Source: Gemmatimonadetes bacterium SCN 70-22 (GTDB taxonomy: Bacteria > Gemmatimonadota > Gemmatimonadetes > Gemmatimonadales > Gemmatimonadaceae). From it: a stretch of DNA of 64,000 nucleotides. Both the position numbers and the translations under genes were made by a program. Under the pieces are notes generated by a model that saw only the letters and a program-made list of their open reading frames with translations, was not told the DNA's origin and did no database searches. The first letter of the stretch is position 1, and the number at the start of each line of letters is the position of its first letter. The stretch spans positions 1 through 64,000 of the forward strand of contig MEDZ01000014.1 in assembly GCA_001724275.1 (NCBI GenBank). Reading direction: 5' to 3'. Positions 1-64,000 of this stretch are shown here, piece after piece.

Positions 1-486
1 CGCGCCGCCGATGAGGGCGAGGCGATCCGCAAGGTGCCCTGGGGGGTGATCGTCATGGTGTGCGGGGTGTCGCTCCTGATCGCCCTCCTGGAACGGACCG
101 GGGGGCTGGACCTCTTCACCTCGCTCCTCGCCCGCCTGGCGACGCCCGCCACGCTCAACGGGACGATCGCCTTCGTCACCGGCGCCATCTCCACCTACAG
201 CAGCACATCGGGAGTCGTCCTCCCCGCCTTCCTCCCGACCGCCGCATCGCTGGTGCAGAAGGTCGGCGGTGGCGATCCGCTGGCCGTCGCCCTCTCCATC
301 AACGTCGGCTCGGCGCTCGTCGACGTCTCGCCACTCTCCACGCTCGGGGCGCTCTGTGTAGCGGCGCTCCCGAGCCCGGAGGTGTCGCGCACCCTCTTCA
401 ACCAACTCCTCGCCTGGGGGATGGCGATGACCGTCGTGGGCGCGGTCTTCTGCCAGCTCCTCGCCGGGCTCCTGGCCCGCGCCTGA
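1..486 (+). CDS. SLC13/IT-superfamily-like anion permease, C-terminal part (5'-truncated by window edge)
   Basis: The frame is open from base 1, so the gene begins upstream of the window and only about the last 160 residues are visible. They form several hydrophobic segments separated by short Gly/Pro-rich turns, with a TYSSTSGVVLPAFLPT stretch and a DVSPLSTLGAL stretch. These resemble the helical hairpin loops that bind sodium and substrate in ion-transporter-superfamily carriers (malonate, dicarboxylate or anion permeases). The role would be inner-membrane uptake of an organic anion; the substrate cannot be read from this fragment. The gene ends in TGA and is followed by a convergent peptidase gene about 70 bases away. 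The family call rests on overall character, so it is moderately sure. Confidence 0.7.
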   Translation, partial: RAADEGEAIRKVPWGVIVMVCGVSLLIALLERTGGLDLFTSLLARLATPATLNGTIAFVTGAISTYSSTSGVVLPAFLPTAASLVQKVGGGDPLAVALSINVGSALVDVSPLSTLGALCVAALPSPEVSRTLFNQLLAWGMAMTVVGAVFCQLLAGLLARA

Positions 487-554
487 CGAGCCGGCGCATC
501 GGCCGGCTCGCGCGGCGGCGCGGGGCGCTGCGTCGCGCCCGCAGGCGCGCGCGG

Positions 555-2564
555 CTACGGCGTGGGCGGGCGCAGGTACTTCTCGTACCAGCCCAGGTAA
601 CGCTGGTAGCGGTCGAGCACGAACGAGGGGCGCGTGATCCCGTGGAACTGGCCGGGATAGACGATGAGCTGGGCGTCCACGCCTAACGACTTGAGCGCCT
701 GGTACATCTGCTCGCTCCCTGCGATCGGGACGTTGAAGTCCTTCTCGCCGCCAAGGAACAGCGTGGGCGTGCGGATGCGGTCGGCGTGGTAGAACGGATA
801 GGAGACCTTCTCCCATGCCTTCGGGTTCTTCCACGGCGCCCCGAGCTCGGCCTCGTACTGGAACGTGTACTGGTCGCTCCCGTACATCGACGTCTGCAGC
901 GAGCTCCCCGCCCCGCTCGTCGCGGCGCGGAAACGGGGCGTGGTCGCGATGGTGTAGTTGGTCAGGATGCCCCCGTAGCTCCATCCGCCGATGGCCAGGC
1001 GATCGGGGTCGGCGATTCCCGCCGCAATGACGTGATCCACGCCGGCGAGGAGGTCCTGCACCTCCTTGTTCCCCCAGTCGGCGAAGATCGCCTTCTTCCA
1101 GGCCTGCCCGCGCCCGGAGCTGCCGCGATAGTTCACCGCCAGGACCACGTAGCCTCGGGCGGCGAAGAGTTCACGCTCGAGGGAGAAGGCGTGCTGGTCC
1201 TGCCCGTTCGGCCCGCCGTGAATGCGCAGGACGAGCGGGTACCTCCTTCCAGGGGTGTAATCGGCCGGCTTCACCAGGAGGGCCCCCACCGTGAGCCCGT
1301 CCTTGTTCCTGAACGAGAGGTCCTCCGTCGTCCCCAGCCGCAGGTCACGCACCAGCGAGTCGTTGGCGTGCGTCAAGGCGCGCAACGCCCCCGCTTCCAC
1401 CGCGAAGGCCTCGTAGGGCTGCGTCGCCGAGGCGACGCGGGCCACCATGCGTCCGTCGTCGCTCATGTCGAAGGCGCTCACTACCCGGCGTCCCTCCACG
1501 ACTCGCGTCACCGCCCCGCTACCCACCGCGATGCGCGCCAGGTGCTGTGCCCGGTCGTCGGTGACCAGGGCCCAGATCGACTGGCCATCGTGCGCCCACA
1601 TCGGGCGCGACACGTCGCGATCGAGCGCGGGCGCGAGCAGCCGTGGTGTCCCTCCGGTGCTCGGGATGACGGCGAGTGCGTCCTGGTTGTAGGCGTAGAG
1701 TCGCGGCTCGCTCCCCTGCAGGTAGGCGATCTGCGTCCCGTCGGGGCTCCACTCGGGGGTGTCGTCGGGTCCGGGCCAGCTCGTCAGGCGCACGGGCGTG
1801 GCGCCGGCACGCGCCTCGACCACGAAGATGTCACTGTTGTTCTCCCGGTCGGCGTCGCTCCCGCGTCGCGACACGAAGGCGAGGCGCGTCCCGTCCGGCG
1901 ACCAGCGCGGCGAGGCGTCGTCGAAGTCGCCGCTGGTCACCTGCTCGACCTTGCGGCTGGCGACGTCGACCACGTACAGGTGGCTCCGCCGTCGCTCGAG
2001 GTACCCCTCCCGGTCCTCCTTGAAGTGGTACCGGTCGATGACGATCGGCTTGGGTGACCTCGCGGCCGCGCTGTCCCTCTTCTCGTCCTCGGGCACCGGG
2101 TCACGCGACACCACCACGAGGCGCGTGCCGTCGGGTGACCAGGCATACTCGGAAACCCCGTCCTTGAAGTCCGTCAGCCGCACCCCTTCCCCCCCGGCAC
2201 GGTCGAGCAGCCAGACCTGCCCCCCCTTGCCCTCGTAGCGTCCCGAGACGAAGGCCAGGTAACGGTTGTCGGGCGACCACCGCGGCGCCCCCTCTCCCTC
2301 GGGCGAGTTCGTCAGGCGCACCGTGCGCGTCCCGTCCCAGCTCACCATCCAGACGTCGCTGTCCGACTTGTCCTTGACGGAATCGGTCGTCGTCAGGGTA
2401 TAGGCAACCCAGGCGCCGTCCGGCGAGATGCGTGCCTCGCCCACGTCGCGGAAGCGGAAGATGTCCCCGGGCTGGATCGCGCGCCCTTGTGCAGCGAGGG
2501 CGAGCGGAAAGGCCATCGCGGGCGCGATCGCGATGGCGAGGAGGAAGCGGGCGGGAAGGCGCAT
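555..2564 (-). CDS. S9 family prolyl oligopeptidase / acylaminoacyl-peptidase-like, secreted
   Basis: This 669-residue protein has an N-terminal signal peptide (about residues 1-25, ending near ALAAQG). A TolB/WD40-like beta-propeller follows, with repeated xSPDGxxxAY blades up to about residue 400, then an alpha/beta-hydrolase catalytic domain. The nucleophile elbow is GGWSYGG with Ser at about 529, the acid is in GGEKDFNVP (Asp about 609) and the His is in QFHGI (about 641), so the triad is complete. Family members cleave short peptides or remove blocked N-terminal residues; here the signal peptide implies periplasmic or extracellular peptide scavenging. The ATG at 2564 has no obvious Shine-Dalgarno sequence but sits exactly before the signal peptide. 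Confidence 0.93.
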   Translation of the reverse strand: MRLPARFLLAIAIAPAMAFPLALAAQGRAIQPGDIFRFRDVGEARISPDGAWVAYTLTTTDSVKDKSDSDVWMVSWDGTRTVRLTNSPEGEGAPRWSPDNRYLAFVSGRYEGKGGQVWLLDRAGGEGVRLTDFKDGVSEYAWSPDGTRLVVVSRDPVPEDEKRDSAAARSPKPIVIDRYHFKEDREGYLERRRSHLYVVDVASRKVEQVTSGDFDDASPRWSPDGTRLAFVSRRGSDADRENNSDIFVVEARAGATPVRLTSWPGPDDTPEWSPDGTQIAYLQGSEPRLYAYNQDALAVIPSTGGTPRLLAPALDRDVSRPMWAHDGQSIWALVTDDRAQHLARIAVGSGAVTRVVEGRRVVSAFDMSDDGRMVARVASATQPYEAFAVEAGALRALTHANDSLVRDLRLGTTEDLSFRNKDGLTVGALLVKPADYTPGRRYPLVLRIHGGPNGQDQHAFSLERELFAARGYVVLAVNYRGSSGRGQAWKKAIFADWGNKEVQDLLAGVDHVIAAGIADPDRLAIGGWSYGGILTNYTIATTPRFRAATSGAGSSLQTSMYGSDQYTFQYEAELGAPWKNPKAWEKVSYPFYHADRIRTPTLFLGGEKDFNVPIAGSEQMYQALKSLGVDAQLIVYPGQFHGITRPSFVLDRYQRYLGWYEKYLRPPTP

Positions 2565-2698
2565 GCGTGAGCGGGCGGGTGTCGGCGAGGCGTCCTGGGC
2601 ATGGGCACCGGAAACGCGGCGCCCCGGCAGACGTTAGCCTCCAGCCGAGCGTCGTGCAAAGCGCGCCACCCGGGGCGCGGAACCCACGGGGCGACCGG

Positions 2699-4582
2699 CT
2701 ACGCCGCCTCCGCCAGCGTCACCCGGTTCCGCCCCGCCTGCTTCGACCGATAGAGCGCGCGGTCGGCCTGCTCGATGAGCTCCCCCAGCGTCACCTCGCT
2801 CGACTCGGCGGTCGCTGCCCCCACGCTGACGGTGATGGGACGGTCCTCCCACGGCGCGCTCGCAATCAGGAGGCGCAGGCGCTCGCCCATGTCCTGCGCC
2901 CCGCCGACCCCGGTGTTCGGGAGGATGACCGCGAATTCCTCGCCGCCAAAGCGCACGGCGACGTCGGAATCGCGAATCGCGCGCGAGAAGAGGCGCGCCA
3001 CCGTCCGGAGGACCTCGTCACCGCGGGGGTGTCCGAAGGAATCGTTGAACGCCTTGAAGTGGTCGATGTCGAGAAGGAGGAGCGAGACCGGCTGCCCCGA
3101 CCGCCGGATGCGCGCGAGTTCCTCCGTCATCCGCTCCTCGAACGCGCGGCGGTTCTTCAGCCCGGTGAGCCCATCCTGGGAGGCCAGTGCCGCGAGCCGC
3201 TGGTTGGCCTCCACCAGGCTCTCCTGGTTGGCTTGCAGCCGGCGGCGCGCATCCTCCAGCTGGCGCTCGTACTCCTTGCGCTCGGTGATGTCGCGCGACG
3301 ACGCCTGGAGGCGCGCGACGCGCCCATCGTCATCGGTCATGCTGCGCCACATCATCTCGAGCCAGAGGTGGCGCCCCGTCTTGTGCAGCATGCGACAGGC
3401 AATCGCCGTCACCGGCTCGCCGCGCAGGAGGTCCTCGAAGTGACGGCGCAACCGCTCGCGGTCGTCGGGGTGCACGAGGGCGAACGGCCCCATCCTGGTC
3501 ACCTCGTGGGCCGTGAAGCCGAGGATCCGCTCGCACGACGGCGAGATGTAGCAGATGCGCCCCGACGGGTCGTGCAGCGACACCACGTCGCTCCCGTTCT
3601 CCGCCAGGAGGCGGAAGCGCAGTTCGCTGTCGCGCAGGGCCGCCTGGGCACGCGCCCGCTCCACGTACGTCTGGTGCACCTGGGTCGCGTTCCAGGCGAT
3701 GAGCCCGACGAAGACGAGGATCATCGCCATGATCAGGAGCATGACGACCAGCTCAGGCTTGTTCGGCTGGACCTCGTTGCGCACGCCCCACACCGCCACC
3801 CAGCCGAAGATGGCGGGGACGAGGAAGCCCGCCGGGAGGAGCCCCCGCGCCAGCGTCCCGCCCGGACCGTCGCTCAGCACGACGGCGAGCACCCCCGAAT
3901 CGCGGCGCAGCGCCAGGGTCCCGAGGGCAAGCAGCACGAACGCCATGGCGCTCGGCACGGCCATGCGGTTGAAGTAGCCGATGGTCTCGAACCACCCGCT
4001 GCGATACACGTGCGCCAGCAGCGCCACGGTCGACGACGCCAGGACGATGGTCGCGAGCACCTGGGCCAGCGCCTCGCGCGTGCTCACGCGCTGCGCCATG
4101 AGGAGCAACGCCGTTCCCGACAGGAGGAGGTTGGTGGCGGTCCCCAGCGCCATGCGATTGTCGCGCCCATCGTGCGTCGCCGCCATCGCGTCGTGGAAGA
4201 TGATGGTGTCGATCCCCTCCGCGTGCCCGAACACCATACTGGCCAGGCGCAGGATGCCGACGCTGACGACGACCACCGCGAGCCCCTCGGCGACATACCA
4301 TCGCGTGTGCGCGCCGCGCTCCGCCAGGGTCCAGAGCGACGCCGCGACGCCGATGAAGCAGAGGGCCACCGTCGGGTTGGTCGCGGCGTTGCCGGCGGGG
4401 CCCAGCGCCCGCAGCTCCGCCACCCCCATCATCCACCCCACCAGCACGAGAGTACCGAGCGACGCGACGATGGCCGCGGTCGCGCGGGGGATGACACTCC
4501 CGCCAAGCACCGTCTGGAACGACGACGGGGCCGGGTCGGCCGGGGGGGCATTCGCGGAGGACGTGATCGAGGAGAAGGGCAT
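2699..4582 (-). CDS. Membrane-anchored PAS-GGDEF diguanylate cyclase
   Basis: The 627-residue protein starts with about seven or eight hydrophobic helices (residues about 20-290) that form a membrane sensory region. A PAS domain follows (about 310-430, with ISPSCERILGFTAHEV and an HPDDR turn), then a short coiled linker and a GGDEF domain. The active-site loop is GGEEF at about 546-550. An inhibitory-site motif RDSD lies five residues upstream, so product inhibition is expected. It should convert two GTP to cyclic di-GMP at the inner membrane. No EAL domain is present, unlike the two other cyclic-di-GMP proteins in this window. The signal sensed by the membrane part cannot be deduced. Confidence 0.92.
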   Translation of the reverse strand: MPFSSITSSANAPPADPAPSSFQTVLGGSVIPRATAAIVASLGTLVLVGWMMGVAELRALGPAGNAATNPTVALCFIGVAASLWTLAERGAHTRWYVAEGLAVVVVSVGILRLASMVFGHAEGIDTIIFHDAMAATHDGRDNRMALGTATNLLLSGTALLLMAQRVSTREALAQVLATIVLASSTVALLAHVYRSGWFETIGYFNRMAVPSAMAFVLLALGTLALRRDSGVLAVVLSDGPGGTLARGLLPAGFLVPAIFGWVAVWGVRNEVQPNKPELVVMLLIMAMILVFVGLIAWNATQVHQTYVERARAQAALRDSELRFRLLAENGSDVVSLHDPSGRICYISPSCERILGFTAHEVTRMGPFALVHPDDRERLRRHFEDLLRGEPVTAIACRMLHKTGRHLWLEMMWRSMTDDDGRVARLQASSRDITERKEYERQLEDARRRLQANQESLVEANQRLAALASQDGLTGLKNRRAFEERMTEELARIRRSGQPVSLLLLDIDHFKAFNDSFGHPRGDEVLRTVARLFSRAIRDSDVAVRFGGEEFAVILPNTGVGGAQDMGERLRLLIASAPWEDRPITVSVGAATAESSEVTLGELIEQADRALYRSKQAGRNRVTLAEAA

Positions 4583-4637
4583 GGCGGGCGTTTGCCCAAG
4601 GACGGTGCGAGTCGCGGTCCCGTCACGCGTGCCGAGC

Positions 4638-4701
4638 GGCGCGTTCCCTCCGCGGCGCGTTCCCTCCGCGGCGCGTTCCCGTTACGGCACGTTCCCGTTA
4701 C
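4638..4701. repeat. Four tandem 16-bp repeats between genes
   Basis: Four consecutive 16-base units of the form GGCGCGTTCCCTCCGC. The last two copies end in GTTAC, so the array has diverged in blocks. It fills nearly all of the spacer between the start of the diguanylate cyclase gene and the end of the DUF6524 gene, both on the minus strand. No coding role is likely. Confidence 0.85.
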
Positions 4702-4715
4702 GGCGCGGCCGCGGC

Positions 4716-5144
4716 CTACGCCACGATGTCGGTGTCGCCCTGCCCCGAGAGGCGCCGCGAGAAATGCGACCACGACATCCCGATCCCGAGCACGATCGAG
4801 ACGGCCGCGAGGACGAGGCGGGCGACCCCCTTGCCGCTGGACGCCGTCATCACGTTGCGGCTGATGAGGAGCCAGATGACCCCGGCGCAGATGGCAGTGA
4901 TGAGGACCGCCCCCGCCAGGCCGATGGAACGGCGTGTCGCCTGCACGTACACGACCCACCCCGCCGCCAGCAGCGTCCCGACGAGGAACTTGGCGGCGTC
5001 GAACGACCGGACCCCCTGTCGCAGGGGGGCGATCGCCCAGTGGAAGTACGAGAAGCCCTCGGGGTTGTACGTGGCGAAGACGAGGATCGCGGCAGCGACG
5101 ACGCGCAGGGCGACGCCCCCCCAGGAGACGGATTCGGTGGCCAT
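4716..5144 (-). CDS. DUF6524 family small integral membrane protein
   Basis: A 142-residue protein with four predicted membrane helices (about residues 9-25, 47-65, 75-95 and 105-125). The N-terminal TYNPEGFSYFHW block is characteristic of DUF6524 proteins. The family has no established biochemical function. The gene precedes the diguanylate cyclase gene on the same strand, but the 133-base repeat-filled gap makes a shared transcript uncertain. The ATG at 5144 is the only sensible start, although no clear ribosome binding site is visible. Confidence 0.8.
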   Translation of the reverse strand: MATESVSWGGVALRVVAAAILVFATYNPEGFSYFHWAIAPLRQGVRSFDAAKFLVGTLLAAGWVVYVQATRRSIGLAGAVLITAICAGVIWLLISRNVMTASSGKGVARLVLAAVSIVLGIGMSWSHFSRRLSGQGDTDIVA

Positions 5145-5199
5145 GGCGGAGAAGCTACGTCTCCCGAGGGAACGGCACCAGACGCCCGGCCGCGCGGGG

Positions 5200-6876
5200 C
5201 TAGGGCCGCAACGCGGCCGTGGCCAGGAAGCGCGGTGCCCGCCGCGCGCGCACCGCCTGCTCGAAGGCGTACGCGTACCTAACGAGCTTTCCCTCCTCCC
5301 ACGCCCCGGCCACGAACGAGAGCCCCACCGGGAGGCCGAAGACCCGCCCGGCCGGGACGGTGATGCTCGGGTATCCCGCCACCGCCGCGAGCCCCGAGCT
5401 CCCCCCGCCGAAGTGATCGCCGTTGACCAGGTCGGTGAGCCACGCCGGGCCGCCGGTGGGCGCCACCAGGGCGTCGAGCCGGTGCGTCCGCATCACGAGG
5501 TCGATCCCCTGCGCTCGCGTCAGGCGCCGGCACGTCGCCAGGGCCTTGCGATACGCCGGCGAGTCCAGCCCGCCCTTCTCCTGCGCCCGCTGCAGGATGT
5601 CCTGCCCGAAGTAGGGCATGCTCGCGTCGGCATGCTCCTCGTTGAACCGGATGACGTCGGCCAGGGTCCGCGGCAGCCCCGGCGTGATGAGCGTCGCGAG
5701 GTAGGCGTCGAGCCCCGCCCTGGACTCGTACAGCAGGACCTCGTACTCCGCCGCCTCGAACTGCCCTAACGAGGGGACGGCGACCGGGTCGACGAGGACG
5801 GCGCCTGCCTCGCGCATCGCCGCGAGCACATCCTCCATCACCCGCGTCACCGCCGGCCCGGCGTTGAAGAGCTGGCGCACGACGCCGATGCGTGCCCCCC
5901 TGAGGCCGTCCGGGTCGCAGAAGGCGGTGTAGTCCGGCGCGATGCGCCCGGCAGATGCCCTCGTCGCCCGGTCGCGTTCGTCGGGGCCCGCCATCACGCC
6001 CAGCAAGGCCGCGGCGTCGCGCACGGTGCGGCACATCGGCCCCGCCGTGTCCTGCGACGCCGAGATGGGGATGATCCCCGCGCGCGAGACCAGCCCCACC
6101 GTCGGCTTGATTCCCACCAGTCCATTGGCATTGGACGGGCAGACGATGGACCCGTCGGTCTCGGTCCCGATCCCGACCGCGGCGAGGTTCGCCGCGATCG
6201 CCGCCCCGGTCCCCGACGATGACCCGCAGGCGTTGCGGTCGAGCGCATAGGGATTGCGCGTCAGTCCGCCGCGACCGCTCCATCCGCTGCTCGAACGCGA
6301 CGAGCGCCAGTTGGCCCACTCGGACAGGTTGGTCTTGCCAAGGATCACCATTCCCGCCTCGCGCAATCGCGTCACGAGCCCCGCGTCGCGTGGCGCGTGC
6401 GACTGCGCCAGCGCCAGCGACCCCGCCGTCGTCTTCATCCGGTCCGCGGTGTCGATGTTGTCCTTGATGAGCACGGCGATCCCGTGCAGCGGCCCGCGCA
6501 CCTTCCCGGCCGCGCGCTCGGCGTCGAGTTGGGCCGCGATCGCCAGCGCGTCGGGGTTCACCTCGATGACCGAGTTGACCGAGGGGCCGGTGCGATCGAC
6601 GTCCTGGATGCGCTGGAGATAGCGCTCGGCGATGCCGTGCGCGGTGAAGCGCCCGCTCGCCATCCCCGCCTGCAGTTCCGCGACCGTGACCTCCTCGAGC
6701 GCGAATGGAGAGGGGGGAAGCTCCGCCGGGGCGCCCCCCGGTCCCCCCGCTGCGCCCGCCGCCGGACGCCCGGCGATGGTGACTCCCGCCCCGATGGCGA
6801 CCCCTCGCCTAACGAACTGCCGGCGGTCCATCGGCGGGGGAGGCGTGGCGGGGTGCGAACGGTCGGAGCGCGACAT
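5200..6876 (-). CDS. Amidase-signature family amidohydrolase with Tat signal
   Basis: This 558-residue member of the amidase-signature (GatA/FAAH-like) family hydrolyses carboxamides; the physiological substrate is unknown. The Ser-cisSer-Lys triad is visible: Lys about 138 in VLIKDNID, cis-Ser about 219 in CGSSSGTGAA and the nucleophile Ser about 243 in TETDGSIVCPS. The N-terminus carries a twin-arginine motif (DRRQFVRR, residues 17-24) before a hydrophobic stretch and an Ala-Gly-rich cleavage region, so folded export by Tat is likely. The ATG at 6876 has GAGG nine bases upstream. An internal ATG at 6831 would start right at the Tat motif but lacks such a site. The protein is not a tRNA amidotransferase subunit, because GatB and GatC partners are absent and it is exported. 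Confidence 0.92.
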   Translation of the reverse strand: MSRSDRSHPATPPPPMDRRQFVRRGVAIGAGVTIAGRPAAGAAGGPGGAPAELPPSPFALEEVTVAELQAGMASGRFTAHGIAERYLQRIQDVDRTGPSVNSVIEVNPDALAIAAQLDAERAAGKVRGPLHGIAVLIKDNIDTADRMKTTAGSLALAQSHAPRDAGLVTRLREAGMVILGKTNLSEWANWRSSRSSSGWSGRGGLTRNPYALDRNACGSSSGTGAAIAANLAAVGIGTETDGSIVCPSNANGLVGIKPTVGLVSRAGIIPISASQDTAGPMCRTVRDAAALLGVMAGPDERDRATRASAGRIAPDYTAFCDPDGLRGARIGVVRQLFNAGPAVTRVMEDVLAAMREAGAVLVDPVAVPSLGQFEAAEYEVLLYESRAGLDAYLATLITPGLPRTLADVIRFNEEHADASMPYFGQDILQRAQEKGGLDSPAYRKALATCRRLTRAQGIDLVMRTHRLDALVAPTGGPAWLTDLVNGDHFGGGSSGLAAVAGYPSITVPAGRVFGLPVGLSFVAGAWEEGKLVRYAYAFEQAVRARRAPRFLATAALRP

Positions 6877-7142
6877 GGCAAGCCTCGGGGCGGCGAAATG
6901 GAACGACGGCTGGGCATCGGCGCACCGGGCGCCGTGCCGGTGATCCTATCCGCTGTGCCGGGGCAAGGGTAGGCGGCGGCGCCCGGGCGAGCGCTCCGAC
7001 GGCGTCCCGCGTACAGCATACCTGGGGAGGACACGGCGCATCGTCGTCACCCGTCGCGAGACGCCCCCTCCCCAAGTCGCGCGTCGGCACGTACAATCGC
7101 CGCGCTCCATCCATCCGCTCCCCCTGCCCCTCTGGAGGGTAC

Positions 7143-8711
7143 GTGTCCCAACAGCACGGCTTCTCGTCGCGCCTGACCATGATGCTGGCCATGCTCAGCA
7201 TGGCGGTCGGCACCGGCAACATCTGGCGCTTTCCGCGCATCGCCGCCACCAACGGGGGCGGCGAGTTCCTCGTCGCCTGGGCGATCTGCCTCTTCACCTG
7301 GTCCATCCCGCTCATCCTCATCGAGCTCGGGATGGGGCGCCTCACGCGGCGCGGGTCGGTGGGCGCCTTCGTCATCACGCAAGGGAAGAAGTCCGCCTGG
7401 ATGGGTGGCTTCATCGCCTTGGTGGCCATCGCCATCATGTGGTACTACTCGGTGGTGTGCGGCTGGACGCTGCGCTACTTCATCGCCTCGGCCGGCGGGC
7501 AGCTGACGGGCAACAACTCGGTCGGCTTCTGGCGCGACTTCTCCACCTCGTACGCCCCCGTCCTCCCGCACATCATCTCCATGCTCGGCGCGACGTTCAT
7601 CGTCGCCCGCGGCGTGAAGGGGATCGAACGGGCGACGACGATCCTGATGCCGATCCTGATCCTCATCATCCTCGGGCTCACCGGGCGTGCCCTCATGCTG
7701 CCCGGGGCGAGCGACGGCCTGGCCTACCTGTTCACGGTCGACTGGCACCGCCTGGGCGACGCGAGCCTCTGGCTGCAGGCGCTGACGCAGAACGCCTGGG
7801 ACACCGGCGCGGGGTGGGGGCTCGTCCTCTGCTATGCCGCCTACATGCGGCAGAACGAGGACACCGCGCTCAACGGCTTCATCCTCCCCGCCGCCAACAA
7901 CATGATCTCGTTGTGCGCGGGAATGATGGTCTTCTCCACCGTCTTCACCGTCGTCCCGCAGCTGGCGGCATCGCTCGCCAGCCACCCGGAGGCGCTGGCC
8001 GACTTCCCCGCCCTCGCCGATGCGGTGAAGGGAGGGGCCGCGCTCGACGCCACGCTGGTGCAGAACACGATCTTCAACGCCGGCAACGAGGGCGTCACCT
8101 TCATCTGGATCCCGAAGCTCTTCGCCACGCTGCCGGGCGGACGCATCCTCATGAGCTTCTTCTTCCTCGCCCTCTTCTTCGCTGCCTTCACCTCGCTCAT
8201 CTCGATGGTCGAGCTGGGGACGCGGGTCTTCCTCGACATGGGATGGAAGCGCGAGAAGGCGGTCTGGCTCGTCGGGCTCACCGGGCTGGTGATGGGACTC
8301 CCCTCGGCCTTCTCCATCGACATCCTCCACAACCAGGACTGGGTCTGGGGGATCGGCCTGATGATGTCGGGCTTCCTGTTCGCCTACGCCGTCATCAAGT
8401 ACGGCGTCACCAAGTTCCGCGAGGAGCAGCTCAACCACGCGCACTCCGACATTCGCATCGGTGCGTGGTGGGACGTGCTGGTGAAGTACCTCCTCCCCTT
8501 CCAGGCCATCGCCCTCATGCTGTGGTGGATGTGGCAGGTGCGCGGGCCGGGCGCGATGAACCCCTTCGGGATCGAGAACATCGGGACGATCCTCTTCCAG
8601 TGGGGGATCGCGCTCATCCTCCTCCTGGTGTTCAACAAGAAGCTGGGCGACATCAAGGCGGTCGCCGCGCACGACCTCGAGGCCAACCGGATGCCGCCAA
8701 GCATCCCCTGA
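7143..8711 (+). CDS. Sodium-dependent transporter, NSS (neurotransmitter:sodium symporter) family
   Basis: The 522-residue protein has the NSS signature near the N-terminus: AVGTGNIWRFPRIAATNGGG, the unwound helix 1 that binds Na+ and substrate in LeuT-type carriers. About eleven or twelve hydrophobic segments follow through the chain. It should import an amino acid or related amine with sodium across the inner membrane; the substrate cannot be assigned. Translation starts at GTG 7143, with GGAGG a few bases upstream. The 266-base region before it, shared with the divergent amidase gene, shows no clear promoter to the eye. A perfect 32-base palindrome follows the gene. Confidence 0.93.
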   Translation: MSQQHGFSSRLTMMLAMLSMAVGTGNIWRFPRIAATNGGGEFLVAWAICLFTWSIPLILIELGMGRLTRRGSVGAFVITQGKKSAWMGGFIALVAIAIMWYYSVVCGWTLRYFIASAGGQLTGNNSVGFWRDFSTSYAPVLPHIISMLGATFIVARGVKGIERATTILMPILILIILGLTGRALMLPGASDGLAYLFTVDWHRLGDASLWLQALTQNAWDTGAGWGLVLCYAAYMRQNEDTALNGFILPAANNMISLCAGMMVFSTVFTVVPQLAASLASHPEALADFPALADAVKGGAALDATLVQNTIFNAGNEGVTFIWIPKLFATLPGGRILMSFFFLALFFAAFTSLISMVELGTRVFLDMGWKREKAVWLVGLTGLVMGLPSAFSIDILHNQDWVWGIGLMMSGFLFAYAVIKYGVTKFREEQLNHAHSDIRIGAWWDVLVKYLLPFQAIALMLWWMWQVRGPGAMNPFGIENIGTILFQWGIALILLLVFNKKLGDIKAVAAHDLEANRMPPSIP

Positions 8712-8733
8712 CGGCGTCGCGGGGTCCGGCAGG

Positions 8734-8765
8734 CGAGCGCCCGGCCACGTGGCCGGGCGCTCGCG
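8734..8765. terminator. Perfect 32-bp palindrome, bidirectional terminator-like
   Basis: The two 16-base arms, 8734-8749 (GCGAGCGCCCGGCCAC) and 8750-8765, are exact reverse complements with no loop. The element lies between the convergent symporter and GGDEF-EAL genes. It has no T-tract on either strand, so a classical intrinsic terminator is not certain. Confidence 0.6.
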
Positions 8766-8788
8766 CGTGTCAGGCCCGGCACGTCACG

Positions 8789-8811
8789 CCCGGCGGGGGC
8801 TCCGCCGGGCG
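8789..8811. terminator. Second GC hairpin in the same convergent spacer
   Basis: The arms GCCCGGCGG and CCGCCGGGC (9 bp) flank a five-base loop. It is the second of two hairpins between the convergent genes and lies closest to the stop codon of the minus-strand gene. No T-run is present. Confidence 0.5.
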
Positions 8812-8819
8812 CGCGGCGG

Positions 8820-10667
8820 TCACCAGCGCGGATTCCGCCGGAGCAGCGCCTCGAGCTCGTCGGCGTCCAGCGGGTGCGTGAAGAAGTACCCCTGGCCGAA
8901 CGGGCACCCCATGCGCCGCAGCATCGCGAGCTGCTCCGCGCTCGCCACCCCTTCGGCGATCACGTCGAGCCCGATCGCTCCCACCAGCGTGAGGATGGCC
9001 GCCACCACGTGCCGGGGGCGATCCTCGGTCTCCATCGAGCTGGTGAAGGCCCGGTCGATCTTGATGGCGTCGAGCGGGAGGCGATGGAGGTAGCTGAGCG
9101 ACGAGTAGCCGGTGCCGAAGTCGTCGAGGTGGATGGCGACGCCGAGCTCGCGCAGCTCGGCGATGGTCTGCAGCGCCGGGTCCTGCTGGCCGATGATGGC
9201 GCTCTCGGTGATCTCGAGTTGCAGCTGCGCAGGCGCAAGTCCCGTGTCCTCGAGCGCGGCCGACACGGCGCGCACCAGGTCGCCCTGGGCGAACTCGCGC
9301 ACCGAGAGGTTGACCGACAGGTGCAACCCGGACGCCGAGGGCACCCGCTCCCCGAGCGCCTTGACCTGTGTGCACGCCTCGCGCAGCGCCCAGCGCCCCA
9401 TGGGGACGATCAGCCCCGTGTCCTCGGCCACCGGGATGAAGTCGTTCGGGGAGATGACCCCTCGCTCGTGATGGCGCCACCGGATGAGCGCCTCCACCCC
9501 GTGCACCCGCCCGTCGGCGAGGGAGACGATCGGCTGGTAGTGGAGGACGAACTCCTGCCGCTCCACGGCGCGGCGCAGGTCGGTCTCCATCTGCAGGCGG
9601 GTCAGCGCCTCGGCGTGCATCGCGCGGTCGAACATCTCGAATCGCGCACGCCCCTGGTGCTTGGCGCGGTACATCGCCATGTCGGCGCTGCGCAGGAGGT
9701 ACTCCGGCCGCTCGCTCGCGGAACTCGACAGGACGACCCCGATGCTCGCCGTCGTCACCCACTCGTACCCGCCGATCGTCATCGGTGCCGTCAGCGCCCG
9801 CTGGATCCGGTCGGCGACCATCGCCGTGTCGCGCGCATCCTCCACCCGCTCGAGGAGGACGGCGAACTCGTCGCCGCCCAGCCGCGCCACGATGTCGCCG
9901 CCGCGAATGCACTCCTCCAGCCGTCGCGCCACCGTGACGAGCACCTCGTCGCCGACATGGTGCCCCATGCTGTCGTTGACGAGCTTGAAGTCGTCCAGGT
10001 CCAGGAAAAGGACCGCGAAGAGCCCGTCACCCTCGCGCCGCGCGCGCAGCGCGGCGTCGGCCAGGCGCTTCATGAAGAGCGCCCGGTTCGGGAGTCCCGT
10101 CAGTGCGTCGTGCAACGAGTCGTGCCGCAGCTGGCGCTCGCGCATCTCGCGTTCGGCGAGCGCGTGTCGCAGCTGCAACTCGACCGAGGCGACATCGGCC
10201 AGGTCGGCCAGCAACCGCAGGTCCTCGTCGCTCCAGCGGCGCGGCAACTCGTCCAGGGCGAGGAGGGTGCCCAACAGCGTCCCGTCCTTCCTGGTCAGCG
10301 TGGCGACGGCGACACTTCGGACCTGCATCTCCTCGGCGGCCGATCGCATCTCGCTGCCGGTCGGCTCGTCACTGGCGTCGTCGATGGCGAAGATCCCGCC
10401 GTTCTCCAGGGCCCGCGAGACGACCCCCGCCCGGACGAGAACGCCGGCGTCGTGCGATATCCACGAACACGCGATCGAGCCGGCCCGGAAGGTCCGCCGA
10501 TCGGCCCCCATCAGGGCCAGCGTCGCCGCTGGCGCGCGCAGCATGCTGGTGGCGAGGCGCGCGACGCGCTCCATGGATGCGGCCAGCGTCCCACTGAGCA
10601 GGGTTCGCTCGGTGGACCCGGTGCTGCCGGAGAGCGGGGGATCCGCGGGAATGAGGGACGCTGCCAC
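8820..10667 (-). CDS. GAF-GGDEF-EAL bifunctional cyclic-di-GMP protein
   Basis: Read from GTG 10667, the protein has 615 residues. It contains a GAF sensor domain (about 35-175), a GGDEF domain with intact GGDEF at about 264-268 and an RGGD inhibitory site five residues before it, then an EAL domain with EALIRW at about 392 and a DDFGTGYSS loop. Both cyclase and phosphodiesterase signatures look complete, so either activity could dominate. The protein has no membrane helices, so it is probably cytosolic and responds to a small ligand in the GAF pocket. The start is uncertain: ATG 10574 would cut into the segment before the GAF domain. The frame stays open much further upstream but becomes Arg/Gly-rich and overlaps a divergent gene, so it is not coding there. 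Confidence 0.9.
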   Translation of the reverse strand: MAASLIPADPPLSGSTGSTERTLLSGTLAASMERVARLATSMLRAPAATLALMGADRRTFRAGSIACSWISHDAGVLVRAGVVSRALENGGIFAIDDASDEPTGSEMRSAAEEMQVRSVAVATLTRKDGTLLGTLLALDELPRRWSDEDLRLLADLADVASVELQLRHALAEREMRERQLRHDSLHDALTGLPNRALFMKRLADAALRARREGDGLFAVLFLDLDDFKLVNDSMGHHVGDEVLVTVARRLEECIRGGDIVARLGGDEFAVLLERVEDARDTAMVADRIQRALTAPMTIGGYEWVTTASIGVVLSSSASERPEYLLRSADMAMYRAKHQGRARFEMFDRAMHAEALTRLQMETDLRRAVERQEFVLHYQPIVSLADGRVHGVEALIRWRHHERGVISPNDFIPVAEDTGLIVPMGRWALREACTQVKALGERVPSASGLHLSVNLSVREFAQGDLVRAVSAALEDTGLAPAQLQLEITESAIIGQQDPALQTIAELRELGVAIHLDDFGTGYSSLSYLHRLPLDAIKIDRAFTSSMETEDRPRHVVAAILTLVGAIGLDVIAEGVASAEQLAMLRRMGCPFGQGYFFTHPLDADELEALLRRNPRW

Positions 10668-10907
10668 GATACGAGGACGCGCGCGCCACCTCCGCGTCAC
10701 GCGGCGGAGTGGTGCCCGCCGCCGTGGCGCGCGCCTGCAGCCGCAATTAGCGGCCGCTAACGTCCCTAACGACCCGCGTGACGATCGCCTGCAGCCGCGA
10801 TCGGTGGATTCCGCCCCCCTAGCGACCCGCGTGGCCCGTGCGTAAGACAGTCCGGCCAGTCGTCCGCCCCCCTCCTCCCCCTCCTCCCCTTCCCCGGACC
10901 ACAGCCC

Positions 10908-11801
10908 ATGCGCCCAGGCACCGTCCTCTCCCTTGCCGCCGCGGCGGTCGCCCTCCTCGCCGGCCAGGGAACCGCCCAGCCCTCCCACACGAAGAAGGTC
11001 TACATCTCGGTCGATCTCGAGGGAGTTGCCGGGGTGGTCGCCGGCACCCAGACCTCCCCGGGGGGGCAGAACTACGAATGGGCGCGCCGGCAGATGATCG
11101 CCGAGGCCAATGCGGCCATCGAGGGCGCGTTCGCGGGCGGGGCGACCGAGGTGCTGGTCAACGATTCGCACGGGCCGCAGACCAACCTCCGTCCCGACGA
11201 GATCGACCGCCGCGCGACGCTGATCACCGGGCAGCCCAAGCCGTTAGGCATGACCCAGGGGCTCGACTCGACCTTCGACGCCGCGGTGTACATCGGCTAC
11301 CACGCCCCGGGATCGACCGCGAACGCCGTGCAAGGCCACACCTTCTCCAGCGCGCTCAAGGTCGTGCGCCTCAACGGCAAGGAGGTCGGCGAGTACGGCC
11401 TCAACGCGATGGTCGCCGGTCACTGGGGGGTCCCGGTGGTCTTCATCTCGGGCGACAAGGCAGCGGTCGAGATGGCGCAGGACTTCATCCCCGGCATCGA
11501 CGGCCTGGTGGTGAAGGAGGGGATCGGCACCTTCGCCGCGAAGACGATGCACCCGCTGGAGGCGCGCGAGAAGATCGCGGCCGGCGTGCGCGCGGCGCTG
11601 GTGAAGCGCATCGCCCGCCAGCCGGTCCGGCTCGGGAGCAGCATCACGCTCGAGGTCGAGCTCGATGCGCTCGCGCACGCGGACCAGGTCGCCCTCGTCC
11701 CCGGGATGCAGCGCCGCGGCCGCACCGTCAGCTACACCTCGGCCGACCCGCTCACGATCTACCGGGTCGCCCGCGTGATCATGGCGCTCTCCCGCGACTA
11801 G
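10908..11801 (+). CDS. M55 family D-aminopeptidase (DppA-like), exported
   Basis: A 297-residue zinc peptidase of the DppA family with a signal peptide (residues 1-23, AGQGTAQ). The metal-site signature SVDLEG gives Asp36 and Glu38. NDSHG supplies His88, IGYHA His132 and GEYGLN Glu162, matching the order of ligands and catalytic residues in Bacillus DppA. Family enzymes cleave D-Ala or other D-amino acid peptides, for example peptidoglycan fragments. Export would place it in the periplasm, where such fragments arise. Only weak ribosome-binding sequence is visible before ATG 10908. The following BNR-repeat gene is on the same strand about 130 bases away. Confidence 0.9.
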   Translation: MRPGTVLSLAAAAVALLAGQGTAQPSHTKKVYISVDLEGVAGVVAGTQTSPGGQNYEWARRQMIAEANAAIEGAFAGGATEVLVNDSHGPQTNLRPDEIDRRATLITGQPKPLGMTQGLDSTFDAAVYIGYHAPGSTANAVQGHTFSSALKVVRLNGKEVGEYGLNAMVAGHWGVPVVFISGDKAAVEMAQDFIPGIDGLVVKEGIGTFAAKTMHPLEAREKIAAGVRAALVKRIARQPVRLGSSITLEVELDALAHADQVALVPGMQRRGRTVSYTSADPLTIYRVARVIMALSRD

Positions 11802-11930
11802 CCGTCGATGACCCACGATGCGATCGTCCCCGGCGCCGGCGAAATGGGGAGCGCCGGCGCATCCCCCCTCGCCCGGCGCGGGATGCGCCTCCTCGCCCCC
11901 CTCTCCCCCCGCCCTGCACGGAGCTTCCGC

Positions 11931-14900
11931 ATGCACTCCCACCTTGCCGCCGCCGCCCTGCTGGCGGCCTGGACGCTGGCGCTCCCCGCCAGCAACAACG
12001 CGCACGCGCAGCGCGCGCGCCCTACCGGCCAGGCGGCGTCGGCGCCCCCTCCGGCACACGACAGCACCCTCTTCGCCGCCCTCTCCTACCGGATGATCGG
12101 CCCCTTCCGCGGCGGGCGCTCGACGGCCGTCACCGGGATCGCCGAGGAGCCGCACACCTTCCTGATGGGGAGCACCGGCGGCGGGGTCTGGAAGACCGAC
12201 GACGCGGGGCTCAACTGGACCAACATCTCGGACGGCTTCTTCGGCGGGAGCATCGGCGCCATCGACGTCGCCGACAGCGACCCGAACGTGATCTACGTCG
12301 GCACCGGCTCGGCCGACGTCCGGGGGAACTCGTCGCAGGGACGCGGCGTGTGGAAATCGGTCGACGCCGGCAAGAGCTGGCACTTCATCGGGCTCCCCGA
12401 GTCCGGCGCCATCCGGCGCGTGGTCGTCCACCCCGCCAACCCGGACCTGGTCTACGTCACCGCGCTGGGCCACATGTTCGGGAAGAATCGCGAGCGCGGC
12501 GTCTATCGCTCGCGGGACGGCGGGACGTCGTGGGAGCAGGTGCTCTTCCTGAACGACTCGACGGGAGCGAGTGACCTGGCGATGAACCCGCGGAACCCGC
12601 GCGTGCTGTACGCCGGGATGTGGCGTGCCGAACGGAAGCCGTGGACGATGATCTCCGGCGGTCCGGACGGGGGGATCTACAAGAGCGCCGACGGCGGCGA
12701 CACGTGGACGAAGCTCGCCGGCGGGCTCCCCACCGGGATCGTGGGGAAGGTCGGGGTGACCGTCTCGCCCGCCAATCCCGATCGCGTCTGGGCCATCGTC
12801 GAGGCCGAGCCGGCGGGGGGTGTGTACCGCTCCGACGACGCGGGCAAGACGTGGGTGCGCACCAACAGCGAGAACAACCTGCGGCAGCGCGCCTGGTACT
12901 ACACGCGCATCGAGGCCGACCCGGTCGACGAGAACACGGTGTACGCGCTCAACACGTCGATCTACCGCTCCATCGACGGCGGCAAGACCTTCACCCCGAT
13001 CGAGGTCCCGCACGGCGACACGCACGACCTGTGGATCAACCCGCGCAACAACCGGTTCATGGTGATCGGCGACGACGGCGGGGCGCAGGTCTCGCTCACG
13101 CGCGGGAAGCGCTGGTCGTCGATGAACAACCAGGCCACCGCCGAGTTCTATGATGTCGCCGTCGACAACCAGTTCCCCTACCGCGTGTACTCGGCGCAGC
13201 AGGACAACACGACGATCTCCATCCCGGCATGGTCGGGACCGAACGTCCTGCATCCGATGAACGAGTGGCGCTATGCCGCCGGGTGCGAGACCGGGCCGGT
13301 GGCGCTGCACCCGGATCATCCGGAGGTCGTGTGGGGCGGGTGCTACGGCGGCGCCATCAACCGCCTCGACCTCCGCAGCGACGACCGCCGCAACGTCGTC
13401 ATCTATCCACAGCTGCAACTCGGTCAGGCGGCCAAGGACCTCAGGTACCGCTTCCAGTGGGTGGCCCCCATCCTCGTCTCGCGGCACGACCCCAACGTCG
13501 TGTACCACGGGTCCCAGTACGTGCACCGCACGCGCGACGGCGGCATGACGTGGGAGACGATCTCGCCCGACCTCACCACCAACACGCCAGCGCACCAGGA
13601 GGCGGCCGGCGGTCCGATCAATCACGACGTGACCGGCGTCGAGATCTACAACACCATCTTCGCCATCAGCGAGGACCCGCAGGATGCCCGCACGCTGTGG
13701 ACCGGGAGCGACGATGGCCGCGTGCACCTCACGCGCGACGGCGGCAGCAGCTGGCAGGACATCACGCCGCGCGCCATGCCGCAGTTCGGCACGGTGGAGA
13801 ACATCGACCTCTCGGCACACCAGCCGGGACGTGCCTACATGGCGGTGCAGAAGTACCGCCTCGACGACTTCCGGCCGTACATCTTCCGCACCGACGATTA
13901 CGGCAGGACGTGGACCCTGCTCACCGACGGGAGCAACGGGATTCCCGCCGGGTCGCCGGTGCGCGCGGTCCGCGAGGACCCGGGGCGGGACGGCCTCGTC
14001 TACGCCGGGACCGAGCACGGGATGTACGTGAGCTTCGACGGCGGACGGCGGTGGCAGTCGTTGCAGCTGAACCTCCCCGTCACGCCGGTGGCCGACATCC
14101 GCGTGCACCGCAACGACCTGGTGGTCGCGACGCAGGGGCGCTCGCTGTACATCCTCGACGACCTCACGCCGCTGCACCAGCTGGCCGGCGTGGCGCCGGG
14201 GGCGCGTGCGCACCTCTTCGCCCCGCGCGACGCGTACCGGGTGCAGGTCGGCGGCGGCGGTGCCGGCGGCGTGGAGGCCGCCCCCGACCCGCTCCCACAG
14301 GGGGCGTTGATCCACGCCTGGTTCGCCGCCCCTCCCGATTCCACCGCCCGCCTCGAGATCCTCGACGCCCGGGGCCAGGTGGTGCGCAGCTTCAGCGCGG
14401 ACACCGCCCACGCGCGTGCCGCCCAGCAGCCCGCGCTCAAGACGACGGCCGGCGCCCTACGCGTGGTGTGGGACCTCACGTACCCGGGCCCACGCCTCAT
14501 CAAGGGGCAGGTCATCTGGGGCTACACCGGCGGGGTGAAGGCCCCACCGGGCACGTACCAGGTGCGGCTGACGGCGGCCGGGACGACCCAGACGCGCGCC
14601 TTCCGCCTCCTCGCCGATCCGCGCCTCCCGACGGTCACGCAGGGCGACTACGACGAGCAGTTCCGCGTGTCGATCGCGGTGCGCGACTCGCTCAACGCCG
14701 TCAACCAGGCGTTGGAGACCGTTCGCGCCGTGCGCGAACAGGCCAATCGCGCCGTGGAGCAGGCGGGGCGAATCGACCGCGCCGGCGAGGTCAAGCCTGC
14801 CGCCGACGCGCTCGGGGACAAGCTGGGCGGGGTGGAACGATCGCTCAACCAGGTGAAGAGCATGAGCGGGCAGGATCCCATCCGGCACCCGGGGCAGCTC

Positions 14901-15140
14901 GACAATCAGTTGATCGAGCTCTACACGAACCTCACCGGGGATGACAGCTATATCTATGGCGGCCCCGAAGGGCGCCCGACGCGCGGGGCGATGGAGCGCA
15001 CGGCCGACGTGATGCGACAGTGGGCCCCGCTCTCGGCCAGGTTGCGCACGATCCTCGAGCAGGACGTCCCGGCCTTCAACGAACTGCTGCGGCGGCTTGG
15101 GCTCGGGGCCATCGTGATCCCGTCGAAGACGGTGATGTAG
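11931..15140 (+). CDS. Secreted sortilin/BNR-like beta-propeller repeat protein (WD40/YVTN/BNR-like)
   Basis: A 1069-residue exported protein. ATG 11931 is chosen because GGAG lies seven bases upstream and a signal peptide follows (residues about 1-25, ending HAQ). An in-frame ATG at 11808 would add a non-hydrophobic tail. The body holds many Asp-box/BNR motifs (STGGGVWKTDDAGLNW, VWKSVDAGKSWHF, VYRSRDGGTSW, IYKSADGGDTW, VYRSDDAGKTW), forming one or two large beta-propellers like sortilin-type glycosyl hydrolases. The C-terminal third is a beta-sandwich plus a helical tail without a recognised active site. Such proteins are abundant in polymer-degrading soil bacteria, but no enzymatic activity can be claimed. 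Confidence 0.88.
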   Translation: MHSHLAAAALLAAWTLALPASNNAHAQRARPTGQAASAPPPAHDSTLFAALSYRMIGPFRGGRSTAVTGIAEEPHTFLMGSTGGGVWKTDDAGLNWTNISDGFFGGSIGAIDVADSDPNVIYVGTGSADVRGNSSQGRGVWKSVDAGKSWHFIGLPESGAIRRVVVHPANPDLVYVTALGHMFGKNRERGVYRSRDGGTSWEQVLFLNDSTGASDLAMNPRNPRVLYAGMWRAERKPWTMISGGPDGGIYKSADGGDTWTKLAGGLPTGIVGKVGVTVSPANPDRVWAIVEAEPAGGVYRSDDAGKTWVRTNSENNLRQRAWYYTRIEADPVDENTVYALNTSIYRSIDGGKTFTPIEVPHGDTHDLWINPRNNRFMVIGDDGGAQVSLTRGKRWSSMNNQATAEFYDVAVDNQFPYRVYSAQQDNTTISIPAWSGPNVLHPMNEWRYAAGCETGPVALHPDHPEVVWGGCYGGAINRLDLRSDDRRNVVIYPQLQLGQAAKDLRYRFQWVAPILVSRHDPNVVYHGSQYVHRTRDGGMTWETISPDLTTNTPAHQEAAGGPINHDVTGVEIYNTIFAISEDPQDARTLWTGSDDGRVHLTRDGGSSWQDITPRAMPQFGTVENIDLSAHQPGRAYMAVQKYRLDDFRPYIFRTDDYGRTWTLLTDGSNGIPAGSPVRAVREDPGRDGLVYAGTEHGMYVSFDGGRRWQSLQLNLPVTPVADIRVHRNDLVVATQGRSLYILDDLTPLHQLAGVAPGARAHLFAPRDAYRVQVGGGGAGGVEAAPDPLPQGALIHAWFAAPPDSTARLEILDARGQVVRSFSADTAHARAAQQPALKTTAGALRVVWDLTYPGPRLIKGQVIWGYTGGVKAPPGTYQVRLTAAGTTQTRAFRLLADPRLPTVTQGDYDEQFRVSIAVRDSLNAVNQALETVRAVREQANRAVEQAGRIDRAGEVKPAADALGDKLGGVERSLNQVKSMSGQDPIRHPGQLDNQLIELYTNLTGDDSYIYGGPEGRPTRGAMERTADVMRQWAPLSARLRTILEQDVPAFNELLRRLGLGAIVIPSKTVM

Positions 15141-15172
15141 CCGCGGTGGCGCTCCCGGTGTGGCGGCAACAG

Positions 15173-15211
15173 GCGACGGGCGGGCTCCCCGGGGAGGAGC
15201 CCGCCCGTCGC
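15173..15211. terminator. 16-bp stem hairpin between convergent genes
   Basis: The arms GCGACGGGCGGGCTCC (15173-15188) and its exact complement (15196-15211) flank a seven-base loop. It sits just after the BNR protein gene and before the end of the convergent GGDEF-EAL gene. No T-tract follows on either side. Confidence 0.65.
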
Positions 15212-15267
15212 ATGTCTGCCAAGGCGCGCGTGAAAACGGTGCGGCACCCGCGCGCGCACGCGCGCAT

Positions 15268-17673
15268 CTATTTCGCGGGGGGGGCCCCCGCCAGGCTCAA
15301 CACGATCATCTCCTCCCCCGGCACCTCGAGCACCCCCTTCTCCAGCAGCCGGTCCATGTCGCTCGGCGCCAGCGGCTGGCTGAACAGGTACCCCTGGCCG
15401 TAGTCGCACCCGAGGTCGCGCAGCCGCGCATGCTGCCGCGCGTGCTCCACCCCCTCGGCAATCGTGCGCAGCGTCAGCAGGTCGCCCAACGCGATGATCG
15501 TGCGCGCCAGCGCATCATCCTGGCCGCTCCCCATCAGTCCATCGGTGAAGCTGCGGTCGATCTTGAGGATGTCCACCGGGAACTGCTGCAGGTACGACAA
15601 CGACGAGTAGCCGGTCCCGAAGTCGTCGATCGCCAGGCGCACGCCGAGCGCCTTGATCTCGTGCAGGCGCTCGATGGTGAGCTCCGCACGCTGCATCAGC
15701 GCGTTCTCGGTGATCTCGAGGACGAGCGTTTCCGGCGCCAGCCCGCTCTCGGTCAGCGCCGCCTGCACGTCGGTGACGAGCGTCGGCGATTCCAGCTGCC
15801 GCACCGAGATGTTCACCGTGACCGAGAAGCGCTGCCCGTCCGTGCGCCGCCCGTTCCACTGCGCGGTGCGCTGGCACGCCTGCCGCAGCACCCAGCGGCC
15901 GATGGGGATGATCAGCCCCGTCTCCTCGGCGAGTCCGATGAAATCCGCGGGCGGAATGTTCCCCTTGGTGGGGTGCGACCAGCGAAGCAGCGCCTCGATC
16001 CCGAGCACCTCGTGCGAGTCGAGCGAGACGATCGGCTGGTACGCGACCCAGAACTCGTTGTTGTCGAGGGCGCGGCGCAGGTCCCCCTCCAGCGTCACGC
16101 GGTCCACGAGCGCCGCGTGCATCGAGGGATCGAAGAAGACATGCCCCCCGCAGGCCGCACTCTTCGCGGCATACATCGCCACGTCGGCGTTGCGCAGCAG
16201 TTCCTCCACGCCATCGCCGGCGGCGGCACGCGCGATCCCGATGCTCGCGCTCACTCGAACCGTCACCCCCGACGAGAGCGGCACCGGCGTGCTCAACGCC
16301 TGCTCGATGCGCCCGGCCACGATCGTCGCGTCGTCGTCGGTCCGGACGTTCTCGAGGAGGACGGCGAACTCGTCGCCGCCGAGCCGCGCCACGGTGTCGC
16401 ACCCACGCGTCGCGTTCAGCAGGCGCGTGGCGACGATCGACAGCAGGTCGTCGCCGGCCGCGTGCCCGAGGGTGTCGTTCGTTCCCTTGAAGTTGTCGAG
16501 GTCCAGGAACATGACCGCGACGAGATCGTGCTCGCGGGACGCACGTGCCAGGGCATGCTGCACGCGGTCGCGGAAGAGCGAACGGTTCGCGAGCCCCGTC
16601 AGCTGGTCGTAGAACGCCTGCTTCAGGAGCTCCTTCTCCAGCGACTTGCGCTGGGTGACGTCCTGCAGCACCGCGATCAGGCGCGCCCCGCTCTCGGCGG
16701 GGGCGCGCGTGAGCGTGAGGCTCCCCCACACCGGCCCGCTGTCGCCGCGCACGTACCGCTGCTCACCCGACACCGAGCCCCGCTCGCCCGACACCACCTC
16801 GCGCGCCATCGCCCCCACGGCGTCGCTGTCTTCGCCGGCCGCGAAGCCGTGCAGCTGTTCACCCGCCAGTCGCTCGGCGGTGGTGCCGAGGAACGTCGCG
16901 AGGGCCTCGTTGGCCTCGATGATCGTCGACGACTCGCTCAGGAGCGCCACGCCGACCCCGGTCTGCTCGAACACCGAGCGGAAGCGGGCATCCGCGTTGC
17001 GCCTGGCGGAGATCCCCTTCACCAGCGTGGCCTCGATCCACCCCGTCGCGTACGTCGAGACGACGCCGGCGACGATGAGCATCATGACCTTGGACCCCTC
17101 GTCGAGGAGCGTCGTCCCCGCCTGCATCCCCGATACCATGGGGTCGGAGAGCAGCGGCAGGCGCCCGGTGAGGAGCAGGAACGTCACCAGTCCCGCGTAT
17201 TGCGCCGTGGCCAGGCTGGCGGCGAAGGCGGCCCGGCGTGGCGACCCGGTGAATGGGCGCGTCGCCAGGACGACGAAGTAGATGCTGAAGATCGGCGACT
17301 TGACCGCCAGGTTCGGGTCGCCAAACACGCCGTAGCCGAGGAGGAGCAGCGTCGTCGCCGTGATGTCGAGGACGATGTTCGCGAGGAAGAGCCGTCCGCC
17401 CGCCCGGCCCGTGCGATGCGCGAACAGGTGCTGTCCGATCGCCCACGCCAGCATGGGGGCGAGGACGACGAAGTTGGTCAGGGCCAGCGGCCGTGACAGG
17501 TGAGGGGCGTACACGGTCGCGGCGATCGCCAGGACCCCCATTACGGCGATGCGCACGCCGTTCACCCGCAATTCCGCATCGGCGAACTGCCGCCCGAGAA
17601 GGGTGGCAGTGTCTGCGTCGAACGACCGATCGCTGTCCTCGTGCGGATTCGGCATGGGTGGAAGCTGTCGCAT
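15268..17673 (-). CDS. Membrane-anchored PAS-GGDEF-EAL cyclic-di-GMP protein
   Basis: An 801-residue protein from ATG 17673, which has GGAG about nine bases upstream. Residues about 40-215 hold five or six membrane helices, followed by a PAS domain (about 228-345), a GGDEF domain (LGGDEF at about 431-436, with inhibitory site RGCD just upstream) and an EAL domain (IEALLRW at about 559, DDFGTGYSSLSYL loop). Both catalytic motifs are intact. It resembles the GAF-GGDEF-EAL protein encoded at 8820-10667 from the GGDEF domain onward, but its input module is a membrane sensor. The upstream region faces the divergent dicarboxylate symporter gene, and the two may share promoter DNA. Confidence 0.93.
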   Translation of the reverse strand: MRQLPPMPNPHEDSDRSFDADTATLLGRQFADAELRVNGVRIAVMGVLAIAATVYAPHLSRPLALTNFVVLAPMLAWAIGQHLFAHRTGRAGGRLFLANIVLDITATTLLLLGYGVFGDPNLAVKSPIFSIYFVVLATRPFTGSPRRAAFAASLATAQYAGLVTFLLLTGRLPLLSDPMVSGMQAGTTLLDEGSKVMMLIVAGVVSTYATGWIEATLVKGISARRNADARFRSVFEQTGVGVALLSESSTIIEANEALATFLGTTAERLAGEQLHGFAAGEDSDAVGAMAREVVSGERGSVSGEQRYVRGDSGPVWGSLTLTRAPAESGARLIAVLQDVTQRKSLEKELLKQAFYDQLTGLANRSLFRDRVQHALARASREHDLVAVMFLDLDNFKGTNDTLGHAAGDDLLSIVATRLLNATRGCDTVARLGGDEFAVLLENVRTDDDATIVAGRIEQALSTPVPLSSGVTVRVSASIGIARAAAGDGVEELLRNADVAMYAAKSAACGGHVFFDPSMHAALVDRVTLEGDLRRALDNNEFWVAYQPIVSLDSHEVLGIEALLRWSHPTKGNIPPADFIGLAEETGLIIPIGRWVLRQACQRTAQWNGRRTDGQRFSVTVNISVRQLESPTLVTDVQAALTESGLAPETLVLEITENALMQRAELTIERLHEIKALGVRLAIDDFGTGYSSLSYLQQFPVDILKIDRSFTDGLMGSGQDDALARTIIALGDLLTLRTIAEGVEHARQHARLRDLGCDYGQGYLFSQPLAPSDMDRLLEKGVLEVPGEEMIVLSLAGAPPAK

Positions 17674-17851
17674 GTGGGTGGCTCCGCCCTGGCCGAGGTT
17701 CGGACGGGGCGAGCCGTCCCCATATAGACGGCCCGGCCGATTCTGAGTCACTTCCAATGTGCTGGCGCCGGCTCCACCCGGGGTGTACCCTCCTGCCCCC
17801 CGCGCGCGATCGGTTCCTCCGCCCCTCGCGTCCACCCTCCGTCCGTCCCTG

Positions 17852-19123
17852 GTGCGCCGCCTCCTCGACAACCTCACCGTCCGCGTCCTCACCGCCGTCG
17901 CCCTCGGTGTCGTCGTCGGCATCGTGTGGCCCGAATTCGGCAAGGCGCTGAAGCCCCTCGGCGATACCTTCGTGAACCTGGTCCGGATGGTGATCGCGCC
18001 GATCATCTTCCTCACCATCGTCGCCGGCATTGCCACGATTGGTGACCTGAAGCACGTCGGCCGCGTGGGGGGGAAGGCGTTCCTCTACTTCGAGGTCGTC
18101 ACGACCTTCGCCCTGGCCATCGGGCTCGTGATCGTCAACGTCACCAAGCCGGGGGCCGGCCTCGACGCCTCGTCCATGGCCAAGGGCGACATCTCGCGGT
18201 ATGCGCAGGCAGGGCAGGAGATGAAGTTCGTCGACTACCTCGTCCACATCGTCCCGTCGAGCGTCGTCGACGCCTTCGCCAAGGGCGAGATCCTCCAGGT
18301 CGTCTTCTTCGCCGTCCTCTTCGGCATCGCGCTGACGATGTCCGGCGAGATCGGGCGGAACATCACCGACGGCTGCGAGCGACTGGCCCAGGTCTTCTTC
18401 AAGCTCGTCGCGATCATCATGCACGTGGCCCCGCTGGGCGCCTTTGGGGCCATGGCGTTCACCGTCGGTTCGTTCGGGCTCAGGACGCTCCTCCCGCTGG
18501 GGCGCCTCATGCTCGACGTGTACCTGACGATGTTCCTCTTCGTCTTCGTCGTCCTCAACGTCATCTGCCGCCTCTCCGGCTTCTCGCTCTGGGAGTTCCT
18601 GACGTACATCCGCGAGGAGATCCTCCTCGTGCTGGGGACCAGCTCGAGCGAGGCCGCCCTCCCCGGCATGCTGGAGAAGCTGGAGCGATACGGCTGCAGC
18701 AAGTCCGTCGTGCGACTGGTGATCCCCACCGGGTACTCGTTCAACCTCGATGGGACGTCCATCTACCTCTCGATGGCGCTCATCTTCATCGCCCAGGTGT
18801 TCCGCGTCGACCTCTCGGTCGGACAACAGATCGGCATCCTCCTGATCCTGATGCTGACCTCCAAGGGGGCAGCGGGGGTGACCGGGAGCGGCTTCATCGT
18901 CCTTGCCTCGACGCTCGCCGCCATGCGCGTCGTCCCGCTCGAGGGGCTCGCCCTCCTCCTCGGTGTCGACCGCTTCATGTCCGAGGCGCGGGCGATCGTG
19001 AACCTCATCGGCAATGGCGTGGCGACGCTCGTCATCGCTCGCAGCGAGGGCGCCTTCGACGAGGCCAAGCGGGCCGAGGCGCTCGAGCAGCAGCACCTGC
19101 GACGCGTGGGCATCGCGGCCTGA
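17852..19123 (+). CDS. Dicarboxylate/amino acid:cation symporter (DAACS, DctA/GltP-like)
   Basis: About 423 residues with the hallmarks of the family: the serine-rich hairpin GTSSSEAALPGML, the GYSFNLDGTSIYL motif (NMDGT equivalent), TSKGAAGVTGSGFIVL and DRFMSEARAIVNLIGN. These build the substrate and Na+ sites of GltPh-type transporters; the SSSEAALP form is closest to DctA proteins, so a C4-dicarboxylate is a likely substrate. GTG 17852 is chosen because the in-frame extension to ATG 17759 is Pro/Ala-rich and unlike the family. Neither start has a strong ribosome binding site. The gene converges closely with the aromatic operon, leaving about 15 bases. Confidence 0.93.
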   Translation: MRRLLDNLTVRVLTAVALGVVVGIVWPEFGKALKPLGDTFVNLVRMVIAPIIFLTIVAGIATIGDLKHVGRVGGKAFLYFEVVTTFALAIGLVIVNVTKPGAGLDASSMAKGDISRYAQAGQEMKFVDYLVHIVPSSVVDAFAKGEILQVVFFAVLFGIALTMSGEIGRNITDGCERLAQVFFKLVAIIMHVAPLGAFGAMAFTVGSFGLRTLLPLGRLMLDVYLTMFLFVFVVLNVICRLSGFSLWEFLTYIREEILLVLGTSSSEAALPGMLEKLERYGCSKSVVRLVIPTGYSFNLDGTSIYLSMALIFIAQVFRVDLSVGQQIGILLILMLTSKGAAGVTGSGFIVLASTLAAMRVVPLEGLALLLGVDRFMSEARAIVNLIGNGVATLVIARSEGAFDEAKRAEALEQQHLRRVGIAA

Positions 19124-19138
19124 CGCCGCGCCTCCGCG

Positions 19139-19870
19139 TCATCCCGCTCCCGGCGAACGGCGGAGGGGGCGCGGCCCGCCCGTAGCCGGGGGCGCACCGG
19201 GACGCCGCCCGCGGGATTGCACCACGGCAAAGATGGTCGCGTTGTCGTCGCGGTCGCCGATGCCGCGCGCCAGCAGCTGCAATCCGTAACGTTCCGCGCA
19301 CCCTTCGGCGGCGATCGCCGCCTCGCGACGGTCGCCGCGCGCCGCCACGTCCCGCGCCGCGCCGGCCGTGTCGTACGCCTCGCGCGGCGCCATGGCGCGA
19401 TGCCGCGCAAGGAAGCCCCGGCACTGGGCGAGCGCCGCCGGGTGCGAGAAGACCGCGGCAACCTCACCGAGCACGCTCCCCGCGGGGGCCAGCAAGCAGT
19501 GCTGCACGGGCTGCCGAATCTCGCCCACCACCTGCAATCCCGCCGCCGCGATCAGCGCCCCCACCCCGGCGATCTCGCCGATGATCTCGTTGCGGAGCGG
19601 GAGAACGGCGTACTCCGCACGCCCCGACTCCACCGCCAACACCACGTCGTCGAAGCTCCGGCACGGGACCACCTCGGATCGCGCGCCCCACACTCGCTCG
19701 AGGGCGAGGTGCCCATAGGCGCCGCGCTCCCCCTGGAAGGCCACCAGGACCGGGGGCTCGCCATCGCCCTCGAGTCGCTCGGCGAGTCGCTCGGCCAGTC
19801 GCTCGGCCAGTCGCTCGGGCAGTCGCTCGGGCAGTCGCTCCGGTCCGTTCCCTCCCGGTGCCACCGTCAT
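19139..19870 (-). CDS. pheA: Prephenate-dehydratase-like protein lacking the ACT domain
   Basis: A 243-residue protein with the periplasmic-binding-like fold signatures of prephenate dehydratase: [15 protein letters not shown] (residues 42-56), [10 protein letters not shown] (141-150), [11 protein letters not shown] and [14 protein letters not shown]. The family makes phenylpyruvate from prephenate for phenylalanine synthesis. Three oddities stand out. The catalytic TRF motif reads TIF (212-214). The usual PIENS segment reads PLRNE. The C-terminal ACT domain that gives Phe feedback inhibition is absent. Residues 11-34 are a run of Arg-Leu-Pro/Ala-Glu repeats. ATG 19870 overlaps the DAHP synthase stop as ATGA, so the two genes are translationally coupled. 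Activity on prephenate is likely from context but not certain. Confidence 0.8.
19772..19843 (-). repeat. Six tandem 12-bp repeats inside the prephenate-dehydratase-like gene
   Basis: Six 12-base units of the type GCCGAGCGACTG (minus strand) encode a repeated Arg-Leu-(Pro/Ala)-Glu tetrapeptide just after the start codon. Because 12 is a multiple of three, copy number can vary without a frameshift. The repeats precede the conserved domain and are probably a flexible charged N-terminal tail. Confidence 0.8.
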
Positions 19871-20796
19871 CCGGCGCTCGCCGCACGCGCCGTGCACGTC
19901 CGACGCGGTGCCGCGTCGAGCGAGAGCACGCGCGCCTCTCCGCCCAGCGGCACCACCGAACGCTGCATCGTCTCTCCAAGCGCCATGAGCATCCGCATCA
20001 TGTCGTCGAAGGCGCCGGGCGTGAGCGACTGGTCGCCGTCGGACTTCGCCGTCGCCGGACTCGGATGGACCTCCACGATCAGGCCGTCCGCCCCCGCCGC
20101 CATGGCCGCGTACGCGATCGGTGCGACGAACTCCGCGCGCCCGGCCGCATGGCTCGGGTCGACGAAGACCGGGAGATGCGTCTCCTTCTTGAGCACCGGG
20201 ATGGCGGCCACGTCGAGCGTGTTGCGCGTCGACGGCTCGAACGTGCGGATTCCGCGCTCGCACAGGATGACCTGCGTGTTCCCCCGGACGGCGATGTATT
20301 CCGCCGCCGACACCAGTTCGTGGACCGTGGCGGCGAACGAGCGCTTGAGCAGCACGGGGAGCCCACTGTCACCCACCGCGTTCAGGAGCGGCACGTTGTA
20401 CATGTTGCGGGCGCCGACCTGCAGCACGTCGGCGTGTCGGGCGACGAGTTCCACGTGGCGAACGTCCAGTACCTCGGTCACCACGGGGAGTCCGGTCGTG
20501 GCGCGCACCTCGGCGAGCATTTCCAGCGCCTCGGTCCCGAGCCCCTGGAAGGCGTACGGCGACGTGCGCGGCTTGAAGGCGCCCCCGCGCAGCAGGCGAG
20601 CTCCGCTGGCCGCCACGGCCGTGGCCACCTCGGCAAGCATCGGCATCCCCTCCACCGAGCACGGACCCGCCGCCACCACGAAGGATCCATTGCCGATGCT
20701 GACGTCGCGCGCATCGGATCGCCCTCCCCCTACGGCAACTACGGTGGAGGCATGGCCGCGAGCGTGCGACCTGGCAACGAGCGGGGTGTCGGGCAT
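19867..20796 (-). CDS. aroF: 3-deoxy-7-phosphoheptulonate synthase (type I-beta, core-only)
   Basis: This 309-residue enzyme condenses phosphoenolpyruvate and erythrose 4-phosphate, the first step of the shikimate pathway. Family motifs are intact: [10 protein letters not shown] with the metal-binding Cys, [43 protein letters not shown] and IVEVHP. The N-terminus has only about 40 residues before the barrel, too short for the ferredoxin-like regulatory domain or a fused chorismate mutase. Allosteric control by Phe or Tyr is therefore not expected from this chain. ATG 20796 has GAGG about eight bases upstream. The gene is first in a two-gene operon and is preceded by a Trp/Phe/Tyr-rich leader and an intrinsic terminator, suggesting control by attenuation. 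Confidence 0.95.
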
Positions 20797-20831
20797 GGGA
20801 TCCTCGGGACGGTGTGGGTGTGACGGGCAAC

Positions 20832-20859
20832 AAAAAAGGCCCCCGAGTCTTCGGGGGCC
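20832..20859 (-). terminator. Intrinsic terminator in the 5' leader of aroF-pheA (attenuator)
   Basis: On the minus strand, GGCCCCCGA (20859-20851), loop AGAC and TCGGGGGCC (20846-20838) form a perfect 9-bp stem, directly followed by six T residues (20837-20832). This is a textbook intrinsic terminator, but it lies 36 bases upstream of the aroF start codon and 39 bases downstream of the leader-peptide stop. It therefore controls entry into the operon rather than ending an upstream gene. Confidence 0.85.
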
Positions 20860-20898
20860 GCTGGATCGACGCTGGTATGCTGAACCGCTACCGCATGC

Positions 20899-20988
20899 TC
20901 ACGCGCGTGATCGACGCCCCCCGGAGGCCCGGAAGCCGTAATACCACGTAAAGCCGAACCACTGGGTGCGCGAGGAGGCGGTGCTCAT
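20899..20988 (-). CDS. Aromatic leader peptide (29 aa) of the aroF-pheA attenuator
   Basis: ATG 20988 opens a 29-codon reading frame whose centre reads QWFGFTWYYGF (residues 9-19): two Trp, three Phe and two Tyr in eleven residues, in a genome where these codons are scarce. The stop at 20899 is followed by a perfect intrinsic terminator and then aroF. Codons 22-25 contain a run of six G residues that can pair either with the terminator's 5' arm (antiterminator) or with GCCTCC in codons 4-5. This gives the 1:2, 2:3 and 3:4 geometry of a trp-type attenuator. The pairing was found by eye. Only a weak GCGGA site precedes the ATG. The longer in-frame extension upstream is unlikely to be coding. 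Confidence 0.8.
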   Translation of the reverse strand: MSTASSRTQWFGFTWYYGFRASGGRRSRA

Positions 20989-21063
20989 GGTCCGCGCAAT
21001 CTTGGGGTGGGACTCGCGCGACGCAAGGGGGCACGCGACATAACCCTTGACGCCGTCCGCCGG

Positions 21064-21069
21064 TATAAT
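21064..21069 (+). promoter_or_regulatory. Consensus -10 box TATAAT upstream of the HEGMH protein gene
   Basis: A perfect TATAAT, rare in this GC-rich window, lies 27 bases before ATG 21097. The nearest TTGACG (21047-21052) is only 11 bases upstream, too close for a normal -35 element. Only the -10 assignment is offered. Confidence 0.4.
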
Positions 21070-21096
21070 GGGACAGCCCCGCAACGGAGTCGACAC

Positions 21097-21657
21097 ATGG
21101 CCGCGCCTCCCCCGGTCCCGGAGTTCTACCTCGTTCGCGGCTTCGAGGTCGTGGTCGAGAACAGCCGTCCCGACATCGTCACCGCCGACGTCGTCGCTCG
21201 CCTCGACGAGGCGCTGGGCCTCATCGAGCGCCACCAGCCCTGGCGGCTTCGCCACCTGCGCCGCGACCTGCGCCACTTCTGGGTCGTGCGCTATCCCTGC
21301 CGCGGCGCCTACCTGCCCGACCAGCGCGCCTGCATGACGGAACTCACCTTCCTCAACCGCCGCGACATCACCGCCGCCACCGTGGCGTCGTCGATCATCC
21401 ACGAGGGCATGCACGCGCGGGTGGACCGGATGGGCGTGCAGCGCGAGGGGCGCGACCGGGCGCGCGAGGAGCGGCTCTGCCGACGCGCCGAGCTCGAGTT
21501 CGGCCGCTCGCTCCCGGAGGCGTTGGGAGCCCCGGTCGTGGAACGCGCCCTGGCGTCGTTGCAGCTGGCGGATCCGGACGTCGCCCCCGACATCGACTGG
21601 CGCCTGGCGATGCAGCGACAGGCCGAAGTGGATCGGCAGGCGCTCGGCGAGCGATAG
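21097..21657 (+). CDS. Hypothetical protein with HEGMH zinc-protease-like motif
   Basis: A 186-residue protein from ATG 21097, with GGAG eight to nine bases upstream. It has no signal peptide or membrane helix. Its centre carries SIIHEGMHARVDRMG, an HExxH-type motif set in a helix, preceded by a TELTFLNRRDI segment. The motif suggests a small zinc-dependent peptidase or a protein derived from one. No third metal ligand can be named with certainty, though a Glu-rich stretch (REERLCRRAELEF) follows about 20 residues on. The gene is divergent from the aromatic operon leader. Function unknown. Confidence 0.75.
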   Translation: MAAPPPVPEFYLVRGFEVVVENSRPDIVTADVVARLDEALGLIERHQPWRLRHLRRDLRHFWVVRYPCRGAYLPDQRACMTELTFLNRRDITAATVASSIIHEGMHARVDRMGVQREGRDRAREERLCRRAELEFGRSLPEALGAPVVERALASLQLADPDVAPDIDWRLAMQRQAEVDRQALGER

Positions 21658-21862
21658 GGCGCACCCACCCCGGGCGCAGCACGCGCTCGATCCCCCTCGC
21701 CTGGCCGAGCTCGCCGCACCAGTCGCTCCCCCCTCCCGGCGCGCCATTTCCCTGACGCATTTCCGGGGCTCCCCGACAGCGTCCATCAGCACCCTCCCTA
21801 CCGTGGGCAGCACCCCAGGAGGCGCCGCGCACAGCTGGCTTCGCGCCAGCAGGAGGTGAGCC

Positions 21863-22048
21863 ATGGACGCCCTGATGACTGTCCTGCTCCAGATCGTACT
21901 GCTCGCCATCCTCGCCGGGTACTTCGCGCTACTGATGGCTGCGGGCTACTCCCTGGCGTGGTTCGCCTGGCACGTGTTGCACGACCACTGGACGCTCGTG
22001 CAAACCTGGCGTGAGACTCGCGTCCGCCTCCTCGGGCTGGCGCACTAG
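21863..22048 (+). CDS. Small membrane protein (61 aa), hypothetical
   Basis: A 61-residue protein with one long hydrophobic segment (residues about 5-38), then a basic, aromatic tail (HDHWTLVQTWRETRVRLL). The start is well supported by AGGAGGTG placed five bases before ATG 21863, one of the strongest ribosome binding sites in the window. This is why such a short frame is accepted. Neighbours give no functional hint. It would sit in the inner membrane with a short cytoplasmic or periplasmic tail. Confidence 0.6.
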   Translation: MDALMTVLLQIVLLAILAGYFALLMAAGYSLAWFAWHVLHDHWTLVQTWRETRVRLLGLAH

Positions 22049-22141
22049 CCGCCATCTCGCGACTGGCGGAACGGCGAGGGGGACAGGAGCGTCCGGCGCA
22101 CCTGGCGCCGTCGCCTCCTGCCCCCACTCAGCGGGCGAACG

Positions 22142-23317
22142 TCACCGACGCGCCACCGGCTCGAGCCGAACGATCGGGGTCGGCTTCCCCTCGCGGTCCT
22201 CGATCGCCAGGTAGATGTAGCCGTCGGGCCCTTGGCGCACGTCGCGCACGCGGCCGATCCCGCGCACCAGCTGTTCGGCCATCTCTGCCTTCTGTCCGGC
22301 CAGCGTAAAGCGAGTCACCCGTTCACCCGACAGCCCGCCGGCGAAGAGGTTCCCCCTCCATCCGGGGAACTTGTCGCCGGTGTAGTACATCAGCCCGGAC
22401 ACCCCGATCGACGGTACCCAGACCTGCACCGGCTGCTCCATCCCCTCACGCGCCGTGCCGGCATGGATGGCGGCGCCGGTGCGGTAGTTCACGCCAAACC
22501 CGATGACCGGCCACCCGTAGTTGGCCCCCTTCTTGATCAGGTTCAGTTCGTCCCCGCCCTGCGGGCCATGTTCCGTCTCCCACACGTCGCCCGTCTCGGG
22601 GTGCACCACGAGCCCCTGCATGTTGCGATGCCCGTAGCTCCAGATCTCGGGCAATGCCCCCTCGCGCCCCACGAACGGGTTGTCGCTGGGCACGCGTCCG
22701 TCGTCGTGCAGGCGCAACGTCTTGCCGTGATGGTTGGAGAGGTCCTGGGCAGGGTGCGCCTCCAGGTTCCCCGCCGGCGGCACCATGCGGTCGCCGACCG
22801 TCACGAACAGGTACCCCTGACGGTCGAAGGCCAGGCGAGAGCCGAAATGGCCGATCGTCCCGCGTGTCTTCGCGACGAAGATGTCGGCCACCCCCGTTAG
22901 GCGATCGTTCTCGAGACGCCCCCGGGCAATGGCCGTCGTCGTCAGGCCGCTGTCCCCGGCCGGCTTCGAGTACGTCAGGTAGACCAGCCGGTTGCTCGCG
23001 AAGCCCGGGTGGGGCACGACGTCGAGCAGTCCGCCCTGCCCGCGAGCCGCGACCTCCGGCACCCCCGCCACCGGCGTATCGAGGAGCCTCCCGTTCCGGA
23101 CGATGCGCAGGCGCCCGGGGCGCTCGGTGACCAGCATGTCGCCCCCCGGGAGGAAGGCGACCGACCAGGGATTGACCAGCCCGTCGACGACGGTGACGAC
23201 GCGATAGTCGTGCTCGGCGGACTTGTACACCTTCCCCTGCGCCGCGGCCGGGGCGGGGAGCACCAGGGCGGGGGCCACCACGGCGAGTGCCACCAGGGCG
23301 AGTAATGGGCGAAGCAT
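22142..23317 (-). CDS. PQQ-dependent soluble aldose sugar dehydrogenase (GSDH/YliI family)
   Basis: A 391-residue exported protein: ATG 23317 is preceded by GAGGAA and followed by a signal peptide (residues 1-27, PAPAAAQG). The body is a six-bladed propeller typical of soluble aldose dehydrogenases that use pyrroloquinoline quinone, with LVNPWSVAFLPGGDMLVTER, EIWSYGHRNMQGL (the catalytic-His region) and ETEHGPQGGDELN. It would oxidise sugars in the periplasm, passing electrons to an unknown acceptor. No PQQ biosynthesis gene is in the window. It is followed on the other side of a short spacer by the alpha/beta-hydrolase gene on the same strand. Confidence 0.92.
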   Translation of the reverse strand: MLRPLLALVALAVVAPALVLPAPAAAQGKVYKSAEHDYRVVTVVDGLVNPWSVAFLPGGDMLVTERPGRLRIVRNGRLLDTPVAGVPEVAARGQGGLLDVVPHPGFASNRLVYLTYSKPAGDSGLTTTAIARGRLENDRLTGVADIFVAKTRGTIGHFGSRLAFDRQGYLFVTVGDRMVPPAGNLEAHPAQDLSNHHGKTLRLHDDGRVPSDNPFVGREGALPEIWSYGHRNMQGLVVHPETGDVWETEHGPQGGDELNLIKKGANYGWPVIGFGVNYRTGAAIHAGTAREGMEQPVQVWVPSIGVSGLMYYTGDKFPGWRGNLFAGGLSGERVTRFTLAGQKAEMAEQLVRGIGRVRDVRQGPDGYIYLAIEDREGKPTPIVRLEPVARR

Positions 23318-23390
23318 TGCGATGTTCCTCGGAGATTGTCTCCGGGGAAAGATGGCGCGTGGCGTGAGGGGAGCCAAGGGTACGGCCCGC

Positions 23391-24701
23391 CTAACGCGCC
23401 GAGTCGCCGGCCGCGCGGCGATGAGTAGGATCGTAGACTTCGAGCGGAATCGATTCGCCGCGCAGGTACGCGCGGATGACGTCGGCGTACATCCCCGGTT
23501 GCTCGAGCCAGATGAAGTGCCCGGCGGCAGGGATGGCGACGTAGCGCGCCCCCGGCAGGACCTTCAGGTATTCGGCGGACACGGGCCAGTCGGTATAGTC
23601 GCACGTCCCCCGGATGATCAGCGCCTCGGTGGTGACCTTTCCCAGCGCGGGACGCGGGTCCGGGTGGGTGACGGCGTCGGCCAGCGTGTAACTGTTGACG
23701 AAGAAGCCAAGCCCCGCGGGATGGGGGATCCCGTGCCCCGGGTCGCTGTAGCATGTGTAGTTCGGCTGCCCCAGCCTTATCGCCTCCTCGGTGGTGCGCG
23801 TCCACCACTGGTCAGCCTCCCAGTCGGCGATAAACGTGTGCGCCGAGCGCGGGCTGAAGTCGGCCATCATGCGCCCGATCACCAGGCGCACCGGCGGTCG
23901 CTGCAGCGCCGCCAGCGCCGACGCCTGCACGTCCGTCATCCTGGCGCGCGCGGCCGGGTTGATCAGCTCGGGCCACGCCGGGGCCCACAGCGCCCCGGGC
24001 GACTCGAGGATGAGCTTCTCCACACGATCCGGATGCTGCAGCAGATAGTTTGTGGCGAGCGTCGCCCCCCACCCCGTCCCGGCCAGGATCATCCGCGGGA
24101 CGTTGAGCGTGCCGCGGATCGCCTCGAGATCCTCGACGTGGCGCGCCACGGTATACGGCGCCTCGCGCGTCAGGTCGAGCCGTCCCGACAGCCCGGCCCC
24201 CAGCTGGTCGTAGTAGTACACGTCGTACCCGTCGTCGCCGAGGAAGTCCAGCGGACGCTTCCCCAAGGCGTGGTAGAAGGGGAGCGCCGGCATCCCGGGC
24301 CCGTCGTGCAGCACCACGACGGGCACCGGACGCGCCACCCCCTTCGCGCGCGACACCTCGTAGGCGATGCGCGAGCCGTTGGCGAGCGTCCAGTACTGCG
24401 TCTCGCCCGTTGGTTCGGGGGCCACGAGGGTGCGCTGCGGCGCGCGCCCTACCAGGAGCTGCGCGGCGATGGCGTACACCGCCGTCCCTCCCAGCAGCCA
24501 CCGCAGCGTGCTCGCACGAGGCGCCGAAACCGTGCGCCCGACCCACGACAGCAGGGCATACCCCGCGAGCATGAACGCCGCCAGCGCCAGCGCGGCGAGT
24601 GGCCAGAAGCCCAGCGGGAATCGGGCGAGCATCACGAAGGCCGCGACCGCGACGAGGAGGGCGCCGATCAAGGCACCGAGGCGCGCCAGCACAATTCTCA
24701 C
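23391..24701 (-). CDS. Membrane-anchored alpha/beta-hydrolase-fold protein lacking the nucleophile Ser
   Basis: A 436-residue protein from GTG 24701, with GGAG eight bases upstream. Residues about 1-85 contain three hydrophobic helices; the rest is an alpha/beta-hydrolase domain closest to the proline iminopeptidase group, with an HDGPG oxyanion motif (HGGPG in active enzymes), Asp about 368 in GTCDYTDW and His about 395 in AAGHFIW. The nucleophile elbow, normally GxSxG, reads GTGWG, so Gly about 210 replaces the catalytic serine. The codon is clearly GGG. Unless another residue substitutes, peptidase activity is lost. The domain may act as a binding or regulatory protein at the membrane. Confidence 0.85.
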   Translation of the reverse strand: MRIVLARLGALIGALLVAVAAFVMLARFPLGFWPLAALALAAFMLAGYALLSWVGRTVSAPRASTLRWLLGGTAVYAIAAQLLVGRAPQRTLVAPEPTGETQYWTLANGSRIAYEVSRAKGVARPVPVVVLHDGPGMPALPFYHALGKRPLDFLGDDGYDVYYYDQLGAGLSGRLDLTREAPYTVARHVEDLEAIRGTLNVPRMILAGTGWGATLATNYLLQHPDRVEKLILESPGALWAPAWPELINPAARARMTDVQASALAALQRPPVRLVIGRMMADFSPRSAHTFIADWEADQWWTRTTEEAIRLGQPNYTCYSDPGHGIPHPAGLGFFVNSYTLADAVTHPDPRPALGKVTTEALIIRGTCDYTDWPVSAEYLKVLPGARYVAIPAAGHFIWLEQPGMYADVIRAYLRGESIPLEVYDPTHRRAAGDSAR

Positions 24702-24906
24702 GTGGGACTCCTGGGCGGGAGCATGGGTCGGCGGAAGGGCCGTGGTGGCCACTACGCTCGGCGCCCACACGCGCCCCGTCAATGCCGCCGAAATCACCGA
24801 GTCCGCCTACCGGATCCCGCGCCCGACATGCGCGCCCTCTGGCGGATGGGGGCTCGCGGCTCACATTCCCCCGATCACACGTCCCCTCACCGCCGCCATC
24901 GCTCGC

Positions 24907-26385
24907 ATGAAGCGCGTCCTCTCCCTCCTGGCTCTCGTGGTCGTGGTCCTGGCCGGCATCATGGGCGCGCGCGCGCTCCGCATGGCGCCGCCGGCCGCGG
25001 CTCCATTGGGCAACGCCTCTCCCCTTCCGGCCGTCGACCCGGCGGCGGCCGCCATGCACCTGGCGGGAGCGGTCCGCTTCCGGACCGTGTCGCTCGCGTC
25101 GGGCGCTCCCATCGACACCGCAGCCTTCCTGGGATTGCACGAATACCTGAAGGCCACCTTCCCGCTCGTGCACGCCAACCTCAGGCGCGAGCTCGTCGCC
25201 GGGCTCAGCCTCCTCTACACCTGGCCCGGGAGCGACTCGTCGCTCGCCCCCGTGGTGCTGATGGGACACTTCGACGTCGTCCCGGTCCCCGAGGCCAACC
25301 TCGAGGATTGGGAGCACGCCCCCTTCTCGGGCGACATGGCCGATGGCTACGTCTGGGGACGGGGCACGCTCGACGACAAGTCGACCGTCATGGCCGTGCT
25401 CGAGGGGGTCGAGGGGCTCCTGCGGAGCGGTCACAAGCCCAGGCGGACCATCTACCTGACCTTCGGGCACGATGAAGAGGTGGGCGGGCGATACGGGGCG
25501 CGCGCCATCGTCGAGCAGCTCGTCGCGCGTGGCGTCGAGCCCGCCCTCGTCCTCGACGAAGGCGGCTTCATGGGGAAGGGGATCCTCCCCGGCCTCTCGC
25601 AGCGCAGTGCGATCGTCGGCATCGCCGAGAAGGGGTACGTCAGCTTGCGGCTGACGGCAGCAGCGGAGGGTGGGCACTCCTCGATGCCCACGCCGCGCAC
25701 CGCCGTCGGGGCGCTCGGCCGGGCCATCGTGCGACTCGAGGACGACCCCTTCCCCACCGCGCTCGATGGCCCCACCGCCCGGATGATCGAGGCGATGGCC
25801 CCCTACCAGCCCTTCGCCCAGCGCGTCGTCACCGGGAATCTCTGGATCACCCGCCCCCTGGTCGAGCGCATCCTCGCCTCCAACCCCATGGGGGCCGCCC
25901 TCCTCCACACCACGACCGCCCCGACCATGCTCTCGGCCGGGATCAAGGACAACGTCCTCCCCCCGGAGGCGACCGCCGTCATCAATTTCCGCATCCGGCC
26001 CGGCGAGACGATCAACTCGACGATTGCCCGCGTGACGCAGGTGGTGAGCGACCCGCAGGTGCACGTGTCGCTCCTCGACAGCGTCGGCGTCGACCCGTCG
26101 CCCGTCTCGGACACCAACGATCCCGCCTACAAGCTGATTGCCGCCACCATCCAGTCGATGGCACCCGGGGAGCAGGTCCCGGTCATCCCCTACGTCGTGA
26201 TGGGCGGCACCGACGCCAAGTACTGGGGCCCGCACAGCCGGCGCGTCTTCCGCTTCCTCCCGATCCCGCTGGGGGAGGGCGACCGGTCGCGCGTGCACGG
26301 GGTCAACGAGCGGATCAGCGCCACCGATTTCGCGGCCTCGGTGGGGTTCTTCATGCGGCTGATCGCAGGGGCGGACCGGCTGTAG
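24907..26385 (+). CDS. M20 family metallopeptidase (carboxypeptidase S-like)
   Basis: The 492-residue protein begins with an uncleaved-looking signal/anchor (residues 3-25). The M20 zinc site is complete in the usual order: GHFDVVPV (His121, Asp123), RGTLDDKST (Asp156, the bridging ligand) and FGHDEEVGG (Glu190 catalytic, Glu191 ligand). A dimerisation domain then follows, and VVMGGTDAKYWGPHS near the C-terminus. The arrangement fits carboxypeptidase S-type enzymes that release C-terminal residues from short peptides. It should work on the outer side of the inner membrane. The gene diverges from the nucleophile-less hydrolase gene, with a 205-base spacer in which no clear promoter was seen. 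Confidence 0.92.
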   Translation: MKRVLSLLALVVVVLAGIMGARALRMAPPAAAPLGNASPLPAVDPAAAAMHLAGAVRFRTVSLASGAPIDTAAFLGLHEYLKATFPLVHANLRRELVAGLSLLYTWPGSDSSLAPVVLMGHFDVVPVPEANLEDWEHAPFSGDMADGYVWGRGTLDDKSTVMAVLEGVEGLLRSGHKPRRTIYLTFGHDEEVGGRYGARAIVEQLVARGVEPALVLDEGGFMGKGILPGLSQRSAIVGIAEKGYVSLRLTAAAEGGHSSMPTPRTAVGALGRAIVRLEDDPFPTALDGPTARMIEAMAPYQPFAQRVVTGNLWITRPLVERILASNPMGAALLHTTTAPTMLSAGIKDNVLPPEATAVINFRIRPGETINSTIARVTQVVSDPQVHVSLLDSVGVDPSPVSDTNDPAYKLIAATIQSMAPGEQVPVIPYVVMGGTDAKYWGPHSRRVFRFLPIPLGEGDRSRVHGVNERISATDFAASVGFFMRLIAGADRL

Positions 26386-26418
26386 TCCGACCCTGCACTG
26401 GCCGTGTAGGGTTCGCCG

Positions 26419-26456
26419 GAGAGGGGCGGCAGATATTGCCGCCTCTCGTGTTTTTT
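26419..26456 (+). terminator. Intrinsic terminator after the M20 peptidase gene
   Basis: GAGAGG(GG)CGGCA pairs with TGCCGCCTCTC, leaving two unpaired G residues, and the stem is followed by GTG and six T residues. It is one of only two hairpins in the window with a proper T-tract. It ends transcription about 50 bases after the stop codon. Confidence 0.75.
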
Positions 26457-26687
26457 CCATCTGCTGCCCGGCGATTCCGAGTTTGCCCTAGCGGTTGTCA
26501 GTAGGTCCCCTCAGTATTGTCGACTCGCCTCGTATGTGCGCTGCATCACACGCAGGCGATCATGTGACCGGCGGCGACAATGCTCGCCCGGATTGCCGGG
26601 CGGGGCCCGCAAGGCCCTCGCGTCAGGGGAATGGAAGCGGCGCGGTCGCGGTGCGGTTGGGGGTTCAACTTCCAGGGAGGTGGAGGC
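26457..26687. other. Leader region of the beta-helix lipoprotein gene
   Basis: This stretch contains no gene. TTGTCA (26495-26500) and TATTGT (26515-26520) look promoter-like, but the 14-base spacer is short, so no promoter is claimed. A strong ribosome binding site, AGGGAGGTGGAGG, closes the region just before the next gene. Confidence 0.4.
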
Positions 26688-29600
26688 ATGCGGATTCGGC
26701 GATCACTGATGTGGGTGGCGGGCGTCCTGTCTCTCGGCGCGTGCGCCGAGCCATTGACGAGCCCCAAGCCGCGGCAAGGAGTGCTGGATGCCGCGATGGC
26801 GCCGACGCTGACTGTGGCGACGACGACGAACCTGGTCGTGCGGCCGGGATCGCCGACGATCGCGACCAATAACGTCCTCGGCGCCGCGGGCGATGCCCCG
26901 ACGGGATTCGCCGACGGAAGCTTCGCATCCGACGGAACGGGCAAGACCGACATCTACTTCACGCCGCAGCTCCTCTTCGGCCGCGACATCACGCTGGGCG
27001 AGATCACCAGCATGAGCTACTGGACGAAGAAGGGGACGACACACGCGGCGAACGCGGCCGACTGGTACATCGCGATCTACACCAAGAAGTACGCCGGACA
27101 GGCCGATACCAGCAACTGGTACGGGGCGCGCATCGGATCGGAGCCGTATTTCTCGGCCAGCATCAGCGATCCGGCCAACACGTGGAATGAGTGGACGACC
27201 GGGGGACTGAGCAACGTGCTGCGCTTCTTCGAGTCCACGGCCGGTGCAACGGGAGCCAACTTCGGATCGTACTCGGCACCGCACTGGCCGGCCTTCGTGG
27301 CCGGCAACACACTGACAGGTCCCGACGGCGGCGGCGCGCCGATGGCCACGCAACAGTTGCTGTCGTTCAGCCTCCAGACCGCGACCGGTTGGGCGGCCGG
27401 CTTCACCGGCCAGCTGGACGGCCTTCGCATCCGCCTCACCGACGGCTCCGTCGCCACGGTCAACTTCGAGGAGAACCTGCCGGCCTGCACGAGCACCTGC
27501 TACGTGGATGCCGCCAACGGAAGCAACCTCAATGGCGGCGCCAGCGCCACCGATGCCAAGAAGACCATCCAGGCCGCCATCAACCAGGTGAGCGCCGACG
27601 GCACCGTGCGCGTCCTCCCCGGCATCTACAACGAGGTGGCGCCGGGCAGCATGACGACCAGCCTGGGCGCCCCGGCAGGCGGTTACCAGTTCGGCCTCTT
27701 CTTCCCCTCGTCCAAGCCGGGAATCACGCTGATGGGCGTCACCACGGCCGACGCGCCCATCACCAGCGCCAACTCGGTGCAGGCGACCGTAAACACGAAC
27801 GCCACGAACTCGTTCGGCTACAGCGGCGTCTTCGTCGAGGCGGCCAACACCACCATACAGGGACTCGCCTTCGGCCCGAACACGCCGAGCGACAACAAGA
27901 CCATCGAGGTCGTGGCCGACAACTTCACGCTGCAATACTCGTCGACCGCTGTTCCCGGAGGGGGCGCTGTGTACATCAGCGAGTTCGACCCCCCTGCCAC
28001 GGCGGTCGCCAGCTACCACATCCTCGACAACAACTTCGCCGACGCCACCCAGATCGCCATCTCCAGCGGCGCCGGGCAGACCGGGGCGGTGAGCGGGCGC
28101 AAGATCACGGGGAACACCTTCGTCCTCGGTGACAGCCTCTGGCCCGCGATCAGCTTCAACGGGGCTGGCGGGGTGCCATGGTTCACCAAGCCGGTCGGCG
28201 GCGCCATCGTGACCGGCAACTCGTTCTCCGGCGGCGCCGAGCAGTACATTCGCGCGCGTGGAACCGTCCACGAGCCCGAGTTCGACTGGAAGTCGTTCTG
28301 GGACGACAATACGTACGACAAGGGGACCGTTGATCTCCTGACCGAGCTACCCTTCGTCCCACGTCCATTCTCGTACACCAGCGGTTCGTACACGCTCAGC
28401 AACGTCCGCCGCATCGGCACGACGATCGCCGGCGAAGTGGCCCTTGCCGCTGCCGACAGCGGCGACGTCGTGCTGGCCAAGGCCGGCACGTATCCGGAGA
28501 GCGCGACCATCACTGTCCCGCTCACGCTCAAGGGAGCAGGGATCGGGGCGACGATCATGCAGGGGACCGGTGGCGCAGGCACCGGCCTCTCGCTCGCCGC
28601 GGGCCTGAACGGCGTCACCATCCGTGATCTCGGCGTGCAAGGCTTCAACTACGGCATCCAGATGCCGTCCGGCCCGCTGAGCAACATCATCGTGCAGGAC
28701 GTCGCAGCCACTGGCAACGCCACCCACGGCATCTGGGTGCAGGCCTTCGGCATCTCCAACATGGCCTTCACCCGCGTCAACGCCTCGAACAACAACGCCG
28801 CCGGCGGCAAGGACGGGCGAGGCCTCTGGCTCATCAACGGCGTCAAGCAGAACGTCAGCATCACCGACGGGACCTTCAGCAACAACGGGCTCGTCGGGAT
28901 CGACCTGGGCGACGGCAGCGTCACCGGCGTCACCATCACCGGCAATACGGTCGCCGGCAACAAGGACTCGGGGATCGGCGTCCTGGGACCGCAGGGGCCC
29001 GGCACGAACGTCGTCAGCAACAACACCGTCACCAACAACGGGCGCTATGGCATCGAGATCAAGATCCCCAATGGCACCGGCGCCACGAGCGGACCCGGGA
29101 GCATCGTCGTCAGCGACAACGTGGTGACCCGCACCATCGCCGCCACCGACGCGCGTGACCATGCCGGCATCGCCGTCTTCCGCCGCAGTGTCGATCCCGC
29201 GTTGAACGCGCCGCAGCCGCACGGCGTCGTCGTCTCCGGCAACACCGTGACCGGATATCATCGCAAGCCGGCCGGCTCCACGGGCGACGGCTTCGGCATC
29301 GTCGTCGAGGGGACCAACCACACGGTCACCCGGAACATCGTCGCCGACAACGACGTCGGCATCCAGATCCAGAGCGGCAACACCGCAGACGTTCAGAGCA
29401 CCCCGTTCTTCGACCGCGGCGACGCCACACCCTCCAGCGCCGTCATCAACCGCAACAGCATCACCAACAACGCCGACCACGACGTGCGCAACGTCGGCGC
29501 CGCGCTCACCGACGCCACCTGCAACTGGTACGGCCTCGCAACCGGGCCGGCCGCCGCCAGGATCTCGGGGAGTCTCACCACCGCCCCGTGGCTGCTGACG

Positions 29601-30374
29601 TCGGACCTCGACGGCAGTTGCGCCATCGACACGGAGGGACCCATCACCACGACCAATGCCCCGGCGCCGGCGCCCATCAACACCGCCATCGCCGTGAGCG
29701 CCACCATCAGCGACCTCACCACCGGCAACGCACCGCTGCTCTCGTGGGAATGGTCGCGCGACGGCGTCTCGCAATCGAGTGCCAACTTCGTCACGTCGGC
29801 GGTCACCCAGTCGGTCTCGTTCTCCGTTCCGGCCGACCTCGCCTCCGACGTCGATGAGATCTGCGTCCGCGGCACCGACGTGTTCGGCAACGTCGGCGCC
29901 TGGTCGTGCGTCCTCGCGGTCTGGTACGACCCCAGCGCCGGCTTCGTGACCGGCGGCGGATGGATCAACTCCCCAGCCGGCGCCTACACCGTCGATCCGC
30001 TCCTCGCGGGACGCGCCAGCTTCGGCTTCGTCTCCAAGTACCAGAAGGGGAAGTCCACGCCGTCGGGAAGCACACAGTTCCAGTTCCAGGCCGGTAACCT
30101 GAGCTTCACGAGCACGAGCTATCAATGGCTCGTGGTGTCCGGCGCCCGCGCCCAGTTCAAGGGGAGCGGGACCATCAATGGCACCGGCAGCTACGACTTC
30201 CTCCTCACAGCCATCGACGGGAGCGTCGCGGGTGGCGGCGGTGCCGACAAGTTCCGCATCAAGATCACCAGCTCGTCAGGCGGGCTCGTGTACGACAACA
30301 TGCTCAATGCTCCCGACACGAGCGACCCGACCACGCTCCTCGGCGGCGGTAACATCCAGATCCACAACAAGTAG
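26688..30374 (+). CDS. Large right-handed beta-helix lipoprotein with C-terminal post-COAP-1-type domain
   Basis: A 1228-residue protein from ATG 26688, preceded by a purine-rich GGAGGTGGAGG. A lipobox (LSLGAC, Cys19 area) predicts a lipid-anchored exported protein. Residues about 40-260 form a beta-rich domain. From about 265 to 1010, repeated short strands ending in Asn-Asn turns (TITGNTVAGNKDSGIGV, VSNNTVTNNGRYGIEI) indicate a pectin-lyase-like parallel beta-helix. A YVDAANGSNLNGGASATDAK segment opens this part. The last about 143 residues (FVTGGGWINSPAGAY onward, SFGFVSKYQKG, STSYQWLVVSGARAQFKG) match the post-COAP-1 domain seen at the ends of cell-surface proteins. Polysaccharide binding or cleavage is plausible, but no catalytic residues were identified. 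Confidence 0.88.
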   Translation: MRIRRSLMWVAGVLSLGACAEPLTSPKPRQGVLDAAMAPTLTVATTTNLVVRPGSPTIATNNVLGAAGDAPTGFADGSFASDGTGKTDIYFTPQLLFGRDITLGEITSMSYWTKKGTTHAANAADWYIAIYTKKYAGQADTSNWYGARIGSEPYFSASISDPANTWNEWTTGGLSNVLRFFESTAGATGANFGSYSAPHWPAFVAGNTLTGPDGGGAPMATQQLLSFSLQTATGWAAGFTGQLDGLRIRLTDGSVATVNFEENLPACTSTCYVDAANGSNLNGGASATDAKKTIQAAINQVSADGTVRVLPGIYNEVAPGSMTTSLGAPAGGYQFGLFFPSSKPGITLMGVTTADAPITSANSVQATVNTNATNSFGYSGVFVEAANTTIQGLAFGPNTPSDNKTIEVVADNFTLQYSSTAVPGGGAVYISEFDPPATAVASYHILDNNFADATQIAISSGAGQTGAVSGRKITGNTFVLGDSLWPAISFNGAGGVPWFTKPVGGAIVTGNSFSGGAEQYIRARGTVHEPEFDWKSFWDDNTYDKGTVDLLTELPFVPRPFSYTSGSYTLSNVRRIGTTIAGEVALAAADSGDVVLAKAGTYPESATITVPLTLKGAGIGATIMQGTGGAGTGLSLAAGLNGVTIRDLGVQGFNYGIQMPSGPLSNIIVQDVAATGNATHGIWVQAFGISNMAFTRVNASNNNAAGGKDGRGLWLINGVKQNVSITDGTFSNNGLVGIDLGDGSVTGVTITGNTVAGNKDSGIGVLGPQGPGTNVVSNNTVTNNGRYGIEIKIPNGTGATSGPGSIVVSDNVVTRTIAATDARDHAGIAVFRRSVDPALNAPQPHGVVVSGNTVTGYHRKPAGSTGDGFGIVVEGTNHTVTRNIVADNDVGIQIQSGNTADVQSTPFFDRGDATPSSAVINRNSITNNADHDVRNVGAALTDATCNWYGLATGPAAARISGSLTTAPWLLTSDLDGSCAIDTEGPITTTNAPAPAPINTAIAVSATISDLTTGNAPLLSWEWSRDGVSQSSANFVTSAVTQSVSFSVPADLASDVDEICVRGTDVFGNVGAWSCVLAVWYDPSAGFVTGGGWINSPAGAYTVDPLLAGRASFGFVSKYQKGKSTPSGSTQFQFQAGNLSFTSTSYQWLVVSGARAQFKGSGTINGTGSYDFLLTAIDGSVAGGGGADKFRIKITSSSGGLVYDNMLNAPDTSDPTTLLGGGNIQIHNK

Positions 30375-30407
30375 TCGGCTTCCCGCCGGCGGTCCATCCT
30401 GTACGAC

Positions 30408-30440
30408 AGACGGGCGCCCCTACCGGGGGGGCGCCCGTCT
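30408..30440 (+). terminator. 13-bp perfect hairpin after the beta-helix lipoprotein gene
   Basis: AGACGGGCGCCCC (30408-30420) and its exact complement (30428-30440) flank a seven-base loop, between this gene and the convergent serine hydrolase. The T-tract is minimal (GCTTCT), so efficiency is uncertain. Confidence 0.7.
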
Positions 30441-30530
30441 GCTTCTCCGCCAGCTGCATGACCGGCAATCGCGCACCCACGCCGGCGCGGCGGGCCCGAT
30501 CACGCCCTCCCGCCGGCCACACCACTCCGC

Positions 30531-31838
30531 CTATCGCACCGCTTCCACCACCGCCTCGAACACCACCATGTCGTCGACCACCGCCCCCTGGGTGGGGTGC
30601 GGCCGCGCCCCCCACACCACGATCACGACCTTCGCCGCGGGATTGATGTACACGTACTGCCCGTGGATCCCCTGCGCCGAGAAGGCACCGTCACGCCGCC
30701 CCGCCTCGGTCTCCGACGGCCACCACATGTAGCCATAGGGCAGCGGCGCCCCGCCCTTCAGCACCTTCGGGCTCCCCGCCTCGCGCACCCACCCCTCGGG
30801 AAGCACGCGCGCGCCATCGACCACGCCGTCGTCGAGCACGAACAACCCGAACCGCCCGTAGTCGCGCAACGTCGCGCTGATCCCGCTCCCACCGATCTCC
30901 ATCCCGTCGGGCGAGTCGAGCCACCACTTCGCGTCCGCCTCCATCCCCATCGGCTGCCAGATCTTCTCGGACAGGTACGCCGCCAACGGCTGCCCCACTG
31001 CGCCGCGGACGATCTCCCCCGCCACCTGCGTCTCGCCGGTGCTGTAGTTGTTCCGTGTCCCTGGCGCCGCTGCTCTCGGCAGTTTGGCCATCACCGCCAT
31101 CGCGCCCCCGGCGCGCTGCGCGACCTGCGCTTCCAGCAGGTGCCGCCGGTCGGAGCTCGAGTCGGTGTACGTCTCGTCCCACTTCACCCCCGACGCCATC
31201 ATCAGGACATCGCGGACGCTGACCCCTGCGTATGCGCTCCCCTCGAGCGCCGGCACGTACCGCGTGACGGAGTCGTCCAGGCTTCGGATGTGGCCGTCGT
31301 GGATGGCCGCACCGATCAGCGTCGACGTGATCGACTTGGCCACCGACATCGACATCCATCGCGTACGCTCCGTGTTGCCGTACTGGTAGCGCTCCAGCGC
31401 CACCTTGCCGTCCGCGAGGACGAGCATGGCCGCCACGCGATTGAGGCGAAGGTAATCGTCCAGGTCGTACGCCCTGCCAGCGTCGGTGAATCGGAGCGCT
31501 TCCAGCGGCCGCTCCGACACGGGCAGCACACGCGGCGCGGAGCCTCGCGCGATGATGCGCGTGGGAAAGAGGCGGTCGATGTTGCGGAAGGTGTTGACCG
31601 CCATCTCCGGGCTGAGCGCACCGTCGTAGCTCTGGCGCACCGTCCCGATGGGTTCGCTGGCGTGCGGATACGGAGTCGCAGCTGGCATTGACGTGGTGTC
31701 GGCGACGCGCGGCGCCTCGCCCCCTCTGCACGCCATCGCAAGCAGGGCGACGCCAATCCCGAGCGGGGAGCAGAAGCGGCGACGACGCGGGGCAAGCAGG
31801 CGTCGGAGCGCCGATCGCGGGGAGAGAGGATGGGGCAT
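30531..31838 (-). CDS. Serine hydrolase of the beta-lactamase / penicillin-binding (class C, EstB/NylB-like) family
   Basis: A 435-residue protein from ATG 31838. The N-terminus is Arg-rich, followed by a hydrophobic stretch ending LLAMAC, which could be a lipobox, so a lipoprotein is likely. The catalytic SxxK motif is SVAK at about 165-168. The second motif is a tyrosine in NNYSTGETQ, where class C beta-lactamases have YxN. The third, KTG-like motif is replaced by a HGQ segment near the C-terminus. This pattern is common in esterases and 6-aminohexanoate-dimer hydrolase relatives rather than true beta-lactamases. Antibiotic resistance should not be inferred. It diverges from the zinc-ribbon/PAS gene. 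Confidence 0.88.
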   Translation of the reverse strand: MPHPLSPRSALRRLLAPRRRRFCSPLGIGVALLAMACRGGEAPRVADTTSMPAATPYPHASEPIGTVRQSYDGALSPEMAVNTFRNIDRLFPTRIIARGSAPRVLPVSERPLEALRFTDAGRAYDLDDYLRLNRVAAMLVLADGKVALERYQYGNTERTRWMSMSVAKSITSTLIGAAIHDGHIRSLDDSVTRYVPALEGSAYAGVSVRDVLMMASGVKWDETYTDSSSDRRHLLEAQVAQRAGGAMAVMAKLPRAAAPGTRNNYSTGETQVAGEIVRGAVGQPLAAYLSEKIWQPMGMEADAKWWLDSPDGMEIGGSGISATLRDYGRFGLFVLDDGVVDGARVLPEGWVREAGSPKVLKGGAPLPYGYMWWPSETEAGRRDGAFSAQGIHGQYVYINPAAKVVIVVWGARPHPTQGAVVDDMVVFEAVVEAVR

Positions 31839-32010
31839 GCAAGCCAATCTCGCCCGTGCGCTTCGCCAGGCAAGGATGGAGGCGACGCCGGCATTTGACG
31901 GCGCTTGTCCCGCGTGGCCGGCTCGGTCGCCCCCGCGTCGGCATCGTACCGCCTTGCGCCCCGCCTGCACGAAGCGGAGGTTTCGAGGTCCCCCCCGATG
32001 GGAGGTCGAC

Positions 32011-32451
32011 GTGTCGAGGCAATGCCCGCGCTGTGCGCACCAGCTCCCCAAGGCCGCCAACTACTGCCCATCGTGCGGCGTGAGCATCGCACTCGCCGCG
32101 ACCGGCGAGCATGCCATCGTCGACTTCGAACGCTTCTTCATCTACGGCGTGGACCTCATGTGCCTCGCCGGCACCGACGCGCGCTTCATCGTGGTCAACC
32201 CGGCATTCGAACGGTCGCTCGGTTACACGGTCGCCGAACTCACCAACCGCCCCTTCCTCGACTTCATTCATCCCGACGACAGGGACGCCACTGTCGCCGA
32301 GGTAGGCCGGCTGGCCGACGGCACCCCCACCCTCGCCTTCACCAATCGCTATCAGCGCAAGGACGGGAGGTACGTCCGACTGCACTGGCGCGCCTACCCG
32401 GAGCCGGGGACGGGGCTGATCTATGCCACGGCGCGGGTCGATCCGGCCTGA
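32011..32451 (+). CDS. Zinc-ribbon plus PAS domain protein
   Basis: A 146-residue protein starting at GTG 32011, with GGGAGG seven bases upstream. The N-terminus carries two CPxC knuckles, CPRC and CPSC, about 15 residues apart, which make a zinc ribbon. A single PAS fold follows (residues about 35-145), with the typical GYTVAELTNRPFLDFIHPDDR turn and a PAC-like YQRKDGRYVRLHWRAYP. No kinase, cyclase or DNA-binding output domain is attached, so it probably signals by protein contact. Neither the ligand nor the partner can be guessed from the neighbourhood, which includes a divergent serine hydrolase. Confidence 0.8.
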   Translation: MSRQCPRCAHQLPKAANYCPSCGVSIALAATGEHAIVDFERFFIYGVDLMCLAGTDARFIVVNPAFERSLGYTVAELTNRPFLDFIHPDDRDATVAEVGRLADGTPTLAFTNRYQRKDGRYVRLHWRAYPEPGTGLIYATARVDPA

Positions 32452-32560
32452 GCCTCCCACGCCTCGGCCCCTCGCCCCGGCTCCTCGCACGCGCTTCCCT
32501 CGCCCGGCTCTCGCACATCACTCGCACGTCCCTCTCGCCACACGACATCTCGCCGGCGCT

Positions 32561-32630
32561 CGCCGACGCTCGCCGACGCTCGCCGACGCTCGCCGACGCT
32601 CGCCGACGCTCGCCGACGCTCGCCGACGCT
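32561..32630. repeat. Seven perfect tandem copies of a 10-bp repeat
   Basis: Seven exact copies of CGCCGACGCT, flanked on each side by a degenerate unit (CGCCGGCGCT before, CGCCGGCCGT after). The array lies about 100 bases before the amidohydrolase start in a 276-base gene-free spacer. It is not multiple-of-three and is not translated in any likely gene. Confidence 0.9.
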
Positions 32631-32727
32631 CGCCGGCCGTGAACCAGTCGTGCGCTGGCCGCCCGCGTCTCACGCACCCTGGCAACCGCTGCCCGCAGTT
32701 CAGTACCAGTCCCCACACTCCCACCCC

Positions 32728-34287
32728 ATGCCACAAGGAACCGCTCGCCCCCTCGCACGCACCGTCGCCGCCGTCGCGGCGATCGCCGTCGGCGCCACCC
32801 TCTTCGCCCTGTCCTCCCCCCTGACGGCGCAGGCCCCCGCCATTCACGGCAAGCGCGCGGCGCGGCTCATCATCCGCAACGCCCTCGTCATCGACGGCAT
32901 GGGGACGCCCGCTTCCGGCCCATACGACATCGTCATCGACAACAACCGCATCTCGCAGATCGTCCCCTCCGGGGCGGACGCGATCCAGAGCGCGATCGGC
33001 GCGCGCAACAACCGTCCCACCGGCGGCGTGGAGATCGACGCCAGGGGGAAGTACGTCCTCCCCGGCTTCGTGAACGCGCACGCCCACGTGCAGGACGAAC
33101 GAGGCGGAACACCGCAGGAGCAGGAGTACGAGCTCAAGATCTGGCTCGCCGCGGGGATCACCAGCGTACGCGACGTCGGGAGCGATTCGCGCAAGACGAT
33201 CCCGATGCGCGACCGCATCAATGCCGGGCAGATGGAAGGACCGCGCATCTTCCACTACCCGATGTTCAACATGCCTCCCGTCCCCAACACGCCGGCCGAG
33301 GCGCGGGCCAAGGTGCAGGCGTTCAAGGCGATGGGGGCCGACGGGATCAAGATCCTCGGCACCAAGCGCGACGTGATGGAGGCGATGCTCGACGAAGCGC
33401 ACAAGGTGGGACTGCGCGTCGCGCACCACGCCGCGGTCGAGGAGACGAATGCGTGGGACGACATCAAGTTCGGAACGACGAGCATCGAGCACTGGTACGG
33501 GATCCCCGACGCGGCGATCCCCGATGGCGTCCAGTCGTTCCCGCCCGAGTTCAACTATTCGGACGAAGTGCACCGCTTTCGTTATGCAGGACGCCTGTGG
33601 CGCGAGGCCGACCCGTCGAAGCTCGCGGACGTGCTCGCCGGGCTGGTGAAGGCCAACGTCGCCTGGGTTCCGACCCTCAACATCTACGAGGCGAGCCGCG
33701 ACCTGCAACGGGCGCAGACGACCCCCTGGTATGCGGACTACCTCCATCCGACGCTCGAGGAGTACTTCAAGCCCAACCCGCTGAACCACGGCTCGTACTT
33801 CATCGGGTGGACTTCGGTCGACGAGGCGTACTGGAAGGAGAACTACCAGATCTGGTTCCGCGCGTTGCGCGACTTCGACCGCATGGGCGGGACGATCGCC
33901 GTGGGCGACGACGCCGGCTTCATCTACCAGATGTACGGCTGGGGATTCATCCGGTCGCTGGAACTGCACCAGGAAGCCGGCTTCCCCGCGCTCAAGATCA
34001 TCCAGCAGGCCACCAGCAACGGCGCCAAGGTGCTGGGCAAGGACAGCGAGATCGGCCGCGTGCGGCCGGGGTGGCTCGCCGATCTCATCATCGTGAACGG
34101 GAACCCGCTGGAGGACCTCAAGGTACTCTACCCGACCGGCACCGATGCCGTCCGGAACGGAGAGATCGTCAGGACCGGCGGTGTCGAGTGGACGATACGA
34201 GACGGCTTCACCTACCACGGCCCCACCCTGCTGCGCGAGGTACGGGAGATCGTGGCCCGGGCGCGCGCCAAGGCGCATCCGCAGTGA
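32728..34287 (+). CDS. Exported amidohydrolase family protein (imidazolonepropionase-like)
   Basis: The 519-residue protein has a signal peptide (residues 1-35, LSSPLTAQA) followed by a composite-domain amidohydrolase. The metal motif HxH is present as NAHAH (His118, His120). Further ligands lie in VAHHAAVEE, SIEHWYG and the catalytic-Asp region GDDAGF. Family relatives hydrolyse cyclic amides or peptides such as prolidase-type substrates; the precise substrate is open. ATG 32728 is used because it directly precedes the signal peptide, and the upstream in-frame ATG 32650 would add 26 unlikely residues. It is followed 31 bases later by the barrel protein gene, probably in one transcript. Confidence 0.9.
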   Translation: MPQGTARPLARTVAAVAAIAVGATLFALSSPLTAQAPAIHGKRAARLIIRNALVIDGMGTPASGPYDIVIDNNRISQIVPSGADAIQSAIGARNNRPTGGVEIDARGKYVLPGFVNAHAHVQDERGGTPQEQEYELKIWLAAGITSVRDVGSDSRKTIPMRDRINAGQMEGPRIFHYPMFNMPPVPNTPAEARAKVQAFKAMGADGIKILGTKRDVMEAMLDEAHKVGLRVAHHAAVEETNAWDDIKFGTTSIEHWYGIPDAAIPDGVQSFPPEFNYSDEVHRFRYAGRLWREADPSKLADVLAGLVKANVAWVPTLNIYEASRDLQRAQTTPWYADYLHPTLEEYFKPNPLNHGSYFIGWTSVDEAYWKENYQIWFRALRDFDRMGGTIAVGDDAGFIYQMYGWGFIRSLELHQEAGFPALKIIQQATSNGAKVLGKDSEIGRVRPGWLADLIIVNGNPLEDLKVLYPTGTDAVRNGEIVRTGGVEWTIRDGFTYHGPTLLREVREIVARARAKAHPQ

Positions 34288-34318
34288 CCGTCCGCACACT
34301 CCAACGGAGACGTTGCGC

Positions 34319-34948
34319 ATGGGTATCCATCGGCAGGTGATCAGCGGCACACTCGTCCTGGGCGCGCTCTTCGCCCCCATCCACGTCGCACAGGCGCAGG
34401 GTGGGCAGGTGGGAGCGATCGTCGGCGCCACCTTCTCGACGCTGCGCGGCATCGATGGCCTCGACAGCCGCACGGGACTGCTGGGCGGACTGTCGTTCGT
34501 GACCTCGGGCGGAACCCTGGCCTGGCAGCCCGAGGTCCTGGCGGTGAGCAAGGGCGCCAAGGGGACCACCACCGGCGCCCAGGGGCTCAAGCTCGACTAC
34601 CTGGAGATCCCCGTCCTCCTGCGCCTCTCGCTCAGCCGCGAGCTCGGCATGCGACCGCATGTGTATGCCGGCCCGTACCTGGGCTTCCAGCTCGATTGCA
34701 GCGTCAAGGGGAGCTCGGCCGACTGCAACGACCTCCCGGGCGTGAGCACCCACACCGTCGACGTGGGCGGCATCGTGGGCGGGGGGCTCGACTTCGACCT
34801 CGGGCCGTTGGTGCTGACGGGAGGGGTGCGCTACGGCTTCGGCGTCTCGACGGTGGCCGACTTCGAACTCGGCCAGGTCAAGGAGTCCGCGAAGAACGGT
34901 GTCTGGGCCCTCTACACGGGCCTCTCGTTCCGGGTCGGGGGGCGCTAG
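34319..34948 (+). CDS. Outer-membrane beta-barrel (porin-like/PorT-type) protein
   Basis: A 209-residue protein with a signal peptide (residues 1-26, PIHVAQAQG). The rest is alternating hydrophobic and polar residues that fit an eight-stranded barrel, ending in LYTGLSFRVGGR. The segments KLDYLEIPVLLRL and PHVYAGPYLGFQL are typical of the PorT/OmpW-like outer-membrane beta-barrel domain. It would sit in the outer membrane; no transport role can be assigned. ATG 34319 has CGGAGA about nine bases upstream. The last codons form one arm of the hairpin at 34931-34960. Confidence 0.82.
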   Translation: MGIHRQVISGTLVLGALFAPIHVAQAQGGQVGAIVGATFSTLRGIDGLDSRTGLLGGLSFVTSGGTLAWQPEVLAVSKGAKGTTTGAQGLKLDYLEIPVLLRLSLSRELGMRPHVYAGPYLGFQLDCSVKGSSADCNDLPGVSTHTVDVGGIVGGGLDFDLGPLVLTGGVRYGFGVSTVADFELGQVKESAKNGVWALYTGLSFRVGGR

Positions 34949-34960
34949 CCCCCCGACCCG
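34931..34960. terminator. Hairpin overlapping the stop codon of the barrel gene
   Basis: CGGGTCGGGGGGC (34931-34943) pairs perfectly with GCCCCCCGACCCG (34948-34960) over 13 bases, with loop GCTA. The 5' arm and loop contain the last codons and the TAG stop of the barrel gene, and the 3' arm almost reaches the stop of the convergent gene. No T-tract is present. Confidence 0.65.
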
Positions 34961-34964
34961 TCCC

Positions 34965-36281
34965 CTACTGGTACTGGATGTAGATCGGCACCGGCCACAG
35001 CCGCAGGATCTCCTGCTTGGTGGTCGGCGGCGAGTCGTTGCGCAGCTTGGTGAACTGCTTCCAGCCGACGAACTGCACCGGCTCCTTCTTCACGTACGCG
35101 TAGTACGAATCGCGCTTGAGCCAGGGCGCCCCGAAGCCGTCCATGTGCATCACGATCTGCACCCGCGGATCGAGGGTGATGTTGCGGTAGTTCGTCACGC
35201 CCCGCTGGGTGAAGCGATGGACGACCAGGACCTTGGGGGGGAGCTTGTACTGGTCCACGATCCCGGCCAGGAAGCGCGACGCGTAGTTGATGTCCGAGGC
35301 ATCGTATGTCCCGATCTTCTTTCCCGGGAGCCCCCCGTTCTTCATCGAGAACTCGGGGTCGATCCCCAGGTGGACGTCGGGGCGCTTCAGGAAGCGCTCG
35401 AGCCGCGGGAGCTCCGCCTGCAACGTGCTCAGCCCCACTTGCACGTCGAGGAACAGGATGGCGTTCCGGCTTCGCGCCCAGCCGTACACCTTCTCGATGA
35501 GCGTGCTGTCCATGCGCGCGCGATACTTGCCATCGCTCCCCGCGCTCCCCTGCGCCACGACGGCAATCAGGTGCAACGCCGGCTGTACGGGACGCGTAGG
35601 GTCGAGCCGCTTCCACTCCGCGACCTCGGCATCCAGCTTGCGCAGCATGTCCTCGGGATCGAACTCGCCGAGAATCCCCATCCGGCGTGACAGGGGGTTG
35701 CCGTAGAAGGCGATGATCCGCCGGTCGGGAAGGATCGCCCCGGGGAGCGGCGCAGGCATCTTCGGCGGCCAGAGCGAGTCCAGGTCGCTCCCCGTGTCCC
35801 GATAGGCCAGGTGGCGGTCGCCGGCGTGCCGCCCCATTGCGCCGGAGGGGCGCGCACGACGCGTGCTGTCACCGCGCGTCGAATCCCGGCGCACCGCCGT
35901 GCCCTTCGTCGACCCGCCTTTCGTCGCCGCGCCCTTGGTCGCCGCGCCCTTCGTCGCCGCGCCCTTCGTCGCCGCGCCCTTCGTCGCCGCGCCCTTCGTC
36001 GCCGCGCCCTTCGCGGCTGCACCCTTCGCGGCTGCGCCCTTGGAAGGCGTTCGCGCACCGCGCCCGCCACTGTCCGCCGACGCCGTATCGCTTCCACGCC
36101 CCTGCTGCTGCTGGCCCCACGCAGGGTCTCCCGGCACGAGCAGGAGGAGGGGGGCGCAGACGGCAAGCACGCGGCGTGCGAACCGAGCGGCCGGGGCCGC
36201 GGGGGAAACGGGGGCGGTCGCGGCAGCCAGGGCAGCCGAGGCAACCACGTCAGGAAGGAAGGTATGTTCGCGAGACGGCAT
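34965..36281 (-). CDS. Secreted protein with Lys-Gly-Ala-Ala-Thr repeats and a TIM-barrel-like domain, unknown function
   Basis: About 438 residues from ATG 36281. A hydrophobic signal segment (VLAVCAPLLLLVPGDPAWGQ) lies at about residues 38-57. Residues about 81-127 are nine or so KGAAT/KGAAA repeats, a strongly basic low-complexity spacer. The C-terminal 280 residues are globular, with RIIAFYGNPLSRRMGILGE, AILFLDVQVG, VHLGIDPEFSM and VQIVMHMDGFGAPW. These look like the strands of a TIM barrel with acidic residues at strand ends, as in glycosidase-like proteins. The family was not recognised. The basic spacer could bind anionic polymer such as lipopolysaccharide or DNA. The start codon is uncertain, with TTG 36308 as an alternative. 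Confidence 0.72.
   Translation of the reverse strand: MPSREHTFLPDVVASAALAAATAPVSPAAPAARFARRVLAVCAPLLLLVPGDPAWGQQQQGRGSDTASADSGGRGARTPSKGAAAKGAAAKGAATKGAATKGAATKGAATKGAATKGAATKGGSTKGTAVRRDSTRGDSTRRARPSGAMGRHAGDRHLAYRDTGSDLDSLWPPKMPAPLPGAILPDRRIIAFYGNPLSRRMGILGEFDPEDMLRKLDAEVAEWKRLDPTRPVQPALHLIAVVAQGSAGSDGKYRARMDSTLIEKVYGWARSRNAILFLDVQVGLSTLQAELPRLERFLKRPDVHLGIDPEFSMKNGGLPGKKIGTYDASDINYASRFLAGIVDQYKLPPKVLVVHRFTQRGVTNYRNITLDPRVQIVMHMDGFGAPWLKRDSYYAYVKKEPVQFVGWKQFTKLRNDSPPTTKQEILRLWPVPIYIQYQ
35901..36041 (-). repeat. 15-bp coding repeats (KGAAT array)
   Basis: About nine tandem 15-base units, of which six in the middle are nearly identical (GAAGGGCGCGGCGAC-type on the minus strand). They encode a Lys-Gly-Ala-Ala-Thr/Ala pentapeptide array in the secreted protein. 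Near-identity at the DNA level suggests recent expansion by slippage. Confidence 0.85.
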
Positions 36282-36454
36282 CACGGCATGCGAGTTCGGG
36301 GACGACAAGGCGGCGAGGTGTCGGCGCCCGCAGCGAAATCTCGCACCCTCGCCCCACGGGTTGTACTCCCGACAGCCCCCCCGGTGCCACGAGGAGGGAC
36401 GCGCCTAACGCGCGACGCGCATCGCCGCTCGCCCCACGACGCACCCGATTCGCC

Positions 36455-37105
36455 TCATTCCCCCGCAGGCTGGACGGGCACGCTCCAGAGGAACGGCTTC
36501 ACGTGGTGGCGACAGCACTCGGGGACCTCGGTGCGCAGGATCTCCAGCGCCCGGGCCGCCTTGGTCAGGAAATCGGGGGTCGCCTCCACCACATAGCGCC
36601 GCGGATGCGTCGACCAGCTCTCCGCGATGCGGGCATCGATTTCCGCCGCCTCCGGGAGTGTCTCGATGCGCAACGGGTTCTCCTGGCCATACGCATCGGG
36701 CTCGGTGGGCGTGCGCAGGTGGATTACCGCGTGGTAGCGCTCGATCTCCGCCTCGAGCGTCGTCCCCACGGCAGACCACAGCGTCCCCGGCCCCTCCCAG
36801 TACGCTGCCCCGTCCACCGTCCCGCGATCACACAGGACCACGGCCGTCTCCTCCAACTCGGCTGTCGACTCCAGCGCGCGCTGTACATGGTAGATGGCGC
36901 GCTGCCCGGCCTGACGCAGCTCCCAACGCGTGTTGCGAGGAAAGCCCCCGCCGAAGACGATTCCCGCCGACTCCTTCAGCGTCTTCACGTGCACGCAGAA
37001 GAAGAGGCGGATGAGCTCGAGCACCGCCGTCTTCCCGGCGCCGGGCCCACCGGTGAGGACGATGCGGCGGCTGACGTGGTGTCTCGTGCAATCGCAGGGC
37101 TTCAT
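36455..37105 (-). CDS. AAA-type P-loop ATPase/kinase-like protein
   Basis: A 216-residue protein from ATG 37105. The Walker A motif is GGPGAGKT (residues 19-26), following RRIVLTG, and TAVVLCDRGTVDGAAYW gives an Asp-Arg pair typical of the AAA_28 / NadR-like nucleoside kinase group. The C-terminus has HPRRYVVEATPDFLTKAARALEIL, which resembles the lid and last helix of such kinases. It probably binds ATP and may phosphorylate a small molecule or act as a molecular switch. An upstream in-frame extension is Arg/Gly-rich and is not accepted. The spacer upstream contains three 8-bp AGCGCCCC repeats. Confidence 0.78.
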   Translation of the reverse strand: MKPCDCTRHHVSRRIVLTGGPGAGKTAVLELIRLFFCVHVKTLKESAGIVFGGGFPRNTRWELRQAGQRAIYHVQRALESTAELEETAVVLCDRGTVDGAAYWEGPGTLWSAVGTTLEAEIERYHAVIHLRTPTEPDAYGQENPLRIETLPEAAEIDARIAESWSTHPRRYVVEATPDFLTKAARALEILRTEVPECCRHHVKPFLWSVPVQPAGE

Positions 37106-37241
37106 GCGGCAGGGAGCGGGTGGGATGTGGCCTCGTGCCCACGACGGGCGCAGGCGTGCAAGCTGGCGCCGCGCGCGCCCGCGAGGAAGCCCGCGTCCAA
37201 CCACCCAGCGCCCCAGCGCCCCAGCGCCTCGGCGCCCTACC

Positions 37242-38507
37242 CTACTTGTTCCTGGGAGGGAGCTTGCCGCCAACCTCGCCAATGCGCGTGTCGCGCTGAT
37301 ACGTGATCGCGGCAAGCCCAATGGCTCCCGTCTCGTCGGTGGCGATCACGGTCAGCACGTAGGGCCCGTACTTCTGGAACATGACGTCGATCAGTGACAC
37401 CCACAGGACACCCGACCGGTTGGTCGGCGTGAGCTCCAGCGGATATCGCGTTCCATCCACCTCCGCGACGACACTCCGCAGCGCTCGTTCCGAGCGCACT
37501 CCGGCGACCACGCGCAGGGTATCGCCAATGAGCTCATTGGGCACGGGGTTGGCGAAGGTCACCACGATGCTCTCGTCCACGTTGTCCCGCACCACGATGG
37601 CCAGCGCACCGCGCTGCCCCTCGCTCTCCGCCTCCACCACCACGGTCCCGGCCGACACCGCGCGCACCACCCCCGCGCCCGACAGGGTCGCCACCCCCTG
37701 TCCCGCGGCGACGCTCATGCTCCAGGTGACGTCGTGTCCGGTCAGCACATGCCCCTCGGCGTCACGCACCGTTGCCGCCAATTGCAGCGTGTCGCCGACC
37801 ACGAGACGCACCGTCCGCGCCGAGATCTCGATCGTCGCCGGCTCCCCCGGGGCAGCCACTGAAACGATGGCGGTCGCGCTCTTCCCCCCCACCGACACCG
37901 TGACGTTCGTCGTCCCAGTCGCCACACCCGTGATCACGCCGCCTGGCGTGACGATGACCTTCGACGAGTCCGCGCTGCCCCAGGTCATCGCCCGACCCGC
38001 CACTGGACGGCCGCTGACGTCGAGAACGGTCGCCACCAGCTGCGTGCTGGCCCCCGGCAGGAGCGTCGCGAGGCTGGGGGCAATCGTCACCGACGAGACC
38101 GGAACGTCGAGCACTGTCAGGGTGGCACGCCCGATCTTGCCGCCAACCGTCGCGACCACCTGCGTCTGCCCGGACGAGAGGGCGGTCAGCACGCCGGCGG
38201 CGGAGACCGTCGCCACGCTCGGCGTCCCGGTGCTCCACTCGATCGTGGACAGCACGATCGGCATCCCGAACTGGTCGACCCCGGACGCCGACGCGGTCCC
38301 CGACGCTCCAACCACCAGGGTGAGCGCCGAGAGCTCCACGCGCACGTCGCTCAAGACGGGAGACGCCGGGCGCGGCGCGGCGGGCGCGGCGGCGCCACCG
38401 CATCCGAGCGCCACGACCAGCGCGAGGCACTCGACGACGCGCGATACATGGCGCTCCGGGCCCCCGAGACGCAGGCGGCCCGACTGCTGACAAACCCGAG
38501 AATCCAT
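37242..38507 (-). CDS. Lipoprotein with bacterial Ig-like (BIG2) domains
   Basis: About 421 residues from ATG 38507. A lipobox (VALGCGG) lies near residue 37, predicting a lipid-anchored exported protein. At least three BIG2-type Ig-like domains follow, each with SATVSAAGVLTALSSGQTQVVATVGGK or PGGVITGVATGTTNVTVSVGGKSATAIVSV style repeats. The last about 110 residues are a different beta-rich domain. Such proteins act in surface adhesion or as structural envelope components. There is no enzymatic motif. The start is uncertain, because the region before the hydrophobic stretch is rather long for a signal peptide. Confidence 0.82.
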   Translation of the reverse strand: MDSRVCQQSGRLRLGGPERHVSRVVECLALVVALGCGGAAAPAAPRPASPVLSDVRVELSALTLVVGASGTASASGVDQFGMPIVLSTIEWSTGTPSVATVSAAGVLTALSSGQTQVVATVGGKIGRATLTVLDVPVSSVTIAPSLATLLPGASTQLVATVLDVSGRPVAGRAMTWGSADSSKVIVTPGGVITGVATGTTNVTVSVGGKSATAIVSVAAPGEPATIEISARTVRLVVGDTLQLAATVRDAEGHVLTGHDVTWSMSVAAGQGVATLSGAGVVRAVSAGTVVVEAESEGQRGALAIVVRDNVDESIVVTFANPVPNELIGDTLRVVAGVRSERALRSVVAEVDGTRYPLELTPTNRSGVLWVSLIDVMFQKYGPYVLTVIATDETGAIGLAAITYQRDTRIGEVGGKLPPRNK

Positions 38508-38610
38508 GCGGGCGGCGTGGGGAGCACCCAGTATGCGAAGCGGCGGAACCGGGCGCAATGCGTCGCACTGCCCCCCGTCCCGCCCTGTCACGCCTTGCCC
38601 TGCCGGGTAG

Positions 38611-38853
38611 CTACCGCCGGTACGACGTCCGCAGGCCTCGGTCGCGCGTCGCGTTGCACACCATGCTCCAGCGCAGCCACGCCTGCGTCAGCTGCTCCGG
38701 TCCGCGCATCATGCTGAACGCGGCGCCGCGCCGCTCCTTTTCCGCCGACTCCGCCACGCTGAACTGGTCGTGCAGCGCCCGCTCGGCGTCCTGCAGCTGA
38801 TCGTTGGACAACGTGGAGATCCAATTCGCGGTGATACGGTCGGGAATCGTCAT
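38611..38853 (-). CDS. Hypothetical protein (80 aa) downstream of infA
   Basis: A short soluble protein, helical by composition (ISTLSNDQLQDAERALHDQF), with a basic C-terminus. ATG 38853 has GAGGA nine bases upstream and lies only ten bases after the infA stop, so the two are almost surely co-transcribed. No family was recognised. A translation- or RNA-related role is possible from the position alone. Confidence 0.65.
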   Translation of the reverse strand: MTIPDRITANWISTLSNDQLQDAERALHDQFSVAESAEKERRGAAFSMMRGPEQLTQAWLRWSMVCNATRDRGLRTSYRR

Positions 38854-38863
38854 GCGGTGGTCC

Positions 38864-39079
38864 TCACTTGTGACGGAACGTGATGCGTCCACGGGTCAGG
38901 TCGTACGGCGACACCTCCACCGTCACGCGATCCCCGGCGAGGATCCGGATGCGGAACTTCCGCATCTTGCCCGCGGTCGTGGCCAGCAACTGATGACCGT
39001 TCTCCAGGTCCACTCGGAACATGGCGCTGGGCAGGACTTCTGAGACGGATCCCTCGAACTCGATCGCTTCTTCCTTCAT
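38864..39079 (-). CDS. infA: Translation initiation factor IF-1
   Basis: A 71-residue S1-fold protein, the usual length for IF-1. Diagnostic segments are [61 protein letters not shown]. It occupies the A site of the 30S subunit and helps IF-2 and IF-3 set the initiation complex. ATG 39079 has GAGGAG seven bases upstream. Outside its common ribosomal-protein operon, it sits here between a cold-shock gene and an unknown 80-residue protein. Confidence 0.97.
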
Positions 39080-39117
39080 GTGCTCTCCTCTCGGGCGCAG
39101 GAATGCCGGACATCGAC

Positions 39118-39156
39118 GCGGCATCGGCGGGGACAAACGCATCCCCCCGATGCCGC
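39118..39156 (-). terminator. Long hairpin between the cold-shock gene and infA
   Basis: On the minus strand GCGGCATCGG-GGGGA pairs with TCCCC-G-CCGATGCCGC, a stem of about 15 bp with one bulged base and a nine-base loop. It lies between the cold-shock stop and the infA ribosome binding site and has no T-run. It may be a partial terminator that lowers or uncouples infA expression from the cold-shock message. Confidence 0.55.
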
Positions 39157-39170
39157 GCACGACGATGGAA

Positions 39171-39383
39171 CTAGCGCCCGAGGCGCGTCACGTTCTCCGC
39201 CGCCGGCCCCTTCTGCCCCTGAACGATGTCGAATTCCACCGACTCGCCTTCGGTCAGCGACTTGAAGCCGCTCCCCTGGATGGCCGAGTGGTGCACGAAG
39301 CAGTCCTTCTCTCCGCTGGACGGGGTCACGAAACCGAAGCCCTTGGCGTCATTGAACCACTTCACGGTGCCTGTCGTACGCAT
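39171..39383 (-). CDS. Cold-shock domain protein (CspA family)
   Basis: A 70-residue OB-fold nucleic-acid-binding protein with RNP1 as KGFGFVTP and RNP2 as CFVHHSAI. It binds single-stranded RNA and acts as an RNA chaperone. Two ATGs are six bases apart. AGGAG ends one base before the first ATG (39389) and seven bases before the second (39383), so the second is the start. Downstream come a hairpin and infA. The upstream region is long, as in many cold-shock genes. Confidence 0.96.
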
Positions 39384-39698
39384 GGTCATGCTCCTGAAAA
39401 TGTGCTGTGGTCGGAGCACTGGCCCACGAACGGGCAGATCACCAGCCGACAACAACGTCTGCGCGATATCCCTCGCGCGAGGTGCCGCCGACCGGCGGCT
39501 CTACAGAACGCGAAAGGGCCTGCTCGCATTGGCAGGCCCCTGGTCAGTCGGAACTTGTCCGTGCGCCGGGGCGCACGTGTCGCTTCATGTAAGGTAGCGG
39601 GTCCGGTCCGCTTCGGCAATGACCACGCTTGTAGCCGGCGAGCGCATGCCCCGCCCGCTTCCCTTGCCCGGTCGAACGACCACCTCCAACGTCAGGCC
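39384..39698. other. Divergent region between cold-shock gene and polX, with a hairpin
   Basis: This is a gene-free spacer of about 315 bases. GGGCCTGC (39516-39523) and GCAGGCCC (39532-39539) form a perfect 8-bp stem; read on the minus strand it is followed by TTTCG. It lies in the likely 5' leader of the cold-shock mRNA and could be a structural or weak termination element. No promoter was recognised for either gene. Confidence 0.5.
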
Positions 39699-41492
39699 AT
39701 GCCCGCGCGCTCGCGAAAGCCCGCTGCACCGACGGCCGGCCCCGCCAACACGGAAATCGCCCGCATCTTCCGCGAAGTGGCAGAGCTGCTCGAGCTCTCC
39801 AGCGCCAATCCCTTCCGGGTCCGCGCGTACCTCAACGCCGCGAGGGTGGTCGAGGAATCGCCGCAGTCCATCGCCGCGATGGCGCTCCAGGCGCCCGCCC
39901 AGCTGCGCGAGCTCCCGGGCATTGGCGACGACCTGGCCGGCAAGATCGAGGAGATCGCGCAGAGCGGGAAGCTCGCGCTCCTTGGCGAACTGTCCCGACA
40001 GGCCCCGCCCGGCGCCACGGAGCTCCTCCACGTCCCCGGCATCGGCCCACGCAAGGCACGCATCCTCAGCGAACGCCTTGGTGTCCGCTCGCTCGCGGGC
40101 CTCGAGCGCGCGGCGCGGGCCGGGCGCGTACGCACGCTCCCGGGCTTTGGCGCGAGGACCGAGGCGCGAATCCTCGAGGAGCTCGCCACCACGACCATCA
40201 AGGAGCAACGCTGGCTGCGCGCCCGGGCCGCGCAATATGGCGAGCCCCTCGTCGCGTACATGCGCGCGGCCGGCATGGTGACCCGCGCCGAACTGGCCGG
40301 CAGCTTCCGCCGGTGCCGCGAGACGGTGGGCGACCTCGACCTCCTGGTCGAGAGCGAGGACGATCGCGCCGCCGTCCAGCACTTCCTGGGCTATCCCCAG
40401 GTGCAACGGGTCCTCGCCAGGGGCACCACGCGGGCGGCGGTGCAGCTGTCGGGAGGGCTCCACGTCGACCTGCGCGTCCTCCCGCCGCAGTCGTACGGGG
40501 CCGCGATGCACTACTTCACGGGATCCAAGGCGCACAACATCGCCGTGCGCGCCATGGGACGCGGTCGCGGGCTCAAGATCAACGAGTACGGCGTCTTCAA
40601 GGGGGCGCGCCGCATCGGGGGGCGCGACGAGCGGGACGTCTTCCGCGCCGTCAAGCTCCCGTTCATCCCCCCCGAACTGCGCGAGGACCGCGGCGAAATC
40701 GAGGCCGCGCAGCAGCACGAGCTCCCACGGCTGGTCACGATCGACGACATGCGCGGCGACCTGCAGTCGCACTCCACCGACAGCGACGGCCGCGACTCAC
40801 TCGACCAGATGGCCGAGGCCGCCGAGGCGATGGGATACGAATACCTCGCCATCACCGACCACACCCCCACGGTGCGCGTCGCCGGGGGACTGGACCGCGG
40901 CGGCTTCCTCCGCCAGATGCGCCGCATCGATCGCCTGAATGCGCGCCTCCGCAAGCTGATCGTCCTCAAGGGAGCCGAGGTCGACATCCACGCCGACGGA
41001 TCGCTCGACCTCGACGACGACACCCTCGAGCGACTCGACGTCGTCCTCGTCTCGCTCCACTCGTCGCTCAACCTTCCGGCCGAGCGCCAGACCGCGCGTG
41101 TCGTCCGGGCGCTGCAGCACCCGTTCGTCCATGTCCTCGCCCACCCGACCGGTCGCCTCGTGGGCGGGCGGCGCGGCGCCCAGCTCGGCCTGGACGAGAT
41201 CTGCCGAGTCGCGGCGAGCGAAGGCGTCCTCATGGAGATCAACGCCCAGCCCGAACGCCTCGACCTGGACGACGTCGCCGCCCGTCGCGCGCAGGAACTC
41301 GGCGCCACCCTCGTCATCAGCACCGACGCGCATTCGATCGAAGAACTGCAGTTCATGCGCTGGGGAGTGGACCAGGCGAGGCGGGGATGGATCGACCGCG
41401 CGAACGTCGCCAACGCCCGCACGCTCCGGCAACTGCTCCACCTGCTCGGCCGGCGGCGCGCGTCGAAGCCCCGCCGTTCGCCCGCGCGATAG
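39699..41492 (+). CDS. polX: DNA polymerase/3'-5' exonuclease PolX
   Basis: A 597-residue repair enzyme. The N-terminal 8-kDa-like and helix-hairpin-helix region is residues about 15-160 (ELPGIGDDLAGKI, HVPGIGPRKARIL). The nucleotidyltransferase domain has GSFRRCRETVGDLDLL (residues 201-216, Asp212 and Asp214) with the third Asp in HVDLRV (about 257). A C-terminal PHP domain follows, with DLQSHSTDSDG (His358) and ITDHTP (Asp387, His388), which gives the exonuclease and AP-endonuclease activities known for bacterial PolX. It fills short gaps in base-excision repair. It converges with ligA, which could seal the nicks it leaves. Confidence 0.95.
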   Translation: MPARSRKPAAPTAGPANTEIARIFREVAELLELSSANPFRVRAYLNAARVVEESPQSIAAMALQAPAQLRELPGIGDDLAGKIEEIAQSGKLALLGELSRQAPPGATELLHVPGIGPRKARILSERLGVRSLAGLERAARAGRVRTLPGFGARTEARILEELATTTIKEQRWLRARAAQYGEPLVAYMRAAGMVTRAELAGSFRRCRETVGDLDLLVESEDDRAAVQHFLGYPQVQRVLARGTTRAAVQLSGGLHVDLRVLPPQSYGAAMHYFTGSKAHNIAVRAMGRGRGLKINEYGVFKGARRIGGRDERDVFRAVKLPFIPPELREDRGEIEAAQQHELPRLVTIDDMRGDLQSHSTDSDGRDSLDQMAEAAEAMGYEYLAITDHTPTVRVAGGLDRGGFLRQMRRIDRLNARLRKLIVLKGAEVDIHADGSLDLDDDTLERLDVVLVSLHSSLNLPAERQTARVVRALQHPFVHVLAHPTGRLVGGRRGAQLGLDEICRVAASEGVLMEINAQPERLDLDDVAARRAQELGATLVISTDAHSIEELQFMRWGVDQARRGWIDRANVANARTLRQLLHLLGRRRASKPRRSPAR

Positions 41493-41520
41493 CCGCCGGC
41501 ACTGCGACAGGTGCCCCCCG

Positions 41521-43557
41521 TTAGGCACCCGGCGCACGCCGCTGCGCCCGCTTCCCCGCCACCAGGCGCCGGAAGCCTCGCTCGTCGAGGATGCGCACCC
41601 CGGCGCGCCGAGCCTTCTCCATCTTCGTACCGGGCGCGGCCCCGGCCACCAGGTAGTCCAAGGCGCGGCTCACGCTCGCCGTCACCTCGCCCCCCGCCGC
41701 CTCCGCCAGGCGCGACGCCTCCGAGCGCGAGAGCGACGGCAACGTCCCCGTGAAGGCGATCCGGCGTCCCGCCAGCACGCCCGCACGCCCCGCGCGTGCC
41801 TCCCGCGCGGGGCGCACGCGGACTCCCGCACCCAGAAAGCCGTCCAGGAGCGCCCTGGTACGTCGCTCGTTCAGCGCCGCGTGGATCGTCGCCGCCTCCA
41901 CCGGTCCCACGTCTCGCACCGCATCGAGCTCCGCCACGCTCGCGCGCCGGAGCGCCGCCAACGTCCCGAACGCATCAGCCAACGCGCGCGCCGAAGCGCG
42001 TCCCACGCCGGGAAGGCCAAGTCCAACGAGGAAATGCGGCAGGTCCACCCGCTGCGCCCGCGCCACCTCACCCGCCAGGTTCGCGGACGACTTCGTGGCG
42101 AATCCCGGCAGGCCACGGAAATCGTCCGCCGTCAGGGTGAAGAGGTCGGGGACGCGACGCACCAGCCCGGCGTCCACCAATCGACGCGCCACCTCCTCGC
42201 CCAATCCGGTGATGGAGAACGCCTCGTCCCGCGCCAGCAGGCGCAGTGCGCCGATGAGCTGCGCCGGGCACTCCCATCGGTTGTCGCACCGCAAGAACGG
42301 TCCCTGGCGCGCCAGCCGTGATCGGCAGGCAGGACACTTGGATGGCACTCGCGCCCGGTGCCGACGCGCTCCACGTCGGCGCTCGACGATCTCGGGAATG
42401 ACGTCGCCCGCGCGATGGACGCGCACCCGGTCTCCCACCTGGACGTCGCGACGTGCCAGCTCGGTGAGGTTGTGCAGCGTCGCGCGCGACACCGTGACAC
42501 CACCCACGTCCACCGGGCGAAGCAGTGCCACCGGCGTGAGCACCCCGGTCCGCCCCACCTGAAAGACGATGTCGTCGACGATGGTCGACTCGGCCCGTGG
42601 CTCGAACTTCCACGCCAGCGCCCAGCGCGGGTGGTGACTCGTCTCCCCCAGCCGGCGGCGCCCCTCCAGCGCGTTCGCCTTCAGGACGATACCGTCGATC
42701 TCGTAGTCGAGCCGCTCACGACGCGCTCCGAGCTTTCGGTGATAGCGCGCGATCTCTTCCACGGTGCGGGCGCGCTCGACGGCGTCGGGGATCGTGAATC
42801 CCCAGCGGCGGAGCGCGGTGAGTGCCTCCTCGTCGGTGGCCAGCGACGCCCCGCGCGACGCCAACACCTCGTACGCCACGAATCGCAATGGCCGGCGCGC
42901 CGTCACCGCCGGGTCGAGCTGGCGAAGCGATCCGGCCGCCGCGTTCCGCGGATTGGCAAACGGCTCCTCGCCGCGCGCCAGCAGGTCGCGGTTCATCCGG
43001 GAAAAGGCGGAACGAGACATCAGCATCTCGCCACGGATGGAGAGCATCGCCGGGGCCTTGGCTCGAGCTCCGCGGAGCCTGGGCGGGATGGACGCGACGG
43101 TGCGTACGTTGGCCGTCACATCCTCGCCAACGACACCGTCGCCGCGCGTGGCGGCGCGCGCCAGCACTCCCCCCCGATAGACGACCTCCACCGACAGGCC
43201 ATCGAGCTTTGGTTCGAGGAGCACGTCGCCTCTCGCCCCGCTCCCCTTGGCGATCCGCGTGACGAACGACGCCACCGTGGCCTGGTCGCGCGTGGCCTCG
43301 AGACTCAGCATTGGTGCCGCATGGCGAAGGCTCGCGAACGGTCCCGCCGCGCGCCCGGCCACACGCTGGGTCGGCGACTCCGGGGTGACCAGCTCCGGGT
43401 GACGCTCCTCGAGCAGCCGAAGCTCATGGACCAATCGGTCGTATGCCGCGTCGGAGATCGACGGGCGGTTCCGTTGGTAGTAGAGCTCGTCGTGATGACG
43501 AATCTGCGCACGCAGCACTTCCGCACGACGAACCAGGGACCGGGAGGCCGGCGTCAT
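41521..43557 (-). CDS. ligA: NAD+-dependent DNA ligase
   Basis: A 678-residue ligase. The NAD-binding Ia domain has HHDELYYQRNRPSISDAAYD. The adenylated lysine is Lys117 in EPKLDGLSVEV. The OB fold has VFQVGRTGVLTPVA, a four-Cys zinc finger reads CPAC...C...C, helix-hairpin-helix repeats follow (LPHFLVGLGLPGVG) and a BRCT domain ends the chain (GRRIAFTGTLPSLSR). All catalytic parts are present, though the segment after domain Ib (MLSLEATRD) departs from the common LSLxNAF. A second ligA elsewhere cannot be excluded. ATG 43557 is chosen because conserved sequence begins there; the frame upstream runs through inverted repeats. Confidence 0.95.
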   Translation of the reverse strand: MTPASRSLVRRAEVLRAQIRHHDELYYQRNRPSISDAAYDRLVHELRLLEERHPELVTPESPTQRVAGRAAGPFASLRHAAPMLSLEATRDQATVASFVTRIAKGSGARGDVLLEPKLDGLSVEVVYRGGVLARAATRGDGVVGEDVTANVRTVASIPPRLRGARAKAPAMLSIRGEMLMSRSAFSRMNRDLLARGEEPFANPRNAAAGSLRQLDPAVTARRPLRFVAYEVLASRGASLATDEEALTALRRWGFTIPDAVERARTVEEIARYHRKLGARRERLDYEIDGIVLKANALEGRRRLGETSHHPRWALAWKFEPRAESTIVDDIVFQVGRTGVLTPVALLRPVDVGGVTVSRATLHNLTELARRDVQVGDRVRVHRAGDVIPEIVERRRGARRHRARVPSKCPACRSRLARQGPFLRCDNRWECPAQLIGALRLLARDEAFSITGLGEEVARRLVDAGLVRRVPDLFTLTADDFRGLPGFATKSSANLAGEVARAQRVDLPHFLVGLGLPGVGRASARALADAFGTLAALRRASVAELDAVRDVGPVEAATIHAALNERRTRALLDGFLGAGVRVRPAREARAGRAGVLAGRRIAFTGTLPSLSRSEASRLAEAAGGEVTASVSRALDYLVAGAAPGTKMEKARRAGVRILDERGFRRLVAGKRAQRRAPGA

Positions 43558-44051
43558 GCCCGTAAGATATGCAAACCCCTGCAGGGGCATTGCTGCCATC
43601 TGCAGGGGTTTACGTCCGCTGGCGGTCGTGTTCTGCGATTCGGTGCCGTGCGCCTCACAGCTGTTGAGAACTGCCCTGCGCTCGACCTGGTTCACGACCT
43701 TCCCCACACTCGACGAGACGAATGCAGGTGCTCCGTGATCACGGAGCTTCAGTTGTGTCCAGCGACCTCACAACCTGCGTGTCAGCACCGAACGACTGGC
43801 ACGCTGCCTTCCGACGATGTCTCGCGGGAAAGCATCCGTCGCAGGTTTCTCGTCCTGCCGACGCGCCATCACGCTACCGCTTGCCGGTGACACCATCGAT
43901 AGGGGAGCACCTCAGCGTTCCGGGGGATTCCCCCTCTTGATCAGCCTCATCAGGAAGCGCCCGACGCCCGACGACCGCCCCCCCGACAGCACCCCGTCCG
44001 CGCAAACCACACATTGCCGGTCAGGTTGGTCGCTAGCGATCGCGGAGGCGC
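43558..44051. other. Divergent intergenic region with inverted repeats upstream of ligA and acsA
   Basis: A 494-base region without a supportable gene. AAACCCCTGCAG (43573-43584) and CTGCAGGGGTTT (43600-43611) form a perfect 12-bp inverted repeat with a 15-base spacer, centred about 35 bases before the ligA start. The left arm itself extends to the palindrome CCCCTGCAGGGG. A separate 18-base perfect palindrome, GCTCCGTGATCACGGAGC, lies at 43730-43747. These look like operator or cruciform sites. No -10/-35 pair could be assigned for either gene. Confidence 0.6.
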
Positions 44052-45836
44052 ATGCCTGTTCCGCTCGTCCTGGAGCTCTCCGGCACCATCATCCGGAAGA
44101 CACAATCGCCTGAGCCGGCGCCGGTGATGACGGACTACGACTCGGCGCGCGCCACATTCTCATGGGACGCGGCGCGCGCCGAGCTCGACGGGCTCCCCAG
44201 CGGCGCCGGACTCAACATCGCGCACGAAGCCGTCGACCGTCACGCCATCGCCCCCCACGCCGGCCGCATCGCCATCCGGTGGATCGGCCGGCACGGCGAG
44301 CGCCGGGACATCAGCTACGCCCAGCTCGCACGCCTCAGCAGCCGCTTCGCCAACGTCCTGCGCTCGCTCGGCATCGCGAAGGGCGAGCGCGTCTTCGTTC
44401 TCGCCGACCGCATCCCCGAACTGTACGTCGCCGCCCTCGGCAGCTGGAAGAACGGCTGCGTCTTCTGCCCGCTGTTCTCCGCATTTGGTCCGGAACCCGT
44501 CCGCATGCGGCTCACGATCGGTGCCGGGAGCGTCCTCGTGACGACCAGGGAACTGTACCAGCGGAAGGTGGCGCCGATTCGCGATGCCCTCTCGTCGCTG
44601 CGTCACGTGATCATCATCGGCCCTGATGTGGACGCCCTCCCCCAGGGCGCGCATCGGTTCGACGAGCTGATGGCGGCCAGCAGCGAGGACTTCGAGATCG
44701 CGCCGACGCGCGACGACGACCCGGCGGTGGTGCACTTCACGAGCGGGACGACCGGGACGCCCAAGGGCGCCCTGCATGTCCACGGCGCGGTCGTCGCGCA
44801 CCACATCACCGGGCGCCTCGCGCTCGACCTCCGCCCCGGCGACACCTTCTGGTGCACCGCCGACCCCGGATGGGTCACCGGGACGTCGTACGGCATCGTC
44901 GCCCCCCTCTCCATCGGCGTGACCAGCATCGTGGACGAGGGCGACTTCGACCCCGCACGTTGGTACGCCACGCTGCAGGACGAGCGCGTCACCGTCTGGT
45001 ATACCGCGCCCACCGCCATCCGCATGCTGATGAAGGCGGGGCCGGAACTTGCCCGGCGCTACGACCTGTCACACCTGCGCTTCGTGGCCAGCGTCGGCGA
45101 GCCGCTCAACCCGGAGGCGGTCGTCTGGGGACGCGACGTCCTCGGCCTCCCCATTCACGACAACTGGTGGCAGACCGAGACCGGGGGGATCATGATCGCG
45201 AACTTCCGGTCCATGGACATCCGCCCCGGTTCCATGGGGCGCCCCCTCCCCGGGGTCGACGCCGCCATCGTCCGGCGTGCCGATGACGGGAGCGTCCAGC
45301 TGCAATCCGCCGGCACCGAGGGCGAACTCGCCCTTCGTCCCGGGTGGCCCTCGATGTTCCGCGCGTACCTGGGCGAGGCAGAACGCTATCGCAGGTGCTT
45401 CGCCGGCGGATGGTACCTCACGGGCGACCTCGCGCGGCAGGACGACGACGGATACTTCTGGTTCATCGGACGCTCCGACGACGTGATCAAGTCGTCGGGC
45501 CACCTCATCGGCCCGTTCGAGGTGGAAAGCTCGCTCCTCGAGCACCCCGCCGTCGCCGAGGCCGCAGTGATCGGCAAGCCGGACCCGACGGCGGGCGAGC
45601 TGGTGAAGGCCTTCGTCTGCCTGAAGGACGGTGTTGCTCCGTCCGACGAGCTGCGCCTCGAGCTGCTCGGCTTCGCCCGCAGGCGCCTGGGGGCCGCGGT
45701 CGCGCCCAAGGAGATCGCCTTCGCCGAGTCGCTCCCCCGCACGCGCAGCGGCAAGATCATGCGCCGGCTCCTGCGCGCGCGCGAGCTCGGGCTCCCCGAG
45801 GGCGACCTGTCCACGCTGGAGGGGACGTCCCGATGA
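44052..45836 (+). CDS. acsA: Acetate--CoA ligase (AMP-forming), AcsA-like
   Basis: The 594-residue adenylate-forming enzyme has the P-loop [15 protein letters not shown], the acyl-binding [10 protein letters not shown], the [30 protein letters not shown] hinge region and the C-terminal catalytic Lys in [11 protein letters not shown]. The NWWQTETG motif marks acetyl/propionyl-CoA synthetases. It makes acetyl-CoA from acetate, ATP and CoA in the cytoplasm. It is first in a five-gene operon; its TGA overlaps the next start as ATGA. ATG 44052 has GGAGG close upstream (three bases between). ATG 44127 is an alternative start. Confidence 0.9.
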
Positions 45837-46855
45837 CCGTTGCGCCTGGCGGCACCACGGCTGCCGTCGAATCCTTCGCCGTCGCGAACGGCGCGCACGC
45901 CCGGCACCTCCTCGAGGAGATGCTCCGCATCCGCCGCTTCGAGGAACGCTGCGCCGACCTGTACAAGGAGGAGAAGATCCGCGGCTTCCTCCACCTCTAC
46001 ATCGGTGAGGAGGCCGTCGCCGTCGGCGTCATGCAGGCGCTCACGCCGGCAGACGCCGTCGTCGCGACCTACCGCGAGCACGGCCACGCCCTCGTGCGCG
46101 GCGTCAGCGCGCGGGCGATCATGGCCGAGATGTACGGCAAGCGCGAGGGGTGCAGCGGCGGACGGGGCGGCTCGATGCACCTGTTCGACGCCGCCACGCG
46201 CTTCTACGGCGGGAACGCCATCGTCGGCGGAGGATTGCCGCTGGCGGCCGGGCTCGCGCTGGCCGACCGGATGCGGCACGTCGCGCGTGTCACCGCCTGC
46301 TTCTTCGGCGATGGCGCGGTCGCCGAAGGGGTCTTTCACGAGACGCTCAACCTGGCCGCCCTCTGGCGACTCCCCGTCCTGTTCGTCTGCGAGAACAACC
46401 TCTACGCCATGGGGACGGCGCTGGCGCGCTCCCACGCCGAGTCGAACCTCGCGCTCAAGGCGTCGGCGCATCGCGTCCCCTCGTGGGATGTGGACGGCAT
46501 GGACGTGGAGGCGGTCGCGCATGCGGCGCGCGGCGCCTGCGAGGCGATCCGCGCCGGCGAGGGGCCGTACTTCCTCGAATGCCGCACCTATCGCTTTCGC
46601 GCGCACTCGATGTTCGACCCCGAGCTGTACCGCGAGCGCACCGAGGTGGAGGAGTGGAAGAAGCGCTGCCCCATCGAGACGTACGACGCGACCGTGCGCC
46701 GGCGCGGGGCGCTCGACGACACGCAGCGCGCCGAGATGGAGGCCCGGGTGAGCCAGGAGGTCGACGACGCCGTCGCCTTCGCCGAGGCGGGGACGTGGGA
46801 GCCCGCCGAGACGCTGACCCGGCACGTGATGCGCGAGGCGGGAGGGGGCGCATGA
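45833..46855 (+). CDS. pdhA: 2-oxoacid dehydrogenase E1 component, alpha subunit (pyruvate/acetoin type)
   Basis: A 340-residue thiamine-diphosphate enzyme subunit. The TPP-binding motif begins [17 protein letters not shown] (residues 159 on) and closes [10 protein letters not shown] (186-195). [11 protein letters not shown] and [14 protein letters not shown] are typical of pyruvate and acetoin dehydrogenase E1-alpha. It decarboxylates a 2-oxoacid or cleaves acetoin, with the beta subunit. Pyruvate is favoured by the AMGT ending, but acetoin remains possible. GGAGG lies before its ATG, which overlaps the acsA stop. Confidence 0.9.
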
Positions 46856-47847
46856 TCACCACCTATCGCGAGGCGGTGCGCCAGGCCATCCGCGCGGCCA
46901 TGGTCGCCGACGAACGGGTCTTCCTCATGGGCGAGGACGTCGGGCGGTATGGCGGCTGCTACGCCGTGAGCAAGGGGTTGCTGGACGAGTTCGGCCCCGA
47001 GCGGATCCGGGACACCCCGCTCTCCGAGCTGGCCTTCGTGGGGATGGGGATCGGCGCGGCGCTCGGCGGGATGCGCCCCATCGTCGAGATCATGACCGTC
47101 AACTTCTCCCTCCTCGCGCTCGACCAGATCGTCAACACCGCCGCCACGCTCCTGCACATGTCGGGGGGGCAGTTCAACGTCCCCGTCGTGATCCGGATCC
47201 CCACCGGCGCTGGGCGGCAGGTGGCGGCGCAGCACTCGCACGCCCTGGAGGGATGGTTCGCCCACGTTCCGGGGCTCCGCGTCGTCGCCCCGGCAACGCT
47301 CGAGGATGCGCGCGGGATGCTCCCGACGGCGCTCCAGTCCCCCGACCCGGTGATCGTTTTCGAGCACGCGGGACTGTATGCGATGGAGGGGGAGCTCGCC
47401 GACGACGCCGGCGCCGTCTCCCTCGACCGGGCGGCCGTGCGCCGTCCCGGGAGCGACGTCTCGCTCATCACCTTCGGGGGGATGCTCCCCCGGACCCTCG
47501 AGGCCGCCGAGCAGCTTTCCGCAGTTGGGGTCAGCGCCGAGGTCGTCGACTTGCGGACGCTGCGCCCGCTCGACGACGCCACGATCCTCGACTCCGCGCG
47601 ACGCATCCATCGCGCCGTCGTCGTGGACGAGGAATGGCGCAGCGGGAGCCTTGCCGCGGAGGTGAGTGCACGTCTCATGGAGGGGGCGTTCTACGACCTC
47701 GACGCCCCCGTCGCGCGGGTGTGCGGGGTCGAGGTCCCCATGCCGTATCCGCGCCATCTCGAGCAGGCGGCGCTCCCGCAAGTCGCCGGGATCGTCGCGG
47801 CGGCGCTCTCCCTCATGGGCGGCGTCAGGGGCGCCGCGCCAGCATGA
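46852..47847 (+). CDS. pdhB: 2-oxoacid dehydrogenase E1 component, beta subunit
   Basis: The 331-residue partner of the E1-alpha subunit. Conserved stretches include [64 protein letters not shown] and the C-terminal transketolase domain [12 protein letters not shown]. The beta subunit supplies half of the TPP site and the E2 contact surface. Its ATG overlaps the upstream TGA by four bases, so equal synthesis of both E1 chains is likely. Confidence 0.93.
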
Positions 47848-49235
47848 AGGCCGCTACGACGATTGCGCCGAGTGGCGCTCCCCCCCCGAGCGAGTTCCGC
47901 ATGCCCTCGCTCGGTGCCGACATGCAATTCGGGACCGTGGTCGGCTGGCGCGTTGCGCCTGGCGACACGGTCGCCAAGGGCGACGTCATCGTCGAGGTCG
48001 AGACCGAGAAGGGGGTCTTCGAGGTCGAGGCGGGCATCGGCGGCGTCGTGGACGAACTGGTCGTGGCGAAGGGGACCAGGGTCCCGGTGGGGACGGTGCT
48101 CGCGCGGCTGCGTGCTGCTGGTGGCGACGTGTCTCCGGCAGCACCGGCCGTCACCTCACCGGAGGCCGCGGCGCCCGCCGCCATTCCATCGCCGCCAGCT
48201 ACAACGCCGGCGCCGGCGGTGCCCGCCGCCGTCCCACCGCCGCCAGCTGCAGCGCCGGCGCCGGCGGCACCCGCCGCCGTCCCCGCGCCCGCCGCCCCCG
48301 TCCCCGCGCCGGCGCCGGTTCCCGCGACGCCACGCCGCACGCGCATCCGAACTTCCCCACTGGCCCGTCGCATCGCCGAGGAGGCGGGAATCGACATCTC
48401 CACCATCGCCGGCACCGGCCCGGGCGGCGCCATCACGAAGGAGGACGTGGAGCGCGCCATGGCGGCCGCGCCCGCCGCCACCGCGCTCCCCGCGCCTCCC
48501 GTGCCTCTCGCGCCTCCCGTGCCTCTCGCGCCTCCCGTGCCTCCCGTGCCTCCCGTGCCGACGCGCACGGCCGCCGACGCCATGCGCCAGGCCGTCGCCG
48601 CCGCCGTCTCACGCTCGAAGCGCGAGATTCCGCACTACTACCTCGGCACCGACATCGACATGTCGGCGGCGCTCGACTGGCTCGAGGAGACGAATGCGCA
48701 GCGCCCCATCACCCAGCGCATCCTCCCTGCCGCCCTCCTGCTCAAGGCGGTCGCCCTCGCCCTGCTCGAGTACCCGTCGCTCAACGGCTGGTGGACCGAG
48801 GGTGCCTTCCGCGCCGGTGGCGGGGTCCACCTCGGGGTGGCGATCTCGCTCCGCGGCGGGGGGCTCATCGCCCCGGCCATTCACGACGTCGATCACCTGT
48901 CGCCCGCGGCGCTGATGGCAGCGTTAGGCGACCTGGTGCAGCGCGCCCGCGGTGGCGGGCTGCGCGGGTCCGAGATGACCGACGCCACCATCACCGTCTC
49001 GAACCTCGGCGACGAGGGAGTGCAACTCCTCTTTGGGGTGATCTATCCGCCGCAGGTCGCCCTCGTCGGCTTCGGCCGCATCTCGGAGCGGCCATGGGCC
49101 TCCGGCGGATTCCTCGGCGTTCGCCCCGTCGTCACCGCCACCCTCTCCGCCGACCATCGCGCCACCGACGGGCACTACGGCGCGCGCTTCCTCGCCGAGC
49201 TCGCCCGCCGCCTCCAGGCGCCGGAGGCCCTGTGA
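47844..49235 (+). CDS. 2-oxoacid dehydrogenase E2 (dihydrolipoyl acyltransferase)
   Basis: A 463-residue E2 chain. A single lipoyl domain has its lipoate-carrying Lys56 in VETEKGV (ETDKA in most relatives). A long Ala/Pro linker follows (about 95-160), then a peripheral subunit-binding domain ([27 protein letters not shown]), a second Pro-Val-Ala-Pro linker made of short repeats, and the catalytic domain ending with SADHRATDG (His about 438). It transfers the acyl group from lipoate to CoA. No E3 (dihydrolipoamide dehydrogenase) gene is in the operon. The stop overlaps the carrier-protein start as GTGA. Confidence 0.92.
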
Positions 49236-49486
49236 GCACGAACGACATCCGCGAGGCGATTCTCCGCGCCCTGCGCCGCATCGCACCCGAGGCCGACCCG
49301 GCCTCGATCGATCCCGCGCGTCCGCTCCGCGAACAGGTCGACCTCGACTCGGTCGACTTCCTGAACTTCCTGATCGGCGTACACCAGGAGCTCGGCGTCG
49401 AGGTACCCGAGGAGGATTACCCGCAGGTGGCCACGCTCGCGGGATGCGTCGCCTACGTGGAGGCGCGGATGCCGGCGGCAGGTTGA
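49232..49486 (+). CDS. Acyl carrier protein at the end of the acsA-E1-E2 operon
   Basis: An 84-residue carrier protein starting at GTG 49232. The phosphopantetheine site is Ser40 in VDLDSVDFLNF, a clear DSxD/E motif at the start of helix 2, with acidic surroundings as in acyl carrier proteins. Position and length fit a stand-alone carrier rather than a fatty-acid-synthase AcpP, since no fab gene is near. Because it is translationally coupled to a ligase and an acyltransferase, it may receive an acetyl or other acyl unit. The acyl donor is not known. Confidence 0.85.
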   Translation: MSTNDIREAILRALRRIAPEADPASIDPARPLREQVDLDSVDFLNFLIGVHQELGVEVPEEDYPQVATLAGCVAYVEARMPAAG

Positions 49487-49544
49487 GCGACCGGAGCCCG
49501 TCCATGGGCCCGCACGCTTTCCTCCCGGTGGCCCTGGCAAAGAC

Positions 49545-49580
49545 GAAGGGCTGCGGTGCCGTAAGGCGCCGCAGCCCTTC
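49545..49580. terminator. 16-bp stem hairpin between the carrier-protein operon and tRNA-Gln
   Basis: GAAGGGCTGCGGTGCC (49545-49560), loop GTAA, then its complement with a single G-T wobble (49565-49580). It serves the convergent operon and tRNA gene; on the minus strand a short TCTTT follows, consistent with termination after the tRNA. Confidence 0.75.
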
Positions 49581-49583
49581 CAG

Positions 49584-49656
49584 TTGCCCCTCCTGGGCTC
49601 GAACCAGGACTCTTCTGATCCAGAGTCAGACGTGTTGCCAGTTACACCAAGGGGCA
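49584..49656 (-). tRNA. tRNA-Gln (anticodon CUG)
   Basis: Minus-strand cloverleaf: acceptor TGCCCCT pairs with AGGGGCA, D arm, anticodon stem TCTGA/TCAGA around loop CTCTGGA giving anticodon CTG, and a T arm with CCTGG-TTCGAGC-CCAGG. The discriminator base is A at 49584. The 3' CCA is not encoded next to it. It reads CAG, the dominant Gln codon in a GC-rich genome. Confidence 0.93.
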
Positions 49657-49760
49657 GTGCAAACGCCGGGGGACCTTCCGTCTGGCCCGCAGCGTAGGAG
49701 AAAATACCCGGATAACGACACGCCGGGCAACCCCTGCCTGCCGTCCCCAGACTCCGCTTC

Positions 49761-51035
49761 ATGCCGCGCCTCCGCTCCCTCGCACTCTTCGCCACGCTCG
49801 CCATCGGAGCCTGTCGAGACGCTGTTCCCGCATGGGGCCCCTCGCTCGACGCGGCCAAGCGGAATGCCGACAACGTCTTTGCCGGCTTCGCCTTCCGGTT
49901 CTACAACGTTCAGCGCGACCCGCGCTTCGCCGCCGCGCGCCCCAGGATGGCGAACGCCGCCCTCGCCCCGTCGCGCATCTTCGACGACTCCAGCATCTGG
50001 TCGGCAATGGCGCCCGACTCGGTGCGGGCCCTCTATCTCCACGCCGAGCTCACCGAGAAGGGGTACCTCTTCTCGTCACGCCCCGCCGCTCCCTACCCCG
50101 TGCGCCTCGGCGACGAGCGGCACTTCATGCAGCTCACCCGCCTTGGACGCGACCGGTACGAGTGGATCACCCACGTCGATCACGGCATCGGCCCGGTGCG
50201 CGCCCCCCAGGTGGCCCGCGCGTTAGGCACCCTGTTCACGGCCTTCGAGCGGCGCACGGGGCCCGCCCTCCTCGCCGATGCGCGCGCCACCTTTCCGCGC
50301 ACCGGCCGGCACCTGGGACAGCTCTTCGCCCTCGACTCGCTCCGCTCCACGCCGCTCGCCGACGGGTCGACGGCGTTCGCGTTGCACCTGAGCTTCACCC
50401 CCGATTCGCTGCGGCGCCGCTACCCGTACTTCGCCGCCTACATCGACAAGTACGTCATGCCGACCGAGGCGCGCGTGCAGCTCATGGATCGGACGGGAGC
50501 GCAGGTCGTCGACCTCGTCCTCGACCGCGGCAAGGCCGTCGCCCGGCTGCGCGCGCGGGGGGGGCACCTCGTCACGCTCGCCGGACCGCCGCGGGCCATG
50601 GAAGACTCGCTCCGGGTGCGCCTCGACTTCTCCGCGAAGTTCATGATGTTCCGGGTCGGCTTCTCGAACCTCGTCGGCGACTTCACCATCGAACGCGGCG
50701 AGCACGAGCGCGCATGGATGATGCGATTCCGCCGCGAACCCGAGTGGCACTTCCCCCTCGCCACCGATCGCCTCATCAAGAGCCCCCTCCGCTCTCCATT
50801 CGAGGGGCGCGGCAGCGAATTGCGGCTGGCCGTTCGCGACGACCTGGGAAACCAGGCGATGAGCGTGCGCCAGGTTCGCACGGCGGTGAAGGAGAGCGCG
50901 ATCATGCGCTGGCTGGGCGGGCTGGGCTCCACCGCCTTCGGCGACTTCGCCGGACGGTCGGAAGCCGAGGAGAACCGATTCCTCCTCGAGACCTTCGGGG
51001 CGCTCCGACAGGACGTCGCCGTCTTCACCCCCTGA
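49761..51035 (+). CDS. Lipoprotein of unknown function (424 aa)
   Basis: ATG 49761 starts a lipoprotein signal (LAIGAC, Cys18). The mature part is mixed alpha/beta, with tracts FAFRFYNVQRDPRF, RYPYFAAYIDKYVMP and KFMMFRVGFSNLVGDFTIERGEHERAW. No domain was recognised. It sits alone between two tRNA genes on the opposite strand. Probable location is the inner or outer membrane, periplasmic face. Confidence 0.78.
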   Translation: MPRLRSLALFATLAIGACRDAVPAWGPSLDAAKRNADNVFAGFAFRFYNVQRDPRFAAARPRMANAALAPSRIFDDSSIWSAMAPDSVRALYLHAELTEKGYLFSSRPAAPYPVRLGDERHFMQLTRLGRDRYEWITHVDHGIGPVRAPQVARALGTLFTAFERRTGPALLADARATFPRTGRHLGQLFALDSLRSTPLADGSTAFALHLSFTPDSLRRRYPYFAAYIDKYVMPTEARVQLMDRTGAQVVDLVLDRGKAVARLRARGGHLVTLAGPPRAMEDSLRVRLDFSAKFMMFRVGFSNLVGDFTIERGEHERAWMMRFRREPEWHFPLATDRLIKSPLRSPFEGRGSELRLAVRDDLGNQAMSVRQVRTAVKESAIMRWLGGLGSTAFGDFAGRSEAEENRFLLETFGALRQDVAVFTP

Positions 51036-51053
51036 CCCCCCTGCAACACGAAA

Positions 51054-51077
51054 GGCCACCGACTCTCGTCAGTGGCC
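51054..51077. terminator. Hairpin between the lipoprotein gene and tRNA-Ala
   Basis: GGCCAC-c-GAC, loop TCTC, GTC-a-GTGGCC: nine pairs with one mismatch. On the minus strand TTTCG follows, suiting termination after the tRNA; the plus strand has no T-run. Confidence 0.5.
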
Positions 51078-51215
51078 CCACCGTCTGCTGGCCCATCCGT
51101 CAGGGCTCGCCAAGCACGTTGCCATTGGAACTCTGCGTCCTACCGGACAACGGCTGGCTAGTCACCCTGCGGCGGTCTCCCGCCATGTGCTGCGGCCGGC
51201 CTGCGCCGGCGTCTA

Positions 51216-51288
51216 TGGAGCTGAGGGGGATCGAACCCCTGACCTCTGCAGTGCGATTGCAGCGCTCTCCCAGCTGAGCTACAGCCCC
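51216..51288 (-). tRNA. tRNA-Ala (anticodon CGC)
   Basis: Minus-strand cloverleaf of 73 bases: acceptor GGGGCTG with CAGCTCC, D loop AGCTGGGA, anticodon stem CTGCA/TGCAG around ATCGCAC giving anticodon CGC, T arm AGGGG-TTCGATC-CCCCT and discriminator A. It decodes GCG, one of the commonest codons here. No CCA is encoded. Confidence 0.95.
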
Positions 51289-51536
51289 GTTCTGCCAGGA
51301 TTGCGCCACCCAGTTGACGACGGTCGCACTCCGGCGTAACGACGCGGCCCCGCGTGGGCGGGGCCGGCGATCGACGGAAACCTAGCCCCATCGGCCCCAA
51401 AGTCAAGCCGATCGCCGTTAACCTCTGGAACAACGGCAACTTGGCCCACCGTTGACACCGTGTCGTGACCGCGCGGCAACGATCGTGTCACGCCCGGCGC
51501 CGCCCGCCCTCCCTCACCCGATTCCGCTCGCTTCAC
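51289..51536. other. Region between tRNA-Ala and the photolyase gene
   Basis: About 250 bases without a supportable gene. The photolyase frame is open from GTG 51465, but nothing before 51537 looks family-like. No promoter of either orientation could be assigned. Confidence 0.4.
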
Positions 51537-53012
51537 GTGGCCTCGCCACTTCACGCCCTCACCAGCCAGCACGTCCGGGACCAGCTGTCGCTGCGCGGCA
51601 CCCGCGTCAACGACAAGCGCACCCAACCCGAGGGCGAGTTCGTCCTGTACTGGATGCAGAGCACCCATCGTTTCGAGGAGAACTGGGCCCTGCGTTTCGC
51701 GATTCTCGAGGCCGACCGGCTCAACAAGCCCCTCGTCATCCATCAGGGGTTGGATCCCACCTACGAGCACGCCAACGACCGCATCCACAGCTTCATCCTC
51801 CACAACGCCCGCGAGCTGGCGGCCCGAGCCGGCGCCCTGGGGCTGCACTATCACTTCGTGCTGCGCCGCCGCCGCGACGACGATCGCCGCGTGGTGGACC
51901 GCCTCGCGGCCCGCGCCGCGCTGCTGGTCACCGATCGTTTCCCCACCTGCGGCATCGCCGAACGCACCCCGCGACTGGCCGACCGCGTGAACTGCCGCGT
52001 GGTGGCCATCGAGTCGCACGCGGTCGTTCCGTCAGGCGCAATCGGGAAGGAGGAGTACGCCGCGCGCACCATCCGCCCCAAGCTGCGGCAGCTCCTCCCG
52101 CTGGCGCTGGAGGAGGTCGAGGAACGCCTCCCGCGCCGCGCGGTGACGCCAACGCTCGCCGCGTCGCTGCACGACACGCTTGGGGTCGAGCCGCTCGACC
52201 TGGCCGGCGCCGACCTGGCCGCCGAGATGGCCTCCTGCGAGATCGACCATACCGTCCCCCCCGTTTCCCTCACCAGCGGCCGCGACGCCGCCCGGGCCCG
52301 GTTGCGTGCCTTCTGCGACGGCGCCCTCGCCGACTACGCCGAGCGCCGCGCCGACCCGAACGATCCCGACGGGTCGAGCCGGCTCTCCCCGTACCTGCAC
52401 TTCGGCCAGATCGCCGCCGCCGAGGTGGCGCGCACCGTCCTCGCCACCCCGCACGCCGAGCAGGCCGAGAAGTTCATCGACGAGCTGGTCACCTGGCGCG
52501 AGCTCGCCCTCAACTTCTGCCTGCGCAACGCCGCGTACGGGACGCTGGCCGGCCTCCCGGAGTGGGTGCATCGCACGATGGCGAAGCACGCCAGCGATGC
52601 GCGCGAGGCCACCTACGCGCTGCAGGCCTTCGAGCGTGCCGCGACGCACGATGACCTGTGGAATGCCGCGCAGCGCGAGCTGCTGCTCAGCGGCGCCATG
52701 CACAACGTGGTGCGCATGCTCTGGGGAAAGACCCTCATCCTCTGGAGCGCGCACTACGCCGACGCGCTGGCGTGGCTGATACACCTCAACAACAGGTACG
52801 CGCTGGACGGCCGCGACCCCAGCAGTTACGGCGGGATCCAGTGGTGCTTCGGGAAGTTCGACCGCCCCTTCTACGATCGTCCGGTGCTGGGCGTGATTCG
52901 CCCCATGTCGCTCAAGCGAGCCTCGGACAAGTGGGACACGGCACGCTACATCCGGCGCTGGCTGGGCGCCCCCTCGTCAGGCGCCCCAGCCGGAGTCCCG
53001 CGCGCTCCCTAG
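51537..53012 (+). CDS. phr: Deoxyribodipyrimidine photolyase, class II
   Basis: About 491 residues from GTG 51537. Class II features are the N-terminal FVLYWMQSTHRFEENWAL, DELVTWRELALNFC, and the FAD-binding and Trp-rich C-terminus YALDGRDPSSYGGIQWCFGKFDRPFYDRPV. The enzyme reverses cyclobutane pyrimidine dimers with blue or near-UV light. GTG 51465 is an alternative start that would add a basic tail. The stop codon TAG overlaps the stop of the convergent KGG gene within the single tetranucleotide CTAG. Confidence 0.93.
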   Translation: MASPLHALTSQHVRDQLSLRGTRVNDKRTQPEGEFVLYWMQSTHRFEENWALRFAILEADRLNKPLVIHQGLDPTYEHANDRIHSFILHNARELAARAGALGLHYHFVLRRRRDDDRRVVDRLAARAALLVTDRFPTCGIAERTPRLADRVNCRVVAIESHAVVPSGAIGKEEYAARTIRPKLRQLLPLALEEVEERLPRRAVTPTLAASLHDTLGVEPLDLAGADLAAEMASCEIDHTVPPVSLTSGRDAARARLRAFCDGALADYAERRADPNDPDGSSRLSPYLHFGQIAAAEVARTVLATPHAEQAEKFIDELVTWRELALNFCLRNAAYGTLAGLPEWVHRTMAKHASDAREATYALQAFERAATHDDLWNAAQRELLLSGAMHNVVRMLWGKTLILWSAHYADALAWLIHLNNRYALDGRDPSSYGGIQWCFGKFDRPFYDRPVLGVIRPMSLKRASDKWDTARYIRRWLGAPSSGAPAGVPRAP

Positions 53013-53365
53013 CGCGTCGCCTCGGGGCGAGGAAGCGTCCCCCCCATCCGGTCACCGTGGAGCGGCGTCGACGGCATCGACTCGCGCGACATCGTGACGC
53101 TGGACTCGCGATCGGTGAAGCCGTTCTGGCGCGCACGGGCCGTGGACCGCCCGCGTGCCTCGCCCCCTTCCTTCCCGATCGCCGCCATGTGGGCACGATC
53201 GCGGCTCACCACCTCGCCCCCCTTCCGCCCGGCGTTGCGTGCCTCGTCGCGCGACCATTCGTGCGCCGTGCCCTTCGCGTGCGCCGCCCGGCCGCCCTTG
53301 CTGGCGATCTCACGCTGCCGATTGGGATCCATCGACGCGAATCCCCTCTTGCTCTTTGTAGCCAT
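53009..53365 (-). CDS. KGG-repeat stress-induced protein
   Basis: A 118-residue hydrophilic protein from ATG 53365, with GGGAGGAG just upstream. It holds the stress-induced acidophilic (KGG) repeat: GFASMDPNRQREIASKGG, followed by RNAGRKGGEVVS and IGKEGGEARG. The family is induced by general stress in many bacteria; its molecular role is unsettled, with DNA or RNA contact often suggested because of the basic repeats. It lies opposite the photolyase gene, converging on it, both perhaps serving damage or stress survival. Confidence 0.88.
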   Translation of the reverse strand: MATKSKRGFASMDPNRQREIASKGGRAAHAKGTAHEWSRDEARNAGRKGGEVVSRDRAHMAAIGKEGGEARGRSTARARQNGFTDRESSVTMSRESMPSTPLHGDRMGGTLPRPEATR

Positions 53366-53767
53366 GGTCTCCTCCCCTGTCCATCGCTGCTGCGTTTGCG
53401 ACCGTGTCGTCCCGCTCCCTTCGCCGTCGTCGAGCGCACCGCTCGCCACTTCGGGTCGAGCTTACTGCTAACACCGGAAGGTTGGAATTTGTTCACATGA
53501 GTCGCGCCAGCACCGCCGAAAAATCAAGCAACCTCGACCGTAGTTGCGTCGGTGCATCACCCTGGCGTGCCGTGACCCGGCCAATCTCCCCGTGCTCTCG
53601 CGCCCGCTCGACGCGGCTGTCGTCTCCGTATGTTGGCCATCTCTCATGCCAACCTCAGCGAGCTAGGTCACACTCGCACGGCCGACGCCGAAGCTGCCCG
53701 GCCGCCGCGCCGTTTCGTTCCGCGCCTCCGTCGCCGCAGCAAGCTCGGCGGCTATATTCCGCGCCCC
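53366..53767. other. Divergent intergenic region upstream of the KGG and RNase Z genes
   Basis: About 400 bases with no supportable gene. The RNase Z side ends in the TATATT box described separately. The KGG side contains an AT-richer stretch (53500-53540) where a promoter might lie, but no consensus element was seen. Confidence 0.4.
53753..53758 (+). promoter_or_regulatory. TATATT box nine bases before the RNase Z start (leaderless candidate)
   Basis: TATATT ends ten bases before ATG 53768 and no ribosome binding site lies between. If this is a -10 element, transcription would begin at or within about three bases of the start codon, giving a leaderless mRNA. No -35 element is recognisable. 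Confidence 0.5.
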
Positions 53768-54703
53768 ATGCCGCTCTCCCTCCGCTTTCTCGGGACTTCC
53801 GCCTCGCGCCCCACCGTAGAGCGCGGCGTGTCGTCCATGGCCCTCACCCGCGAGGGTGAGACTCTCCTCTTCGACTGCGGCGAGGGGACCCAGCGCCAGA
53901 TGATGCGCTACGGCGTCTCGTTCAACTTCGGCGACGTCTTCTTCTCGCACTTCCACACCGACCACTACCTCGGGATCATCGGACTCCTGCGCACCATGGC
54001 GCTGCAGGGACGCACCGAACTCCTTCGCGTCTGGGGCCCTCGCGGCGCCAGCCGGACCATGAAGAAGTGCGAATCGCTCGGCACCGACCGTCTCACCTTT
54101 CCGCTCGAAGTCACCGAGCTCGCGCCCGGTGATGTGGTGCGGCGGAAGGAGTATGAAATCCAGGCGATCGGCGCCGACCATCGTGGCGCCGCGGCGCTGG
54201 GATGGGCCCTCGTCGAGGACACGCGGCGCGGCCGCTTCAACCCCGAGCGCGCCCGTGAACTCGGCATTCCCGAGGGGCCGCTCTGGGGGAGGATCCATCG
54301 AGGCGAGTCGATCGTCCTCGAGGACGGGCGCGAGGTGCACCCTGGGGAGCTGGTGGGCGTCACCCGCCCGGGACGCCGCATCGTCATTACCGGCGACACG
54401 CGCCCCTGCGACGCCACCCGCGTTGCGGCCGAAGGCGCCGACCTCCTGGTGCACGAGGCCACCTTCGGCGACGAAGAGCACGAGCGCGCCATCGAGACCG
54501 GGCACTCCACCGCCCGCGAGGCCGCCGGGATCGCGCGACAGGCGGGAGTCCTACGCCTCGTCCTGACGCACCTGTCGGCCCGCTACACCCGCGACGTCAG
54601 CGACCTCGAACGCGAAGCCCGGAGCGTCTTCCCGCAGACCATCATTGCGCGCGACGGGTTGGAGGTCGACGTCCCGTTCCGGGACGCAGAGGCAGAGGCG
54701 TAG
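53768..54703 (+). CDS. rnz: Ribonuclease Z (tRNA 3'-end processing endonuclease)
   Basis: A 311-residue metallo-beta-lactamase-fold enzyme. The zinc motif HxHxDH is SHFHTDHYLG (His61, His63, Asp65, His66). Other ligands lie in GADHRGAA, VITGDTRPCD and VLTHLSARY. The LLFDCGEGTQRQ motif is typical of RNase Z. It cuts tRNA precursors after the discriminator base; both tRNAs in this window lack an encoded CCA, so such processing fits. The ATG 53768 has no Shine-Dalgarno sequence, but a TATATT box lies nine bases before it. Confidence 0.95.
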   Translation: MPLSLRFLGTSASRPTVERGVSSMALTREGETLLFDCGEGTQRQMMRYGVSFNFGDVFFSHFHTDHYLGIIGLLRTMALQGRTELLRVWGPRGASRTMKKCESLGTDRLTFPLEVTELAPGDVVRRKEYEIQAIGADHRGAAALGWALVEDTRRGRFNPERARELGIPEGPLWGRIHRGESIVLEDGREVHPGELVGVTRPGRRIVITGDTRPCDATRVAAEGADLLVHEATFGDEEHERAIETGHSTAREAAGIARQAGVLRLVLTHLSARYTRDVSDLEREARSVFPQTIIARDGLEVDVPFRDAEAEA

Positions 54704-54732
54704 CCGCGCTTCGTCCTCGCGAGCCGTTGCGG

Positions 54733-55008
54733 CTAGGACGCGATGTAGGCCGGACGCTCCGTCTGCACCGGAACCGACCGCCGGAACAGTCGTGCCAGGT
54801 CGCGGTCCGTCAGCCCCTCGCCCACCGTGGCCGGGTCGAGGCGAGCGCGCGGGTCGTTCACTTGCGGCCCCTTCACGTTGATCCATGCGTAGCGATCGTA
54901 ACGCCCCGTCGGCGCCGGATACTCGAAGACCACGAGCGCGCTGGAATGGCTCGGGGACTCGACCGAGATCGTCCAGGTGACGCCATCGGGAGAGCGATAT
55001 GTCTTCAT
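54733..55008 (-). CDS. Hypothetical protein (91 aa), third gene of the DUF2203 operon
   Basis: From ATG 55008, a small soluble protein with MKTYRSPDGVTWTISVESP and GRYDRYAWINVKGPQV. Two aromatic-rich beta-hairpins are followed by a basic C-terminus. No signal or membrane segment and no recognised family. It starts 17 bases after the DUF2203 stop, so co-transcription with that gene is likely, though its ribosome binding site is weak. Confidence 0.65.
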   Translation of the reverse strand: MKTYRSPDGVTWTISVESPSHSSALVVFEYPAPTGRYDRYAWINVKGPQVNDPRARLDPATVGEGLTDRDLARLFRRSVPVQTERPAYIAS

Positions 55009-55025
55009 GAGGCTGTGCGCGTCGG

Positions 55026-55448
55026 TCAGTGGTGATGAGCGATCGAGGGCTGCAGGAGGGCGTCGACCGGCTGCCGGCCGTTGAACCCGGCGTCGAGGTC
55101 GTGCCAGTAGCCGACCTCCGGCTCGCCATGCTTCCAGCACCAGAAGATGTTGCGCCCCTCGACGTCGGCGGGAAAGTCGACGAGGCCGAGTTCGAACCCC
55201 TTGAACTCCAGGCCCAGCCGGGTGAGCTCGCCGACGAAGCCCTGGATGTCGCGCGCCAGCTCCTGCGCCTTGTGCTGCAGCGCCTCGGCCTCCGGGGTCG
55301 GCTTGTCGGACCGGTTGAGGGTGGCGGCGATCTCGAACGCCTCCACGGTCCGCTGCCACTCGCGGTAGTGCTCGATGATGTCACGCACGATGCGCGTCAC
55401 CAGCGGCAGCATCCGGTTGGCCTCGTCGAGCGAGAACTTCTTGGTCAT
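55026..55448 (-). CDS. DUF2203 family protein
   Basis: A 140-residue cytosolic protein. The helical N-terminus MTKKFSLDEANRMLPLVTRI and the C-terminal IFWCWKHGEPEVGYWHDLDAGFNGR block define DUF2203. Its function is unknown; the conserved Trp, Cys and His residues suggest ligand or metal binding. ATG 55448 is chosen because GGAG lies eight bases upstream and it overlaps the preceding stop codon as ATGA, showing translational coupling with the lipoprotein gene. Confidence 0.88.
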   Translation of the reverse strand: MTKKFSLDEANRMLPLVTRIVRDIIEHYREWQRTVEAFEIAATLNRSDKPTPEAEALQHKAQELARDIQGFVGELTRLGLEFKGFELGLVDFPADVEGRNIFWCWKHGEPEVGYWHDLDAGFNGRQPVDALLQPSIAHHH

Positions 55449-56812
55449 CCACGTCTCCAGGTGCAGCGACATCCTGCGAGCATCGGCCCCGCCGGACGGT
55501 GGGGCGCTTCGCGCTCGCGTCCCGCATGCAAGAACGCCACTTGGCGTCTGCTCAGCAAGGGGAAGGAGCTACCGCCTCGGCGCGCCGGCGCGAGGGTCTT
55601 GACGGGGGACGCGACGCCCGGGGCCGGGCGCGCGCGCGGCCCCGGCAGCCGCGCGGCGGTGCGGACCTCGCCGGAATAGAGAGCCGACTCGTCGAACGCC
55701 CGGCGAAGGGCCTGCACGGTGGCCGGGAGCACGGCGGGGTGGTCCAGGCGACGGACGCGGCGCACGGGCGCGGGAAGGCGCCCGACGACCCACTCGTTAG
55801 GGGCGGCGCGCAGCGCCACCTGCACCGATTCACCCGCCGAATCCTCGCGCGCCACGACATCGTATCCCGGCCCGCGCCAGGTGCCTCCACCCGCGGGTTC
55901 CGTGGGGAGGGTCGCGCGGATGGGCGCCCACCATGTCGCCCCCTCGATGCGGATGGGGGGAAGGGGGAGCGCGTAGCCACCCGCGCGTGGTCCCCGACCG
56001 GGGACGAGGAAGGCGATCGCCGGCATCGCCTCCTCGTCCACCAGGGCGAAGGAGAGCGAGTCGAAGACGAATCCCGTGAGCGCGGTCGCCGCGCGCCGCG
56101 CGCGCTCGTCGTTCGCGCGGCGAACGGAGTCGAGCGCCTCCGCCAGCAGCGCGCGCGCCCGGCGCACGATGTCGCTGCCCTGCGCCTCGCCGACCAGCTC
56201 ACTCACGGTCACCTGACGCCCGTCGCGAATGTCGATCACGCCGCGCCGGGTGACATGCTGGTCGCGATCGCCGACGACGTCGATGTCGACATGCTGCTCG
56301 AAGGTCAGGAACGGGCCGGCGACGTCGAGCAGTTCCGTCTCGGTCGTCGCATGCGTCGTTGGCTCATCGGCCGCGTCCTCGTCCGGCGCGAGCGGCACCT
56401 CGTTCGGGTGCCGCGCGGCGTAGTCGCGGGCCAGCTCCGCCAGCGTCGAATCTTCCAGCAGGAGGAGCGAGTCGCCGCGCTCGAGGTCGCGGCGGAAGAT
56501 GCGCTGCCCCACGATGACGGCGTCGTAGTACGAGCGGTCGTCATCCGTCAGGTACAACTCGTGGAAGCGCCCGTCGAACTCCGCCAGCAGCATCGACGAC
56601 CGGCGCACGCGGATCCCGGCACTGTCGCTCTCGACCCAGAAGGTCGAGTCTCCGGCCGCCACGAGGAACGACGCACGGGGCGCCCCGGAAGCGGCATCGC
56701 GCCCGGCGCTGCAGCCGGTGGCCAGCAGCGTTGCGACCAGCAACAGCCAACCGAGCGGGGTCGCGCGCACGACGCGCGCGAACCGGAGGGGGAACGTCGG
56801 GGGGAGAGTCAT
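55445..56812 (-). CDS. Lipoprotein, first gene of the DUF2203 operon
   Basis: A 455-residue exported protein with a lipobox LLATGC (Cys34). The mature region is acidic (PDEDAADEPTTHATTETE) with beta-rich segments (VAGPFLTFEQHVDIDVVGDRD, VIDIRDGRQVTVSELV). The last 60 residues are basic and less ordered and overlap the upstream sequence of the DUF2203 gene. Family not recognised. No ribosome binding site precedes the ATG, but a TATATT box lies ten bases upstream. Confidence 0.72.
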   Translation of the reverse strand: MTLPPTFPLRFARVVRATPLGWLLLVATLLATGCSAGRDAASGAPRASFLVAAGDSTFWVESDSAGIRVRRSSMLLAEFDGRFHELYLTDDDRSYYDAVIVGQRIFRRDLERGDSLLLLEDSTLAELARDYAARHPNEVPLAPDEDAADEPTTHATTETELLDVAGPFLTFEQHVDIDVVGDRDQHVTRRGVIDIRDGRQVTVSELVGEAQGSDIVRRARALLAEALDSVRRANDERARRAATALTGFVFDSLSFALVDEEAMPAIAFLVPGRGPRAGGYALPLPPIRIEGATWWAPIRATLPTEPAGGGTWRGPGYDVVAREDSAGESVQVALRAAPNEWVVGRLPAPVRRVRRLDHPAVLPATVQALRRAFDESALYSGEVRTAARLPGPRARPAPGVASPVKTLAPARRGGSSFPLLSRRQVAFLHAGREREAPHRPAGPMLAGCRCTWRRG

Positions 56813-56822
56813 GCCGCGGGGG

Positions 56823-56828
56823 AATATA
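56823..56828 (-). promoter_or_regulatory. TATATT box ten bases before the lipoprotein start (leaderless candidate)
   Basis: On the minus strand TATATT is followed by CCCCCGCGGC and then ATG 56812. The geometry matches the RNase Z and HMA genes of the window. A -35 element is not visible. If functional as a -10 box, the mRNA would start at or within about three bases of the ATG. Confidence 0.5.
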
Positions 56829-56868
56829 TCACGCCCCGGCGCGCCCCCGGCGCGCCTCAGGCGCGACG

Positions 56869-58113
56869 CTACCTCGCCCCCAGCTCCGCCACCGCCGCCA
56901 CCAGGCGGTCGACTTCGTCCTCGGTGGTATAGCAGGCGCAGCCGGCACGGACCACGCCGTCCGCCGACTCCCCCAGGCGCTCGATCACCGTCACCGCGTA
57001 GAAATCGCCGTTCGATGCGTAGATCCCGCGCGGCACGAGCGCGCGCGCGACGTCGGTCGAGCTCCTCCCGGCGACGGTGAAGATGACGGTCGGCGTCCGG
57101 GCACCGCCCGGGGCCACGCCGTAGAGTGTCACGCCGTCCACCTCGCGCAGCCCGTTCCAGAGCCGCGCGACGAGTTGCTCGCCGCGGGCGTGCAGGGCGG
57201 AGAGGGCGTTCGTTAGGCGCTCACGCCGGCTCCCCCCTGGCGCCAGCGAGGCCATGAACTCGATCGCGGCCCCCGTCCCCACGATCCCCTCGTGGTTCTG
57301 CGTCCCCGTCTCCAGCCGCTCGGGACCGGCATTCGGCGCCGGCTCGAGCTTGGGAACGTCGAGCCCGTCGATCAGTCCGCGCCGGCCGTAGAAGACCCCG
57401 GCATGCGGCCCATAGAACTTGTACGCCGAGCACGCCAGGAAGTCGCAGTCCCAGGCCTTCACGTCGATCACGCCGTGGGCAGCGTAGTGGACGGCGTCCA
57501 CGTAGCACAGCGCCCCCGCCTCGTGCGCCAGCCGTGCCGCGGCCGCGACATCGGTGACGGTGCCCAGCGCGTTCGACGCCGCGCCGATCGCCAGCAGCTT
57601 CGTCCGCGGGGTGAATGCGCGGCGCAGGTCGTCCCAGTCGAGCGTCCCGCTTGCCGGGTCCATCCGCACCGTGCGCACCACCAGCCCCCGGTCGCGCGCC
57701 AGCTCGCGCCACGGCGCCACGTTGGCATGGTGGTCGAGCTCGGTCACGATCACCTCGTCGCCCGCGCTCCAGCGCCTGCCTAACGCGCGAGAGACGTGAA
57801 AGGTGATCGTCGTCATGTTGTTGCCGAACGCCACCTCGTCACTCCCCGCGTTGAGCAGGTCGGCCGCCGCCGCGCGCGCCTGCTCCAGCGCCGCGTCGGT
57901 CTCGTGCGAGGTCGGGTACTCCCAGTGCGTGTTCGCGTTGTGGTGGTACAGGTAGTCGCTCATCGCCTCCACCACCTCGCGCGGCACCTGGGTCCCCCCG
58001 GGGCCGTCGAAGTACGCCACCGGATGACCTCCCTCCCATCGCTTGAGCGCGGGGAAGCGGGCGCGGATGTCGGACACCGGTATGAGCGCGGAGGCACCCT
58101 GCAGGGAAGTCAT
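56869..58113 (-). CDS. Cysteine-desulfurase-like PLP enzyme (class V aminotransferase fold)
   Basis: A 414-residue PLP-dependent enzyme. The Schiff-base lysine is Lys232 in LACSAYKFYGPHAG, the pyridine-nitrogen Asp is in CYVDAVHYAAHG (Asp206), and GTQNHEGIVGTGAAIEF is typical of the cysteine-desulfurase-like subgroup. The catalytic loop Cys of IscS/SufS is not clear: the C-terminal VVRAGCACYTTEDE holds cysteines at the usual region. Neighbours are not Fe-S assembly genes, so a role other than cluster assembly, such as kynureninase- or isopenicillin-epimerase-like chemistry, remains possible. Confidence 0.85.
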   Translation of the reverse strand: MTSLQGASALIPVSDIRARFPALKRWEGGHPVAYFDGPGGTQVPREVVEAMSDYLYHHNANTHWEYPTSHETDAALEQARAAAADLLNAGSDEVAFGNNMTTITFHVSRALGRRWSAGDEVIVTELDHHANVAPWRELARDRGLVVRTVRMDPASGTLDWDDLRRAFTPRTKLLAIGAASNALGTVTDVAAAARLAHEAGALCYVDAVHYAAHGVIDVKAWDCDFLACSAYKFYGPHAGVFYGRRGLIDGLDVPKLEPAPNAGPERLETGTQNHEGIVGTGAAIEFMASLAPGGSRRERLTNALSALHARGEQLVARLWNGLREVDGVTLYGVAPGGARTPTVIFTVAGRSSTDVARALVPRGIYASNGDFYAVTVIERLGESADGVVRAGCACYTTEDEVDRLVAAVAELGAR

Positions 58114-58123
58114 GGGAAACGAG

Positions 58124-58171
58124 AAGACGAGAAGACGAGAAGACGAGAAAACGGGAAGACGGAGAGACGAG
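58124..58171. repeat. Six tandem 8-bp units, AAGACGAG type
   Basis: Three exact AAGACGAG copies and three variants (AAAACGGG, AAGACGGA, GAGACGAG) fill the spacer between the desulfurase-like gene start and the end of the dehydrogenase gene. All G/A-rich on the plus strand. No coding frame. Confidence 0.85.
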
Positions 58172-58174
58172 GGA

Positions 58175-59062
58175 TCAGTCCGCGATCACCACGTCGCTCC
58201 ACTGCTCGATCAGGCGTGCAGCCTCAACATGGTCGGCGTCCTCGCCCAGCTCGTGCCGGGCCAGGCGGAAGAGCTCGGCCGCCTGCTGGATCACCGCCGA
58301 GGGAACGCGCTGCTCCCGAAGGAACTCGGCCGCGATCGCGACGTCCTTTTCCAGGAGCGCCAGCTTGAAGGTCCGCGGGAATGCGCGCGTCACGACGCGT
58401 TGCGGAACGAGGTTCTCCGATGTGTTCGAGCGCCCGCTCGACGCATTGATCACCTCGAGCGCCGCCGATGGCTTGACCCCGGCCTTGGTCAGCGCCGCCA
58501 ACCCCTCGACCGTCGACCAGATGTGCACGGCGAGCAACGCGTTGTTCACCGCTTTCAGGGCATGTCCCGCCCCCACCGGACCCACCAGCACGATCTTGCG
58601 CCCGAACGACTCCAGCACGGGGCGCGCACGATCGAACGCCGCCGTATCGCCGCCGCACATCACCGTCAGCGTCCCCGCCTCGGCCCCCGAGACGCCGCCG
58701 CTCACCGGCGCGTCCAGGAAGGCGATGTCCCGTCCCGACAGGTGCGACGCGATGCGTCGCGACGAGGCGGGATCGCCCGACGTACAGTCGATGAGCAACG
58801 TGCCGTCCGCCATCCCCACCAGGATCCCCTCGCTCCCATGCAGGAGCGCCTCCACCTCGCGGGAGGTGGGGAGGCACGTGATGACGACGTCCGCCCCGGC
58901 GACCGCTGCCGCGGGGGTGCCGGCGACGGCGGCGCCATGCGCCTTGGCGAAGGCGCTCGCCTTGTCGGACGAACGGTTCCAGACGGTGAGCGGGAACTTG
59001 GCGGCGACCTGGCGCGCCATGGGCGTCCCGATGGCCCCGAGTCCGAGAAACGCGATCTTCAT
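58175..59062 (-). CDS. NAD(P)-dependent beta-hydroxyacid dehydrogenase (3-hydroxyisobutyrate dehydrogenase family)
   Basis: A 295-residue enzyme with an N-terminal Rossmann motif FLGLGAIGTPMA (residues 5-16), the substrate-binding LDAPVSGGVSGAEAGTLTVMCGGD block and the catalytic lysine in GHALKAVNN. These define the beta-hydroxyacid dehydrogenases (3-hydroxyisobutyrate, tartronate semialdehyde and related). It oxidises a 2- or 3-hydroxyacid with NAD+ or NADP+; the exact substrate is unknown. Cytosolic. It begins 57 bases from the divergent HMA-like gene. Confidence 0.93.
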   Translation of the reverse strand: MKIAFLGLGAIGTPMARQVAAKFPLTVWNRSSDKASAFAKAHGAAVAGTPAAAVAGADVVITCLPTSREVEALLHGSEGILVGMADGTLLIDCTSGDPASSRRIASHLSGRDIAFLDAPVSGGVSGAEAGTLTVMCGGDTAAFDRARPVLESFGRKIVLVGPVGAGHALKAVNNALLAVHIWSTVEGLAALTKAGVKPSAALEVINASSGRSNTSENLVPQRVVTRAFPRTFKLALLEKDVAIAAEFLREQRVPSAVIQQAAELFRLARHELGEDADHVEAARLIEQWSDVVIAD

Positions 59063-59105
59063 GCGCGAAATCTGTCCGCGCCGCGCCCCGGGCGCGAGGG
59101 CGCGC

Positions 59106-59111
59106 TATCTT
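59106..59111 (+). promoter_or_regulatory. TATCTT box eight bases before the HMA-like start (leaderless candidate)
   Basis: TATCTT, then CCCGCCCC, then ATG 59120, with no ribosome binding site. The geometry parallels RNase Z (TATATT, nine bases) and the DUF2203-operon lipoprotein (ten bases). No -35 element visible. Confidence 0.45.
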
Positions 59112-59119
59112 CCCGCCCC

Positions 59120-59368
59120 ATGGTGACCACTCTCGACATCGACGGGATGCGCACGGTGCACTGTGCCCGCGCCATCTTCACGTCGCTCGCCGCCGTGGAC
59201 GGGATCGCGAAGGCCGAGGTGGTGGTGGGGCGGGCAACGCTCGAGCACGAGCGTCCCCTCGACCAGGCCGCCCTCGCCGCGGCGGTCGAGGCCGCGGGCT
59301 ACCGCCTCCGCGCGACCACCACCGACCGCCGTCAGCTATCACTCCTGTCGGACGACGCCCACCCCTGA
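59120..59368 (+). CDS. Heavy-metal-associated-domain-like protein with one Cys
   Basis: An 82-residue protein of the ferredoxin-like HMA fold. TTLDIDGMRTVHCARAI aligns with the GMTCxxC loop: the first Cys is replaced by Thr12, the second kept as Cys15. AAVDGIAKAEVVVGRATLEHE and AVEAAGYRLR match the later strands. A one-Cys site cannot bind copper in the usual way, so the protein may act as a partner domain or bind another ion. Its start is preceded by a TATCTT box only eight bases upstream. Confidence 0.75.
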   Translation: MVTTLDIDGMRTVHCARAIFTSLAAVDGIAKAEVVVGRATLEHERPLDQAALAAAVEAAGYRLRATTTDRRQLSLLSDDAHP

Positions 59369-59393
59369 CGCGCCGGCCGGGGCGCCTAACGCA

Positions 59394-59460
59394 CTCCCGT
59401 CTCCCGTCTCCCGTCTCCCGTCTCCCGTCTCCCGTCTCCCGTCTCCCGTCTCCCGTCTCC
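59394..59460. repeat. Nine perfect tandem heptamers CTCCCGT plus a partial unit
   Basis: Nine exact copies of CTCCCGT followed by CTCC fill the spacer between the HMA-like gene and the DUF5916 gene, which converge. Read on the minus strand it is a purine-rich ACGGGAG array, related in character to the AAGACGAG repeats at 58124-58171. The heptameric unit rules out a coding role. Confidence 0.92.
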
Positions 59461-59464
59461 AGAG

Positions 59465-62014
59465 CTACATCGCGAACCAGTAGCTCGCCTTGACGAGGAA
59501 CGTGTTGTCGGGATGCGCGCCGAACAGGTTGCGGTAGTCGCGGTTGAAGCGGAACGACCCCGCATCGAGCCCATCCTGCACCCGCCCCTGCGCCCAGACG
59601 AAGAAGAGCGTCGACCCCGGGCGGTACTCCCAGCGCACCACCGTGTTCGAGCGGAACTGCTTGAAGTTGAAGCCCCCCGGCTCCCCCTCGATCGTGAACG
59701 GACGGAAGCGCGCGTCGTAACCACGGGCGCGAGGTGCCACCACCTCGCGCCAGTCCGAGTATTCGCCGCCCGTCACGAACGGCTGGGCATACACCTGCAG
59801 CGACAGCGTGGGCGAGGCGGTCCAGTTGATGCGCGTCGTCACCGACACCGTCTTCTGGTCCAGGCGCGCGACGGTGAAATGCGTCGTGTCGCTCCCCACG
59901 TCGCCAAAGTTGCCGAGCCACTGCCGGTCGTCGATGTTGCGGTTGAAGCTCACGCCGAGCGACGCGGAGAACGAGGAGGCGAAGCGCCCCTCGACCCGCG
60001 GCCCCAGGTTGATGCTGCTCGACCGACCACCGTCGGTGCGCCGGAAGAAGGCTTCGAAGGCGGGATAGACCGCGCGGCGCTGGTCGCCCGTGAAGCCTGC
60101 CCATCCCTGGACGGAATGGTTCTCCCACAGCGCCGGTCCCCCGCGCAGGCACGCGCCGCAATACGCGCCCTTCTCGCCGCCAAGGCCCCCGTACACGAAC
60201 CACATGTTCCGGAGCTGCCCGTTCATGTTGATGTTGCCGCCGTGACCGGTGTTCATCCCGTCGGCGAGCCAGCTGTTCCACTGGTTGAAGTTCACCTGCC
60301 ACCGGCGATAGAACCACTTGGGGCGCTGGAGGACGAAGGCGAACCAGTTGCTCTGCCCCATGCTGTTGGCGCTCGACATGAAGCCGACGTCGTTGATCTC
60401 CAGCCCCGGCCCCTTGTACCACACCCCGGTCCAGAAGCGCGTGAGGCCACCGTTCTTCGACAGGCCGAGCCCCGAGCCGACCCCGGACAGTGACGTCCGC
60501 GTCGGGTCGTACGCCAGGTCGTCGTCCGGACGCTGGTAGAAGTGCACCGCCGAGCGCTGCGTCCGGGCGATGGCCTCTTCCGAGCCGCGCACCACGCTCC
60601 CGTACAGCTGCCCCGACAGCTCGTAGGCGCTGTTGGGGCCGAAGCGATGGCGCGCGTCGAGCCCCGCGGTGTACGCCTCACGGCGCAGGTAGTTCTCGGT
60701 GTACCCATCCAGCTCGCGGTTCACCGCAGTGAAGATCGCCCCGACGCCACTGCGCCCGCCGCGCAGGTCCTGCTGAGCACGCACCACGAAATAGTTCGTG
60801 CGCGGCTCCACGGTGAGCGACTCGGCCACGCTCTCGCGACCGGTGATCGCGTTGAGGACCCCGAGCGAGAGCCCGTTCGAGAGGCGCCCGGTGACCTTGG
60901 CGGCACCGAGGATGGTGGAGTTCAGCGGGACGGCGTTCTGGTCCTCGCTCAGGAAACCCGCCTGCGGTGCGCGCCCGATACGACGCGAATAGAACGGCCC
61001 CGTGCACTGCCCGTCGTTGCAGTCGATGTCGTAGCGGAAGATCCCCGTCCCCTCCAGGAAGAAGGGGCGGCGCTCCTCGAAGAACTGCTCGAAGGCCCCC
61101 AGGTTCAGCACGCCGGGATCGGCCTCCACCTGCCCGAAGTCGGGGTTGATCGTCGCATCGAGCGTCAGGTTCGACGACAGGCCGTACTTGACGTCGGCCC
61201 CTAACGCCATGCGCTGTGCGCGGCCGTAACCATCGGCCCGCAGCCGCGAATCGTTGGCCTGCACCGTATACGGCATCAACTCGAGTCGGCGCGGGCTCGA
61301 GATCCCCGCCAGCCCCCCGAGCTCGCCCAGCTGCGAGGCGATCCCGAACTGCGAGCGGCGCCAGAGCGGCCAGCTCGAGCGCTCGCCGAGGCGCGCGATT
61401 TCGCGGTGAATCCCGATCCCGAAGGTGTGCTCGTCCTTGCGCGGGTAGCGCAGCTGGCTCAGGGGAATGCGGAACTCCGCCGTCCACCCCAGCGAGTCGA
61501 TCGCCGTCTTGACGTCCCAGACGGCGTTCCAGGTGACGTCCTCGTTGGAATCGTTGTACAGGTAGATGTCGCGCTGCACCCCGGCGGGGTTCACCATGAA
61601 TTCGTAGCCGGTGCGCTTGTCGTGGTACGAGTCGACGATCAAGCGGATGTAGTCCGACTGCGTCCGCTCGTCGCGGCGGGACAGCAGCGCCATGATGCTG
61701 TCGGGGTGCGGGTCGAAGGCCCGCACGAAGACGTAGAGGTTGCGGTCGTCGTAGGCGACGCGCGCCTCGGTGGCCATCGACGGCTCACCGTCCTCCACGG
61801 GATCGAACATCCGGAATCCGTCGATCTTCTGCGCTCGCGCCCAGATGTCGTCGGTGTCCTTGCCGTCGATGACCGGGGGCTTGGTGGCGCGCACCGCCCG
61901 AGTCGTCTTCACCGACGAAGTGGCCGGGGCCGCGCGCCCCTTGGCGAGCAGCTGCTGGGCCACGCCGACGCCGGGGAACAGTGCAACGAGGAGCAGGGCG
62001 TGTGAGATGCGCAT
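59465..62014 (-). CDS. DUF5916 outer-membrane protein with carbohydrate-binding family 9-like N-domain
   Basis: An 849-residue protein from ATG 62014, with GGAAGG nine bases upstream and a signal peptide (residues 1-20, GVGVAQQ). Residues about 40-230 look like a family 9 carbohydrate-binding fold (PPVIDGKDTDDIWARAQKI, VAYDDRNLYVFVRAFD, GWTAEFRIPLSQLRY). The rest is DUF5916, beta-barrel-like, with TLDATINPDFGQVEADPGVLNLGAFEQFFEERRPFFLEG and ending in FLVKASYWFAM, a typical C-terminal aromatic residue region of outer-membrane proteins. A role in binding or importing glycans at the outer membrane is likely but unproven. Confidence 0.9.
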   Translation of the reverse strand: MRISHALLLVALFPGVGVAQQLLAKGRAAPATSSVKTTRAVRATKPPVIDGKDTDDIWARAQKIDGFRMFDPVEDGEPSMATEARVAYDDRNLYVFVRAFDPHPDSIMALLSRRDERTQSDYIRLIVDSYHDKRTGYEFMVNPAGVQRDIYLYNDSNEDVTWNAVWDVKTAIDSLGWTAEFRIPLSQLRYPRKDEHTFGIGIHREIARLGERSSWPLWRRSQFGIASQLGELGGLAGISSPRRLELMPYTVQANDSRLRADGYGRAQRMALGADVKYGLSSNLTLDATINPDFGQVEADPGVLNLGAFEQFFEERRPFFLEGTGIFRYDIDCNDGQCTGPFYSRRIGRAPQAGFLSEDQNAVPLNSTILGAAKVTGRLSNGLSLGVLNAITGRESVAESLTVEPRTNYFVVRAQQDLRGGRSGVGAIFTAVNRELDGYTENYLRREAYTAGLDARHRFGPNSAYELSGQLYGSVVRGSEEAIARTQRSAVHFYQRPDDDLAYDPTRTSLSGVGSGLGLSKNGGLTRFWTGVWYKGPGLEINDVGFMSSANSMGQSNWFAFVLQRPKWFYRRWQVNFNQWNSWLADGMNTGHGGNINMNGQLRNMWFVYGGLGGEKGAYCGACLRGGPALWENHSVQGWAGFTGDQRRAVYPAFEAFFRRTDGGRSSSINLGPRVEGRFASSFSASLGVSFNRNIDDRQWLGNFGDVGSDTTHFTVARLDQKTVSVTTRINWTASPTLSLQVYAQPFVTGGEYSDWREVVAPRARGYDARFRPFTIEGEPGGFNFKQFRSNTVVRWEYRPGSTLFFVWAQGRVQDGLDAGSFRFNRDYRNLFGAHPDNTFLVKASYWFAM

Positions 62015-62396
62015 GATAGCCTTCCGAGCCTTGGGGGACAGGCGCTTGGTGCGGACCTGGCGTTTGGACAGCGAATCGGCCGCCTGCGATATCGCGCGTG
62101 GACGAAGCGCGTGACGACGCGATGAAGCGTGCGATGGCGAGGCGAACCGTCGCCCGACCATGCGGTCGCAGCGCACCGCCGCAGCGCACCCCTGCGGCGC
62201 ACCCCTGCGGCGCACCCCTGCGGCGCACAGCCAGCCCTGCGCGGCGTCGGCGCCCTCTCTGACAGCGGCATGCCGCAAAGGGTTGGTTTCGCGTCGCGCC
62301 GCGCGCTTGTTCGCCCTGTACGACGCCCGTAACTTGCGGCGCCTCGAGCGGCTGGCTCGGCCGCTCCTCCCTGCCGCACCTCGCCGGAGGGCGTCG
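62015..62396. other. Divergent spacer between DUF5916 and MgtE genes, with 13-bp repeats
   Basis: About 380 bases without a supportable gene. Three exact copies of a 13-base unit GCGCACCCCTGCG occupy 62184-62222, followed by a partial copy. Promoters for the two genes must lie here, but no consensus was seen. No M-box-like magnesium riboswitch was recognised upstream of the MgtE gene. Confidence 0.5.
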
Positions 62397-63779
62397 ATGA
62401 TGCCACCACAACGCAACCAGGACAGCGAGCTCGCAGCCCTCCTCGCCCCTGACATCCTCGTGATGCTCGAGGAGTCACCGGCCGACGTGGCGGCAGAGAC
62501 CGAGGAGCTGCACCCGAAGAGCCTCGCCGACGTGGCCGAGGCATTGCCGCGCGACCGCGTCACCGAGCTGCTGCGCGCCCTCCCCGCGGCGCGCGCCGCC
62601 GACGTGCTCGAGTACCTCGACGAAGAGCTGCGCACCGAACTGCTCGAGACGATGACCACCGAGCAGGCCGTCGCCCTCGTCTCCGAGATGACGCCGGACG
62701 ATCGCGCGGATGTGCTCGAGGAGCTCGAGGAAGAGACCGCCGACGAGATCCTGCACGACCTGCCCGACGCGGCGCGACAGGAGACGGAGCGCCTCCTCCA
62801 GTACGACACGGACTCGGCCGGCGGGCTCATGACCACGGAGTTCGTCTCCGTGATGCAGGACCTCACCGTCGAGGAGGCGCTGGCCATCGTGCGCGTGGCC
62901 GCGCGCTCGGGACGCAAGGAGGCGATGCACGCGCTCTATGTGACCGACGAGCGCGGGTCGCTGGTCGGGGTGATGTCGCTGCGCGAACTCGTCGCCGCTC
63001 CCGACGGGAGCAAGGTGTCCGACGTCGCCTGGACGGAAGTGGTGCAGGTGTCCGCCACCGCCGATCGTGCCGAGGTGGCTCGCGTCACCTCGGAGTACGA
63101 CCTCGTCGCCGTCCCCGTGGTCGATGCGTTCGAGCGCATCATCGGTGTCATCACCGTCGACGACGTCATCGACGCCATCGTCGAGGAACAGACGGAGGAC
63201 GTGCAGAAGCTGGGGGCCGTGCAGCCGCTCGAGGAACCGTACTTCACGGTCGGCTTCTGGAGCGTCGCCCGCAAGCGCGTGGGCTGGCTGGTCTTCCTCT
63301 TCGTCGGCGAGATGTTCACGGGGACGGCCATGCGCGCCTACGAGGACACGCTGGCCTCGGCCATCGCCCTCACCCTGTTCATTCCGCTCATCATCAGCTC
63401 CGGCGGCAACTCGGGGTCGCAATCCGCGACGCTGATCACGCGCGCCCTCGCCGTCGGCGACGTGGAGCTGCGCGACGCCCTGCGAATCCTGCTGCGCGAG
63501 CTGGGCCAGGGCGTCGTGCTGGGCGCCTGCCTGGGGGCGATCGGGTTCGCGCGCGCGCTCATGTGGGGGAGCACGCAGACGCTCGCCCTGGTCGTCTCGC
63601 TCACGCTGGTCATGGTCGTCCTGGTCGGCTCGGTGGTCGGCGCCATGCTCCCGCTGGTCTTCAAGCGACTCGGCTTCGACCCCGCCATCGCCTCGTCGCC
63701 CTTCGTCGCCTCGCTCGTCGACGTCACGGGGCTGGTGATCTACTTCTCCATCGCCCGCCAGCTGCTCCACATCGGATGA
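62397..63779 (+). CDS. mgtE: Magnesium transporter MgtE
   Basis: The 460-residue protein has an N-terminal Mg2+-sensing superhelical domain (residues about 10-135), a CBS pair (about 135-265, YDTDSAGGLMTTEFVSV, VVDAFERIIGVITVDDVIDAI) and five membrane helices (about 285-455). These include the pore motif SSGGNSGSQSATLITRAL. It conducts Mg2+ into the cell and closes when Mg2+ binds the cytosolic domains. ATG 62397 has GGAGGG seven bases upstream. Its stop overlaps the next start as ATGA. Confidence 0.95.
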   Translation: MMPPQRNQDSELAALLAPDILVMLEESPADVAAETEELHPKSLADVAEALPRDRVTELLRALPAARAADVLEYLDEELRTELLETMTTEQAVALVSEMTPDDRADVLEELEEETADEILHDLPDAARQETERLLQYDTDSAGGLMTTEFVSVMQDLTVEEALAIVRVAARSGRKEAMHALYVTDERGSLVGVMSLRELVAAPDGSKVSDVAWTEVVQVSATADRAEVARVTSEYDLVAVPVVDAFERIIGVITVDDVIDAIVEEQTEDVQKLGAVQPLEEPYFTVGFWSVARKRVGWLVFLFVGEMFTGTAMRAYEDTLASAIALTLFIPLIISSGGNSGSQSATLITRALAVGDVELRDALRILLRELGQGVVLGACLGAIGFARALMWGSTQTLALVVSLTLVMVVLVGSVVGAMLPLVFKRLGFDPAIASSPFVASLVDVTGLVIYFSIARQLLHIG

Positions 63780-64000
63780 GGGGAGGGCCGCTGCCGGTGG
63801 AGCGTGCCGCCCTGACGCCGGGCATCGCCACGCTCGCCGTTCTCGGCTCCGCCTTTGCCTTTTCGTCGACCACCATCGCGACGATCATCGCCACGCGCGA
63901 AGGCGTCCCGCTCTCCACCGTCGTCACCGGGCGGTTCCTGCTGGCCGCGCTCCTCCTCGCCCCCCTCGTCGGCGGATGGCGCGCGCTCCGCCTCCCGCGC
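63776..64000 (+). CDS. EamA/DMT family transporter (3'-truncated by window edge)
   Basis: ATG 63776 overlaps the mgtE stop. The 75 visible codons encode two hydrophobic segments (TLAVLGSAFAFSSTTIAT and VVTGRFLLAALLLAPLVGG) typical of the first repeat of EamA-domain drug/metabolite transporters. It is probably co-translated with mgtE. Substrate unknown. Confidence 0.75.
   Translation, partial: MRGGPLPVERAALTPGIATLAVLGSAFAFSSTTIATIIATREGVPLSTVVTGRFLLAALLLAPLVGGWRALRLPR

Follow-up and report, generated by a model that had tools for sequence, protein, structure and literature searches.

A membrane-anchored relative of proline iminopeptidases with glycine fixed at the nucleophile elbow in Gemmatimonadota

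Introduction

What is the role of an alpha/beta-hydrolase that carries glycine in place of its nucleophilic serine? This question is raised by a gene of Gemmatimonadetes bacterium SCN 70-22, located in the window, i.e. the stretch of 64,000 nucleotides of contig MEDZ01000014.1 that was analysed. Automatic annotation would name its product a hydrolase or a proline iminopeptidase, and very probably it is neither. In the original prediction the protein was regarded as a maintained pseudo-enzyme, perhaps a membrane sensor. Here the family, which we call pseudo-hydrolase, is described on the basis of its orthologues, of more distant homologues with serine, and of known systems.

Results

The gene and the fold of its product

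The gene is intact and encodes 436 amino acids, as read from the sequence.

23391 to 24701, minus strand: coding sequence of the pseudo-hydrolase, 436 aa, GTG start (sequence, PF00561 match and orthologue alignment)
24707 to 24712, minus strand: Shine-Dalgarno-like AGGAGT, 5 bases from the GTG (read in the sequence)

An intact gene with a ribosome binding site had been predicted; the coding sequence, the GTG and the AGGAGT element are indeed all present. An alternative in-frame GTG further upstream would yield 468 amino acids, but the 436-aa start was preferred because it fits most orthologue lengths. A promoter and terminator scan found nothing.

The Pfam model Abhydrolase_1 (PF00561) matches residues 127-401 with an E-value of 8.8e-19 and 68.6 bits (cut-off 25.8), and the predicted core (residues 97-417) superposes on alpha/beta-hydrolase PDB chains, iminopeptidases included, with Z scores of 20-23. 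By match and fold the protein thus belongs to the alpha/beta-hydrolase superfamily. All NCBIfam matches are far below cut-off. The nearest named model is the proline-iminopeptidase family, with 88.5 bits for TIGR01250 (cut-off 167.65) and 51.6 for TIGR01249 (cut-off 259.75). Measured against proline iminopeptidases (S33), the protein has the Asp and His of the triad and lacks both the catalytic Ser and a score above the family cut-offs. In the PDB the closest sequences are those of 2yys, the top phmmer match, and of 3nwo.

Membrane anchor and topology

24447 to 24698, minus strand: three membrane helices, residues 2-25, 32-58 and 62-85 (AlphaFold2 secondary structure and hydropathy)

The hydropathy peaks coincide with the helices of the AlphaFold2 model, in agreement with the three membrane helices proposed earlier. 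In most orthologues the loop between helix 2 and helix 3 is rich in Arg in the alignment. By the positive-inside rule this loop would therefore be cytoplasmic, and the alpha/beta-hydrolase domain probably faces the periplasm.

Glycine at the nucleophile elbow is fixed and old

24066 to 24080, minus strand: nucleophile elbow GTGWG, residues 208-212, with Gly210 at the Ser position (sequence, orthologues and codons)

As had been proposed, residues 208-212 read GTGWG instead of GxSxG, with Gly210 (codon GGG in the window gene) at the nucleophile position. A search of 179 genomes of the host's taxonomic family yielded 7 clear orthologues of patchy distribution, set apart by a score gap (E-values down to 2.6e-90, next match 1.1e-19). 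When 395 genomes of the phylum were searched with a profile, one extra orthologue (G349) was found. A pattern-based scan of a collection described as comprising 84,980 species, which requires a short motif match and could miss distant members, gave 6 loci, titled Gemmatimonadetes, Gemmatimonas or Gemmatimonadaceae. The merged set comprises 7 distinct copies spanning the elbow and one C-terminal fragment without it.

Close homologues had been named as the place to check whether the Gly is fixed. All 7 elbow-spanning orthologues, all from Gemmatimonadota, carry Gly at the nucleophile position and none has Ser, so that the Ser, Asp or Cys expected at the elbow of an active hydrolase is absent throughout. 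The elbow reads GTGWG in five copies, GEGWG in one and GHGWG in one, and the Gly is encoded by three synonymous codons (GGG in three copies, GGC in three, GGA in one). Comparison with the closest relative, L047, gives a dN/dS of 0.10 (154 codons), and that of L045 with L046 gives 0.16 (415 codons); for the remaining orthologue pairs the ratio is 0.33-0.46, with high dS. The constant Gly, the variety of synonymous codons and the low dN/dS show that the Gly is an old, maintained state. Residue 209 was considered as an alternative nucleophile and rejected, since it varies (Thr in five copies, Glu in one, His in one). No conserved substitute of the kind that would have overturned the original prediction is thus found at the elbow.

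Within the host genome, 21 proteins match PF00561, and their nucleophile is Ser in 18, Asp in 2 and Gly in the pseudo-hydrolase alone. Among 66 non-redundant homologous rows, taken from the fetched loci after exclusion of duplicates and of rows outside 230-420 aa, 57 have Ser, 8 Gly and one Asp. Seven of the Gly rows are members of the family and the eighth is locus L022 (L078:9021-10073, minus strand; genome G003). This lipoprotein-like relative of iminopeptidases carries HDGPG and GQGWG.

Remaining active-site residues

24294 to 24308, minus strand: HDGPG oxyanion loop, residues 132-136, with Asp133 for the usual first Gly (sequence and orthologues)
23598 to 23603, minus strand: Cys367 and triad Asp368 (alignments)
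23517 to 23519, minus strand: triad His395 (alignments)

The Asp and His of the triad and the HDGPG motif had been reported as kept, and all three are present: Asp368 sits in GTCDY, His395 in AAGHF, and HDGPG occupies residues 132-136. None of the 8 copies departs from Asp368 or His395, and the 7 copies that span the elbow all have the oxyanion-loop Gly and Trp211; about 30% of all columns of the family alignment are invariant. In the 1xqv alignment residues 122-243 correspond to 25-141, and the title reads 'inactive F1-mutant G37A'; if there is no gap, Gly134 would pair with Gly37 of F1. The first Gly of HGGPG is replaced by Asp in 6 of 7 orthologues. An essential role of Asp133 in the site was rejected, since L044 has HGGPG together with the Gly elbow.

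The cysteine pair and the cap

23751 to 23753, minus strand: Cys317, invariant and family-specific, proposed partner of Cys367 (alignments; bond predicted)
23799 to 23825, minus strand: cap motif DWEADQWWT, residues 293-301, nearly invariant (family alignment)

Each of the 8 copies has exactly two Cys residues in its soluble domain. Both are invariant, and one of them immediately precedes the triad Asp; the Ser homologues listed lack Cys at both columns. The copy of G001 has one additional Cys, located in the first helix. For a domain that probably faces the periplasm, such an invariant pair points to a disulfide, and a Cys317-Cys367 bond probably links the cap to the acid loop. In the cap, the 7 full copies all read WExDQWWT and differ only at x, and the motif aligned to no conserved motif of the Ser homologues in the 66-row alignment. 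Iminopeptidases have a 'WE' motif, and glutamates of their cap bind the substrate amine. Glu295 is invariant in the family and might be an amine anchor of this type, but the cap does not align with that of the Ser homologues. Only the core of the AlphaFold2 model (mean pLDDT 67.8) can be used; in the cap the model is poor, with pLDDT of 32-49 per block for residues 241-340.

Paired changes of elbow and oxyanion loop

HDGPG is found in none of the 57 Ser rows and in 7 of the 8 Gly rows of the 66-row set, the exception being L044. In the clan of L022, which is one sequence on a long branch, all 29 other loci have HGGPG with Ser. A tree of 56 of the 66 rows, built without both motifs, needs two origins of the Gly elbow, and a single origin of all Gly rows is rejected (p-AU 0.000135). 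Two changes to Gly are likewise obtained with 59 rows. Seven remote, fragmentary or frame-shifted rows were omitted from the 59-row tree and three more long branches from the 56-row tree. A coupling of Ser loss with the gain of HDGPG is thus suggestive and not proven, because there are only about two independent events.

A pattern search in the 395 genomes gave mostly chance matches, out of frame or in non-hydrolases. It also gave 5 hydrolase-like frames with HDGPG...GxxWG, all with Gly and all of the pseudo-hydrolase family, and one hydrolase-like frame with HGGPG and Gly (L152, G349). A pattern that requires Trp after the nucleophile gave, in these genomes, no hydrolase-like frame in which HDGPG is combined with Ser at matching spacing. 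Such searches are not exhaustive, as L022 itself was unmatched.

Gene neighbourhood

Apart from the closest relative L047, the orthologue loci have no neighbour in common, and a conserved gene neighbourhood was therefore rejected. The 12 neighbouring genes belong to unrelated Pfam families or have no match, and at other loci the flanks include cytochrome oxidase, phosphoesterase, GHMP kinase, Uma2 and rhodanese genes. With flanks unrelated outside L047, the sequence points to no partner. Neighbouring genes were taken from a rough home-made caller trained on the window, which missed the pseudo-hydrolase gene itself and chose an overlapping frame on the opposite strand.

Directly downstream lies a glucose/sorbosone dehydrogenase gene (22142-23377, minus strand), a same-strand adjacency kept in L047 only; the gap is 13 or 73 bases, depending on the dehydrogenase start chosen. 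The window further contains a frame without Pfam match (21007-21657, plus strand; 88% over 150 residues in L047) and a gene for a 1,221-aa, possibly secreted protein with a right-handed beta-helix region (PF13229; 26709-30374, plus strand).

Discussion

We favour, with a probability of about 55%, a maintained pseudo-hydrolase of proline-iminopeptidase ancestry that faces the periplasm and holds a ligand or a membrane partner. The three helices would anchor the protein in the inner membrane and place the hydrolase domain in the periplasm, with a pocket presumably retained around oxyanion-loop Gly134, Trp211, Asp368 and His395. Since Gly210 has no serine side chain, an acyl-enzyme should not form there, and this site is expected to be inactive. 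Asp133 would bring a negative charge next to the oxyanion hole, which should make the site less favourable for an oxyanion and more so for a cationic group, e.g. a peptide N-terminus. The invariant Cys pair, one member of which adjoins Asp368, could tie the cap to the acid loop by a disulfide. A ligand or membrane partner might then be held, as inactive DPP10 modulates Kv4 channels. Such a function as binder or regulator is conceivable because DPP10 is described as regulating with Gly for Ser and with His and Asp kept (PMC4350108). In ligand-bound alpha/beta-hydrolases the residues flanking the oxyanion residue often bind the ligand, according to PMC7034887. Neither a ligand nor a partner was found for the pseudo-hydrolase.

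The idea of a maintained pseudo-enzyme stands for the canonical serine mechanism, given Gly in all 7 orthologues, purifying selection and the lack of a conserved alternative at the elbow. Nevertheless it does not extend to all chemistry, as the Asp/His pair leaves room for catalysis without a nucleophile. The label 'sensor', proposed for peptides or acyl compounds, is unsupported, because Pfam revealed no signalling domain in the protein and no neighbour is conserved.

The strongest rival is indeed catalysis by the Asp368-His395 dyad, joined by Asp133 in most members, as general acid/base on a substrate bound at the oxyanion hole, as in cofactor-free dioxygenases, in which the serine can be dispensed with. 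The invariant dyad (8/8 copies), oxyanion Gly and Trp211 (7/7) fit this reading as well as the pseudo-hydrolase reading. Chemistry may still be selected, because there has been no drift at Asp368, at His395 or at the oxyanion Gly, unlike in the triad of NDRG3 as described in PMC7022630. HOD-type enzymes, some with a natural Ala elbow, are reported to deprotonate their substrate via His-Asp (PMC10548524). However, no HOD-type or other non-hydrolytic family matched at family cut-off, the loci share no metabolic neighbour gene, and with about 30% of columns invariant two conserved residues are weak evidence, so that we regard a nucleophile-free enzyme as possible and rather doubtful. It is less probable still, and unlikely altogether, that the protein still hydrolyses its substrate, either through a nucleophile that has moved to Asp133 or to a cysteine, or through water activated by the His. 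Asp133 accompanies the Ser loss in two separate lineages and Gly is present in 5 of 5 genuine HDGPG...GxxWG frames from the 395 genomes, though all of one family. Against this, Gly occurs together with HGGPG in L044, position 209 is T, E or H, and Cys367 beside the acid is better explained by a disulfide. Gene decay or a fault in the assembly would fit the patchy occurrence in 7 of 179 genomes, but the gene is intact in 7 assemblies with Gly in each, the codons differ and dN/dS is 0.10-0.16 for two pairs; we give this explanation almost no weight.

More speculatively, and with a low probability in our judgement, the active site may have been rewired recurrently. Loss of the elbow Ser together with gain of the HDGPG Asp would create an Asp133-His395-Asp368 site for nucleophile-free chemistry or for binding of a cationic ligand. 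Within one bacterial phylum this would have happened at least twice; one of the two lineages is the membrane-anchored family, which also acquired a Cys pair next to the catalytic acid that might serve as a redox switch. If the coupling of Ser-to-Gly and Gly-to-Asp is true, the two lineages are a natural experiment in the repurposing of a hydrolase pocket.

Comparison with known systems

Proline iminopeptidases (MEROPS S33; 3nwo, 1mtz/F1, 1qtr) are among the best relatives in sequence and structure, with Asp, His, the HxGPG loop and the GxxWG elbow in register. The pseudo-hydrolase differs from them by Gly for Ser, HDGPG for HGGPG, three extra membrane helices and an unalignable cap. The 'proline iminopeptidase-related protein' 2yys, from Thermus, is an existing solved structure with Gly at the Ser position: in the alignment its elbow AHGFG also has Gly, and Asp and His are kept. 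In contrast to the pseudo-hydrolase it retains HGGPG. It is 286 aa long and its alignment starts at residue 27, so that it has no comparable three-helix anchor. A literature search found no paper describing 2yys.

Human DPP10 (DPPY) is likewise a membrane-anchored alpha/beta-hydrolase with Gly for Ser (GKGYGG) and with His and Asp retained, reported as inactive (PMC4350108). However, it is a single-pass member of a different family, the prolyl oligopeptidases, and has a beta-propeller, of which there is no sign in the pseudo-hydrolase, where only abhydrolase Pfam models match. The Ndr model, presumably the Pfam model of the NDRG family, is absent from the 3 families that match the pseudo-hydrolase at E ≤ 0.001. 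NDRG proteins share the non-enzymatic alpha/beta-hydrolase fold proposed here, but according to PMC7022630 none of the three triad residues is left in NDRG3, whereas Asp and His are kept in the pseudo-hydrolase. In HOD-type cofactor-free dioxygenases a His-Asp dyad serves as general base on an N-heteroaromatic substrate; in the pseudo-hydrolase the dyad is present, and a reaction of this type would be conceivable. Other families thought to be inactive, one with membrane helices, are listed in a survey of alpha/beta-hydrolases (PMC11878206).

Our literature searches found no paper on this family or on a similar bacterial case, which is no proof of absence. A Gly elbow as such is already known from DPP10 and 2yys. 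New are the family itself, the fixed Gly combined with a membrane anchor and paired Cys residues, and the parallel HDGPG change, which together provide a conserved bacterial addition to the documented alpha/beta-hydrolase pseudoenzymes.
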